Assembly (NCBI RefSeq): GCF_900102495.1
Contig: NZ_FMVQ01000017.1
Coordinates: forward strand, 1 to 46,750
DNA length: 46,750 bases
Source of the DNA: Nitrosospira sp. Nl5
GTDB taxonomy: Bacteria; Pseudomonadota; Gammaproteobacteria; Burkholderiales; Nitrosomonadaceae
Reading direction: 5' to 3'
Under the pieces are notes generated by a model. It made no database searches. It was not told where the DNA came from and saw only the letters and a program-made list of their open reading frames with translations. Shown piece after piece: positions 1 through 46,750 of this stretch; position 1 is the stretch's first letter, and each line of letters starts with the position of its first letter. The position numbers and the translations under genes are program-made.

Positions 1-539
1 GCAACGAAGTCGTGCGGCTAATCTTGAGTGTTTAGAGATGCCCTAAAGAGCGAAGGCTGGGCAACTATACAGCTTAAATTTATACCTGTCCATGCCGAGT
101 CAAATCTAGAATCAGGTTCCTCCCGGATGGGATTTTTCTAACAGACTTCCCGGGTTTCAGAAAAGTGAAACGAATATGCGTACGGGATTTGCAGAAGATG
201 ATTGGTCTCCGCAAAAAGTGAAGGAGCGGTATTGAAGAATTTGCGGGCAAGAGGCGAGATGGACCGCCCCGGTTTCGCTGATAATCATGCAATGCCTACA
301 CAATTTCACGCTATCAATTTCGGATTTAAGCTTAAATCCACTGGGTCGAAAGGGGTATAGAATCGCGCCCCCGCATAGCTAGAAGTGTCAGGGTTTTTGT
401 GAAGCTCATCTGTTTACGGATTTGCTTGGGTCACTCTGCTTCCTATTCCCGGTTAGTTTGTTATACAATTTGCGATTGTACTGTTAGCGTCGAAATGCTG
501 GGCCTACGTTTAATTTGCGGATTAGAGATCGGAGATATT
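1..539. other. Left-edge region without a supported gene
   Basis: All three forward frames entering at the left edge close within about 45 bases, so at most a few C-terminal codons of an upstream gene could be here. The 70-codon reverse-strand frame at 80-292 has arginine- and proline-rich content with no recognisable domain and no good ribosome site, so I do not call it. The last 150 bases before the exported protein are AT-rich and probably carry its promoter, but I see no convincing -35/-10 pair. Confidence 0.5.
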
Positions 540-1136
540 ATGAATAGAATGTTTGAGTGGGCTGCTGGGTTGGCATGCGCTATGTTGGTTGCGCTGGTAG
601 CGGTGCCGGTCCATGCACAGCTAATGCTCGCTCATGAAGGCCACCATTCAGGAGACTGCGCCATTAAGACCGGGGCTTTTCCTGTCGCCTTCAGTGCCTA
701 TGAAAAGCCAAAGGGCGACCTTCCGCCCACTCATGCATATTGTGACCATGTTCCGGAGACCGGCGAACTGTACTTTACGGTGGATTTGACGGATCCGGAA
801 TCTCGCGAGGTTCCCATCGCCATACGCCTGGTGATGGAAGGGCATGGGGAAGGAGGGCATGAAATTATGTCCGTGCCAGCCAAAGAATATCCATCTGGGA
901 GTATTTCATTTACGGTGAATTTAGACGAACTCGGTCAATACGCCTTACTGTTGGAGACGGAGAAAGCCGGCAAGATGACCACAGCCGTGCGCATTCCAAT
1001 ACACGTGGGAGGAGGAGGGGGCCACGGTGGGCATGGTTCCGGCTTTGGTATGACAGAGATCGCGCTGTTGCTGGGTGTTGCCGGTATTGCGGTCTTCTTT
1101 TGGCTGCGCCGCCGTCCCAGTGCAAAAGCATCCTGA
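540..1136 (+). CDS. His-rich exported protein with C-terminal membrane anchor, function unknown
   Basis: 198 residues from the ATG at 540, chosen because GGAG lies just upstream and because this start puts a classic signal peptide at the N-terminus (hydrophobic run, then cleavage after VHA-Q at about residue 25). A longer frame from 399 would bury the signal peptide. The mature part begins with a His cluster (HEGHH) and has two Cys (near the CAIK and YCDHV motifs), then a beta-rich domain. A Gly/His linker (GGGGGHGGHG) leads to one membrane helix ending in RRRP. The layout suggests a periplasmic domain tethered to the inner membrane. The His/Cys content suggests metal binding, perhaps copper, but that is inference. 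I do not recognise the family. Confidence 0.75.
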   Translation: MNRMFEWAAGLACAMLVALVAVPVHAQLMLAHEGHHSGDCAIKTGAFPVAFSAYEKPKGDLPPTHAYCDHVPETGELYFTVDLTDPESREVPIAIRLVMEGHGEGGHEIMSVPAKEYPSGSISFTVNLDELGQYALLLETEKAGKMTTAVRIPIHVGGGGGHGGHGSGFGMTEIALLLGVAGIAVFFWLRRRPSAKAS

Positions 1137-1431
1137 AGATATGGGTTGAAGCTTGGATGGTGCTGACGGGGAAAAGTGCCATTCTGAACGGGGAACCTCT
1201 GGCTTGAGGTAGAGCCCGATATCGATTTGCATTTGTTCCAGACGCATCCGGAATAGGCCTTCATGACAATTGCTTGTTTTCCGGACTTGATGGATCCGCC
1301 GGAATCCGAGAGAGAGAACCGAACTGTGATCCTGCCAGCCGGTTGTTTACCGTTTAGTCCCTCAAGGTAGCTTCGGCGTCGATTTCAGAGCCAACAATTA
1401 CGGTTGTCTCTCCATCATGGATATTATGGGA

Positions 1432-1507
1432 TGGGGTGGCTGATGGGGATCGAACCCACGACAACCGGAATCACAATCCGGGACTCTACCACTGAGCTAC
1501 AGCCACC
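1432..1507 (-). tRNA. tRNA-His (GTG)
   Basis: On the reverse strand the sequence folds as a full cloverleaf: acceptor GTGGCTG pairs with CAGCCAC, the anticodon loop carries GTG, and the T loop has GGTTCGATCC. It has the extra 5' G (G-1, position 1507) facing C73 that marks tRNA-His. The 3' CCA is encoded at 1432-1434. It is the last tRNA of a Pro-Arg-His series read leftwards. Confidence 0.97.
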
Positions 1508-1564
1508 ATCTGAAAAAATACCGCATCGCTTGAAGTTCAGGTGCCATTCGCTAATGGTAGCTTA

Positions 1565-1641
1565 TGGCGTGCCCGACAGGAATCGAACCTGTAACCCCCA
1601 GCTTAGAAGGCTGGTGCTCTATCCGGTTGAGCTACGGGCAC
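1565..1641 (-). tRNA. tRNA-Arg (TCT)
   Basis: The reverse strand gives a cloverleaf with acceptor GTGCCCG/CGGGCAC, a D arm containing AGCTCAACCGGATAGAGC, anticodon loop CTTCTAA (anticodon TCT), and a T loop with GGTTCGATTCC. The discriminator is G and CCA is encoded. It lies 57 bases upstream of tRNA-His in the direction of transcription, so both are probably cut from one precursor. Confidence 0.97.
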
Positions 1642-1680
1642 CACTCAAATCGGATTTTGCCCCAAATTAATTATACAAAT

Positions 1681-1757
1681 TGGTCGGGGTGGAGAGATTT
1701 GAACTCCCGACATCCTGGTCCCAAACCAGGCGCGCTACCAGGCTACGCTACACCCCG
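1681..1757 (-). tRNA. tRNA-Pro (TGG)
   Basis: The reverse strand gives a cloverleaf with acceptor CGGGGTG/CACCCCG, anticodon stem CCTGG/CCAGG around TTTGGGA (anticodon TGG), a T arm GGGAGTTCAAATCTCTC variant, and encoded ACCA. It is the first gene of the Pro-Arg-His cluster. An Arg-His-(Leu)-Pro cluster is a common proteobacterial arrangement. Confidence 0.97.
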
Positions 1758-1904
1758 GAAAGGTCAACACTATACCTTTCCGCCAGTAAAAGGTCAATTT
1801 ACGACCTCTCCAGCATGACTTATCATTCGTCAGGTAGAGAAGCTGATGATACGCATTTGTTGCATTCAAGGACTGGGTCGCAGGTAGCCCCGAATTCTAT
1901 ATTT

Positions 1905-2705
1905 TCAATTCTTTATCCTGGTCTGTTCTATCAGCGCGTAGGCTGAATGATTGTGGATAGATTCAAAATTTTCTGATTCCACAATATAACTCTCTATACG
2001 CGTATCCCGGTTCAACATCTCAGCTATATCGCGTACCACGTCCTCGACGAATTTGGGATTATCGTAGGCCTTTTCGGTAACGTATTTTTCGTCCGAACGT
2101 TTCAACAATCCATAGAGCTCACAGGATGCCTGGTCCTCCGCCATTCTTATCAGTTCCTCTATCCAGACACAGCTATTAGTGCGAATTGAGATTGACATGT
2201 GGGAACGCTGATTATGTGCGCCGTAAGCAGAAATTTGCTTGGAGCACGGACAGAGACTGGTCACCGGCACAATTATCTTCATGGTGAACGAGTAGCTTCC
2301 ATTCTTGATTTCACCAATGAAAGTCACCTCATAATCCAGCAGGCTTTTTACGCGGGAGACCGGCGCCGTTTTGTTGATGAAATAAGGAAAAGTCATTTCT
2401 ATGCCACCGGATTCCGTTTCGAGCTTCTTTACCATAGCCCGTAGAATACCTTCGAACGATTCCACGGAAATTTCGCTTTCATGGCTGTTAAGTATCTCCA
2501 CAAATCGTGACATGTGTACCCCCTTGAAATGATGGGGTAAATTGACATACATGTTGAACATGGCAACCGTATGCTGTATGCCGCTATCGTTGTCCGTTAT
2601 CTTCACCGGATGGCGGATGGCCCTGATACCCGCTCTATTGATTGCGATACGCCTTGTATCGCGGGTGTTTTGCACATCCGCAAGGGAAAATTTGATATCG
2701 TTCAT
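1905..2705 (-). CDS. folE2: GTP cyclohydrolase FolE2 (type IB)
   Basis: 266 residues, the usual length for FolE2. The enzyme opens GTP to dihydroneopterin triphosphate, the first step of folate synthesis, and replaces the zinc-dependent FolE in many bacteria. The family active-site block is clear: the catalytic Cys in PCSKQIS (Cys154), followed by GAHNQRS at 162-168. The N-terminus ([10 protein letters not shown]) is also typical. It is the last gene of the leftward series xseB-ispA-dxs-folE2. A gap of about 200 bases separates it from dxs, so it may have its own promoter. Whether folE is also present elsewhere in the genome cannot be seen. Confidence 0.95.
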
Positions 2706-2903
2706 GATTCTAAATCCGGCAGCCCTGTTGCGAATTCACCCAGGAAAGGCGAAATTCAAGTAGGAAAAAAGTCATTTTGGCGCTGAATTGAAAACGAGCT
2801 CCAACGAGATGTTAATCGCCGATTTTAAGAGGGCATCTATTTCTCTGGAAAGCGGGAGCGCCGGGCATATGAAAATCGTAGCCGGGAAATGACGTGGAGC
2901 TAA

Positions 2904-4748
2904 CTACCCGGAGTGTCTCGCCCGGACCGACCTGATGATTCCCGCCTTATCCAATCCACAATCAGCCAGCATTTGTGAAGGGTCACCCTGATCTATAAAG
3001 ATATCCGGCAATCCCAGTTGCAGGACCGAAACGACGATGCCCCTGCTTTCCAGCAGCTCTACTACCGCGCTACCCGCTCCACCCATGACAGTGTTTTCTT
3101 CCACTGTCACCAGTAATTCGTAACTCGACGCCAAGGACAGAATCAGGTCGTTGTCCAACGGTTTGACAAAACGCATATTGACAACGGTGGCATTTAATTC
3201 TTCTGCAGCTTCTAGGCAGGGTTTGAGCATGCTACCGAAAGCCAGCAGCGCAATTTTTTCTCCACTACGGCGAATCTCGCCACGTCCTACCGGGATCACT
3301 TCCATTTGCTTCTGCGGTACAACGCCGGTTCCCGCGCCGCGTGGATATCGTACTGCTGCCGGTGTATTCATCTGAAACGCGGTATAGAGCATTTGACGGC
3401 ACTCATTCTCGTCTGAAGGTGTCATCACCGTGATATTCGGAATACAGCGCAAATAGGTTAAATCAAAACTGCCAGCATGGGTGGGACCATCCGCTCCTAC
3501 TAATCCGGCACGATCAATGGCGAATACTACGGGCAAATTCTGGATAGCGACATCGTGAATCAACTGGTCGTAAGCCCGCTGCAGAAAGGTCGAATAAATG
3601 GCTACCACCGGCTTCATGCCATCACAGGCCAGGCCCGCGGCAAAAGTGACCGCGTGTTGCTCGGCGATACCGACATCAAAATAACGGTCGGGATATTCCT
3701 CCGAAAATCTCACCAGTCCCGAGCCCTCGCGCATCGCCGGCGTAATGCCGATCAGGCGCGGATCCAATGCCGCCATATCGCATAACCAGTCCCCGAAAAT
3801 TTGATTGTAGTTCGGCTTGCTCGCGGCTTTAGGAGCGAAGCCGGCATCCGGATTAAACTTGCTTACCCCGTGGTAGAGAATCGGATCGTCCTCGGCGGCC
3901 TTATAGCCCGCACCTTTGCGCGTTACGATATGCAGAAACTGAGGGCCGTCCAGATGTTTAATGTTGTTGAGCGTGGTTATCAGTATGTCAAGATCATGAC
4001 CATCAATGGGGCCTATGTAATTGAAACCGAATTCCTCAAACAGTGTGCTGGGCGTGACCATTCCCTTTACATGCTCTTCGGCACGTTTAGCCAGTTCCAG
4101 CATCGGCGGCACGACGCCGAGCATTTTCTCCCCGGCGCGCCGTGCCGTCGCATAGAATTGACCCGACATGAGTCTCGCAAGGTAGTTGTTGAGCGCTCCT
4201 ACGGGACGCGATATCGACATGTCGTTATCATTCAGGATGACGAGCAAATCAGTGTTCATGGCGCCGGCATTGTTCAAAGCTTCGAATGCCATGCCCGCGC
4301 TCATTGCGCCATCACCGATCACGGCTACCACGCGCCGTTCCTTCCCCTCCCGTTGCGCTGCGACCGCCATGCCTAGAGCAGCGCTGATGGAGGTACTGGA
4401 GTGGGCCGTACCAAAGGCGTCGTATTCACTTTCGTCGCGCCGCGGAAATCCCGCAACACCGCCTTGCATGCGCAATTTGCTCATGCCTTCACGGCGGCCG
4501 GTGAGGATCTTGTGAGCATATGTCTGGTGGCCGACGTCCCATACCAAGCGGTCATGAGGCGTATCGAAAACATAATGCAACGCGATGGTCAACTCGATCG
4601 TGCCAAGATTCGAGGACAAATGCCCGCCCGTCTTGGCTACCGATTCAACCAGGAATTGGCGCAACTCATCGGCGAGCTGTGGCAGCGTCTTACGTTCCAG
4701 CTTTCGCAACTTGGAAGGAGCGTTAATGGTATCGAGCAGTGGATACAT
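2904..4748 (-). CDS. dxs: 1-deoxy-D-xylulose-5-phosphate synthase
   Basis: 614 residues, full length. It condenses pyruvate and glyceraldehyde 3-phosphate to DXP, the entry step of the MEP isoprenoid pathway, in the cytoplasm. It has the thiamine diphosphate motif GDGAMSAG (from residue 145) ending at NDNDMSIS (from 173), the substrate-side histidine region [13 protein letters not shown] near residue 73, the transketolase-like pyrimidine domain with [13 protein letters not shown], and a C-terminal transketolase domain. It lies 47 bases downstream of ispA on the same strand and supplies precursors for it. Confidence 0.97.
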
Positions 4749-4795
4749 TTAAACCCTAAAAATTGTAATATTCTTTGCTGTACAAAATATCAGTT

Positions 4796-5689
4796 TCAAA
4801 ACTTGCGGTCGATGATGAAGTCGGTCACTTGCCGCAATCGTTCCGCCGTTGCACCAAAAACCTCCAACGACTGATACGCATCGGATCGCAACTCCTCGGC
4901 CAACTCATGTGCCCGGGTGCTCCCAAGAATACTTACATACGTCGGTTTGTTATTTTCGGCATCTTTGCCGGCGGTCTTGCCCAAAGTCGCAGTGGTGGCT
5001 TCCGCATCGAGTACGTCGTCCACCACCTGGAATGCAAGGCCTATGCATTTGGCAAAATGATCAAGACTCGTCAATTGGCCCTCATTCAAACCGCTACCGC
5101 AACAGGCGCCGAGCATGACCGCCGCACGGATAAGCGCCCCGGTCTTGTGGATATGCATAAATTCCAGTTCCGGCAGGCTCAAGGTCTTGCCGACGCTGGC
5201 AAGATCAACCGCCTGTCCGCCCGCCATCCCGCGCGATCCCGCTGCTTGCGCCAGCCGCTTGACCATTTCCAGTTGCATTTGCGGTGTATCCGCCAGGCGA
5301 TATTCGGCGAGCAGTTGAAAGGCCAGGCTTTGCAAACTGTCACCCGCCAGCAGGGCGATTGCTTCATCGTATTCTACATGACAAGTAGGCTTGCCTCGAC
5401 GCAGCACGTCGTCATCCATGCAAGGCAGATCATCATGCACCAGTGAATAAGCATGTATCAATTCTACCGCCGCGGCAGCGATAGTTACGCGCTCTTCGTC
5501 CGCTTGACTCAGCTCTCCGGCAGCAAAAGCAAGCAGCGGGCGCACTCGCTTTCCTCCGCCTAGAACGGTATAGCGCATGGCGTCGTGCAGACGCACGGGG
5601 GCAATATTTGTGGCGGGAAGCAGAGTCTGCAGGGAAGTTTCTATGCGTACCTGACGGCTCTTCGCCCAATCCTGGAAATCAGCGATCAT
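4796..5689 (-). CDS. ispA: Polyprenyl diphosphate synthase, farnesyl diphosphate synthase type
   Basis: 297 residues. It elongates dimethylallyl diphosphate to geranyl and farnesyl diphosphate, which feeds undecaprenyl phosphate (needed by the EPS genes of this window), quinones and hopanoids. Seen directly: LGGGKRVRP near 43-51, the first Asp-rich motif DDLPCMDDD (86-94) and the second Asp-rich motif VVDDVLDAE near 220. Its start overlaps the 3' end of xseB by 11 bases, the conserved xseB-ispA coupling. Confidence 0.95.
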   Translation of the reverse strand: MIADFQDWAKSRQVRIETSLQTLLPATNIAPVRLHDAMRYTVLGGGKRVRPLLAFAAGELSQADEERVTIAAAAVELIHAYSLVHDDLPCMDDDVLRRGKPTCHVEYDEAIALLAGDSLQSLAFQLLAEYRLADTPQMQLEMVKRLAQAAGSRGMAGGQAVDLASVGKTLSLPELEFMHIHKTGALIRAAVMLGACCGSGLNEGQLTSLDHFAKCIGLAFQVVDDVLDAEATTATLGKTAGKDAENNKPTYVSILGSTRAHELAEELRSDAYQSLEVFGATAERLRQVTDFIIDRKF

Positions 5690-5933
5690 CGATACCGGAC
5701 GGGGAGAAATTTTTCAGTGTATCAGCCTCAAGGAGACGCACCTGTTGTTGCGCTTCCTGTAGCTTGGACTGACAATATTGTAGCAACTCCGTACCGCGTT
5801 TGTGGGCTGAGAGCGAAACTTCGAGCGGCATTTGTCCCGCTTCCATTTCGACTACAATGCTTTCCAGTTCCGCCAATGCCGCTTCAAAACTTTCTGGCTG
5901 TGAAAATTTGACGGGTTTAGCGAGCTTTGTCAT
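5679..5933 (-). CDS. xseB: Exodeoxyribonuclease VII small subunit
   Basis: 84 residues from the ATG at 5933; a start three codons further upstream (5942) is possible. XseB partners the large subunit XseA in exonuclease VII, which degrades single-stranded DNA. The core is typical of the family: SFEAALAELESIV, then MEAGQMPLEVSLSAHKRGTELL, forming two helices. It is first in the xseB-ispA-dxs-folE2 series and overlaps ispA by 11 bases. xseA is not in the window. Confidence 0.93.
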   Translation of the reverse strand: MTKLAKPVKFSQPESFEAALAELESIVVEMEAGQMPLEVSLSAHKRGTELLQYCQSKLQEAQQQVRLLEADTLKNFSPSGIDDR

Positions 5934-6175
5934 GATAAGCAAGTGTCACAGAATAGATGCGTTGCCGGGAAACTGCAAAAATAACGCAATAAGCGTGGTC
6001 AGGTCAATTAAATACACGAAACTTTCTTCAAGGAGCCTTTTAGTTGGGATTATAGGCGTTCTAGAAAGAATATCACCCTCTCCCCCGCTTGATTGGTTGC
6101 ATTAATTCAGTAGACGTTTGGTTTTTAGTATGATAGCCACCTTTTTTAACTCCTTGGGAATGTAAAGTACCGGAT

Positions 6176-7279
6176 ATGTCCAAACTTATTGATGTTTCCG
6201 AGCTGACGCAACTGCCCACGCAACTGCCGATCGACTGGTATCTCGATCCCTCTATCCTCGATTTGGAAAAACGCCTTTTATTTGACAAGGGGGCAGGTTA
6301 TGTCGGTCACGAAATCATGGTGCCGAATGTAGGTGACTATTATGTGCTGGAGTGGATGAATAATGCCAAAGTGCTAGTACGTAATGAGGACGGCATTGCG
6401 CTGCTGTCCAACGTCTGCCGCCATCGGCAGTCTCTTCTGCTCAAAGGCCGCGGCAATACCAGAAACATCGTTTGTCCCATACATCGCTGGACCTATGGTA
6501 TGAATGGGAGACTACTAGGGGCTCCGCACTTTTCCGAAAATCCTTGCCTTAATCTCGGCAGCACCCCCTTGCAGAATTGGAATGGCTTGCTGTTTGCGGG
6601 CAAGCGGAATGTGGCGCGCGACCTAGCGCACCTTGGCGTCCTTAAAGATTTCGATTTTTCCGGGCATGTGCTGGAACGCGTGCAGATAGAAGAATACGCC
6701 TGCAACTGGAAGACCTTTATCGAGGTATATCTGGAAGACTATCACGTCAATACCTACCATCCTGGCTTAAGTAGTTTCGTTGATACTAACGAGTTGAAGT
6801 GGGAGTTCGGCGATTGGTACAACGCGCAAATTGTGGGACCCAATCGGGACCTTGTCTGTCCCAGCACGCCGGTTTACGCCAAATGGCGCGAACAGTGGCT
6901 GCATCAGACAGAGGGCGAGACACCGACTCATGGCGCGATCTGGATGCTTTACTATCCTAACATCATGTTGGAGTGGTATCCCCATGTACTCGTTATCAGT
7001 ACGCTGTTGCCAACGGGAACGGAGCGCTGCACAAACGTGGTGGAGTTCTATTATCCCGAAGATATTGTGTTATTTGAACGAGAGTTTATTGACGCGGAAC
7101 AGGCTGCCTACCATGAAACTGCAGTCGAAGATGATGAAATTTGTCGGCTTATGACTGCTGGACGCCGTGCACTCTATGAGCAAGGCATTAATGAAGCTGG
7201 TCCGTATCAGTCGCCAATGGAGGACGGTATGGCGCACTTTCATAAATTTCTCCGGCGGGAAATCGAATCGCACATTTGA
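6176..7279 (+). CDS. Rieske [2Fe-2S] ring-hydroxylating oxygenase, alpha-subunit type
   Basis: 367 residues. The N-terminal Rieske domain has Cys81-x-His83 and Cys100-x2-His103 (CRH ... CPIH), which hold the 2Fe-2S cluster. The C-terminal SRPBCC domain has a mononuclear iron site, seen as EDYHVNTYH with His190 and His195 and a nearby acidic residue. Enzymes of this family insert oxygen using electrons from a separate reductase. The substrate cannot be told from the sequence, and no reductase or beta subunit is adjacent. The next gene is a small SpoIIAA-like protein on the same strand 57 bases away. A weak GGGA precedes the ATG. Confidence 0.88.
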   Translation: MSKLIDVSELTQLPTQLPIDWYLDPSILDLEKRLLFDKGAGYVGHEIMVPNVGDYYVLEWMNNAKVLVRNEDGIALLSNVCRHRQSLLLKGRGNTRNIVCPIHRWTYGMNGRLLGAPHFSENPCLNLGSTPLQNWNGLLFAGKRNVARDLAHLGVLKDFDFSGHVLERVQIEEYACNWKTFIEVYLEDYHVNTYHPGLSSFVDTNELKWEFGDWYNAQIVGPNRDLVCPSTPVYAKWREQWLHQTEGETPTHGAIWMLYYPNIMLEWYPHVLVISTLLPTGTERCTNVVEFYYPEDIVLFEREFIDAEQAAYHETAVEDDEICRLMTAGRRALYEQGINEAGPYQSPMEDGMAHFHKFLRREIESHI

Positions 7280-7336
7280 ATGTGGCGTATTGAATTACAC
7301 TACTTATGACAAGTTTTTAATTTATTGGATCAGCCC

Positions 7337-7681
7337 ATGATTACCGTTCAGGAAACCGACAATCTAATCAATGTTGCTGTCTTCGGCGAATTCACCTTGG
7401 CAGATTACAAGGAATTCGAAGAGCATGTACTCTACAAATATCGCTCCGGTAACCGAGTAAATGTACTGTTTGACTGGCGAGACATGCTGAGCTACACCGT
7501 CGATGTTGCATGGGAGGATATAAAATTCATCCGTGAGCACGGCAGCGAATTCAACCGGATTGCCATAGTAACGGAAAATCAATGGCGGGCCTGGGGGGCT
7601 TGGGTTGCCAATCTTTTCATTGATGCCGATATCAGGGTGTTCAGCGATTATACGGACGCAGAGGCGTGGGTTACGGCGTGA
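7337..7681 (+). CDS. SpoIIAA-like (STAS-type) small protein
   Basis: 114 residues from the ATG at 7337; a TTG four codons upstream is possible. The pattern of alternating strands and helices, with GEFTLADYKEFEEHV, LFDWRDM and RIAIVTENQW, fits the SpoIIAA-like family (PF11964), compact STAS-fold proteins of unclear function often encoded beside metabolic enzymes. There is no signal peptide. It follows the Rieske oxygenase on the same strand and is probably cotranscribed. It lacks an obvious phosphorylatable Ser as in true anti-sigma antagonists, so a signalling role is not implied. Confidence 0.8.
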   Translation: MITVQETDNLINVAVFGEFTLADYKEFEEHVLYKYRSGNRVNVLFDWRDMLSYTVDVAWEDIKFIREHGSEFNRIAIVTENQWRAWGAWVANLFIDADIRVFSDYTDAEAWVTA

Positions 7682-8353
7682 TATTCAGGAACTGGGGATT
7701 CTGGAATTTCAGATAAAAAACAGAAGAAGGTGGCAACGGATAGATGTGGGAAAACTCGATCTCCATCTCAAATCATCTCTAACATATGAATATTACGCCT
7801 TCGTAAGGAGTAATCATTTATAATCCGGCTTGGCGTCTTCCACATTCTCAATCTCGGAATAGTCCTCTCCGACCAATTCTGATCGGCGTGATTTCAGGCA
7901 TTACTTAGTTGCCGGCCAGCAGATTTGTTGTAAAAAAGCTACACATCTCTCTCCTATTCTCCAAAATCTCTTTATATTGGTTCTTAACTCGTCCAGAATG
8001 GAACCTGCTTTTCCACAGGCCCTACGTTAAGGTTCAGAATTTATCTCAATGGCATTTTTCAAGCGGAAAACCGAGGCTGAAAATTGGCGCTGTTACTTAG
8101 CTAAAAGAGGCGCGGAATATGAGCATAATATTGTCTTGACAGAGAAATCCACTATAATATAAGCTCGGCAATTGTTTAAATTTACGTATTTATTTTGTTA
8201 GCGAGCACTTTTTATTACAGCGATTATTCTCAGCATTGAATTTAAAAATTTCAAGCCAAGGGTGAGCAGATTAATAACCTAAACAGTGTGTCCGACCAGA
8301 ATCCTTTACATTATAAAAAGATGACTAGTACCATTAATTTGGAGGGGAAGACC
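7682..8353. other. AT-rich intergenic region upstream of the lipid module
   Basis: About 670 bases with no credible coding frame; the two short open frames here (around 7605-7823 and 7909-8100) have biased composition and no ribosome site. The region holds the sigma70-type promoter listed separately and a leader of about 190 bases before the acyl-AMP ligase. I see no classical terminator for the preceding gene. Confidence 0.6.
8136..8163 (+). promoter_or_regulatory. Sigma70-type promoter for the lipid module
   Basis: TTGACA at 8136-8141 is followed after 16 bases by TATAAG at 8158-8163. An overlapping alternative is TTGTCT at 8131-8136 with a perfect TATAAT at 8153-8158, also 16 bases apart. 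Either gives a strong vegetative promoter directed at the acyl-AMP ligase operon, leaving a long leader. Confidence 0.65.
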
Positions 8354-10186
8354 TTGAGTTCAACAATAGCGAAGTTGAACGCTCCGCTAACGCAAGCGTT
8401 TGATCCTCGATCATCAAGCCTGTCGCCGATAACAATAATCCCAACCCCAACACCAACGTACAACACTCAAGCTCAGAGGTTAGCTGATTTTGAAACTTTG
8501 ACTGCTGCCTTGGAGTATGCGGCGGTTGGAAACGCTGGATATAACTTCTATGATGCCAAAGGTAATCTGCGCTCAGTCCTTTCCTATCAAGCGTTAAGGC
8601 AAAATGCTCGCATTTCTGCCGAGCGGTTATCAGGTCTTGGATTGGCCTACGGTGATCGTGTGGCTGTTATTGCTGATACGACCCCGGAATTTGTCGAGCT
8701 GTTTTTTGCATGCCGCTATGCGGGATTAATTCCGTTTGCGATGCCAGTTCCGGTCAACCTTGGCAGTCACGCAATATATGTCCAGCAGCTTCGAGGAATG
8801 CTTGAGGGTGGTCAGGCAAGCGCCGCTTTGGCCAACGTGGATTATATTGGCTTCCTCAGAGAGGCTGCTGAGGGATCGCAAGGATTACGATGGGTGGGCA
8901 CTCCCGAGGAGTTGGGAAAACTCTCTCCCTTAAACATACCGTTGCAGGCAAATCACCCTGACGAAACCGCTTACCTCCAATTTACCTCGGGCAGCACTCG
9001 TACTCCGCGTGGAGTAATCATTACCGAGCGTGCGCTAATGAGCAATCTGCGCGGAATTGTTCGTAACGGGCTGGGCATACGCCCTGGTGACCGTTGCGCA
9101 TCCTGGCTCCCGTTTTATCATGATATGGGACTAGTGGGAATGGTAATGGCGCCGATGGTGGCGCAGGTTTCCGTCGATTACCTGGCGACGCGTGATTTTG
9201 CCATCAGGCCCTTGCAATGGTTGCGGCTAATTAGCCGCAATCGCGCCACCGTGGCATTTAGTCAGCCGTTCGGGCTCAAACTCTGCACCCTGCGGGTTCG
9301 TGATTCGGATCTGGAAGATCTTGATCTGAGTAGTTGGCGTGCTGCCGGTGTCGGTGCGGAAATGATAAGGCCGGAAACATTAAGAAATTTTGCCGAAAAA
9401 TTTGCGCCAGCAGGCTTTGACGCCAAGGCTTTTCTGCCTTGTTACGGATTGGCTGAATCAACGCTCGCTGTTACCTTCTCTCAAATTGGCCAAGGATTTC
9501 AGAGCTTGCGGGTTGATGCGAGCACGCTGGTTGACAGAAAGGTGGCGGTACGATTACAAGCGGAAGGTAGGAAATACAGTGAATTTGTAAACTGCGGCCG
9601 TCCTTTGCCCGAACATACGGTCAAGATTGTCGATGAAAACGGAATGGAATTGCCGGATTTAAGGGTGGGGAGCGTACTCGTGCATGGCAGTAGTATTATG
9701 ACGGGCTACTTTAATAACCCGGAAGATACCCAAAAGACACTTCAACCCGGTAACTGGCTGGATACTGGTGATCTTGGTTTCCTGTTTGAAGGGGATCTGT
9801 ATGTCACTGGCCGCCGTACAGATGTCATTATCGTCAACGGACGCAATATCCGGGCTCAGGATATCGAAGAGCTAGCCGAACAGCAGCCCGAGGTGAGGAC
9901 GCGGGAAGCATCTGCTTTTGGGATAACCGATGCGGGTGATGTGACGACGATCGTGTTGGTCATAGAATGCCGCTTAACCTCGATAACAGATCGGCAATCT
10001 CTTACCGGTCGATTGCAACGCCTGGTCTATATGGCATTTGGTGTTAATTGTTTGGTTGAACTGGTTCCGCCACATACTTTGCCTCGTACGTCGTCCGGCA
10101 AGCTATCGCGTTTTGCCGCACGCCAAGGTTTCATACAGCGGACAACGCTGACAGACCAGCTATCAGCCGAGTCCGGGGACAACTAA
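8354..10186 (+). CDS. Fatty acyl-AMP ligase (acyl-ACP synthetase type)
   Basis: 610 residues from TTG at 8354, chosen because a strong GGAGG (8341-8345) lies 8 bases upstream. GTG at 8288 and ATG at 8321 are in frame but have no ribosome site. It is an ANL-superfamily enzyme: the ATP loop FTSGSTRTPRG is near residue 210, WLPFYHDMGLVG near 251, and TGDLGFL ... GRRTDVIIVNGRNI near 470-490. The YHDMGL motif and long linker resemble FAAL enzymes, which adenylate fatty acids and hand them to an acyl carrier protein rather than to CoA. An ACP is encoded two genes downstream, supporting that role. The Pro/Thr-rich N-terminal stretch may be a flexible linker. Confidence 0.88.
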   Translation: MSSTIAKLNAPLTQAFDPRSSSLSPITIIPTPTPTYNTQAQRLADFETLTAALEYAAVGNAGYNFYDAKGNLRSVLSYQALRQNARISAERLSGLGLAYGDRVAVIADTTPEFVELFFACRYAGLIPFAMPVPVNLGSHAIYVQQLRGMLEGGQASAALANVDYIGFLREAAEGSQGLRWVGTPEELGKLSPLNIPLQANHPDETAYLQFTSGSTRTPRGVIITERALMSNLRGIVRNGLGIRPGDRCASWLPFYHDMGLVGMVMAPMVAQVSVDYLATRDFAIRPLQWLRLISRNRATVAFSQPFGLKLCTLRVRDSDLEDLDLSSWRAAGVGAEMIRPETLRNFAEKFAPAGFDAKAFLPCYGLAESTLAVTFSQIGQGFQSLRVDASTLVDRKVAVRLQAEGRKYSEFVNCGRPLPEHTVKIVDENGMELPDLRVGSVLVHGSSIMTGYFNNPEDTQKTLQPGNWLDTGDLGFLFEGDLYVTGRRTDVIIVNGRNIRAQDIEELAEQQPEVRTREASAFGITDAGDVTTIVLVIECRLTSITDRQSLTGRLQRLVYMAFGVNCLVELVPPHTLPRTSSGKLSRFAARQGFIQRTTLTDQLSAESGDN

Positions 10187-10193
10187 TCAGCTT

Positions 10194-11108
10194 ATGTCGG
10201 GGCCATTGGTGGCGGTAACCGGTGCCACCGGCTTTATTGGCAGTATCCTTTTAAAGTCCCTGATCAAGGAGGGGTGGAAGGTCAGAGCTTTGACCCGGTC
10301 TCCCCGGTCTGACGATGAATTTACGCAATGGATCGAAGGCGATTTAGACAACCTAAGTGCATTGCATAGTCTCGTAGAAGATGTTTCTGCTGTTGTGCAT
10401 TGCGCCGGTCGGGTTCGAGGCAGCTCGCTTGAGGACTTCGTTCATGCCAACGTAGAAGGCACAGCGAACCTTGTGCGTGCTTCGATACAGCAGAGTTCGC
10501 CGCCCCGTTTTCTCCTCATATCTTCCCTGGCTGCCAGACAACCAGAGCTTTCCTGGTATGCAACCAGCAAGCGTATGGCTGAACAGTTAGTGATCGATCA
10601 TTCGCCTATCATGCCGTGTGCGGTTTTCCGCCCGACTGCCGTTTATGGCCCGGGTGACAAAGAAATGAGTCCGCTCTTCAGGATCACCCGGCGTGGCATA
10701 TTGCCGATGGTGGGGCAGCCTGCGATGCGTTTTGGTTTATTACACGTCAGTGATTTGGTTGCCGCCATTCTCAGTTGGCTTTCCACCAAGGTTCCTGTGC
10801 ATGGCGTATATGAGCTTGATGACGGAATGCCCGGTGGGTACGATAGCCAATCCGTAGCCGCCATTGCACAAGATGTCTGGAAGCGGCCAGTATCTTGCAT
10901 TTTCTTACCGACGCCACTCGTTGCGCTGATTGCCAGCATTAATTTGTGGTCTGCCCGGTTGCTACATTATTCACCAATGTTGACTCCTGGGAAAGTCAGG
11001 GAATTACAGCATCCAGACTGGGTATGTGATATCTCTCCTTTAACTCAGGCGCTTCCTGATTGGCGACCTTGCGTCCGCTTGCGTGACGCCCTACCTCTGG
11101 CAATATAA
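10194..11108 (+). CDS. NAD-dependent epimerase/dehydratase, ceramide-reductase-like (extended SDR)
   Basis: 304 residues with an N-terminal Rossmann fold, GATGFIGS at about 9-16, and the catalytic pair Tyr122/Lys126 in SWYATSKR, so it is an extended short-chain dehydrogenase. It starts 7 bases after the acyl-AMP ligase and 33 bases before an ACP gene. In Caulobacter an SDR of this class (CerR) sits with spt, acp and an acyl-ACP synthetase and reduces the keto group in sphingolipid synthesis. The same neighbours here make that role plausible but unproven. A nucleotide-sugar epimerase is the alternative, less likely given the lipid context. Confidence 0.82.
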   Translation: MSGPLVAVTGATGFIGSILLKSLIKEGWKVRALTRSPRSDDEFTQWIEGDLDNLSALHSLVEDVSAVVHCAGRVRGSSLEDFVHANVEGTANLVRASIQQSSPPRFLLISSLAARQPELSWYATSKRMAEQLVIDHSPIMPCAVFRPTAVYGPGDKEMSPLFRITRRGILPMVGQPAMRFGLLHVSDLVAAILSWLSTKVPVHGVYELDDGMPGGYDSQSVAAIAQDVWKRPVSCIFLPTPLVALIASINLWSARLLHYSPMLTPGKVRELQHPDWVCDISPLTQALPDWRPCVRLRDALPLAI

Positions 11109-11141
11109 TTTCTAACAATCGAATCAATTTAGAATTGAGCT

Positions 11142-11393
11142 ATGGCGAGCGATTACACCGATACCCTGCAGAGACTTTGCCATCACCTTAAGCAATTTAC
11201 CGGTCCTGATGTAGAAATTACGCCGCAGACGGATCTCATTAATCAGCTTGCAATTGACTCTGTCAAATTATTGAATTTGATCATGGAAGTTGAGGATGAG
11301 TTTGATATTTCCGTACCGCTTAATGCCCTCGCCGATGTTCAGACTGTCCACGAGCTTGCAAATTTAATCCACCAAATAAAATCTGCGAAATAA
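11142..11393 (+). CDS. Acyl carrier protein
   Basis: 83 residues, acidic and four-helix in pattern. The phosphopantetheine attachment site is Ser40 in the DSVK motif, followed by the conserved helix LLNLIMEVEDEFDI. It is clearly not the housekeeping AcpP, which would carry DSLDTVE and sit beside fabF. It would receive a fatty acid from the upstream acyl-AMP ligase and present it to the alpha-oxoamine synthase that begins at its stop codon. Overlap of one base (TAATG) with the next gene suggests translational coupling. Confidence 0.92.
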   Translation: MASDYTDTLQRLCHHLKQFTGPDVEITPQTDLINQLAIDSVKLLNLIMEVEDEFDISVPLNALADVQTVHELANLIHQIKSAK

Positions 11394-12589
11394 TGAGTTT
11401 GTTAGACAAACTGGATGCTGTTGCTGCGGCGAGAAAGGCGCTCCTGCCCGAGGGCGTCGATGTTTTCGGCATACCGATAGAAGAAGTCTATTCTTCGACA
11501 GAGGCAAAAATTGGCAATCGGCGCATACTGTTTCTGGGTACGAACAATTATCTCGGACTCACCTTCGCGCCGGAATGTCTGCAGGCAGCGCATAAGGCGA
11601 TTGATAGTGAGGGGACCGGCACCACGGGATCACGCATGGCAAATGGCAGTTACCATGGACATCGTGCCCTTGAGCGGGAGTTTGCGGATTTTTACCACTG
11701 TCAATCGTGCATCGTCTTTACAACTGGTTATCAGGCGAATCTCGCTACGATTTCCGGCTTGGCGGGTAGCGGCGACGTTGTCCTGATCGATGGCGACTCT
11801 CACGCAAGCATCTACGATGGATGCCGCTTGAGCGGCGCCGAGATAATCAGGTTTCGGCACAATGATATGACAGACCTGGAGAAGCGTCTCCGCCGCCTTG
11901 GAGAACGCTCACGCTCTACCCTCATCATTATTGAGGGTATTTACAGCATGTTGGGCGATCGAGCGCCGCTGGCTGATATTGTCAAGTTGAAAAATGCGTA
12001 TCACAGCATTCTTCTTCTGGACGAGGCACATTCACTTGGGGTCTTGGGCGAGACGGGCCAAGGTCTGGTCGAAGAAACAGGGCTCATGGATGGAGTTGAC
12101 TTCATTACCGGTACTTTCAGTAAAAGTCTTGGTGGTATTGGCGGCTACTGCGTAAGCAACCACTCGCAACTTGATCAGCTGCGCTATGTCAGCCGCCCGT
12201 ATATCTTCACGGCATCACCCACACCAGCCACCATTGCATCCACGCGGGCGGCACTCAAATTACTCCGTGACGGTACCAAGCTACGTCAACAGCTTTGGAA
12301 AAACGTACACCAACTTTATTCACGGCTCCATGAGCTCGGCTACCAGCTTGGTCCTGAGCCCAGTCCTGTCATCGCAACCATACTTGATACCCCGCAGCAG
12401 GCGCTGACACTATGGAACGGCCTGCTCGAACACGGCATTTATGTCAACTTAATATTACCGCCCGCAGCGCCTGACGGTAAATCGCTGGTGCGGTGCAGCG
12501 TAAGCGCAGTTCATACCAGCGATCAAATGGGCCATGTCGGCCAAGCTTTTGCCGAGTTGCGTGAAGTCATCTTTCCGATAGCATCCTGA
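11393..12589 (+). CDS. PLP-dependent alpha-oxoamine synthase, serine palmitoyltransferase-like
   Basis: 398 residues, the usual length for the family that includes serine palmitoyltransferase, Kbl and BioF. The PLP lysine is Lys244 in GTFSKSLGG, the PLP-binding Asp is in LLDEAHSLG, and the N-terminal block FLGTNNYLGL and GTGTTGSRMANG are typical. These enzymes join an amino acid to an acyl thioester with loss of CO2. Beside an acyl-AMP ligase, ACP and SDR rather than bio or threonine-degradation genes, the best reading is a serine palmitoyltransferase using acyl-ACP. The true amino acid and acyl donors cannot be read from sequence. Its start overlaps the ACP stop. Confidence 0.87.
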   Translation: MSLLDKLDAVAAARKALLPEGVDVFGIPIEEVYSSTEAKIGNRRILFLGTNNYLGLTFAPECLQAAHKAIDSEGTGTTGSRMANGSYHGHRALEREFADFYHCQSCIVFTTGYQANLATISGLAGSGDVVLIDGDSHASIYDGCRLSGAEIIRFRHNDMTDLEKRLRRLGERSRSTLIIIEGIYSMLGDRAPLADIVKLKNAYHSILLLDEAHSLGVLGETGQGLVEETGLMDGVDFITGTFSKSLGGIGGYCVSNHSQLDQLRYVSRPYIFTASPTPATIASTRAALKLLRDGTKLRQQLWKNVHQLYSRLHELGYQLGPEPSPVIATILDTPQQALTLWNGLLEHGIYVNLILPPAAPDGKSLVRCSVSAVHTSDQMGHVGQAFAELREVIFPIAS

Positions 12590-12668
12590 AAAGCACTTTG
12601 CTTTTTCCAAACTATATCAATCTGTGAACTCAACGCATAAAATAACTAGTAAATTCATGTGAAACGGC

Positions 12669-14417
12669 ATGCGTACTCTTTTTACCTATAGTATGGTTTT
12701 CCCCCGGCGCAGCGCATTCGTGCTCGTGGCGCTGTTGGCAGCGGGTGTTGCCGAGGGGCTCAGTCTGACTGCTCTCCTCCCCTTGCTTTCAACTGCCATA
12801 GGCGATACAAGGGACTCGGATATTGGAAGATTTATCGTACAGGCTCTGCAAGGGATAGGGGTTGAACCGACAATCGGGGTCATGTTATTGATTATCGTTG
12901 GCGGTATGGTAATCAAAAGCCTGATATTGCTGCTCGCCAACCGGCAGGTTGGCTATACTGTAGCGCATGTGGCGACCACGCTGCGCCTGGAACTCATCAA
13001 GGCACTACTCGCCAGCCGCTGGCAATATTATCTCCGTCAACCGATAGGCTCGCTTGCCAATTCAGTGGCCACGGAAGCATATCGGGCAGCGAACGGCTTC
13101 GAGCATAGTGCCAATGTCCTCGCGCTGTCAGTACAGGTGATGGTTTATACTATTGTCGCCTTATTCATTTCATGGCAGGCGGCTCTTACTTCTCTTCTTA
13201 TCGGCATGCTTCTGCTGTTCGCGCTGCACCGGCTGGTACGCGCCACACGGCGGGCCGGCGCAAAGCAGACACGCCTGCTGCGTCATTTATTGACTTATCT
13301 TTCCGATGTCCTGAGTTCGGTAAAATCACTAAAGGCCATGGCGCGGGATAATGTGGCCGATGCTATTCTCCGTGATCAGACTCAGCAATTGGAGAAGGCC
13401 ACGCGGCGCGAAGTCATGAGCAGGGAAGCGTTATTGGCCCTGCAGGAACCTATACTTGCCGCCTTGACAGCAAGCGGTCTATACCTGGCGCTTGTGATAT
13501 GGGAGCTTTCATTACCCGAGGTAATGGTGTTGGCCTTCCTGCTGACCCGTATCCTGGGCTTACTCAATAAAACACAACGGCGTTATCAGCAACTTACAGC
13601 GCAGGAAAGTGCTTATTGGTCAATGCGAGCAGCGACTGAAGAAGCGCAGGCCGCGGCTGAGAGAACGGCAGGTACGCTGCATCCTACGTTACTGCAAGGG
13701 ATCAGTCTTAAGCACATAAGTTTCGATTACGGCATGAAACCGATTTTTCGTGACCTGAACATCGAAATATCCGTGAAATCGTTTACGGCCATTACGGGAA
13801 TGTCGGGTGTTGGCAAAAGTACTTTGCTTGATCTACTCTGCGGACTGGCTGAACCTAAGTCAGGTGAAATTCTCGTCGACGGCGTAGCTCTGCGCGAAAT
13901 TAATCTCCGCCTCTGGCGATATATGATAGGTTACGTGTCTCAGGAAACTATTTTGCTCCATGACACGGTTCTCAACAATATTCTCGTCGGGGCGCCAGAC
14001 TTGGTTTATGCGGACGCGGAGCGGGCTTTGCGCCAAGCTGGAGCCTGGGACTTCGTAAACGCTCTTCCGGAAGGCTTGCAGACAATCGTTGGCGAACGCG
14101 GCGGGCTCCTCTCGGGTGGACAACGTCAGCGTATAGCAATCGCCAGGGCTCTCGCCCACCAACCGCTTTTCCTGCTTCTGGACGAACCAACCAGCGCCCT
14201 GGATCCCGATAGTGAACAGTTGATTTGTGAGACGTTGCAGAGGCTAGCGCAAGATTTTACTATCATCGCTGTATCTCATCAGCCCGCAGTAATCAATTCA
14301 GCCAGCAATGTATTTGCTCTCTCAAAGGGCACGGCGGAGCGACTGCAACGGTCTCCCCATAACAGCATCAATTCGGAATCGCTGGTAATTCTGAATATTG
14401 CTGCCGATAACACTTAA
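12669..14417 (+). CDS. ABC transporter, fused membrane and ATPase domains (MsbA-type exporter)
   Basis: 582 residues. Membrane segments lie in about residues 15-305 and the nucleotide-binding domain in about 345-575, with Walker A GMSGVGKST (from 377), signature LSGGQRQR (481-488) and Walker B LFLLLDEPTSALD near 505. The half-transporter architecture acts as a homodimer and exports lipids or other amphipathic molecules across the inner membrane. It follows the alpha-oxoamine synthase by 79 bases on the same strand, so the likely cargo is the lipid made by the upstream genes. A polysaccharide or peptide cargo is possible. The C-terminus is rather Ser/Asn rich and ends without a recognisable domain. 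Confidence 0.88.
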   Translation: MRTLFTYSMVFPRRSAFVLVALLAAGVAEGLSLTALLPLLSTAIGDTRDSDIGRFIVQALQGIGVEPTIGVMLLIIVGGMVIKSLILLLANRQVGYTVAHVATTLRLELIKALLASRWQYYLRQPIGSLANSVATEAYRAANGFEHSANVLALSVQVMVYTIVALFISWQAALTSLLIGMLLLFALHRLVRATRRAGAKQTRLLRHLLTYLSDVLSSVKSLKAMARDNVADAILRDQTQQLEKATRREVMSREALLALQEPILAALTASGLYLALVIWELSLPEVMVLAFLLTRILGLLNKTQRRYQQLTAQESAYWSMRAATEEAQAAAERTAGTLHPTLLQGISLKHISFDYGMKPIFRDLNIEISVKSFTAITGMSGVGKSTLLDLLCGLAEPKSGEILVDGVALREINLRLWRYMIGYVSQETILLHDTVLNNILVGAPDLVYADAERALRQAGAWDFVNALPEGLQTIVGERGGLLSGGQRQRIAIARALAHQPLFLLLDEPTSALDPDSEQLICETLQRLAQDFTIIAVSHQPAVINSASNVFALSKGTAERLQRSPHNSINSESLVILNIAADNT

Positions 14418-14731
14418 CTCCTAAGTTCTGGACGCCGACAGTAGTTGGCGCGCCCAGAGAAGTCGGCAGCAAAAGCGCTTGGCCCCTCATATTTTCTCCG
14501 CTTTTTGGAAATAGGTACAACTGCTGGTTGTCAGCATCCATAAGACCCGTGTCGCTCACTCCGTTCCCGCTCACCGCTGACAAGTAGCAATCACCCTGGC
14601 ATCTGGATCGGAATAGTCCTGCTTTTGGGACTGTATTGATGGCAAAGTGTAGATGGGTTAAGTGGCCATTGAGCGAGGAGGTCCAGACAATTAACTCTGA
14701 TCCTGCATCGGTACCAACCGGAGATCCTCAG

Positions 14732-14751
14732 TTGTCTCCTCTAGGAGACAA
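14732..14751. repeat. 20-base palindrome, candidate activator/operator site
   Basis: TTGTCTCCT and AGGAGACAA form a perfect 9-base inverted repeat around a CT centre. On the forward strand it is followed by A residues, not T, so it is not a forward terminator. A reverse-strand terminator would lack a downstream T tract too. Its near-perfect symmetry and position about 115 bases upstream of a sigma54-like -24 element fit a dimeric protein-binding site. Confidence 0.6.
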
Positions 14752-14866
14752 AAAAAATAGTTAATAAACAACTAGTTATTTACGATAATTAAGAAATAGG
14801 CGTGGCACGGCGACAACGGAACACCCATCCTTCTCCTAATATGTTGATTATAAACGTATAATGACC

Positions 14867-14882
14867 TGGCACGAATTGTGCT
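14867..14882 (+). promoter_or_regulatory. Candidate sigma54 (-24/-12) promoter
   Basis: TGGCACG at 14867-14873, four bases, then GTGCT at 14878-14882. Compared with the consensus TGGCACG-N4-TTGCW only one defined position differs, and the invariant GG and GC have the required spacing. It points towards epsA, whose start is about 680 bases downstream, so the transcript would have a long leader or include a small RNA. Confidence 0.5.
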
Positions 14883-15565
14883 TCAATATAAACAAATTCT
14901 TCTCCAAGACCTATTGCAATATGGCGTTTCATATATGAGGCAACCGAGAATTCGTGCGTCAGGTGTCACCCCAAGAAGATCGAATTCGGTTCTTATTTAT
15001 GCTATTTGATGATCTTGCCTATAACGGCCCAGCGCCGGTCCCCCTCAAAACCCGCTACCGGAGCCTCGGTATTCGAATGTCTTCCAGTCCAAAGCAGGTT
15101 TCTGCCAGAGAGCCACATAGCAATGGGCTGGAGCTGCGGTAGAGGTTCCGCAACGGGATTGGCGTTCAAGAAGCACGGTTTTCCTTGTTTGCGAGTATGT
15201 GAGCTATCGTACAGACATGCCCGAAGGAAAAGTCAAATACTAGCTTGCTGTAATTCATTATCCACCTTGATATTCAAACCGCCTGTTCAAGGCGAGTAGC
15301 GATCTGGAAATTACGGGAAATTTTGCTGGTATCTGGCTTGGGACTTAATCGTATCTGCTGTAACTCTGTTGTAACCCTTGCGCTTTAACGTGGCGGTATT
15401 ACAAAAGAGGAATTTCCTTGGCAACAACGCGATGTTGTTCCGTGCACCGCAGCTGGATATTAAATCATTGGCAATGTTTTAAATCTTATCTATGTTTAAT
15501 GAAGTGATCTACGCTGGATCGCAATCATTGGTTGCAGTAGCAATGACTAGCATAAAGGAGAAACA

Positions 15566-16405
15566 ATGGCTTTGCCTCAGAGTGTCAAGCTGCCTAATCC
15601 GTTAGCCAATCATATAAATTACGATATGGGCTTTTTCTCCTCGCTATCTGCTGATCATCTCCAACGTTACTCCCGCATTATCCAGGAAGGGATAGCGGTA
15701 CGTCAGCATTCCGACCTGTTGAGATGGTTGCAGGGAGAAGTGCAGCATTATTTACCACATGAGATCATGCTTGCTGCCTGGGGAGATTTCGAAGCGAATT
15801 TCATCCGGCACGATATTGTTTCCGCCCTCCCTGGCGTCAGGACGGCACATTTAGACCCAGCAGGTCTTTCTCCGCTACTGCGGGGACTCTATACGCACTG
15901 GGTCGAACTGGGCAGGATGCCTTGCGCCTCCGGCGTTGGCAAATCCGGTATTCTGCTTGAAGGCAGCGGCTTGCAATGTTCGTTTGGCAAGGCCCTGCAA
16001 GACATGCGATCTTCACTGCTGCATGGCATCAGCGACAAACGTGGGCGGCATGATTGCCTTTACGTTATTTTTAGCTCGAAAGATAAACTCGACAGTTCCA
16101 CGCTCAGCGCGATGGAAATCCTGCTGCCTTATCTTGACACCGCGTTACGCCGGGTCGCCCCCTTGCCCCCTCATCCCCCACTCCTCTCGGATGTTCCGGA
16201 GAGTGGAGACTTTGGATTGAGTGAGCGTGAATGCGAGATCATGGATTGGGTAAGAATGGGCAAAACCAATGCCGAGATCGGCAGCATTCTATGCATCAGC
16301 TCCTTCACCGTGAAGAATCACTTACAGCATATCTTCAAGAAGCTTGACGTGTATAACCGTATGCAAGCTGTATCCAAGATCGAGCGTAGTCCGAGCCATG
16401 GCTGA
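15566..16405 (+). CDS. epsA: LuxR-family transcriptional regulator EpsA
   Basis: 279 residues, with a good ribosome site (AAAGGAGA) before the ATG. The C-terminus carries a LuxR-type helix-turn-helix, LSERECEIMDWVRMGKTNAEIG ... STFTVKNHL-like, at about 215-270. The N-terminal part matches the layout of EpsA, the regulator that heads methanolan-type eps clusters with exosortase B. No autoinducer-binding or phosphorylation domain is obvious. It is immediately followed by epsB, whose start codon lies inside the last codons of epsA (8-base overlap), so the two are translationally coupled. It probably controls the cluster downstream. Confidence 0.87.
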   Translation: MALPQSVKLPNPLANHINYDMGFFSSLSADHLQRYSRIIQEGIAVRQHSDLLRWLQGEVQHYLPHEIMLAAWGDFEANFIRHDIVSALPGVRTAHLDPAGLSPLLRGLYTHWVELGRMPCASGVGKSGILLEGSGLQCSFGKALQDMRSSLLHGISDKRGRHDCLYVIFSSKDKLDSSTLSAMEILLPYLDTALRRVAPLPPHPPLLSDVPESGDFGLSERECEIMDWVRMGKTNAEIGSILCISSFTVKNHLQHIFKKLDVYNRMQAVSKIERSPSHG

Positions 16406-17816
16406 AGCAAACCCGACATTTTCCGCTTCCACGGTTTCCACGCACCGTACCCAGGGGCCGCTTGGCAACAATATGCTAAGCGCGGTCGAAGCCATTCTCG
16501 ACCCTGTGGCACTGACGCTTTCGCTGTGGTTTGTAAGTGCCGGTATTGAAGGAGAATTGCTGCCCCCCTACTTGATTCTTGCCGTCATTGTGTTTTCGAT
16601 TACTTTTCCAGGTACCTCGCGTCTGCAATTTTCAATCAAGAGGCTGATCTTCGATATTCTCTATAGCTGGTTCTGGGTGGCTTTGCTGTTGTTCTTCCTC
16701 GGATTTGCCACCGGTTATATCGCTGAGTTCTCCAGCCAGGCGCTAGTCACCTGGTTATGGGTGGCGCCCTTGAGCCAGCTTGGTGCCAATCTGGCGCTGC
16801 GCGTCACTGCCCCGTATTTGCTGATGCTGCAGGGACCGCCGCACCGCGCCATCATCGTCGGCATGAATGAGCAGGGAGTGACGCTCGCCAGCCGGATTCA
16901 CGAGACGCGCTATTCAAAGATTGAGCTGTCCGGCTTTTTCGATGACCGGGACCAAAGCAGGCTCAAGCAGGCTGCAAATAGCCAATTGCTCGGCAGGCTG
17001 CGCGAACTCCCCAACTTCGTCAAGGAGCATCGCATCCAGTTCATCTATCTTTCGCTGCCGATGGCTTCGCAGCCACGCATTCTCCATGTGCTCGACGAAC
17101 TGAAGGATACCACTGCTTCGATCTACTTCGTGCCCGACATGTTCGTCACCGACCTGATCCAGGGACGCAGTGGAACGGTTTGCGGCACGCCCGTCATCTC
17201 CGTCTGCGAATCGCCTTTCACCGGCTCCAACGGAATCATCAAGCGGGCAAGCGATATCATTCTGTCCCTGCTCATCCTGATGTTGATCTCGCCGGTTCTG
17301 CTGGTCGTCGCGGCTGCCATCAAGCTGGATTCCCCGGGTCCCGTTATCTTCAAGCAGCGCCGCTATGGGCTCGATGGGGAAGAAATCGTAGTCTATAAAT
17401 TCCGCTCGATGCGTGTCTGCGAAGACGGTGAGACCATCCGTCAGGCGCATAAGGGTGACAGCCGCGTCACCCGTATCGGCGCCTTCCTCCGCAAGAATTC
17501 ACTCGATGAATTACCGCAGTTCGTTAATGTCCTGCAGGGACGCATGAGCATCGTAGGGCCCCGGCCCCACGCCGTGGCGCACAACGAAATCTACCGGAAT
17601 CTGATCAAGGGTTACATGATCCGCCACAAGGTCAAGCCCGGTATTACCGGATGGGCCCAGGTCAATGGTTACCGCGGCGAAACCAGTACCCTTGACAAAA
17701 TGCAGGCACGCATCGATCATGATCTTGACTACCTACGCAACTGGTCGCTGCGGCTCGATCTGCATATCATCTTCAAGACGATCCTGGTGATCTTCAAGGA
17801 TCGGGCCGCATATTGA
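16398..17816 (+). CDS. epsB: Undecaprenyl-phosphate sugar phosphotransferase EpsB
   Basis: 472 residues from the ATG at 16398; an upstream ATG at 16344 would overlap epsA far more and has no ribosome site. It has N-terminal membrane segments (about 30-130), a central nucleotide-binding-like domain (IIVGMNEQGVTLAS), a further membrane helix near 285-305, and the bacterial sugar transferase domain with KRASDIILS, SPGPVIFKQRRYGLDG, KFRSM, RKNSLDELPQ and VGPRPHA. This polyisoprenyl-phosphate hexose-1-phosphate transferase family starts repeat units by placing a sugar phosphate, usually glucose, on undecaprenyl phosphate. It is the initiating enzyme of this EPS cluster. Confidence 0.95.
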   Translation: MAEANPTFSASTVSTHRTQGPLGNNMLSAVEAILDPVALTLSLWFVSAGIEGELLPPYLILAVIVFSITFPGTSRLQFSIKRLIFDILYSWFWVALLLFFLGFATGYIAEFSSQALVTWLWVAPLSQLGANLALRVTAPYLLMLQGPPHRAIIVGMNEQGVTLASRIHETRYSKIELSGFFDDRDQSRLKQAANSQLLGRLRELPNFVKEHRIQFIYLSLPMASQPRILHVLDELKDTTASIYFVPDMFVTDLIQGRSGTVCGTPVISVCESPFTGSNGIIKRASDIILSLLILMLISPVLLVVAAAIKLDSPGPVIFKQRRYGLDGEEIVVYKFRSMRVCEDGETIRQAHKGDSRVTRIGAFLRKNSLDELPQFVNVLQGRMSIVGPRPHAVAHNEIYRNLIKGYMIRHKVKPGITGWAQVNGYRGETSTLDKMQARIDHDLDYLRNWSLRLDLHIIFKTILVIFKDRAAY

Positions 17817-17947
17817 GGTTTAAACTCTACCATATAGCTCTTACGTGCTATTGTCTGTATATATCGCTTCCGCTACCTTCGATGCAGCCAAGGTGATACT
17901 CTTGCAGTATCTTGTGCACCGGAAAGATAAGACACCGATTGAGAAAA

Positions 17948-19222
17948 ATGCTGCTGCTGAATCTTTCCCGTTATTATTCCCGCTGGCTCGCGATTGCCGC
18001 CCTCCTGCCGTTAGCGCTGACTGCTCAATATGCCGCAGCTCGCCCCGGAGATACGCTCAATTTAAGTGTTGGCAGTACTCTGATGTATGACAGCAACGTC
18101 TTCCGTTTATCACCTATCATAGATCCAGTTCCTTTTCTGGGCCAATCTACCAAATCCGATCAGGTCATAACGTCAACGGCGGCGCTCACCCTGAACAAAG
18201 TCTATTCAATGCAGCGTTTCGACTTTAACGGCAGCATCGTCGACAATCGGTATAACAATTTTGATTTCCTGAATTTTATCGGAAAGAACTACACAGCAGC
18301 TTGGCATTGGTTTCTTACTCCCTATTTTCACGGTACATTAAGCAGCGGCCACAGAGAGGCGCTCAACAACTTCGCGAATCTCACGGGATTTGTAAACTCT
18401 GCCAACCGCAATCTTCGCACTGACGACAATTACCGTTTTGATGCCGTACTCGAGATCACCCGCTCTTGGCACATTGTTGGTGGCGTTTCACACACTACAG
18501 TAAAGAATAGTCGACTTACGATACAGGATTTTGACAACAAAGTTCTTTCCGTCGAGGGAGGTGTACGTTATGCCCTTCCTTCCGGCAGTTCACTCACCTA
18601 CAAAGTGAGAAGCGGGGACGGCAACTTCTTTAAAAGGGAGCAGCCTATTGCCAGCAGTCTCTTCGATACCCGATTTCATGACATGGAACATGGGCTTCAG
18701 TTGATTTGGCCGCTTACGGGCAAGACTTCGATTGAGGCACGAGTCGCTCATCTAGCGCGTAAGCACGATCATTTTCCTCAACGGGATTTCTCCGGCGTCA
18801 TCGGTCATTTCGACTTTAACTGGTCTGTCACAGACAAAACCCGCGTTACTGCCACTTGGGCGCGGGAACTTGGCAACTTCCAGACTGCCGTTAATTTCCA
18901 GCTTCCTCAATTTCAGACCTTCTCCAGCAGTTATGTCGCCACAAATCGCTTTTCTCTAACACCGGTCTGGCAAATTAGCGCTAAAACTGCATTGCGTCTT
19001 CGCTACGATTATATAAACCGAGATTTTCTCGGTGCCGTCGTTTCCCTCCCTGGCGATAACCGAACCGATACGCAGCACTCTGGCATGGTTGCATTCGACT
19101 GGCAACCAGTGGACGTGCTCTTCCTCAGCGCCATGCTGCAGAGAGATCACCGTTCCTCCAATCTCAGGACCTTCGAATTTGATAACACGGCCGTCAGCAT
19201 CACGGCGAGACTCAACTTTTGA
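17948..19222 (+). CDS. epsL: EPS outer-membrane beta-barrel protein EpsL
   Basis: 424 residues from the ATG at 17948; a TTG at 17912 would add a basic extension ahead of the signal peptide. The signal peptide (WLAIAALLPLALTAQYAAA) is followed by alternating aromatic beta strands to a C-terminal SITARLNF, the terminal Phe typical of outer-membrane barrels. The opening GDTLNLSVGSTLMYDSNVFRL fits the EpsL family found in exosortase B eps clusters. It probably forms part of the export route or a matrix interaction surface; the exact role is not established for the family. Confidence 0.87.
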   Translation: MLLLNLSRYYSRWLAIAALLPLALTAQYAAARPGDTLNLSVGSTLMYDSNVFRLSPIIDPVPFLGQSTKSDQVITSTAALTLNKVYSMQRFDFNGSIVDNRYNNFDFLNFIGKNYTAAWHWFLTPYFHGTLSSGHREALNNFANLTGFVNSANRNLRTDDNYRFDAVLEITRSWHIVGGVSHTTVKNSRLTIQDFDNKVLSVEGGVRYALPSGSSLTYKVRSGDGNFFKREQPIASSLFDTRFHDMEHGLQLIWPLTGKTSIEARVAHLARKHDHFPQRDFSGVIGHFDFNWSVTDKTRVTATWARELGNFQTAVNFQLPQFQTFSSSYVATNRFSLTPVWQISAKTALRLRYDYINRDFLGAVVSLPGDNRTDTQHSGMVAFDWQPVDVLFLSAMLQRDHRSSNLRTFEFDNTAVSITARLNF

Positions 19223-19800
19223 TAAAGTGAGAATTATAAAAGGTCCAATTTTTGCTTGCGCCATGCGGAATAGTACTTTGTAATCATTGCTTGATAATTT
19301 AATTCGTATATTGTGATTACTTATTACTCATGACGAGCCTTCGACGTATGTCGTAACCGATTTATTAAGTAACTATAGGTTTCACAACTAGTTTATGAGC
19401 GTTGCATAATGTGTCGTGACGACGATAAAAGGCACCGTTTCAGGATTAGCAGTCTTGCATTATCGTCTCAATCTAATTTTGTTTAAGGTACCTGGAGTAG
19501 TTTATTAGATTGTGAGAGTGGGCTTATAAAATCACCAAGTGCTATGTGAGATACCGCATTGACGATCGTTGGTATCTTGTGTATATAATTTTTAAACTTA
19601 TTTTTTTGGGGGTGCCGAATGCTAATTTGGCCCATCAAAAGTGCTGTAAACAGTGGTCACGAAAGCGTAACGCGATACGCCTAAATTGCGTCAATCGCTG
19701 ATTCGACCGAATAGTCACATGGAAGGCAATATCACGTGATTAATATGATGATATCAGCATGTTATTTAAACTTACGATTTCTATTTTATCAAGGGCATAC
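19223..19800. other. Intergenic region between epsL and epsD with promoter
   Basis: About 580 bases, AT-rich, no coding frame. It separates epsAB-epsL from epsD-epsG and contains the promoter listed separately. I see no terminator hairpin with a T tract for epsL. A TTTTTTTGGGGG tract at about 19602-19613 is notable but unexplained. Confidence 0.55.
19559..19589 (+). promoter_or_regulatory. Sigma70-type promoter for epsDEFG
   Basis: TTGACG at 19559-19564 with TATATA at 19582-19587 (17-base spacer) or TATAAT at 19584-19589 (19-base spacer). It lies about 210 bases upstream of epsD in a gene-free stretch, so it is a reasonable start for the epsDEFG transcript. Confidence 0.5.
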
Positions 19801-20769
19801 ATGCGACCCACTCATCCAAGGTTAGTATTTTCAATATTATCTCTGTTGTTTGCGCTTGGGCTTACCGCTTGCGGAAACAAAGAAGCAGAAAAGCCGGCTA
19901 GCCAAATTGCCGCTAAGGTGAATGCGGGAGAGATTTCAGTCCACCAGATTAATTATGTATTGACCCGTACGGGTGTGGGTGCGAAGACACCCGAAATGGT
20001 ACCTAAGATGCGTCGCGAAATTCTTGACAAACTCGTTGATCAGGAGCTTGCTGTCGAACAGGCCGTTGAGAAGAAGCTCGACCGCTCGCCTGAAGTCCTT
20101 ATGGCCATCGAGAACGCTCGCCGGGAAATTCTGGCCCGTGCATATATCGAGCAGATCACCGCAGCGATGGCCAAACCGACTATCGAAGAAGCAAAGAAAT
20201 ACTACGCTGAGCATCCGCAGCTCTTCGCTGAGCGCCGCATATACAACATCCACGAAATCGTACTTCCCGCAGCTACCGGGGTGGCAAAGGAGCTACGTGA
20301 GATGCTCGAAGCCGGCAAGTCGATGGAGGATATTGCCAATTGGCTAAAGGATAAAGACATAAAATTTGCTGGCGGTAGCGCGACTCGCCCAGCCGAACAG
20401 ATCCCGCTTGAGCTGCTGCCTAAAATACACCCGCTCAAAGTCGGGCAAAGCCTGATGCTGGAAAGCCCTCAGTCCATCACACTGATACGACTTGCCGCCG
20501 CGCAGTCGGTGCCGGTAGTGGAAGACGCCGCGCTACCGCGCATTCAACAGTTTCTCGGCAACCAACGCGTATCAGAGGCTGCCAAGCAAGAGTTCAAGGC
20601 GCTTAAAGCTAAAGCCAAAATTACCTATATGGGCGAATTCGCCGATACGGACAGCAGCACGGCATCTCAAGCAGCTCCTGGCGCCACGGCTCCAAACATC
20701 GCGGACGCCCGGCCCGCAAAATCCAGTGGTGACATTGCTGTTGAGAAGGGCGTCGCGGGGTTGAAGTAG
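19801..20769 (+). CDS. epsD: EpsD family lipoprotein, peptidyl-prolyl isomerase-like
   Basis: 322 residues from the ATG at 19801, chosen because AAGGG precedes it and it places the lipobox LTAC with Cys24 at the normal distance; an ATG at 19759 gives an overlong leader. The mature part has a SurA-like N-terminal helical domain (AAKVNAGEISVHQINYVL ... KLVDQELAVEQA) and a parvulin-like domain (YNIHEIVLPAA ... AGKSMEDIANW). The C-terminus is Ala/Ser rich and may be disordered. It probably assists folding of the outer-membrane export proteins EpsE or EpsL. It is first of the epsDEFG group. Confidence 0.9.
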   Translation: MRPTHPRLVFSILSLLFALGLTACGNKEAEKPASQIAAKVNAGEISVHQINYVLTRTGVGAKTPEMVPKMRREILDKLVDQELAVEQAVEKKLDRSPEVLMAIENARREILARAYIEQITAAMAKPTIEEAKKYYAEHPQLFAERRIYNIHEIVLPAATGVAKELREMLEAGKSMEDIANWLKDKDIKFAGGSATRPAEQIPLELLPKIHPLKVGQSLMLESPQSITLIRLAAAQSVPVVEDAALPRIQQFLGNQRVSEAAKQEFKALKAKAKITYMGEFADTDSSTASQAAPGATAPNIADARPAKSSGDIAVEKGVAGLK

Positions 20770-20813
20770 AAGTTTGTTCAATTGATCGAAATGCATAAGG
20801 AAACCCTACATCC

Positions 20814-21611
20814 ATGATTCAAGCTCTGACTCGTACAATAACTTTTTTCTTTGCCCTGCTAGCGATGAATGTTTTTGCGGAGGACAATCTCGACTATTCG
20901 CTTGGTCCGGGGGACGTAGTGCGTATCCAGGTTTTCCAGAACCCGGATCTTACGACTGAAACCCGTGTGTCCGAGAAAGGTTCCATCACATACCCGCTGA
21001 TCGGTGCCATTGAAGTCGGCGGACTCGCTATTGGTGCTGCCGAAAAGAAGATTGCCGACGCTCTCAAGAAGGGTGGCTTCGTTCGGCAACCGCAGGTTAA
21101 CATTGTCCTTATGCAAATGCGTGGTAGTCAAGTGAGTGTGCTCGGCCAAGTCAATCGGCCTGGGCGCTTTCCGCTGGAAACCCTCAGCCGCGTCAGCGAT
21201 ATGCTTGCAGCGGCGGGAGGCGCGACCCCGACTGGTGATGATTTTGCTATCGTTACAGGCTTACGTAACGGCAAGCCTTTCCGTAAAGTGATCGATATCC
21301 CCGCCCTTTATCTTAGCGAAAAGTCGGACGAAGATATTTTTCTTGCTGGTGGAGATACAATCTACGTGCATCGTGCGCCGGTATTCTATATCTATGGCGA
21401 AGCACAGCGTCCTGGGGCCTACCGTATCGAACGCGAGATGACCGTTATGCAAGCACTGGCACAGGGTGGCGGTCCCACCACACGTGGTAGCGAATGGCGG
21501 TTGCGCCTCCATCGGAAAAAAGCTGAGGGCGGCGTAGAGAAAATCGCACCGGAAATGACCGATACCATACAACCTAACGACATAATTTATGTACGCGAAA
21601 GTATTTTTTGA
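20814..21611 (+). CDS. epsE: Polysaccharide export protein EpsE (Wza-like)
   Basis: 265 residues with a signal peptide ending near FAEDNLDY and no lipobox Cys. The polysaccharide export domain is clear: YSLGPGDVVRIQVFQNPDLT, then SEKGSITYPLIGAIEVGGL. Two SLBB-like beta-grasp regions follow (VSVLGQVNRPGRFPLE and FYIYGEAQRPGAYRIE). Proteins of this family form the periplasmic and outer-membrane channel for capsule or EPS export and work with the EpsF/EpsG chain-length system encoded next. Confidence 0.95.
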   Translation: MIQALTRTITFFFALLAMNVFAEDNLDYSLGPGDVVRIQVFQNPDLTTETRVSEKGSITYPLIGAIEVGGLAIGAAEKKIADALKKGGFVRQPQVNIVLMQMRGSQVSVLGQVNRPGRFPLETLSRVSDMLAAAGGATPTGDDFAIVTGLRNGKPFRKVIDIPALYLSEKSDEDIFLAGGDTIYVHRAPVFYIYGEAQRPGAYRIEREMTVMQALAQGGGPTTRGSEWRLRLHRKKAEGGVEKIAPEMTDTIQPNDIIYVRESIF

Positions 21612-21626
21612 GAGCGCCAGCCTGTT

Positions 21627-23066
21627 ATGACCCTCCAACAATTCCTGCTCATCCTTAGAGTGCGCCATAAGGCGGTTATCTTTACATTGTTGTCTACCGT
21701 CATTGTCACACTTGTGGTCAGCCTGTTGTTACCCAAGGAATACACCGCCAAAACCGCGGTGATAGTTGACGTCAGATCACCGGACCCCGTCGCCGGAATG
21801 GTGCTGCCCGGCATGGTAGGGCCCGGTTATATGGCCACGCAAGCAGATATTATCAACAGCGACCGCGTGGCTCAGCGCGTCGTCAAGTTGTTGCGCATGG
21901 ATGAAAGCCCAGTGATCCGGGAGCAATGGATGGAAGCCACCGGGGGTGAAGGGGAATTGACGGTCTGGTTGGCTGATCTACTGAAGAAGAAGCTTGACGT
22001 TAGGCCCTCTCGTGAGAGTAATGTCATCAATATTCAATTCAGCGGCACCGACCCTGGCTTTGCCGCAGGCGTGGCCAATGCGTTTGCACAGGCCTATATC
22101 GATGTCAACCTCGGACTCAAAGTTGAGCCGGCCCGCCAGTACACTACCTGGTTTGAAGATCAGGCCGGAATTGTGCGCGATAAACTGGAAAAAGCCCAGC
22201 AGGCACTCTCTGCCTATCAGCAAAGAACAGGCATTGTCGCTACTGATGAGCGCCTGGATTATGAGATTGCCAAGCTCAATGAGCTGTCAACGCAGCTAAC
22301 CATCGTTCAGGGGCATACTTCCGACAGTAGCAGCAAGCGCAAATCCGCTGGCAACTCCGAAACGCTGGCTGAGGTAATGCAAAGCCCATTAATCAACAGT
22401 CTTAAGTCGGACATCGCTCGCCTCGATGCCAAGCTCCAGGAAAGCAATATCAATCTCGGCAAGAATCATCCGCAAACGCAGCGTGCCCAAACCGAACTCG
22501 CGGCCCTGAGAAGCAAGTTGGCCAGCGAAACCAGACAGATCCATGACAGCATTGGTACATCCTATGAGGTTGGCAAGCAGAGGGAGCAGGAACTGCTAGA
22601 GGCGATGGAAATCCAAAAAAAACGCGTGCTTGAGTTAAACAGGCAGCGCGATCAAATCAGCGTACTCCAGCGGGATGCCGAAGCTGCTCAGCGCGACTTT
22701 GAGGCGGTTAGCCAGCGTTCCGCTCAGACCCGGCTTGAGAGCCATTCGGTTCAGACAAACATCGCAATGCTCAACTCAGCCTCGGTACCAACGGAGCACT
22801 CGAGACCCAGAATCCTGTTTAACCTGGTGATCTCAGTCTTTGTCGGGACGCTACTGGGAGTTGCCGTTGCATTGATACTTGAACTCGGCAATCGCCGTGT
22901 GCGCTCAGCGCAAGACCTTCTCGAAGCAATCGATCTGCCGGTACTGGCGACCATTTCATCTGCCGCATCGCCGTCCGTTATGCGTGGGCTACCCGGCAGA
23001 TTCTCACGTCATAAAGCATCCCGGCGTGCCCTCGGAGTGAAGCCCCCCGAATATCAACCGGATTAG
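21627..23066 (+). CDS. epsF: Chain-length determinant protein EpsF (Wzz-type)
   Basis: 479 residues. One membrane helix is near residues 18-37, a long periplasmic coiled-coil (about 170-380, with repeated Gln/Glu/Arg-rich heptads) follows, then a second helix near 395-420 preceded by the SVPTEHSRPRILFN proline motif. This is the Wzz/polysaccharide co-polymerase architecture that sets polymer length. It starts 15 bases after epsE and the partner kinase-like EpsG follows after 3 bases. Confidence 0.95.
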   Translation: MTLQQFLLILRVRHKAVIFTLLSTVIVTLVVSLLLPKEYTAKTAVIVDVRSPDPVAGMVLPGMVGPGYMATQADIINSDRVAQRVVKLLRMDESPVIREQWMEATGGEGELTVWLADLLKKKLDVRPSRESNVINIQFSGTDPGFAAGVANAFAQAYIDVNLGLKVEPARQYTTWFEDQAGIVRDKLEKAQQALSAYQQRTGIVATDERLDYEIAKLNELSTQLTIVQGHTSDSSSKRKSAGNSETLAEVMQSPLINSLKSDIARLDAKLQESNINLGKNHPQTQRAQTELAALRSKLASETRQIHDSIGTSYEVGKQREQELLEAMEIQKKRVLELNRQRDQISVLQRDAEAAQRDFEAVSQRSAQTRLESHSVQTNIAMLNSASVPTEHSRPRILFNLVISVFVGTLLGVAVALILELGNRRVRSAQDLLEAIDLPVLATISSAASPSVMRGLPGRFSRHKASRRALGVKPPEYQPD

Positions 23067-23069
23067 ACC

Positions 23070-23999
23070 ATGAAACCTATGAGCGGAAGCTTTCCATCCA
23101 TCAAACGGAATCAGACCATGAATCCGGGTGAGCCATCCATTTTTGGCAAAGCCCAGGTTTTTATCGGTAGCGGCAGCTCAATTGGGGCCATTCTAGTCGA
23201 TACCGGGCGCCTCTCTGCGGAAAATGCCGAACGTATACTGCGGCTGCAAATAGAGCAGGGCAAGCGTTTTGGAGATACAGCCATCGCGTTGGGCTTGCTC
23301 ACCGAAGACGATATTCGCTTCGCCCTCTCTCGGCAGTTTAACAACCTCTATCTTCCTGAAGGCGATAGCAGCCTGAGCTATGAGCTAATAGCTGCCTACA
23401 AGCCGTTCAGTCCAACGGTTGAGAAACTACGTGCTTTGCGCAGCCAACTTATGTTGCGCTGGTTCGATGCTGAGGCGCGAAACGTGCTCGCAATCGTAAG
23501 TCCTAGTGAAGAAGAAGGACGTAGCTTCATCGCTGCCAACCTTGCTATCGTTTTTTCGCAGCTGGGTAAGCGCACGTTGCTCATTGACGCCAATCTGCGT
23601 ACGCCGCGCCAGCATGAGCTGTTCAAACTCGGCAATAGAGCAGGCCTGTCCAGCGTGCTTGCCGGCCGCGCTGGGATCGAGGCAGTTGCGCGCGTGCCTT
23701 CACTGCTTGGGCTCTCTGTACTCCCTGCTGGCGCAGTGCCGCCTAACCCGCAGGAACTGCTCGGCCGTGCCGACTTTGCCGAGTTATTGCAATCGTTAGT
23801 GCAGGAGTTCGATATTATTGTTATCGACACCCCGGCCGCAAGTGAATATGCCGAGGCGCAAATGATCGCGGCACGCGCTTCCGCTGCCCTCATAGTGGCT
23901 CGCAAGAATCGCAGCTCAACGGCGGAGATAATCGAGTTAACCCGCGGTCTGCAGGAAACCGGGGCTAGGACAGTGGGCTCAGTGCTAAACGATTTTTGA
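23070..23999 (+). CDS. epsG: EpsG, BY-kinase-like chain-length partner with altered P-loop
   Basis: 309 residues. An N-terminal region resembling the GspE/PilB N-domain (GAILVDTGRLSAENAERIL ... GLLTEDDIRFALS) precedes a ParA/MinD-type ATPase fold. In bacterial tyrosine kinases the P-loop carries Gly-Lys-Ser/Thr. Here the corresponding stretch reads SEEEGRSF, with Arg in place of Lys, and the Walker A' motif reads LLIDANLR, with Asn in place of the second Asp. Walker B IIVIDTP is intact. There is no C-terminal tyrosine cluster (it ends SVLNDF). It is coupled to EpsF and probably regulates polymer length, but kinase activity is doubtful. Confidence 0.9.
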   Translation: MKPMSGSFPSIKRNQTMNPGEPSIFGKAQVFIGSGSSIGAILVDTGRLSAENAERILRLQIEQGKRFGDTAIALGLLTEDDIRFALSRQFNNLYLPEGDSSLSYELIAAYKPFSPTVEKLRALRSQLMLRWFDAEARNVLAIVSPSEEEGRSFIAANLAIVFSQLGKRTLLIDANLRTPRQHELFKLGNRAGLSSVLAGRAGIEAVARVPSLLGLSVLPAGAVPPNPQELLGRADFAELLQSLVQEFDIIVIDTPAASEYAEAQMIAARASAALIVARKNRSSTAEIIELTRGLQETGARTVGSVLNDF

Positions 24000-24408
24000 G
24001 AGCGGTGAAATGAAGGGGGTGAGTCTCGGGCAGCATGATAGTGAATCCGACTAGCACCTCGGCTCCAGCAACGGTTGGAGAATTGACGGGAAAGGAGTTT
24101 ATTACCCATGCCTTGCGGGGGCAGACGTTCTCTTCTCATCCATATCGAAGGACGGAGAGAACAAAGCTGCTATTTGCTGTTGTCGCGTTAGCCAAGCTTG
24201 GCAGTCAATTTCTTGCCGAAACTTGCAATCCGCTGGCAAAGCCAATCACATGGGCAAGCAAAAAAACAACATGAATCAGTTTATCCCATGGCACTGGTAC
24301 CAGACCCACAGCAACAGATTGCGCGCGACGAAGAAAGAGAAGCCTGAAAATGATCCCAACGCCAGCAGCATGGCCGCGACTTGCAGGTAATGAGATTGCA
24401 AAAACAAA
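24000..24408. other. Intergenic region between epsG and xrtB
   Basis: About 410 bases. A 79-codon forward frame at 24035-24274 has no recognisable domain and poor support, so it is not called. Small frames nearer to xrtB are also unconvincing. No terminator or strong promoter is evident, so whether xrtB is read through from epsG is unclear. Confidence 0.5.
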
Positions 24409-25311
24409 ATGAGTATTAATTCTTCGATTATTGCCGACCGGCAGTCAGGCCAGCCTGAAAATTGGCGCAACCAGTTAGTCATCTGGCTACCGGTTATCGT
24501 CGGACTGACTGTGCTTTACTTACCTAGCCTAACTGATCTTTTTAATGGCATCTGGGCCACTGATGAGCAAGCGCATGGTCCTATCGTCCTCGGTGTGGCC
24601 TGCTGGCTGGCCTATCGTAAATGGCCCCATATGTGGCGCGTAAGCGAGGACCAGCCCACTGCCGCCGCAATTGGTTGGCCCATCCTCATCTTCGGTTTGC
24701 TGTTTTATATTATTGGCCGTTCACAAGAGGTTTTGATCCTGGAGATTGGTTCGGCGATCTGGCTGCTCGCCGCTATTCTCTTGCTCATGCGCGGCAGCGC
24801 CGCCCTCAAGGCACAATGGTTTCCACTTTTCTTCATGCTTTTCATGATACCGCTTCCTGGCCAAGTCGTAGATACTGTAACCATGCCTATGAAGATGGCC
24901 GTTTCCTACGTAGCCGAGCACATTCTTTTCTGGTTGAATTACCCAATCGGCCGCAACGGCGTCATTCTTCAGATTGGGCAATACAAGCTGCTGGTGGCCG
25001 ACGCTTGCGCAGGCTTGCAAACACTTTTTACACTTGAAGCGCTGGGCCTGCTTTACCTTAATATCGTACGGCACGATTCTTTTTTTCGCAATGTCGCGCT
25101 AGCCATACTGATCGTGCCAATCTCGTTTACCGCCAATGTTATCCGCGTAATAGTGTTGACGCTAATTACCTACCACTTTGGCGACGAGGCGGGTCAGGGT
25201 TTTTTGCACGGATTTGCGGGCATGGTGCTGTTTCTCAGTGCGCTGCTGCTGATCATGTTTGTTGATTCCTTACTTCGATTTACTATTAGAGAACAGGAAC
25301 TTGCTCATTAG
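24409..25311 (+). CDS. xrtB: Exosortase B
   Basis: 300 residues, a polytopic inner-membrane protein with about eight helices. Exosortases are transpeptidase-like proteases that cut PEP-CTERM proteins at the membrane and pass them on to the cell surface or matrix. The three conserved catalytic positions are visible: Cys200 in DACAGLQTL, Arg246 in NVIRV and His267 in FLHGFAG. Association with epsA-G, epsL and epsI points to the B subtype. Its likely substrates are the three PEP-CTERM proteins at 32641, 38539 and 39593. No clear ribosome site precedes the ATG. Confidence 0.93.
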   Translation: MSINSSIIADRQSGQPENWRNQLVIWLPVIVGLTVLYLPSLTDLFNGIWATDEQAHGPIVLGVACWLAYRKWPHMWRVSEDQPTAAAIGWPILIFGLLFYIIGRSQEVLILEIGSAIWLLAAILLLMRGSAALKAQWFPLFFMLFMIPLPGQVVDTVTMPMKMAVSYVAEHILFWLNYPIGRNGVILQIGQYKLLVADACAGLQTLFTLEALGLLYLNIVRHDSFFRNVALAILIVPISFTANVIRVIVLTLITYHFGDEAGQGFLHGFAGMVLFLSALLLIMFVDSLLRFTIREQELAH

Positions 25312-25387
25312 TATTCTGATAGCAGTTTTCATATGGGCATGTAAGAGCACGAGCTTGAGACTCTTATCAAAAATCTAGGGTTCTGGA

Positions 25388-26083
25388 ATGAAAAAGATGA
25401 TAATCAAAACAGTCTTCATCGGCTTTTTGATGCTTGCCTCCAGCGCGATGGCGCTTCTGCTTCAGCCCGGCAAAGATCGGGTTGAGCACGAGAGTATTGG
25501 CCTTGAATCGTTCATTCCTAAGAATTTTTCCGGCTGGAGAGTTGATGAGACGATAATTCCGGTATTACCGCCTCCAGAATTGACGGAAAAGGTTAACCAG
25601 ATTTATGACGAAACGCTGGCGCGTACTTATGTAGGGGACAGTGGCGAACGGGTAATGCTCGCCATTGCTTACGGCGGAGATCAGACCGGACGTTTGAGGG
25701 TTCATCGACCCGAGTCCTGTTATACAGGTCAGGGCTTTCTAGTGAAAAAGGTTGGAGAGGAGGAGATTACAGTTGCGAACGCAAAGCTGCCCGTCAAAAG
25801 ACTCAATGCGCAAGCCGGAGCTCGTCAGGAGCCTATCACCTATTGGATCAGGGTCGGCAATGAAACCGTAACCGGACTTCTTTGGCAACGGCTTGTTCAA
25901 TTAAAGTTTGGGCTGACGGGAGAGATACCGGATGGTTTGATATTCCGGGTATCTTCAATTGGCGGAGATACTGCAAAAGCATATGTGCTGCATGATCGCT
26001 TTATCGCTCATTTACTCGAAGCGCTAACAGCCGAGCAGAGGACAAAACTGATCGGTAATACTAGCGATCAGCTTCGTAGCTAA
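25388..26083 (+). CDS. epsI: Exosortase-associated protein EpsI
   Basis: 231 residues with an N-terminal signal anchor (residues 5-25) and a periplasmic domain carrying the family pattern HRPESCYTGQGF near residue 107 and TYWIRVGNETVTGLLWQR near 155. EpsI is found next to, or fused to, exosortases. Its biochemical role is not established, though the conserved His and Cys are suggestive. It follows xrtB by 76 bases, consistent with cotranscription. Confidence 0.9.
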   Translation: MKKMIIKTVFIGFLMLASSAMALLLQPGKDRVEHESIGLESFIPKNFSGWRVDETIIPVLPPPELTEKVNQIYDETLARTYVGDSGERVMLAIAYGGDQTGRLRVHRPESCYTGQGFLVKKVGEEEITVANAKLPVKRLNAQAGARQEPITYWIRVGNETVTGLLWQRLVQLKFGLTGEIPDGLIFRVSSIGGDTAKAYVLHDRFIAHLLEALTAEQRTKLIGNTSDQLRS

Positions 26084-26095
26084 TGAAGCATTGTC

Positions 26096-27631
26096 TTGGG
26101 CGGTAGTTATTCGGGGGCCGCGATTCGGCGTAGCATCATTCAGTACACCGGCGGACGGTTACTAAATGCTCTGGCTGCGTTTCTTATCTTTGTGTGGATT
26201 GCGCGGCAACTTCCGGAGCAGCAATACGCTAACTATATCGCCGCATTTGCTCTTCTGGAGATTGGGCTGATTTTGTCTGGCTTCGGAATGGAGTGGGTCA
26301 CCGCTGTATTCGTTCCTCAAGCGAAGCTGAAGGCCGCTGGGAATGTGCTTAATAAATTTGTCTGGCAGTGTGTGGCTGTGCAGGCAACTACGCTGCTGAT
26401 TGGCGCGTGCGTGCTATTCATCCTGGCGCCATGGCTGAATGATTGGTTCAGGGTGGGGAATGCAACAGGCGCGTTCAGAGTCTATGCAGTAGTGATGTTT
26501 GTAGAGGGGGTTGGTCGAGTTTTTCGGGACCAGCTTTTGTCGTGCCTGTTGTTGCAGGCTGCGGCGCAGATGAGTCAAATGGTTCGCAATATTACCATGC
26601 TCATTTTTGCCTTCTGGGTGTTTCAAAATGATGAGTGGAGGACTGCGGAGGGCCTCGGATTCGCGGAATTATGCGCCAGCACTGGAAGTCTATTGATTGC
26701 GGCCGTCTTTCTTTATCGGCACCTTGCGGCGTGCCGGAACGACCCAGCCAGTGAACCCGGCTGGCGCCTACCGCGTTGGGCGGAGATGTTTCGAGCGGGC
26801 CGCAATGCATGGTTGAGTAACTTGGCCAACTTGAGTTGGGGGGGACAGATGGTGATACTACTAGTCACCCGCCTTATCGGGTCAGAGGCCACGGCACCAC
26901 TCGGATTCTCACGCAATCTCGCTGAGCAGGTACGCAAGTTCATGCCGATGGATTTTCTTTTGGGAATCATACGCACACTGCTGATAGCCCGCTTTTCCCA
27001 AGACGGCAACCTTCGAAAACTGGAAGCGCGGGCCGGATTGGTATTTAAGGCAAACATTCTGTTTCTATTGCCTTTATTGGTCCTGGTTATTGTACGTGGC
27101 GAGGAGATTTGTAGCTTGCTGAGCGGCGGCCGTTACGCAGCCGCGCATTGGTTCCTCGTGGGATGGCTAAGTGTGCTTGTTGTCTGGGCACACCACCGGC
27201 TGACTGATGTGCTGGCACACGCACTCGGCCGCTCCGGCCTTACCAGCCGCGCCAGCATCCTTCTCACAGTCACGCCGTTGTTACTTTTTGTCGTCGCGGA
27301 AGCGCAGCACTGGGTACTTCTATTTCTAGTGCTGGTGACTGCCGAAATTGCTTACTCGTATATGGTGCTTGTCTGGCTGAAGACTCCGCAATGGCGGTAT
27401 CACTTACATTGGGTGAGCCTAGCCAAATTCAGTCTCGCGGCCCTTCTTACATCCGGAATTGTTGCCGCTATACCGGAGCGTGGCGGGATTGTAGCCACGC
27501 TATTTGCAGCAGGGGTCTCTTTTGTAGTGATGTGGGCCGGAGTATTGCTTCTGCAAGCATGGTCACCTGAAGAGGAAGCAATGTTGCCCGAAAAAATTCG
27601 ACGGTGGCCAATGATAAGGAGAAGGAAATGA
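26096..27631 (+). CDS. Wzx-like polysaccharide flippase
   Basis: 511 residues, with about 12-14 hydrophobic helices spread evenly. The opening (IIQYTGGRLLNALAAFLIFVWIARQL) is typical of O-unit flippases of the MOP superfamily, which turn lipid-linked repeat units across the inner membrane. The only available start ahead of the first helix is TTG at 26096, with a weak ribosome site; the next Met lies after the second helix. The stop overlaps the following lyase start in ATGA, showing translational coupling. Confidence 0.87.
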   Translation: MGGSYSGAAIRRSIIQYTGGRLLNALAAFLIFVWIARQLPEQQYANYIAAFALLEIGLILSGFGMEWVTAVFVPQAKLKAAGNVLNKFVWQCVAVQATTLLIGACVLFILAPWLNDWFRVGNATGAFRVYAVVMFVEGVGRVFRDQLLSCLLLQAAAQMSQMVRNITMLIFAFWVFQNDEWRTAEGLGFAELCASTGSLLIAAVFLYRHLAACRNDPASEPGWRLPRWAEMFRAGRNAWLSNLANLSWGGQMVILLVTRLIGSEATAPLGFSRNLAEQVRKFMPMDFLLGIIRTLLIARFSQDGNLRKLEARAGLVFKANILFLLPLLVLVIVRGEEICSLLSGGRYAAAHWFLVGWLSVLVVWAHHRLTDVLAHALGRSGLTSRASILLTVTPLLLFVVAEAQHWVLLFLVLVTAEIAYSYMVLVWLKTPQWRYHLHWVSLAKFSLAALLTSGIVAAIPERGGIVATLFAAGVSFVVMWAGVLLLQAWSPEEEAMLPEKIRRWPMIRRRK

Positions 27632-28431
27632 ATTATAGATTATTCAGCCTAGCAAGGTTTATCGTGCTGCTATGTATTTCCGCTTCGGCGTTCGCGCAGG
27701 TCGATAATTCGCGTGGAGGCGCGGTTCCTGCCGAGGATTTTTATAAGCGCTACAATCTGCAAAGCGCCGATCCAGCTAATATCGAATTGCTACCGGACCC
27801 CGCCGGTAGCGGCAAAACCGTATTGAGGGCGCGAGTCCGGAATACTGATGAGAAAATATTCGGTGGCTTCCGCACCGAAATTGTTCCTCTGAAGGAGTTT
27901 CTGCGCGAGGGCGTTCGTTGGTATGCCCTCAGTGTATATTTTCCCGAGAACTGGCAATTTCATCCCTCCCCCACAATAATTGGCCAGTTGCATACCAGTC
28001 AGAAGAACAAGCCCTTCTCGCCTCCGGTGGCATTGATTGCGCAAGGCCACGACCTTAATCTCGAACTGCATTTCAATCATCGAAATATCGAAGGTCCAGA
28101 TGCCGTGACAAGGGAGAATACCGTCAGTCAGAAGGTCCGGCTGGACAAAATCAGGACTCAGCAGTGGTATTGTTTTGTTATCCGTGCTGATTGGTCCCAT
28201 ACCCCTGGAAGCGGTTCGCTTAGTCTTTGGATGAATGGCGATAAGGCATATGAGAGCCTCAAGTCTCCCAACGCTTATCAGACCCAGGGCGGCAACTACC
28301 CTAAGGCGGGCCTTTACCTACCCGGTAGCATGATGGTTCCAGAGCGCAGCATTTACCTGGATTTCATCCATCTTGGCGGCCCCAAGTCGAGCTACGCGGA
28401 GATGGCCGCGCTGACCCCGTGTCAGAAATGA
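27628..28431 (+). CDS. Secreted polysaccharide lyase (heparin-lyase-like fold), no sorting tail
   Basis: 267 residues from the ATG at 27628, which has AGGAGAAGGA just upstream and overlaps the flippase stop; a GTG at 27604 is less likely. It has a signal peptide (LARFIVLLCISASAFA), then a jelly-roll lyase domain of the PF14099 type: EDFYKRYN, PDPAGSGKTVLRA, GGFRTEI, RWYALSVYFPENW, IIGQLHTSQ. Lyases of this kind cut acidic polysaccharides by beta-elimination. Lodged between the flippase and polymerase, it probably trims or releases the polymer as it forms. It resembles the gene at 32641 but ends at the fold, without a PEP-CTERM tail. Confidence 0.85.
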   Translation: MNYRLFSLARFIVLLCISASAFAQVDNSRGGAVPAEDFYKRYNLQSADPANIELLPDPAGSGKTVLRARVRNTDEKIFGGFRTEIVPLKEFLREGVRWYALSVYFPENWQFHPSPTIIGQLHTSQKNKPFSPPVALIAQGHDLNLELHFNHRNIEGPDAVTRENTVSQKVRLDKIRTQQWYCFVIRADWSHTPGSGSLSLWMNGDKAYESLKSPNAYQTQGGNYPKAGLYLPGSMMVPERSIYLDFIHLGGPKSSYAEMAALTPCQK

Positions 28432-28450
28432 GCGAGATTAAGACAACACG

Positions 28451-29995
28451 ATGAATGCTGTTGATTCAAGGAGCTGGGGAAAGAACTGGTCACTAGCCGT
28501 AGTAGTGATATTTTTTGTGTTTTCCCTTTTAGGTGGACTGTTGATTGGTGCGGGGCAATTTGTGCTCCTCGCTGGGTTCGGTATCGTCGTGCTTTCCACG
28601 TTACTCTCTCTGTTGTTTCTAGGGCAACGTGTTGAGGATCGGCGCGGTTTTTTACTAGTTGGAGTTTGGTGGGGCATGCTGCTTGTTCATGGCTTGCAGC
28701 AGAGCAGCGGCCTACCCATCGGATATATTCTCGAACTCGTGCTCTTTGGACTCGTACTAGCAAGCGTTCAATGCGTATGGAATCTCGCGCGCCAGGATTG
28801 GGTGCTGCGACTGCTGCTAGCTCTGTTGCTGCTTCATTTTGGGATGGCGCTGCTGAGTAGCATGCTGGGCCGTTCCCAGACGTTTGCTGCGCTCTGGCAG
28901 TTGCAGTACAACTTGAAGTGGCCTCTCATGCTTGGTCTGGGTACTCTACTGATATGGAATGGACGGGTGGACGACCTTATGCGCAAAATTATTGCGTGGT
29001 CGTGGATTTTCATAGTTCCCATTCTAGCCGTGGAAATTGCGGCGCCGGAAATCCATCCATACGTTTTTGGAGAGAATCCCGACAAATCAGTAAATCCTGT
29101 AATTGGAATAGGTGCGCGATATCGCGGCCCCTTTAACCATTCCGGCTACCTCGCAATTATCAGCGCATTACTGGCGGCAGGTGCGATGGCCACGTTCCTG
29201 GTCGAGCGTGGATGGAGGTGGGGTTTACTCATTTTGCTTTATGCCGCGATTGTATTGCTTTCAGGGCAGCGCCAGGAGTTGTTGGCAATGGTATTTGCCC
29301 TGTTTCTGCTGGCCGCGATTTCCTGGAAGCAATACCTGCATCTAATGGTAATTTTTGCTACCCTGTTGGGTGGCCTTCTGATTGCAGGCTTCATCTACTT
29401 TGACTATATTCCCATGCGGGACACGCTCGCGCAGTGGGGTATGGTAGACGATTTATCTCGTCCTTCCGAACGGGCAATTCTTTCAACGAACGGAATCGCT
29501 GTCGCTCACCAGTTTTTTCCTCTCGGCTCAGGGCTTGGCACCTACGGTGGCGTCGGCGCGCAGAAATTTGATCTGAAGCTTTTTTGGGAATTAGGCTTTG
29601 GGCGTTATTGGTGGTTTTTGCAAGGCAAGTTCCTGGTTGATACCTATTGGCCAAATGTTATCGCGGAATCCGGATTCGTGGGCGCATTCTTGCTGCTGGT
29701 ATTCTTCATGGTATTGTGGATAACATTGCTGCGGCGTGCGTGGTGTTCCGTTGGCACGCCGGTTTACCGCGTTTCTCTTCTTGCGCTGGCAGCGGTGACG
29801 CTGCTCTTGGCCAACACGCCCTCGTCCCCGGTGCTGACTGACCCGCGGGGCGCCTTTATTTTTTGGTTGATTATCGGTTCGGCTTGGCGTGCTACGATGC
29901 CCATGTATTCCACGAATCGTTTGGCTCGCAGCCATGGCGTATCTGCAGGAAGTGCCAATAGGTCTTTCGGGGCGGCTGTAGGTCGCGCTAATTAG
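28451..29995 (+). CDS. Wzy/O-antigen ligase-like membrane polymerase
   Basis: 514 residues, about 12 membrane helices with a large periplasmic loop near residues 315-400 (SRPSERAILSTNGIAVAHQFFPLGSGLGTYG). The PLGSGLGTYG loop and the GQRQE motif near 272 are typical of the O-antigen ligase/polymerase family. In a Wzx/Wzy-type system this protein joins repeat units on the periplasmic side. It follows the lyase by about 20 bases. Confidence 0.85.
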   Translation: MNAVDSRSWGKNWSLAVVVIFFVFSLLGGLLIGAGQFVLLAGFGIVVLSTLLSLLFLGQRVEDRRGFLLVGVWWGMLLVHGLQQSSGLPIGYILELVLFGLVLASVQCVWNLARQDWVLRLLLALLLLHFGMALLSSMLGRSQTFAALWQLQYNLKWPLMLGLGTLLIWNGRVDDLMRKIIAWSWIFIVPILAVEIAAPEIHPYVFGENPDKSVNPVIGIGARYRGPFNHSGYLAIISALLAAGAMATFLVERGWRWGLLILLYAAIVLLSGQRQELLAMVFALFLLAAISWKQYLHLMVIFATLLGGLLIAGFIYFDYIPMRDTLAQWGMVDDLSRPSERAILSTNGIAVAHQFFPLGSGLGTYGGVGAQKFDLKLFWELGFGRYWWFLQGKFLVDTYWPNVIAESGFVGAFLLLVFFMVLWITLLRRAWCSVGTPVYRVSLLALAAVTLLLANTPSSPVLTDPRGAFIFWLIIGSAWRATMPMYSTNRLARSHGVSAGSANRSFGAAVGRAN

Positions 29996-30260
29996 GCTAA
30001 AGGGATTATATTGTGCTTTATGACAAACCTACGCTTTGCTTCGGATTTCGGGCCTCTATGCTTGCTGCGGAGCGTCTCCTCCCCAGTTGTAGAGGCATGG
30101 GAATCGCCGTCAACGAAAATACCTTGACCTGCTTCCCCTGCTCAGCGCACATGGGCCAGTTTTCCAACACGTATTCGACTTGCCTGCAGCAATTGGCTTT
30201 CCAGAGAGTCCCGTTGGGTTTCCTGTCGAAGACATTTTGTGCATCTTGCGTTGAGGCGCG

Positions 30261-31349
30261 ATGAGAAATAGGTCATCGAAGAAGGTTGTCATGATCGGCA
30301 TCTCCCTCAATGGGGCCGGAGGAATGACATCGGTCGTCAGAACGTACCAAAACTGCGGATTCTTTGACGAATGGGACGTCAGCTACCTTAGCTCTTATGA
30401 GCGGCCAGGGCTGGGCTCGCAGCTCCGAGTGATGATCCGCGCGCTTGTGATTTTTATACATATGCTGATTAGAAGAGAGGTAGCGCTAGTGCATGTGCAC
30501 AGTGCATCACGTGGAAGTTTTTGGCGCAAGTCGATTTTTTGTGCTGTCGCTAGGGCCTTTCGCATCCCTTACATTTTTCATGTCCATAGCGGCGAATTTC
30601 CGACGTTTGTTCGCAGCGAATGCGGTCCTTTGGCGCGCTGCTGGGTACGACATACGCTGCGGAATGCGCGCAGCGTAATTACCTTGACTTCGAGTTGGCG
30701 TGCTGAGTTCGCGGAGCTTGTACCCGGTGCAACGATAGCAGTGCTCGGCAATCCGGTGTTTATGCCAGAACGTATTTCTGCGTTACGAGAGAATGTAGGC
30801 CATGTCCTTTTTCTTGGTCGATTGCACGAAAAGAAAGGCGTATTCGATCTGGTTCGTGCTATCCCAAGCGTGCTCGAGCAAATACCTGAAGCAAAATTTA
30901 CGCTGGCCGGAGACGGTGACTTGCATGGAGTGGCGGGGCAAGCAGAGATGCTCGGTGTGAGCCATGTTCTGAATCTTGTCGGATGGGTTGATGGAGCCGC
31001 CAAGGAGGCACTGCTGGCCTCGGCGGACCTGCTTGTGCTTCCGTCACACTATGAAGGGTTTTCGGTATCCATAGTTGAAGCAATGGCTGCAGGTGTTCCG
31101 GTAGTATCCACTGCGGTCGGGGGTGTCCCTGATGTTCTTGAGGATGGCGCTTGTGGCGTTTTAGTGGCTCCACGGGATGTAAAAGCATTGGCAGACGCCC
31201 TCATTAACACTTTGCTTGACACCGAGGCTAACGAGCGTATGCGCGAGCGGGCATTTGTGCGTGCGAAAGAGCGTTTCTCCATCCCAAAAATTCTAGGAGC
31301 GCTGGGTAATATCTATCACGCAGCAAAGCTGGATAAGGATAAGGCCTGA
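30261..31349 (+). CDS. Glycosyltransferase family 4 protein
   Basis: 362 residues with the GT-B fold of GT4: an N-terminal region with GISLNGAGGMTSVVRTY (sugar-acceptor side) and a C-terminal nucleotide-sugar domain with FLGRLHEKKGVFDLVRAI, GDGDLHG, and the E-x7-E block PSHYEGFSVSIVEAMAAG. It retains the anomeric configuration and adds a sugar to the lipid-linked repeat unit in the cytoplasm. The sugar cannot be read from the sequence. About 265 bases without a clear gene separate it from the polymerase. Confidence 0.92.
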   Translation: MRNRSSKKVVMIGISLNGAGGMTSVVRTYQNCGFFDEWDVSYLSSYERPGLGSQLRVMIRALVIFIHMLIRREVALVHVHSASRGSFWRKSIFCAVARAFRIPYIFHVHSGEFPTFVRSECGPLARCWVRHTLRNARSVITLTSSWRAEFAELVPGATIAVLGNPVFMPERISALRENVGHVLFLGRLHEKKGVFDLVRAIPSVLEQIPEAKFTLAGDGDLHGVAGQAEMLGVSHVLNLVGWVDGAAKEALLASADLLVLPSHYEGFSVSIVEAMAAGVPVVSTAVGGVPDVLEDGACGVLVAPRDVKALADALINTLLDTEANERMRERAFVRAKERFSIPKILGALGNIYHAAKLDKDKA

Positions 31350-31819
31350 TGGCCTGATTTATACATTCATTGCGCTCGTGCAGTGTTAACCTGACATATC
31401 AATCAGATTGATGGTGTTGGAGATTGATTTCAAGGGGCGTCGATCTGTTGTATCTGTTGCGCCCACAGTACTTGGCGTCGGGGAGCGAAGTCTGGCGGCA
31501 AGGTTAGTTTCGGTAGCATTTTCCCGCACTGCGGGCCGAGCGAGCAGGCGTGGTAATTGGCTGCGGGTAATCCTGAGAGAGATCGTGGGGCTTGCTAACG
31601 CGGTTGTGCTTGTCCGAACCGGCCCAGAGCGATTAGCGCCACCGCTCACAAGCTTGCTCCCTTTTGATAGCAAGTTAGACCGGGTCAGATCCGATGTGCA
31701 CCATTGCCGAGATTCGCGCAATGTTACGGAGGCGAAGGCACGAGTCGTTTGTTGACCCGTAGATCGGCAAAAGCAGCCGGGCGGGATGATTGAATTGCTT
31801 GCAGAGGAGTGGGTTGATT
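31350..31819. other. Intergenic region between GT4 and wecG-type gene
   Basis: About 470 bases. Overlapping open frames on both strands (for example 31408-31755 forward and 31386-31721 reverse) are Arg/Val- and Ser-rich with no known domain, so I treat them as chance. A purine-rich GAGGAG at about 31804 serves the next gene. Confidence 0.5.
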
Positions 31820-32563
31820 ATGAAACAACGTATCAATATACTGGGTTGTCAGATCGACAATCTTTCGATGGAAGAGACGCTGCAGACGATTGAAGGGTTT
31901 ATCAAATCCGGCCAGCCTCACCAACATGTCGTAGTCAACGTGGATAAGCTGGTCAAGGCTAGCCGAGATCCGGAATTGAGCCGTATCATTAATGAATGCG
32001 CGCTGATCAACGTGGATGGAATGCCAGTGGTTTGGGCATCCCGTGTACTGGGCAAGCCTCTGAAAGAACGTGTTGCCGGGGTAGATCTGTTCGAGGCGCT
32101 GATGCAGCGTTCGGCAGAAAAAAAATGGCGCGTTTACCTGCTCGGTGCGCGGGAAGAGGTGGTTTCCGACGTGAAGCAAGTTTACGAGAAGAAATACCTC
32201 GGCTTAACCGTAGCCGGTTATAGAAACGGCTACTGGAAACCGGAGGAGGAAGCGGAAGTGGTTGAGCGGATCAAAGCTACCGGCGCTGACGTATTATTTG
32301 TTGCTATCAGTTCCCCAAAGAAGGAGCATTTTCTCGGGCGCTACCAGGCCGAGATGAAAATTCCTTTCGCCATGGGCGTGGGTGGCACCTTCGACGTGGC
32401 GGTGGGAAAAGTCAAGCGTGCGCCGGTCTGGATGCAAAACGCCGGGCTTGAGTGGTTCTACCGCTTTTTGCAGGAGCCGCGCCGCATGTTCAAACGCTAC
32501 TTCATTGATGACATGGCATTTCTCTGGCTACTGCTGAAAGAAGTCGTACGCCGTGACGCCTAA
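31820..32563 (+). CDS. WecG/TagA/CpsF-family glycosyltransferase (GT26)
   Basis: 247 residues from the ATG at 31820, with GAGGAG 10 bases ahead. Family blocks are clear: NVDKLVKASRDPEL, INVDGMPVVWASRVLG with the catalytic Asp, GVDLFEALM, VYLLGAREEV, and FVAISSPKKEHFLGRY near 165-180. GT26 enzymes add N-acetylmannosamine or its uronic acid to a lipid-linked acceptor. The presence of wecB two genes downstream, which makes UDP-ManNAc, supports this. No wecC is in the window, so ManNAc rather than ManNAcA is the simpler inference. Confidence 0.92.
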   Translation: MKQRINILGCQIDNLSMEETLQTIEGFIKSGQPHQHVVVNVDKLVKASRDPELSRIINECALINVDGMPVVWASRVLGKPLKERVAGVDLFEALMQRSAEKKWRVYLLGAREEVVSDVKQVYEKKYLGLTVAGYRNGYWKPEEEAEVVERIKATGADVLFVAISSPKKEHFLGRYQAEMKIPFAMGVGGTFDVAVGKVKRAPVWMQNAGLEWFYRFLQEPRRMFKRYFIDDMAFLWLLLKEVVRRDA

Positions 32564-32640
32564 TTCCGCTTTTTTGTCTTGGGCGTACTCCATGGCTACT
32601 TTGAGTATCGATTAATAATTTTTCTTAGGCGAGGTGAGCC

Positions 32641-33564
32641 ATGATGGGATTGAGAATTAGTTTTACCTGTTTCGTTTTTGCGCTTTCTGGTGGTTTTGCC
32701 TGGGCGGATGTTGTCTTCGATGGACGATTTAACACAGGCGATTTTTCCCGCTATCAGCTCGAAACGAACGGCGTTGGCTATAGCTCTAACGTACCCCCAA
32801 ATGGTGTTCCAGGTCATTTAGAGCGAGTTCTCGATCCGGCGGGATCTGGTGAGTTGGTGGCGATGGCAACACGCGCCACTGGCGATGCTCCGACCCAGGG
32901 AGGTTATCGTTCGGAGATGAGCGCTCCTAAGGATCCTATTGGATCGGAGCGCTGGTATTCTTGGGGCTATTACCTTCCCGATACATGGAAAGACGTCAAG
33001 AATGTTGCCGTTATTGCGCAGGTCCACGACAAGCCCGATGTGGGTGAAAGCGGCGCGCGGCATGCGCCTCTTGCTCTCTGGATTGAGGGTGATAAATTAA
33101 AGTTAATAAATTCGTTCGATTACGATAGGGTTACCGCGCCACCCGGCACGTTAGCAATAAAGGGAGTCGATTATGAGCAGCGTGACTTGGCTTCATGGGA
33201 ACTTGAAACAGGGAAATGGACTTACCTGGACCTTCACGTAAAATGGGCGGGGGATAATAGTGGGTTTCTTGAATTCTGGAAGGACGGGGTATTGCTTTTC
33301 CAGGAGAGAAATCACATTAACACTTTCAATGACGAGTGGGGGGTGTGGTTCAAGAACGGCGTGTATGATTGGTCATCCAACTCGGAACCCATTTCAACTT
33401 ATTCCACCGGCGTCAAGATTGGAGATGGGAATGAAACCTATCAATCCATGGCCATGTCCGTCGCCCCTGAGCCAAGCGCGTATCTGATGATGCTGTTGGG
33501 GCTGGTTTGTATCGGTTTTATAGCTCACCGGAAGCCATTATTTGCACTAAATCAGGTGGGCTAA
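32641..33564 (+). CDS. PEP-CTERM protein with polysaccharide lyase domain
   Basis: 307 residues. The signal peptide (FVFALSGGFAWA) is followed by a lyase domain paralogous to that at 27628: DPAGSGELV, GGYRSEMS, RWYSWGYYLPDTW, VAVIAQVHD and a strand LALWIEGDKLKL. The C-terminus (about residues 275-300) carries a PEP-CTERM signal: PEPSAYL, a hydrophobic helix LMMLLGLVCIGFIA, then HRK. About ten residues (PLFALNQVG) trail the basic cluster, longer than usual. XrtB should process it and place the lyase at the surface or in the matrix. It sits between wecG-type and wecB genes. Confidence 0.9.
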   Translation: MMGLRISFTCFVFALSGGFAWADVVFDGRFNTGDFSRYQLETNGVGYSSNVPPNGVPGHLERVLDPAGSGELVAMATRATGDAPTQGGYRSEMSAPKDPIGSERWYSWGYYLPDTWKDVKNVAVIAQVHDKPDVGESGARHAPLALWIEGDKLKLINSFDYDRVTAPPGTLAIKGVDYEQRDLASWELETGKWTYLDLHVKWAGDNSGFLEFWKDGVLLFQERNHINTFNDEWGVWFKNGVYDWSSNSEPISTYSTGVKIGDGNETYQSMAMSVAPEPSAYLMMLLGLVCIGFIAHRKPLFALNQVG

Positions 33565-33568
33565 ATAG

Positions 33569-34666
33569 ATGAAAGGTATGTATCTGGTCGCCGGGGCTCG
33601 CCCAAACTTTATGAAAATCGCTCCCATCGTACGTGCCTTGCAAGCGCATGGCGGCTTGACGTTCAAGCTTATCCATACGGGTCAGCATTATGACCGGGAT
33701 ATGAACGATGTGTTTTTCGACGAGTTGGGTATTCCCGAGCCGGATGTTTTCATGGCGGCCGGGGGTGGCAGCCACTCGCAGCAGACAGGCAAGATCATGG
33801 TGGCGTTTGAAGAACTCTGCCAGACTGAGCGTCCTGATGCTGTGCTGGTGGTTGGCGATGTGAATTCGACGTTGGCGTGCTCGATCGTTGCCAAGAAGCT
33901 GAACATTCCGGTGGCTCATGTTGAAGCCGGTTTGCGTAGTGGCGACATGACTATGCCGGAAGAGATTAACCGCATGGTTACTGATAGCATTTCGGATTGG
34001 TTTTTTGTGACTGAGCCAAGCGGCATTGTGCACTTAAAGCAAGAAGGGAAGCCGGATTCGGTGATTCATTATGTTGGGCACGTAATGGTCGATAACTTGC
34101 TGTACCAAGCAGAAAAGTTAGCTAGGACCGATATTTCGGGTTTTGAAACAAACGCCTTCAAGGCGTTTAATGGAGGAAAGTATGGGGTGGTTACATTACA
34201 CCGACCCAGCAACGTGGATAGCGCGGAGATGATGGAACGCATCGGGGGAGCGCTAAAGGAAATTGCAACCGAGCTGCCTTTGATCTTCCCGGTGCATCCA
34301 CGCACGCGAGGCAATCTAGAGAAGTTCGGCATCGAATTGGGGCCGAACATTACGCTGGTTGGGCCCCAGCCTTATATGGCTTTCCTTAATCTGTGGAAGG
34401 ACGCTGCGGTGGTGCTAACTGACAGCGGTGGCCTTCAGGAAGAAACCACCGCCTTGGGCGTACCATGCATCACCATTCGGGACAATACCGAGCGCCCAAT
34501 CACAGTGGAGGAAGGGACCAATGTGCTGGCCGGTACCGACCCGCTACGCATTGTTGCCGAGGTGCGCAGGGTGCTGCGCGGCGAAGGCAAACAGGGCCGC
34601 CGGCCCCATCTGTGGGACGGCAAAGCTGCCGAGCGGATTGTTGACGTGCTGGTGAAGGAGATGTGA
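33569..34666 (+). CDS. wecB: UDP-N-acetylglucosamine 2-epimerase (non-hydrolysing)
   Basis: 365 residues, full family length. It converts UDP-GlcNAc to UDP-ManNAc. The motifs HTGQHYDRDMND, DVNSTLA, HVEAGLRSGDMTMPEEINR, HPRTRGN and LTDSGGLQEE are all present, with family acidic and His residues in the active site. It begins 5 bases after the lyase stop, so it is read as one unit with it. It supplies the donor for the GT26 transferase upstream. Confidence 0.95.
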   Translation: MKGMYLVAGARPNFMKIAPIVRALQAHGGLTFKLIHTGQHYDRDMNDVFFDELGIPEPDVFMAAGGGSHSQQTGKIMVAFEELCQTERPDAVLVVGDVNSTLACSIVAKKLNIPVAHVEAGLRSGDMTMPEEINRMVTDSISDWFFVTEPSGIVHLKQEGKPDSVIHYVGHVMVDNLLYQAEKLARTDISGFETNAFKAFNGGKYGVVTLHRPSNVDSAEMMERIGGALKEIATELPLIFPVHPRTRGNLEKFGIELGPNITLVGPQPYMAFLNLWKDAAVVLTDSGGLQEETTALGVPCITIRDNTERPITVEEGTNVLAGTDPLRIVAEVRRVLRGEGKQGRRPHLWDGKAAERIVDVLVKEM

Positions 34667-34713
34667 CGAACCATTGCATGCGATGATACGGATGTTTCCG
34701 CCAAGGAGTAAGT

Positions 34714-35412
34714 ATGAGTATAAAGAACATCTATGAGGATGGAACCTACCTTGCCAATAACCCAACGTGGGGCGAACAGGATTCCCCCTGGAAGGCCGAG
34801 AAAATAGACAGATTATTAAAAGAAAACAACATTTATCCATCAACAGTTTGCGAGGTAGGATGTGGTGCTGGAGCCATACTAAGTTGTCTGGCTAATCGCT
34901 ATGACAAGACGCTGTTTTCAGGATATGAAATTTCCCCTCATGCACTTGAAATTTGCAGCAGGAAGACGAGACACAATCTGCGTTACTTTCACAAAAGTTT
35001 GTTGGACAACAGCGAGACTGCTGGGTTTGACGTTGTGATGGCCATTGATGTATTCGAGCACGTAGAGGACTATTTCGGATTTCTACGCAGTTTGCGGGAT
35101 AAGGGAACCTACAAAGTATTTCATATCCCTCTTGATTTGTCAGTGCAATGGGTTCTCCGCGGTTCACCGCTGATAAAACAGAGACTGTCGGTCGGCCACA
35201 TTCACCATTTTACCAAGGAAACAGCATTAGCGACGTTGACAGATACGGGGTATGAGATAGTAGATTATTTCTACACAAACGGCTCAGAGCTTCCGAATCG
35301 CGGCTGGAAAGCTGATTTACTGAGGATTCCCAGGAAGTTATTATTCTTGCTTGATCAGGATCTGACGGTAAGAATACTTGGAGGCTTCTCGCTAATGGTG
35401 TTAGCCAAGTAA
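34714..35412 (+). CDS. SAM-dependent class I methyltransferase
   Basis: 232 residues. Motif I is VCEVGCGAGA near 46-55; a later GFDVVMAIDVFEHVEDYF block fits the methyltransferase-23 type that often modifies sugars or lipids in polysaccharide clusters. A good AAGGAG precedes the ATG. There is no glycosyltransferase fusion. The most economical inference is O- or N-methylation of a sugar in the EPS, but the acceptor is unknown. Confidence 0.85.
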   Translation: MSIKNIYEDGTYLANNPTWGEQDSPWKAEKIDRLLKENNIYPSTVCEVGCGAGAILSCLANRYDKTLFSGYEISPHALEICSRKTRHNLRYFHKSLLDNSETAGFDVVMAIDVFEHVEDYFGFLRSLRDKGTYKVFHIPLDLSVQWVLRGSPLIKQRLSVGHIHHFTKETALATLTDTGYEIVDYFYTNGSELPNRGWKADLLRIPRKLLFLLDQDLTVRILGGFSLMVLAK

Positions 35413-35712
35413 GTATGGTTGTTCCGCTTGGACGGATTTGACGGTAACTTAACGAGCTGTTAAGGTTTGAGAAAGCAAATAAATTGAAGTCTTAAGAGGT
35501 TCAAAACCTTACGGGCAATTTCCACAAGTTCGGAGCAAGCGTAATTGGGTGAGTGAGGAGACTTCCCCGATTGACTCAGTATCATACCCTGATTGATAAC
35601 CGTGATTCTAAATGAGCACCATGACCGGCGGACTTCTTGCACCGTGTGACCTTCACCTTCCTGATGAGTGCGCTACAGGCCGGTTCCATTGCACTCAATT
35701 ATTACACTTAGC
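35413..35712. other. Intergenic region before galE
   Basis: About 300 bases with no credible gene. An imperfect inverted repeat (AAGGTTT near 35461 and AAAACCTT near 35503) could form a weak hairpin with a long loop. No convincing terminator or promoter was found. Confidence 0.45.
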
Positions 35713-36738
35713 ATGATTCTTGTCACCGGCGGTGCCGGTTATATCGGTTCGCACACCTGCGTTGAATTACTTAACGCCGGCTTTGATGTCACGGTTTTCG
35801 ACAACTTTTGTAACAGCCACCCAGAGGCCCTGAAGCGGGTGGAACACATTACTGGCAAAAAATTGCATCGGATTCGGGGCGACGTCCGCGATCGTACTGC
35901 ATTGGTAGCAGGCCTGCGGGAGAGCGGGGCCGATGCGATCATCCACTTCGCGGGTCTCAAGGCCGTCGGGGAATCGGTTAAACAGCCGCTTGCGTACTAC
36001 GACAACAATATTGTCGGGACTCTTCGCCTGCTAGAGGCGATGGGTGAATGTGAGGTGCGAACACTTGTGTTCAGTTCTTCCGCCACGGTTTATGGTGATC
36101 CCCAGCGATTGCCCCTGACGGAGGACCATCCGCTCTCCGCTACTAATCCTTACGGGCGCACCAAGCAGATGATTGAGGAAATTTTGCGCGACTTGCATCG
36201 CAGTGATTCTTCCTGGCGGTGCGGTATCCTGCGTTACTTCAATCCGGTAGGTGCTCATCCCAGCGGCTTGATCGGGGAGGATCCGCAGGGCACTCCCGAC
36301 AACCTGATGCCTTACGTAGCCCAAGTGGCGGTAGGACGTAGGGAAAGTCTCAATATATGGGGCAATGATTACCCGACCCCGGATGGTACTGGGGTACGGG
36401 ACTATATTCATGTGGTGGACTTGGCGCTGGGCCACCTTAAGGCATTGGAAGCGCTGAGCAGCCCGGAATGGCAAGGGCAGGCCGGTTGTTTGACAGTAAA
36501 TCTGGGTACAGGCACCGGCTACAGCGTACTCGATATGGTGCGGGCTTTTGAACAAGCGAGCGGACAGCCTGTGCCTTACAAAATCGCTCCCCGGCGCCCA
36601 GGCGATATTGCCTCTTGCTACGCCGATCCAAAACAGGCGTTGAAATTGCTTGGTTGGCGGGCGGAGCGTGGACTAGAGGCAATGTGTAAGGATGCATGGC
36701 GCTGGCAGCGTTCTAATCCTAATGGCTATGTAAGTTGA
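35713..36738 (+). CDS. galE: UDP-glucose 4-epimerase
   Basis: 341 residues from the ATG at 35713; the frame opens at 35668 but those 15 residues precede the Rossmann strand and do not fit the family. NAD site GGAGYIGSH, catalytic SSSATVYG with the Tyr/Lys pair in NPYGRTKQM, and the signatures VFDNFCNS, LRYFNPVGAH and GTGTGYSVLDMV are all present. It interconverts UDP-glucose and UDP-galactose (or the N-acetyl forms) and supplies a sugar donor for the cluster. Confidence 0.95.
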   Translation: MILVTGGAGYIGSHTCVELLNAGFDVTVFDNFCNSHPEALKRVEHITGKKLHRIRGDVRDRTALVAGLRESGADAIIHFAGLKAVGESVKQPLAYYDNNIVGTLRLLEAMGECEVRTLVFSSSATVYGDPQRLPLTEDHPLSATNPYGRTKQMIEEILRDLHRSDSSWRCGILRYFNPVGAHPSGLIGEDPQGTPDNLMPYVAQVAVGRRESLNIWGNDYPTPDGTGVRDYIHVVDLALGHLKALEALSSPEWQGQAGCLTVNLGTGTGYSVLDMVRAFEQASGQPVPYKIAPRRPGDIASCYADPKQALKLLGWRAERGLEAMCKDAWRWQRSNPNGYVS

Positions 36739-36863
36739 AAGTCAGAGAGCGCGAGGTGATCCACACGTTCTCAATATCCTTCGATGGCGTTTAGCCTGCG
36801 GAAGGCAGAAAGGTGCTCCTAATTGGGCAATACGGCTAAGATGCTTACTTGTTGGAAATTTCC

Positions 36864-38312
36864 ATGCAATCATTAATCCCTGTCGTGCTCTCCGGCGGAT
36901 CCGGCACACGGCTGTGGCCGCTCTCACGCGAGAAGTACCCAAAACAGCTCTTGCCGCTCATCGGAGAAGATTCCCTGTTGCAGGCTACAGTCCGCCGTAT
37001 GGAAGGATTGAAAGACGTGCAGCTTGGAGCGCCGTTAGTGGTTTGCAACGAAGAATACCGTTTCGTGATCGCCGAGCAATTACGGTTGATGGGCAAGAAA
37101 AGCAGCATCCTGCTTGAGCCAGTCGGACGCAACACAGCTCCCGCCCTGACCTTGGCTGCCTTGGCAGCGCTGCGTGAGGGGGGGGATCCGGTTTTATTGG
37201 TGATGCCGGCGGATCACGTAATTGTCGATACAAAGAGCTTTCAGGCGGCGGTACATAAAGGCATGACGCTCGCGGCTGAAGGCGAGGTAGTCACCTTTGG
37301 CATCAGGCCCGATTCACCTGAAACAGGCTACGGCTATATCCAGTCCGGGGAGCCGCTGGATGACGAGGGAGCTTGCCGCATCGCACGCTTTGTGGAGAAG
37401 CCGGATCTGGCCACGGCGCAGGCTTATGTTGATGCCGGCTTTTATTTCTGGAATAGCGGCTTGTTTATGTTGCGAGCTTCAGTGTGGCTTTCTGCCATCG
37501 CTTTCTGTCGCCCCGATATTCTGGCGGCGTGCCGTGCGGCTTGGGAACAGGGTTCGATTGATGGCGATTTTTTGCGCGTGAGCAGAGATGCATTCATGCA
37601 ATGCCCCACCGATTCGATTGATTATGCTGTAATGGAGCGGATCGCTGCTGGTGGTAGCTCATTGCCTGCTAGTGCGGTCATTCCGCTCTCGGCCGGCTGG
37701 TCTGATGTTGGCGCCTGGGATTCGTTGTGGGAGGTATTGCCCAAGGACCACGATGGCAACGTATCCCAAGGCGATGTGATGTTGCACGATTGCCATGACG
37801 TGCTCGTCATGTCGGAAGACCGGCTGGTAGCCTGCGTGGGAGTGGAGGACATGGTGGTCGTCGAAACGCCGGACGCTATCCTCGTCGCCCATATGAGCAG
37901 GACTCAGGATGTGAAGAAAATTGTCGATGACCTTAAGCACCGGGGAAGACCTGAGGGACAACTCCACCGGAAGGTGTTTCGTCCCTGGGGCTGGTACGAC
38001 GGCGTGGATTCGGGCGAGCGTTTTCAAGTAAAGCGCATCGTTGTTAAGCCGGGCGCCGCCCTATCGCTGCAAATGCACCATCACCGCGCGGAACACTGGA
38101 TCGTAGTGCGCGGCACGGCACAGGTGATGCGCGGCGATGAAACCTATCTGGTATCCGAAAATGAGTCCACGTTCATTCCGCTCGGTACACGCCACCGCTT
38201 GGAAAACCCGGGCTGCGTACCCCTCGAAATGATTGAGGTGCAATCGGGCTCATATTTGGGCGAGGACGACATTGTTCGTTTTGAAGACGCTTATGGACGG
38301 AAAGAAGGGTAA
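36864..38312 (+). CDS. manC: Mannose-1-phosphate guanylyltransferase / mannose-6-phosphate isomerase
   Basis: 482 residues from ATG at 36864; TTG starts at 36849 and 36852 are possible. The N-terminal nucleotidyltransferase has GGSGTRLWPLSREKYPKQLLPL, VMPADHV, and FVEKPD. The C-terminal cupin is the PMI type II domain, with RPWGWYDGVD, RFQVKRIVVKPGAALSLQMHHHRAEHW and FIPLGTRHRLENPG. It makes GDP-mannose from fructose 6-phosphate together with a phosphomannomutase not present here. The 3' end of this gene was duplicated downstream (see 39239-39377). Confidence 0.94.
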   Translation: MQSLIPVVLSGGSGTRLWPLSREKYPKQLLPLIGEDSLLQATVRRMEGLKDVQLGAPLVVCNEEYRFVIAEQLRLMGKKSSILLEPVGRNTAPALTLAALAALREGGDPVLLVMPADHVIVDTKSFQAAVHKGMTLAAEGEVVTFGIRPDSPETGYGYIQSGEPLDDEGACRIARFVEKPDLATAQAYVDAGFYFWNSGLFMLRASVWLSAIAFCRPDILAACRAAWEQGSIDGDFLRVSRDAFMQCPTDSIDYAVMERIAAGGSSLPASAVIPLSAGWSDVGAWDSLWEVLPKDHDGNVSQGDVMLHDCHDVLVMSEDRLVACVGVEDMVVVETPDAILVAHMSRTQDVKKIVDDLKHRGRPEGQLHRKVFRPWGWYDGVDSGERFQVKRIVVKPGAALSLQMHHHRAEHWIVVRGTAQVMRGDETYLVSENESTFIPLGTRHRLENPGCVPLEMIEVQSGSYLGEDDIVRFEDAYGRKEG

Positions 38313-38339
38313 GCCGCTATTTTTTCGACTTTATTTTTG

Positions 38340-38366
38340 CTAGTCCGAACGGTCTATTGACCGCTT
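38340..38366. repeat. 27-base element, copy 1, upstream of PEP-CTERM gene 1
   Basis: It begins CTAGTCCGAACGG and contains CGGTC-TATT-GACCG, a 5-base inverted repeat (38350-38363). An identical 27-base copy lies at 39398-39424. While the flanking spacer has diverged strongly, this core is unchanged, which suggests a functional site. Confidence 0.75.
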
Positions 38367-38424
38367 TACTATTCAGCGTAACCTGTCAGTCATCGTGTTT
38401 GGAAATTTCAATTTTCCCGGACTC

Positions 38425-38446
38425 GATGTACCTCAGATGTACCTCA
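38425..38446. repeat. Tandem 11-base direct repeat
   Basis: GATGTACCTCA occurs twice head to tail with no gap, about 95 bases upstream of PEP-CTERM gene 1. It is not found in the duplicated copy of the region. It may be a regulator site or a slippage product. Confidence 0.6.
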
Positions 38447-38538
38447 CTACTGTCAACAAAAAATTATCAACCGTTTTTCTGTGTTTCAAATATCACAGAT
38501 GGTTTGATTTCAAGTGCTTTAAGTTATAGGAGGTAACT

Positions 38539-39093
38539 ATGATTAATTTTTCTTTGAAACGAGCTGTAGCTATCGCAATGCTGGCAGGCGCCAGCGCCGG
38601 GGTTCATGCTCATACCGGGGAGCACACCCTTGGTAATGTAGCTGTTGATGTGCCGACATCCTTCAACAACGCCCTCTCGGCCCCCGGAGCGTTTAATGAC
38701 ATCTTCTCCTTTACTCTACCGGCTACTGCAAGCTCTGGTTACACTGTCCAGAATTTTCCATTAACTATTCCGGATGGAGGAAGCTTCAATACGATGCTCA
38801 CGTCGCTATCGCTTGTTTCGAATCCTGACGGAGTATTGTTCAACCAGGACGATACGGTCCTCCGGACGGTTGCGAATTCAGATGGCAGCGAGTCTATCAA
38901 TTTGGCATGGGGTCAACCCCTGCAAGGGGACGCTTATCTTAGCATCGCTGGTATCGCGAATGGCACGGAGGGCGGGTTGTACCATGGGGCGATAGCAGCA
39001 ATTCCCGAACCTGAAACTTATGCAATGCTATTGGCTGGCTTGGGGCTGATGGGTGCAGTTGTTCGGCGCCGGAGCTCGCGCAAGACCTCTTGA
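38539..39093 (+). CDS. PEP-CTERM sorting protein 1
   Basis: 184 residues with AGGAGGT just before the ATG. The signal peptide (KRAVAIAMLAGASAGVHA) is followed by a beta-rich mature domain with a FNDIFSF motif of the FxDxF type. The C-terminal sorting signal is PEPETYAMLLAGLGLMG then AVVRRR and a short SSRKTS end. XrtB is the expected processing enzyme. The function of the mature domain is unknown; proteins of this class are small surface or matrix proteins. Closely related to the gene at 39593. Confidence 0.92.
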   Translation: MINFSLKRAVAIAMLAGASAGVHAHTGEHTLGNVAVDVPTSFNNALSAPGAFNDIFSFTLPATASSGYTVQNFPLTIPDGGSFNTMLTSLSLVSNPDGVLFNQDDTVLRTVANSDGSESINLAWGQPLQGDAYLSIAGIANGTEGGLYHGAIAAIPEPETYAMLLAGLGLMGAVVRRRSSRKTS

Positions 39094-39135
39094 TGGACAG
39101 TCAATTTGGGACGGCCGCATAATACCGGAAGCGTT

Positions 39136-39167
39136 TTGCCCGATTCATAAGACGTTTCGTCGGGCAA
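39136..39167. repeat. Hairpin downstream of PEP-CTERM gene 1
   Basis: TTGCCCGA and TCGGGCAA form an 8-base stem around a 16-base loop. There is no T tract after it on either strand, so it is not a classical terminator. It may stabilise the mRNA end. Confidence 0.4.
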
Positions 39168-39238
39168 GGCTCCCGCAGGGGCCATTCCAATTTTCTCGTC
39201 TTTTGCAATACCGGCAGTTTGCTTTTGCTGCGATCACG

Positions 39239-39377
39239 CAACTTTCATTCCGTCGGGTAAATGGCCGCCGTTTAGAAAGCTACTTATACCGCTCGAAATG
39301 ATTGATGTGCAATCGCGCTCATATCTGGGGTTGTTGGTGTGGAAGATGCTTATGGATGAAAGGAAGGATAAGTAATT
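39239..39377 (+). pseudogene. Decayed copy of the manC 3' end
   Basis: From about 39239 the sequence follows the last coding part of manC (from about 38168): both share TTCATTCCG, then CTCGAAATGATTGA, GTGCAATCG, CTCATAT, and GCTTATGGA near the stop. It has substitutions and length changes and does not encode an intact domain. It lies directly upstream of the duplicated 27-base element and PEP-CTERM gene 2, marking the left edge of a tandem duplication. Confidence 0.85.
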
Positions 39378-39397
39378 AATTTAATTAAATATTTTTT

Positions 39398-39424
39398 CTA
39401 GTCCGAACGGTCTATTGACCGCTT
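39398..39424. repeat. 27-base element, copy 2, upstream of PEP-CTERM gene 2
   Basis: Identical over 27 bases to the copy at 38340-38366, including the CGGTC-TATT-GACCG inverted repeat (39408-39421). It lies about 170 bases upstream of PEP-CTERM gene 2, in the equivalent place to the first copy. Confidence 0.75.
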
Positions 39425-39592
39425 CACCGTTCAGGGTAATCTGTGAGGCATCGAGTTTGTGAATTAGCTTTTGGGACTCGGTGATGGTTGGTCGCCATCG
39501 AAAGGAATCGTTTGCTGCGTGGTCTAGCAAATCCAAGCAGGGAATTTCGATGGTCGAAGTATTTCAAATACAAACTTAAGGAGGTATGGATT

Positions 39593-40174
39593 ATGATTAA
39601 TTCTTCTTTGAAGCAAGCTGTTGCTGTGGCAATGCTTGCGGGTGCCAGTATTGGTGCCCATGCCGCGTCCATTGATGCTGGTACAGTCAGGTTCGATGTG
39701 CCGACATCCTTTGCCGGAATCGTGATGGGCGGCGGCGCAACAGGCCTCAATGATACTGTCCTCTTCACTCCAGAGGGGCCCGCTATCCGTTCAGGTTTTA
39801 GTGTCATAGATTTTCCAATTACCCTTTCGGGTGATGGTGGAACTTTTGCGCTGGAACTCGCCACAGTTACTCTCTCTTCGACTGGGGCTGATGGAGCGGT
39901 GGGGGGAGGTGACGATCAGATGCTGAAGACAGCCACATTTACTGACATTGGAAATGACAACAGTCATATCAGTTTCTCCTATGATCAACCCCTGGACGCG
40001 GCGGCGTATTATCTCAACATCACCGGGGTAACGAGTGGCACTCTGGGTGGCGCGTATAGCGGAGCGATCCAAATCTCGCCGGTTCCTGAACCCGAAAGCT
40101 TTGCCATGCTGCTCGCTGGCTTGGGGCTGATGGGGGCTGTTGTCCGCCGCCGGAGCATGAACAAGACTTCCTGA
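39593..40174 (+). CDS. PEP-CTERM sorting protein 2
   Basis: 193 residues from the ATG at 39593, chosen because AAGGAGGT (39578-39585) is 7 bases upstream and the signal peptide starts here; the frame is open from 39488 but that extension has no ribosome site. It has the signal peptide QAVAVAMLAGASIGAHA, a beta-rich Gly/Asp domain with GLNDTVLF, and the sorting tail PEPESFAMLLAGLGLMG with AVVRRR. The signal peptide and tail are nearly the same as in protein 1, while the middle has diverged. It is followed by a strong terminator. Confidence 0.92.
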   Translation: MINSSLKQAVAVAMLAGASIGAHAASIDAGTVRFDVPTSFAGIVMGGGATGLNDTVLFTPEGPAIRSGFSVIDFPITLSGDGGTFALELATVTLSSTGADGAVGGGDDQMLKTATFTDIGNDNSHISFSYDQPLDAAAYYLNITGVTSGTLGGAYSGAIQISPVPEPESFAMLLAGLGLMGAVVRRRSMNKTS

Positions 40175-40217
40175 GTCAAACAAGGCAGGTATTGTTCTAA
40201 GCTGTAGATTCATTATC

Positions 40218-40250
40218 ACGGCCTCTTCCGAGAGGCCGTTTCTGTTTCTT
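40218..40250 (+). terminator. Rho-independent terminator after PEP-CTERM gene 2
   Basis: ACGGCCTCT and AGAGGCCGT make a perfect 9-base stem with a TCCG loop, followed by TTCTGTTTCTT. It closes the EPS/PEP-CTERM transcript. Confidence 0.9.
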
Positions 40251-40589
40251 ATTGGCACATCCTTTTTCTTCGATCTGGCAGCCCCCTTGCTGACATTGCA
40301 TTACTGCATAATCGAAAAGGATGTCTAATTTCAGGCAGTTCAGCATGGCTCATTTTGCTTGACTTGAAGCACGGCTCGACAAATATTGAGCCTGAAGCTC
40401 CGATGGGCTCAACGCTCGTTCCAACCACTCATCACACCTTGCGATCGGCCCGAGCCTCCTCGCATCCAGGAATGCCGCTGTAGTTTGACTTTCGTCAGAA
40501 TACAAGAGCAGCGGCCATTTTCCGTCATTGGTTATTGGTCTTTGGCCACAGCATGCATTTGCATTCTCGGTCAGAGCTGTCCAAAAAGA
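40251..40589. other. Intergenic region between EPS block and tRNA-Val
   Basis: About 340 bases; a forward frame at 40386-40631 has no domain and is not called. I see no repeats of the tRNA end or integrase remnant. The right part leads into the bidirectional hairpin. Confidence 0.45.
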
Positions 40590-40623
40590 AAAACCGCCAA
40601 GAGTAGGTTTCGGAGGCGGTTTT
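40583..40623 (-). terminator. Terminator of tRNA-Val (hairpin usable on both strands)
   Basis: AAAACCGCC (40590-40598) and GGCGGTTTT (40615-40623) form a 9-base stem with a 16-base loop. On the reverse strand it is followed by TTTTTCTTTTT-like sequence and lies 34 bases past the tRNA 3' end, a good intrinsic terminator. On the forward strand TTTTATATTTA follows. Confidence 0.85.
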
Positions 40624-40656
40624 ATATTTAGCCGGACAAGTTACTTGCCGGTTTCC

Positions 40657-40733
40657 TGGTAGGCGCGATTGGACTCGAACCAACGACCCCCACCATGTCA
40701 AGGTGGTGCTCTAACCAGCTGAGCTACGCGCCT
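40657..40733 (-). tRNA. tRNA-Val (GAC)
   Basis: The reverse strand folds as a cloverleaf: acceptor AGGCGCG/CGCGCCT, D arm TAGCTCAGCTGGTTAGAGC, anticodon stem CCACC/GGTGG with loop TTGACAT (anticodon GAC), T arm GTTGGTTCGAGTCCAAT. The 3' ACCA is encoded (40657-40660). It is isolated and transcribed away from the pseudouridine synthase. Confidence 0.97.
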
Positions 40734-40866
40734 GGAAATCGGATTTTATCTGAAACGAGACGAGGGTTCAAATTATAATGCCGAGTTCTGGCAATTGTGT
40801 AATTGACTGACGCAATCTTGCTTTCGTGCTTTCTATCCATACAAGCTCATAAGGCACTCTCAACCT

Positions 40867-41598
40867 ATGGAAAAAATCCGGCTCTCCAAGCTCATGTCCC
40901 AGAGAGGGCTATGTTCGCGCAGAGAGGCAGATCGCTATATCGAACGCGGATGGGTATTTGTGGATGGTGAGCGCATTACTGAGTTGGGCACCAAGATTTA
41001 TGCCTTACAGGAAATAAAGCTAGACAATTCGGCGCAAGCGCAGCAGGCGAATCGGGTGACAGTGCTGCTAAATAAGCCTGTTGGTTACGTATCGAGCCAA
41101 CCGGAACCGGGTTATCAACCTGCGGTTCGCCTGGTCAATGAAGAATCCCGCTTTCGTGGCGATCAAACCTCGCAACATTTTAGCCCGATGCATTTGAAAG
41201 GGCTGGCCCCAGCAGGGCGGCTGGATATAGATTCGTCGGGATTGCTGGTACTTACGCAGGACGGGCGCATCGCCAAATCCTTGATCGGTGCAGAGTCGGG
41301 GATCGAGAAGGAATATCTCGTACGCATCCAGGGCAACCTATCGAAGCATGGATTGGGTCTGTTACATTATGGTTTGAGTCTGGATGGTCAACCATTAAAA
41401 CGTGCGGCGGTAGTCTGGCAGAATCAAGATCAATTACGCTTCATTTTGCGCGAAGGCAAGAAGCGTCAGATCCGTCGGATGTGTGAATTGGTTGGGCTGA
41501 AAGTTACCGGCTTGAAGCGCATTCGTATCGGCAGAGTAAAACTGGGCGATCTGCCCGTGGGAAAGTGGCGTTATTTGGGGGATTGCGAAGAGTTCTAG
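40867..41598 (+). CDS. rRNA pseudouridine synthase, RsuA/RluB/E/F family (RluF-like)
   Basis: 243 residues. It opens with an S4 RNA-binding domain ([31 protein letters not shown]), followed by the catalytic domain: [11 protein letters not shown], then [17 protein letters not shown] with the catalytic Asp, and [22 protein letters not shown]. The spacing resembles RluF, which modifies U2604 of 23S rRNA, but the exact target cannot be fixed from sequence. It stands alone between tRNA-Val and rfbB. Confidence 0.9.
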
Positions 41599-41702
41599 TC
41601 CAGGTTGCCCGATGAAGGATGCCGGCTTGGCTAGAGACGCATAGTTTAAAAAATAACTGAATGCTCCCAGCAGCTGTAAAAATATAAGTTTTAAGGAGAA
41701 CA

Positions 41703-42764
41703 ATGATTCTAGTTACGGGTGGTGCCGGATTCATCGGCGCAAATTTTGTGCTGGATTGGTTAAACCAATCCGACGAGGCGATTATCAACCTCGATTTGCT
41801 TACCTATGCTGGTAACTTGGAAAATATTGCCGGGCTGGCAGCAGATGCGAGACATACCTTCGTGCGTGGTGACATCGGCGACTCCGCTCTTGTAACCGAG
41901 TTGTTCGCGCGCTTTCAACCGCGCGCCATTATCAACTTTGCCGCTGAAAGCCATGTAGACCGTTCCATCCATAGCCCGGAAGATTTCATCCAGACTAACA
42001 TAGTGGGCACCTTCCGGCTACTGGAAGCCGGGCGGGCCTACTGGAATGGATTAAATGGAAAAGCAAAGCAGAATTTTCGCTTCATCCACGTTTCGACGGA
42101 TGAGGTTTATGGCTCTTTGGGCAAGGGTGAGCCAGCCTTCGATGAAACCCATTGTTACGAGCCTAATAGCCCCTACTCGGCAAGCAAAGCTGCCAGCGAC
42201 CATTTAGTTCGCGCCTACCATCATACTTACGGCTTGCCTGTGATTACTACCAATTGCTCCAACAATTATGGGCCATATCAATTTCCCGAGAAACTCGTCG
42301 CACTGATGATCGTCAACGCTCTTGCGGGAAAACCATTGCCCGTGTACGGCGATGGCCAGCAGATCCGCGACTGGCTGTACGTAAAAGATCATTGCAGTGC
42401 CGTCCGCCGGGTACTGGAAGCAGGCGTTCCCGGTGAAACATATAACGTAGGCGGGCGAAACGAAAAACCTAATATTGATATCGTGCACACCGTTTGCACG
42501 TTGCTGGATGCGCTAAGGCCTCTAATTATCGGCTCTTACCATGCCCTGATCACCTTCGTCACGGACCGCCCTGGCCATGACCGCCGCTATGCAATCGATG
42601 CGAGCAAGATTGAGCGCGATCTGGGCTGGAAACCCGCCGAGACTTTTGAAACCGGTATTCATAAGACCGTGCAGTGGTATCTGGACAACCCTGCCTGGGT
42701 CAGCAATGTACAATCCGGCGCTTATCGTACCTGGCTTGAAAAGAATTACGAAGGACGCAGCTGA
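41703..42764 (+). CDS. rfbB: dTDP-glucose 4,6-dehydratase
   Basis: 353 residues, with AAGGAG before the ATG. NAD motif [28 protein letters not shown] and the [22 protein letters not shown] catalytic Tyr/Lys region are diagnostic; the [15 protein letters not shown] block is typical. It carries out step 2 of dTDP-L-rhamnose synthesis. It is first in the rfbBDAC operon; its stop shares one base with the rfbD start (TGATG). Confidence 0.97.
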
Positions 42765-43666
42765 TGAAAATTCTGTTGTTCGGTAAGGACGGGCAGGTAG
42801 GTTGGGAGCTACAGCGCAGTCTTGCGCCTTTGGGCGAGTTGGTGGCACTGGATTCTCACAGCCGGGAGTTGTGCGGCGATTTTACCTGCCTTGACGGTAT
42901 CGCCCAAACTGTTCAAGCAATTGCACCCGATGTAATCGTGAACGCCGCTGCCTATACCGCTGTGGATAAGGCAGAGAGCGAGCCGGAGCGAGTCCGCACT
43001 ATCAATGCTCTGGCTCCCGCTATGCTTGCCCAGGAAACCCGCAAGCTCGGAGCCTGGCTGGTTCATTACTCTACCGACTACGTGTTTGATGGCAGTGGGA
43101 GCAAACCCCGCGTGGAATCCGATCCGACCGGACCGTTGAATGTGTACGGTTCCACCAAGGTGGAGAGTGAGGCAGCCATACTTGCCTCGGGTTGCCATCA
43201 TCTGATCTTTCGCACCAGTTGGGTTTTTGGTCCGCGTGGCGGCAACTTCGCAAGGAGCATGTTGCGTCTAGCCCAGGAACGCGAAAAGCTCACCGTCATC
43301 GACGACCAGATCGGCGCGCCCACTGGTGCCGACCTGCTGGCGGACATTACTGCTCACGCTATCCGCACGGCTTTGCAACAGCGAGGAGTGTCCGGTCTTT
43401 ATCATGTGGTTGCGGCAGGAGAGACGTCGTGGTACGGTTATGCCTGTTTTGTATTAGATTTAGCCCGCCAGACCGGGCTCAGACTCAAGGTCGCGCCGGA
43501 AAACGTTTGTCCCGTACCAACCAGCGCATTCCCCCTACCTGCGCAGCGGCCCAAGAATTCGCGTTTAGAAACCAGAAAATTGCAAAATACCTTCGATTTG
43601 AGTTTGCCGCCGTGGCAAACCGGTGTAGCACGCATGCTTACCGAAGTTCTTGAGAAGCCGTTATGA
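42764..43666 (+). CDS. rfbD: dTDP-4-dehydrorhamnose reductase
   Basis: 300 residues. It starts with [17 protein letters not shown], a variant of the usual G-x-x-G-x-x-G nucleotide site, and carries [22 protein letters not shown] and the catalytic [10 protein letters not shown]. It reduces dTDP-4-keto-L-rhamnose to dTDP-L-rhamnose, the last pathway step. Its stop overlaps rfbA in ATGA. Confidence 0.96.
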
Positions 43667-44550
43667 CCGAGCGCAAAGGCATCATTCTCGCCGGCGGTTC
43701 CGGTACGCGGCTTTACCCCGTGACGAAAGCGGTTTCCAAGCAACTGCTGCCTATTTATGACAAGCCGATGATCTACTATCCCCTGAGCACGCTTATGCTG
43801 GCAGGCATCCGCGACATTCTTGTTATCTCTACGCCGCAAGACACGCCACGTTTTGAGCAACTGCTAGGCGATGGAAGCGATTGGGGGCTAAATTTTCAGT
43901 ATGCCATACAACCCAGCCCGGACGGACTGGCCCATGCCTTCACCATTGGCAGACATTTCATCAAGGATAATCCTAGCGCGCTAGTGCTGGGCGATAACAT
44001 CTTCTATGGTCACGATCTGCAGATGCAATTGGAATGCGCCATGGCAAAGCGGGAAGGAGCGACCATATTTGCCTATCATGTACAGGACCCGGAGCGTTAT
44101 GGCGTAGTTGCTTTTGATGCCAATGATCGAGTGACTTCACTGGAAGAAAAACCCCTCCAGCCCAAGAGCAATTATGCTATCACCGGCCTGTATTTCTACG
44201 ATAACGAAGTCGTGGATATCGTCAGCGGGCTCAAGCCCTCCGCTCGTGGCGAACTTGAAATAACGGATGTTAACCGTATCTACCTGGAACGCGACCGGCT
44301 CAGCGTTGAAATTATGGGCCGTGGTTATGCGTGGCTGGACACGGGCACGCACGAGAGCCTGATAGAAGCGAGCAATTTCATTGAAACCATCGAGCACCGC
44401 CAAGGTCTCAAAGTAGCATGCCCCGAAGAAATTGCCTACCGGCAAGGTTTTATCAATACCGCACAGCTTGAGAAGTTGGCACATCCGTTGGCCAAAAACG
44501 GCTATGGTCAGTATTTATTGCGCCTGCTGAAGGAGGGAATGATTGCATGA
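43663..44550 (+). CDS. rfbA: Glucose-1-phosphate thymidylyltransferase
   Basis: 295 residues. The nucleotidyltransferase signature [32 protein letters not shown] is at the N-terminus, with [11 protein letters not shown] and [15 protein letters not shown] downstream. It makes dTDP-glucose, the first pathway step. It overlaps both neighbours by 4 bases, showing tight coupling. Confidence 0.97.
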
Positions 44551-45098
44551 AGGTGATTCCCACTTCTATTCCCGACGTGCTGATCATTGAGCCCCGAGTT
44601 TTCGGTGACAGCCGGGGGTTTTTCTTCGAAAGCTTCAACCAGAAAAATTTCAGTCAAGCCACCGGACTTGACATAGAATTTGTGCAAGACAATCACAGTC
44701 GCTCGGTCAAGGATGTGCTGCGCGGTCTCCACTACCAGATACGGCAACCTCAGGGGAAATTGGTGCGTGTCGCGCGTGGTGCGGTATTTGATGTGTGCGT
44801 GGACATCCGCAAATCCTCTCCGACCTTTGGCCGCTGGGTTGGAGTGGAGTTGACTGAAGTTAACTACCGCCAGATGTGGGTGCCACCCGGATTTGCCCAT
44901 GGCTTTTACGTGTTGAGCGACAGCGCTGATTTCTTGTACAAGACCAGCGATTATTACGTTCCTGATTTGGAGCGCAGCCTCGCATGGAACGATCCGGAAA
45001 TTGCCATTTCCTGGCCAATCGGCAATGGTACACAACCCATCGTTTCAGCCAAAGATATGCAAGGAGCGAGGCTCGCTAATGCGGAGGTGTTTGCGTGA
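44547..45098 (+). CDS. rfbC: dTDP-4-dehydrorhamnose 3,5-epimerase
   Basis: 183 residues, a full-length cupin. [15 protein letters not shown], then [18 protein letters not shown] with the catalytic His, and [15 protein letters not shown] are family blocks. It performs step 3 of dTDP-rhamnose synthesis and closes the rfbBDAC operon, in which all four genes overlap by 1 or 4 bases. Confidence 0.97.
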
Positions 45099-45264
45099 GC
45101 CTCAACTTATTAATATGCGAGATACCCGAATAAATGGAATAATTTAAGGCCGGTAGTATTGTCAGTGGAGCCGATGGTAATTAGCTCCGCAGTGTGAAAT
45201 GGGCAATGACTGCAAGCAAATTTAAGTTAACGTGAAAGGAAACAGTCCGACAAGGATCTGCGAG

Positions 45265-46371
45265 ATGAGAGAAACGATAGCTGGGCAGGAATTTCCATTG
45301 CGGGAGGCGCACAACCTTGTCCGCGATCTGATGACGCCAAATCCCTGGATTTACTGGATTGATTTTCTTTTTCATATCTCATTGGGCTGGGCTGCCTTTG
45401 TGGCTGCTGTTTCCACGCCGCTGTTTTCCGCCTGGCAGCTTGTGAGTGTTATCGTTGCTACGTTCGCTCTTTATCGTGCGGCTATTTTCATTCATGAATT
45501 GGCCCATCTGAGAAAAGGCACGTTCAAGTTGTTCCGTCTGGTATGGAATGTTATTTGCGGGATACCGTTACTGATTCCATCCTTTACGTATGACGGCGTG
45601 CACAGCGATCATCACAAGCCTGACGTCTATGGCACCAGCAAGGACGGCGAATATATTCCCTTCGCAACCCTGAAACCGTCGGCGATGGTAGGCTATGTAT
45701 TGCTGTCGTTCCTACTACCGTTTTTCTTTATCGTCCGTTTCCTCCTCCTCACGCCTTTGTCATATCTGATCCCGCCATTGCGTAAATTGATCTGGGAGAG
45801 GGCATCCTCTCTTACTATCGATATGAGTTATAAGCGTGCAGAAAATGCAATTCGCAATGACAAGCACTGGCGGCTGCAAGAGTTTGCTGCTTTCGTATTT
45901 GTAACAGTAGCCATCTTTTGCATCGCGTTGGGTATCTTGACCTATAAGGCTCTTGTTCTCTGGTATGCGATCGCAATGGTAATTTTCTTTATAAACTCGT
46001 TGCGCACACTGAGCGCGCATGCTTATCGCAATCCTGGTGATCATCAGATGGAATTTGCCGAGCAATATCTCGACTCCATCAATGTACCGGGTAATTTATT
46101 CATCACCGCCTTATGGGCTCCGGTTGGCTTGCGGTACCATGCGACACACCATCTTTTCATGAGCCTGCCCTATCATAATCTTGGCAAGGCTCAGCGCCGC
46201 TTGGTGAGTGGTTTGAGTGACAATACGCTTTACCTGAAGACTGTGCGTACCAGTATGTGGGATGCGCTGCGACGTATCTGGCGTGAAGCGTCAGCATCAA
46301 ATCTGAAAACCAAAGTGCCCATCCCCGGGGCCACCTTGGACAATGCGATTGGCAGGCAAAGAAACGGATGA
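45265..46371 (+). CDS. Fatty acid desaturase family membrane protein
   Basis: 368 residues from ATG at 45265, with AAGGA 8 bases upstream; a GTG at 45232 is also possible. The three histidine boxes of membrane di-iron desaturases are present: HELAH, HSDHH and HATHH, spread between about four membrane helices. Such enzymes introduce double bonds or hydroxyls in acyl chains or sphingoid bases. The neighbourhood (rhamnose operon, and a sphingolipid-like module 31 kb away) permits a surface-lipid role, but the substrate is unknown. It lies about 165 bases past rfbC and may have its own promoter. Confidence 0.88.
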   Translation: MRETIAGQEFPLREAHNLVRDLMTPNPWIYWIDFLFHISLGWAAFVAAVSTPLFSAWQLVSVIVATFALYRAAIFIHELAHLRKGTFKLFRLVWNVICGIPLLIPSFTYDGVHSDHHKPDVYGTSKDGEYIPFATLKPSAMVGYVLLSFLLPFFFIVRFLLLTPLSYLIPPLRKLIWERASSLTIDMSYKRAENAIRNDKHWRLQEFAAFVFVTVAIFCIALGILTYKALVLWYAIAMVIFFINSLRTLSAHAYRNPGDHQMEFAEQYLDSINVPGNLFITALWAPVGLRYHATHHLFMSLPYHNLGKAQRRLVSGLSDNTLYLKTVRTSMWDALRRIWREASASNLKTKVPIPGATLDNAIGRQRNG

Positions 46372-46575
46372 TATAAGCTTTGATTGATTTAAGGCGCGGG
46401 TGAAAATAGATGGAATTGCGCGGGGTTGTTTTGCCGTCCATCTCTTAGCCGGCTAGGCGAGAGAAGCGGATTGACCCTCCTCTTGCCTGATCCCTCCCGC
46501 AATGTCCTTGTTCGCGCCGGCATGCAACATATTCATGGTTCCTACTGTAGCGCGCAGGCATGTTACCTACATTTC

Positions 46576-46750
46576 TTACAACTGTTTGAGCAATATTTTT
46601 GCTTCATTGACGGAAGAGAAGTGCTTATCGGTAGCGAGCAACTGCTCAAGTTCCCTGCGCGCTTTCTCCTTCTCACCGGCTTTAACCAGGCCGAGAATAA
46701 AATGATAGCGGATTTGGCCTACTTTCGGGGCCATGGAGACGGCTTCCGCC
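46576..46750 (-). CDS. C-terminal part of a TPR protein, possibly PEP-CTERM-associated (partial)
   Basis: Only the last 58 codons are present; the gene runs leftwards into the window from beyond the right edge and stops at 46576-46578. The translation contains a TPR-like helix pair, with VGQIRYHFILGLVKAGEKEKA followed by RRELEQLLAT, and ends AKILLKQL. The order of a final TPR helix and LLKxL end resembles the TPR lipoproteins of PEP-CTERM/exosortase systems (PrsT type). With so little sequence this identity is inference. Confidence 0.55.
   Translation of the reverse strand, partial: AEAVSMAPKVGQIRYHFILGLVKAGEKEKARRELEQLLATDKHFSSVNEAKILLKQL

Follow-up and report, generated by a model that had tools for sequence, protein, structure and literature searches.

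Five consecutive genes in a 46,750-nucleotide stretch of the Nitrosospira sp. Nl5 genome (contig NZ_FMVQ01000017.1; the window, in what follows) raise the question of whether they direct the synthesis of a sphingolipid, and whether the last of them, a fused ABC exporter, serves the same pathway. All five lie on the forward strand. The first, aasR (8354–10186), encodes a predicted fatty acyl-AMP ligase that, judged by its homologues, would be a specialised acyl-ACP synthetase: it scores 858 bits against the curated profile model NF006624 (cutoff 600), its closest solved structure is the fatty acyl-adenylate ligase 3pbk, and it is 48% identical to AasR of E. coli BL21. The ORF program leaves this frame open from a GTG at 8288; the TTG at 8354, chosen as the start in an earlier note on this DNA, is plausible because a candidate ribosome-binding site, GGAGGGG, read directly in the sequence (8341–8347, same strand), precedes it. 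After a gap of 7 bases comes cerR (10194–11108), encoding an extended SDR that by homology would be a keto-sphinganine/ceramide reductase; the product has an Epimerase domain with the motifs TGATGFIG and YATSK, matches NDUFA9-type chains and is 45% identical over 297 aa to the SDR of the BL21 operon. A further 33 bases lead to acpR (11142–11393), whose product is an acyl carrier protein with a PP-binding domain, a DSVK site beginning at residue 39 and 51% identity over 49 aa to BL21 AcpR. It shares one base (TAATG) with spt (11393–12589), from which 79 bases separate the exporter gene (12669–14417). The five frames, their spacing and overlap, the DSVK site and the Lys244 listed in the earlier note were all confirmed in the sequence. 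A promoter/terminator scan found promoter-like sites 14 times (8.4 ± 2.6 in shuffled sequence) and terminator-like sites 9 times (7.9 ± 3.0).

The identity of the pathway depends on the product of spt, which profile, tree and the PLP lysine (Lys244, within FSKSLGG) assign as a serine palmitoyltransferase. It scores 594.9 bits against model NF047599, above the curated cutoff of 500, and is 54% identical to BL21 Spt. That it might instead be a BioF or Kbl paralogue producing another amino-ketone is suggested by the common fold family and by its scores on the bioF model (332.8) and the glycine C-acetyltransferase (Kbl) model (320.9), but both of these are below their cutoffs (426 and 460), and the genome already has a separate BioF on contig C31 (460.6 against the cutoff of 426). 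In the tree with BioF and Kbl rows that the earlier note had proposed, the protein groups with SPT and apart from both, 29 SPT rows being split from five other alpha-oxoamine synthases with support 100/99, although the outgroup branches are long; this tree dropped five rows of its sequence set, a set from which many spt-bearing genomes in the phylum sample were missing. A BioF or Kbl identity was rejected on these grounds, and we regard it as extremely improbable.

The order aasR–cerR–acpR–spt is the same in all 36 family relatives retrieved and in E. coli BL21(DE3), so the arrangement is not a matter of chance. It has been published, as aasR–epi(cerR)–acpR–spt, for Nitrosomonas eutropha (Neut_0458–0461), and the same operon for E. 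coli BL21 (ECD_02851–02854) and Caulobacter (CC_1165–1162) (PMC9386255). In our hands, a blastn search with spt against E. coli genomes gave no match, and the BL21 operon was located by accession instead. The four genes of the rhodobacterial ceramide pathway, aasR, cerR, acpR and spt, occur together here, and the locus resembles the rhodobacterial operon in its four genes, in their identical order and in having the ceramide synthase in a separate transcription unit. It differs in the ABC exporter gene after spt, of which the accessible part of the published description makes no mention (PMC9386255). The curated SPT model, the tree and the gene order shared with published cases support the sphingolipid synthesis proposed in the earlier note, and, judged by homology, the window almost certainly holds a rhodobacterial sphingolipid (ceramide-precursor) operon. 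A literature search for sphingolipids in ammonia oxidisers found nothing relevant.

The earlier note had allowed for either a ceramide completed elsewhere or a simpler amino-lipid, and had suggested a genome search for a bCerS homologue. Such a homologue is present on another contig (G000:C10:28368–29480), 52% identical to E. coli BL21 YghO, and a full ceramide is therefore expected rather than the simpler amino-lipid. It is adjoined by LptF/LptG and by headgroup-type genes (lipid kinase, CDP-alcohol transferase and nucleotidyltransferase). Both spt and the ceramide synthase occur in 37/37 family genomes examined, and in 0/24 other genomes of the order. By homology, AasR would load a free fatty acid onto AcpR, and Spt would join acyl-AcpR and L-serine to give 3-oxosphinganine. 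The ceramide synthase encoded on C10 would then attach the amide acyl chain and CerR would reduce the ketone, the sequence of these two steps being disputed in the literature, while the lipid kinase, CDP-alcohol transferase and nucleotidyltransferase may supply a phosphoglycerate-type headgroup. Passage of the ceramide, or of its phospho-form, from one face of the inner membrane to the other is the step proposed for the ABC exporter; delivery towards the outer membrane would fall to the LptF/LptG pair encoded next to the ceramide synthase.

The exporter is a fused TMD plus NBD protein, with the domains ABC_membrane and ABC_tran, the Walker A motif GMSGVGKST and an LSGGQ motif. Its description as 'MsbA-type' in the earlier note is right only as far as the ABC exporter superfamily goes, to which MsbA (lipid A), PglK (lipid-linked oligosaccharide) and HepA (heterocyst polysaccharide) also belong, and does not extend to MsbA proper, an identity that was rejected: the protein reaches 233.6 on model TIGR02203 (cutoff 602), and another protein of the same genome exceeds that cutoff. 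It is also far under the cutoffs of HepA (NF045513, 278.6 against 725), the best curated name, and of PglK (NF050066, 191.4 against 1000). Its profile matches include PglK (E 2e-88), MsbA (about 4e-79) and P-glycoprotein-type chains, and its AlphaFold model, from 11 rows, has a pLDDT of 75 and a pTM of 0.66. Related ABC exporters carry many kinds of substrate.

The evidence that ties this exporter to the operon is its distribution. In a sample of the class (n=369), it was found in 17 of the 21 genomes with spt and in none of the 348 without (Fisher P 7e-26, genomes being treated as independent), and the two genes co-occur in 10 families of the class. One Nitrospirales MAG carries both. A scan for the exporter only, with generic ABC motifs, gave clear orthologues at 2 of 80 loci, both in genomes with spt; L230, L242 and L273, where synthase matches of 29–33% lie near an unrelated ABC gene, were excluded from this count. 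Three exporter calls (G104, G245 and G515; 33–37% identity) were made by E-value alone and lie outside the exporter-tree set, which also omitted seven near-identical family rows and one duplicate. The association is not universal: in the phylum sample, where spt neighbourhoods were retrieved for 11 of the 28 spt genomes, 21 of the 28 have no exporter at E 1e-80. The exporter marks sphingolipid makers, an association that is new, the four-gene order having already been published.

Gene neighbourhoods point in the same direction. Outside the family, the exporter shares a locus (≤20 kb) with spt in 11 of the 19 genomes with both genes, where it is linked to spt, LptF/LptG, aasR or ceramide synthase and, in four of the 11, stands directly after LptF–LptG; in the other eight genomes linkage is absent. 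Within the family it adjoins spt in only 11 of 36 relatives, with unrelated neighbours in the other family loci read. Co-occurrence with spt across the class and linkage to LptF/LptG in several genomes support the outward movement of the lipid suggested in the earlier note, and from this genomic association we propose that the exporter flips ceramide lipids across the inner membrane. We consider it likely that it acts in the sphingolipid pathway, and the combined reading, a sphingolipid operon together with an exporter acting in its pathway, is fairly likely.

It is nevertheless possible, though rather unlikely, that the operon is the known one and that the exporter serves O-antigen, capsule or exopolysaccharide in a HepA-like manner, tracking spt through a shared envelope type. 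HepA is its best curated name, albeit at 279 bits and below the cutoff of 725; genes that by eye, from sequence starts, look like methyltransferases or glycosyltransferases lie near it in several family genomes, as do, read in the same way, glycosyltransferase-like ones at L198; in the window it is followed by an exopolysaccharide cluster; and in G444 and G473 the exporter is matched at E 1e-130 or better but spt has no strict match. Yet the exporter is missing from all 348 spt-less genomes of the class sample, even though polysaccharide genes are widespread among bacteria, and the linkages outside the family are to spt, LptF/LptG, aasR or ceramide synthase, while the exopolysaccharide cluster is absent beside the exporter in all 30 testable relatives. 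That the exporter is a generic one without a direct role, inherited or transferred together with the operon, appears improbable. Within the family the exporter is present in 36/37 genomes, linked or unlinked to spt, as any family gene might be, and the published operon, in the part accessible, is without such a gene. Such hitchhiking is, however, hard to square with co-occurrence in 10 families of the class, with varied local arrangements and with the presence of the pair in a Nitrospirales MAG.

A role of the exporter as sphingolipid flippase invites comparison with the 'potential flippase' CC_1166 of Caulobacter (PMC11324152) and with the Wzx-like protein of the BL21 cluster, for which the same inner-membrane flipping step is proposed; CC_1166 itself is probably Wzx-like, going by homology and the arrangement of genes in G667. 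In G508 the exporter lies directly 5′ of aasR, and in its relative G667 the same slot holds a Wzx-like protein. The two are unrelated in fold: the exporter of the window has no Polysacc_synt domain and so is not of the Wzx-like type, for which this genome gave no match at E 1e-15. The two never occur together in the 46 spt genomes, 16 of which have neither. We lean, if only somewhat, to the view that in many spt bacteria of the class, and in some beyond it, sphingolipids are flipped at the inner membrane by this unnamed family of fused ABC exporters, which would replace, at the same step and at least once in the same gene slot, the unrelated Wzx-like protein that is the candidate in Caulobacter-like bacteria and E. 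coli B. If true, the same lipid pathway would be served in different bacteria by flippases that are unrelated to each other. A pathway-linked ABC exporter is a directly testable and good candidate for the inner-membrane flipping of bacterial sphingolipids, and the site of flipping bears on the disagreement about the compartment, cytoplasm or periplasm, in which ceramide reduction takes place (PMC11087976).

The position of the exopolysaccharide/exosortase cluster, which the earlier note had placed beside the lipid genes, is not shared by the relatives. An XrtB exopolysaccharide cluster follows spt in 0/30 family relatives with at least 5 kb beyond that gene, six loci with less having been left out of the count, and a conserved tie was rejected. 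G018 and G014 have an EpsA regulator, reversed, about 11–12 kb away on the other side.

The new part of the finding is the fused ABC exporter (transmembrane plus nucleotide-binding domain, 12669-14417) that lies directly 3' of spt (11393-12589) on the forward strand of the window; its association with spt is well supported, and its role as a flippase is a candidate one. The biosynthetic operon itself is ordinary for its family (probably Nitrosomonadaceae) and has already been described in kind. According to parts of one report (PMC9386255), aasR-epi-acpR-spt of Nitrosomonas eutropha corresponds to Neut_0458-0461, with the acyltransferase apart at Neut_1100, and in Caulobacter AcpR is loaded by AasR, the loaded AcpR being the preferred substrate of serine palmitoyltransferase (SPT). 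Gene order in the published operon of E. coli BL21(DE3) is as in the window, and identities to its proteins are 48% for AasR, 45% for CerR, 51% for AcpR (over 49 residues only) and 54% for Spt.

An ORF listing confirmed all five open frames in the order of the earlier note, including aasR (8354-10186), cerR (10194-11108) and acpR (11142-11393), and Lys244 of the synthase, the DSVK site of the ACP and the SDR and ABC motifs were all found in the proteins. The TTG start at 8354 assigned there to aasR is preceded by a good ribosome-binding site; the frame itself is open from GTG 8288. In NCBIfam, the synthase matches the model 'serine palmitoyltransferase' (NF047599) at 594.9 bits (cutoff 500), and the ligase matches 'fatty acyl-AMP ligase' (NF006624) at 858 bits (cutoff 600). 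Among solved structures, bacterial SPTs are the top matches to the synthase (2x8u, E 1e-121), with Kbl-type chains (best 4e-67) and BioF behind. In a 34-row tree, a branch with support 100/99 splits 29 SPTs, the window synthase among them, from five other synthases, which supports a sphingolipid-type enzyme rather than a BioF or Kbl. Three outgroup rows take their names from NCBIfam models scored above cutoff: BioF for the protein on contig C31 of the same genome and for that in G754, and glycine C-acetyltransferase for that in G755. For the other two, G444 and G473, the top model is bioF with a score under its cutoff. Nothing but this split is used, because the outgroup branches are long.

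Within the family spt is universal (37/37 genomes, versus 0/24 others of the order), and the order aasR-cerR-acpR-spt is kept in all 36 relatives fetched. The exporter follows spt in 11 of these 36 and is present somewhere in 36/37 family genomes, the exception, G028, being 87% complete; where the family loci that were read have it away from spt, its neighbours differ. One genome, G021, carries two copies (C1:211498-213183, locus L100, and C1:364501-366246, locus L085), one next to spt and one elsewhere, which sit in separate branches of the exporter tree.

The co-occurrence extends beyond the family. With the best three exporter candidates scored per genome, the class sample (n=369) has 21 genomes with spt (E 1e-100); 17 of these, spread over 10 families, and no genome outside the 21 have the exporter at E 1e-90 (Fisher P 7e-26, with genomes treated as if they were independent, which does not hold); G216, G327, G392 and G262 have spt without it. 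In the phylum sample (n=349), scored likewise and overlapping the class sample in some genomes, 28 genomes have spt, nine have the exporter (E 1e-80) and seven have both (P 3e-7, again taking as independent genomes that are not). The two with an exporter and no strict spt match, G444 and G473, have top synthase matches of 33-34% identity. In these two genomes, of one family, the exporter adjoins what look like cytochrome genes (loci L177 and L176, respectively). In the exporter tree, where long branches are flagged, the exporter rows are split with full support from four other ABC exporters of the Nl5 genome, and in pairwise comparison every exporter row, second copies included, scores at least 309 bits, the other Nl5 exporters at most 141. 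Three proteins (G104, G245 and G515, 33-37% identity) stand outside this tree and pairwise set and were counted by E-value only; dropping the first two lowers the class count to 15/21 spt genomes.

Outside the family, linkage of the two genes varies. Among 19 genomes with both genes, 11 have them in one locus of 20 kb or less. G307, G194 and G324 have the exporter directly 3' of spt; in G140, G265, G396 and G187 it comes after LptF-LptG; G180 has it between the lipid kinase and the ceramide synthase, G508 immediately 5' of aasR, and G339 and G433 within about 10 kb of spt. For an exporter placed randomly in a 2.9 Mb genome, 11/19 within 10 kb would have P of about 1e-19. It is not in the spt locus in the remaining eight (G073, G104, G245, G210, G322, G402, G720 and G515), and in G402 the spt contig ends close by. 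Two clear orthologues came from scanning genome contigs for the exporter alone. One, in a Halieaceae MAG (L197), stands in the order LptF-LptG-exporter-acpR-spt on a single contig; the other is in a Nitrospirales MAG (L198) with spt elsewhere in its genome, at 61% identity. In G140 (L151), Mito_fiss_Elm1 genes (PF06258; 5026-6138 and 10199-11386, opposite strand) flank LptF-LptG-exporter just before acpR-spt.

A different protein may take this place in other bacteria. In G667 a Polysacc_synt (Wzx-like) protein, homologous to that of the BL21 cluster (E 1e-58), directly precedes aasR, with the gene order of Caulobacter on both sides; by gene order this slot would be the expected place of CC_1166, termed a 'potential flippase' in the consulted sections of PMC11324152, which also give N. 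eutropha as being without it. A survey of 80 genomes covered 46 with spt, 32 lacking it and two with the exporter only; Wzx-like proteins (E 1e-15) turned up in nine, each of which has spt and lacks the exporter. The 46 spt genomes divide into 21 with the exporter, nine with the Wzx-like protein, none with both and 16 with neither; the zero overlap has P of about 0.002 if genomes are independent. The weaker of the Wzx-like matches (E 1e-36 to 1e-45) could belong to polysaccharide flippases of a general kind. Of the class spt genomes lacking the exporter, G262 has a Wzx-like gene just past LptG, and G667 (Wzx-like) and G508 (exporter) are neighbours in the SPT tree (support 99/96).

A ceramide synthase homologue, absent from the window, was located on contig C10 (28368-29480). 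Sections of PMC11324152 describe the ceramide synthase gene as always in a separate operon, and state that of the 17 genes in the Caulobacter cluster at least 13 have good N. eutropha orthologues, spread over three regions. Homologues of the BL21 synthase YghO (E 1e-10 or better) occur in 37/37 family genomes and 0/24 others of the order. After the homologue, C10 encodes a MobA-like nucleotidyltransferase, the proteins LptF and LptG, a CDP-alcohol transferase, a lipid kinase of the DAGK type and a 366-residue protein. By kind of domain and position, these resemble the Caulobacter ceramide phosphoglycerate genes, in which, from partial texts, the ceramide kinase CpgB carries a DAG-kinase domain (PMC10331486) and CpgD is a nucleotidyltransferase (PMC12275187). 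LptF/LptG (C10:30441-32554; 11932-14063 of locus L093) is the sole pair found by a PF03739 search of this 99%-complete genome and is nearer the BL21 sphingolipid-cluster pair than the canonical E. coli pair; the assembly may lack an LPS-type pair, or both lipids may share one system. Beside the headgroup genes, on the opposite strand, L093 also encodes a GtrA plus PMT_2 glycosyltransferase (17589-19523).

Sphingolipid transport to the outer membrane is given as not known in the sections consulted of PMC11324152. In the route proposed here, a ceramide lipid would be made on the inner face, the ABC exporter would flip it and Lpt-type proteins would carry it onward, the candidate cargo being oxidised ceramide, ceramide or ceramide phosphoglycerate. 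In the excerpted text of Uchendu et al. (PMC11087976) CerR is periplasmic, and therefore the flip would precede reduction. The window CerR has its Rossmann motif from residue 9, and inspection by eye for a signal sequence saw none. Our literature search found no report of the exporter, a weak negative because supplementary tables, subscription papers and most preprints lay outside its scope.

Upstream of aasR, the window encodes a Rieske oxygenase and a SpoIIAA-like protein (6176-7681). The Rieske gene lies upstream of aasR in 28 of 35 testable relatives and in none of the five Nitrosomonas-like (g3) loci; the enzyme is conceivable as a putative lipid hydroxylase. On the other side, 15566-40174 is an exosortase-B exopolysaccharide cluster (EpsA, a WcaJ-type transferase, EpsL, EpsD, EpsE, EpsF, EpsG, XrtB and EpsI); past these genes come two FxDxF PEP-CTERM proteins.
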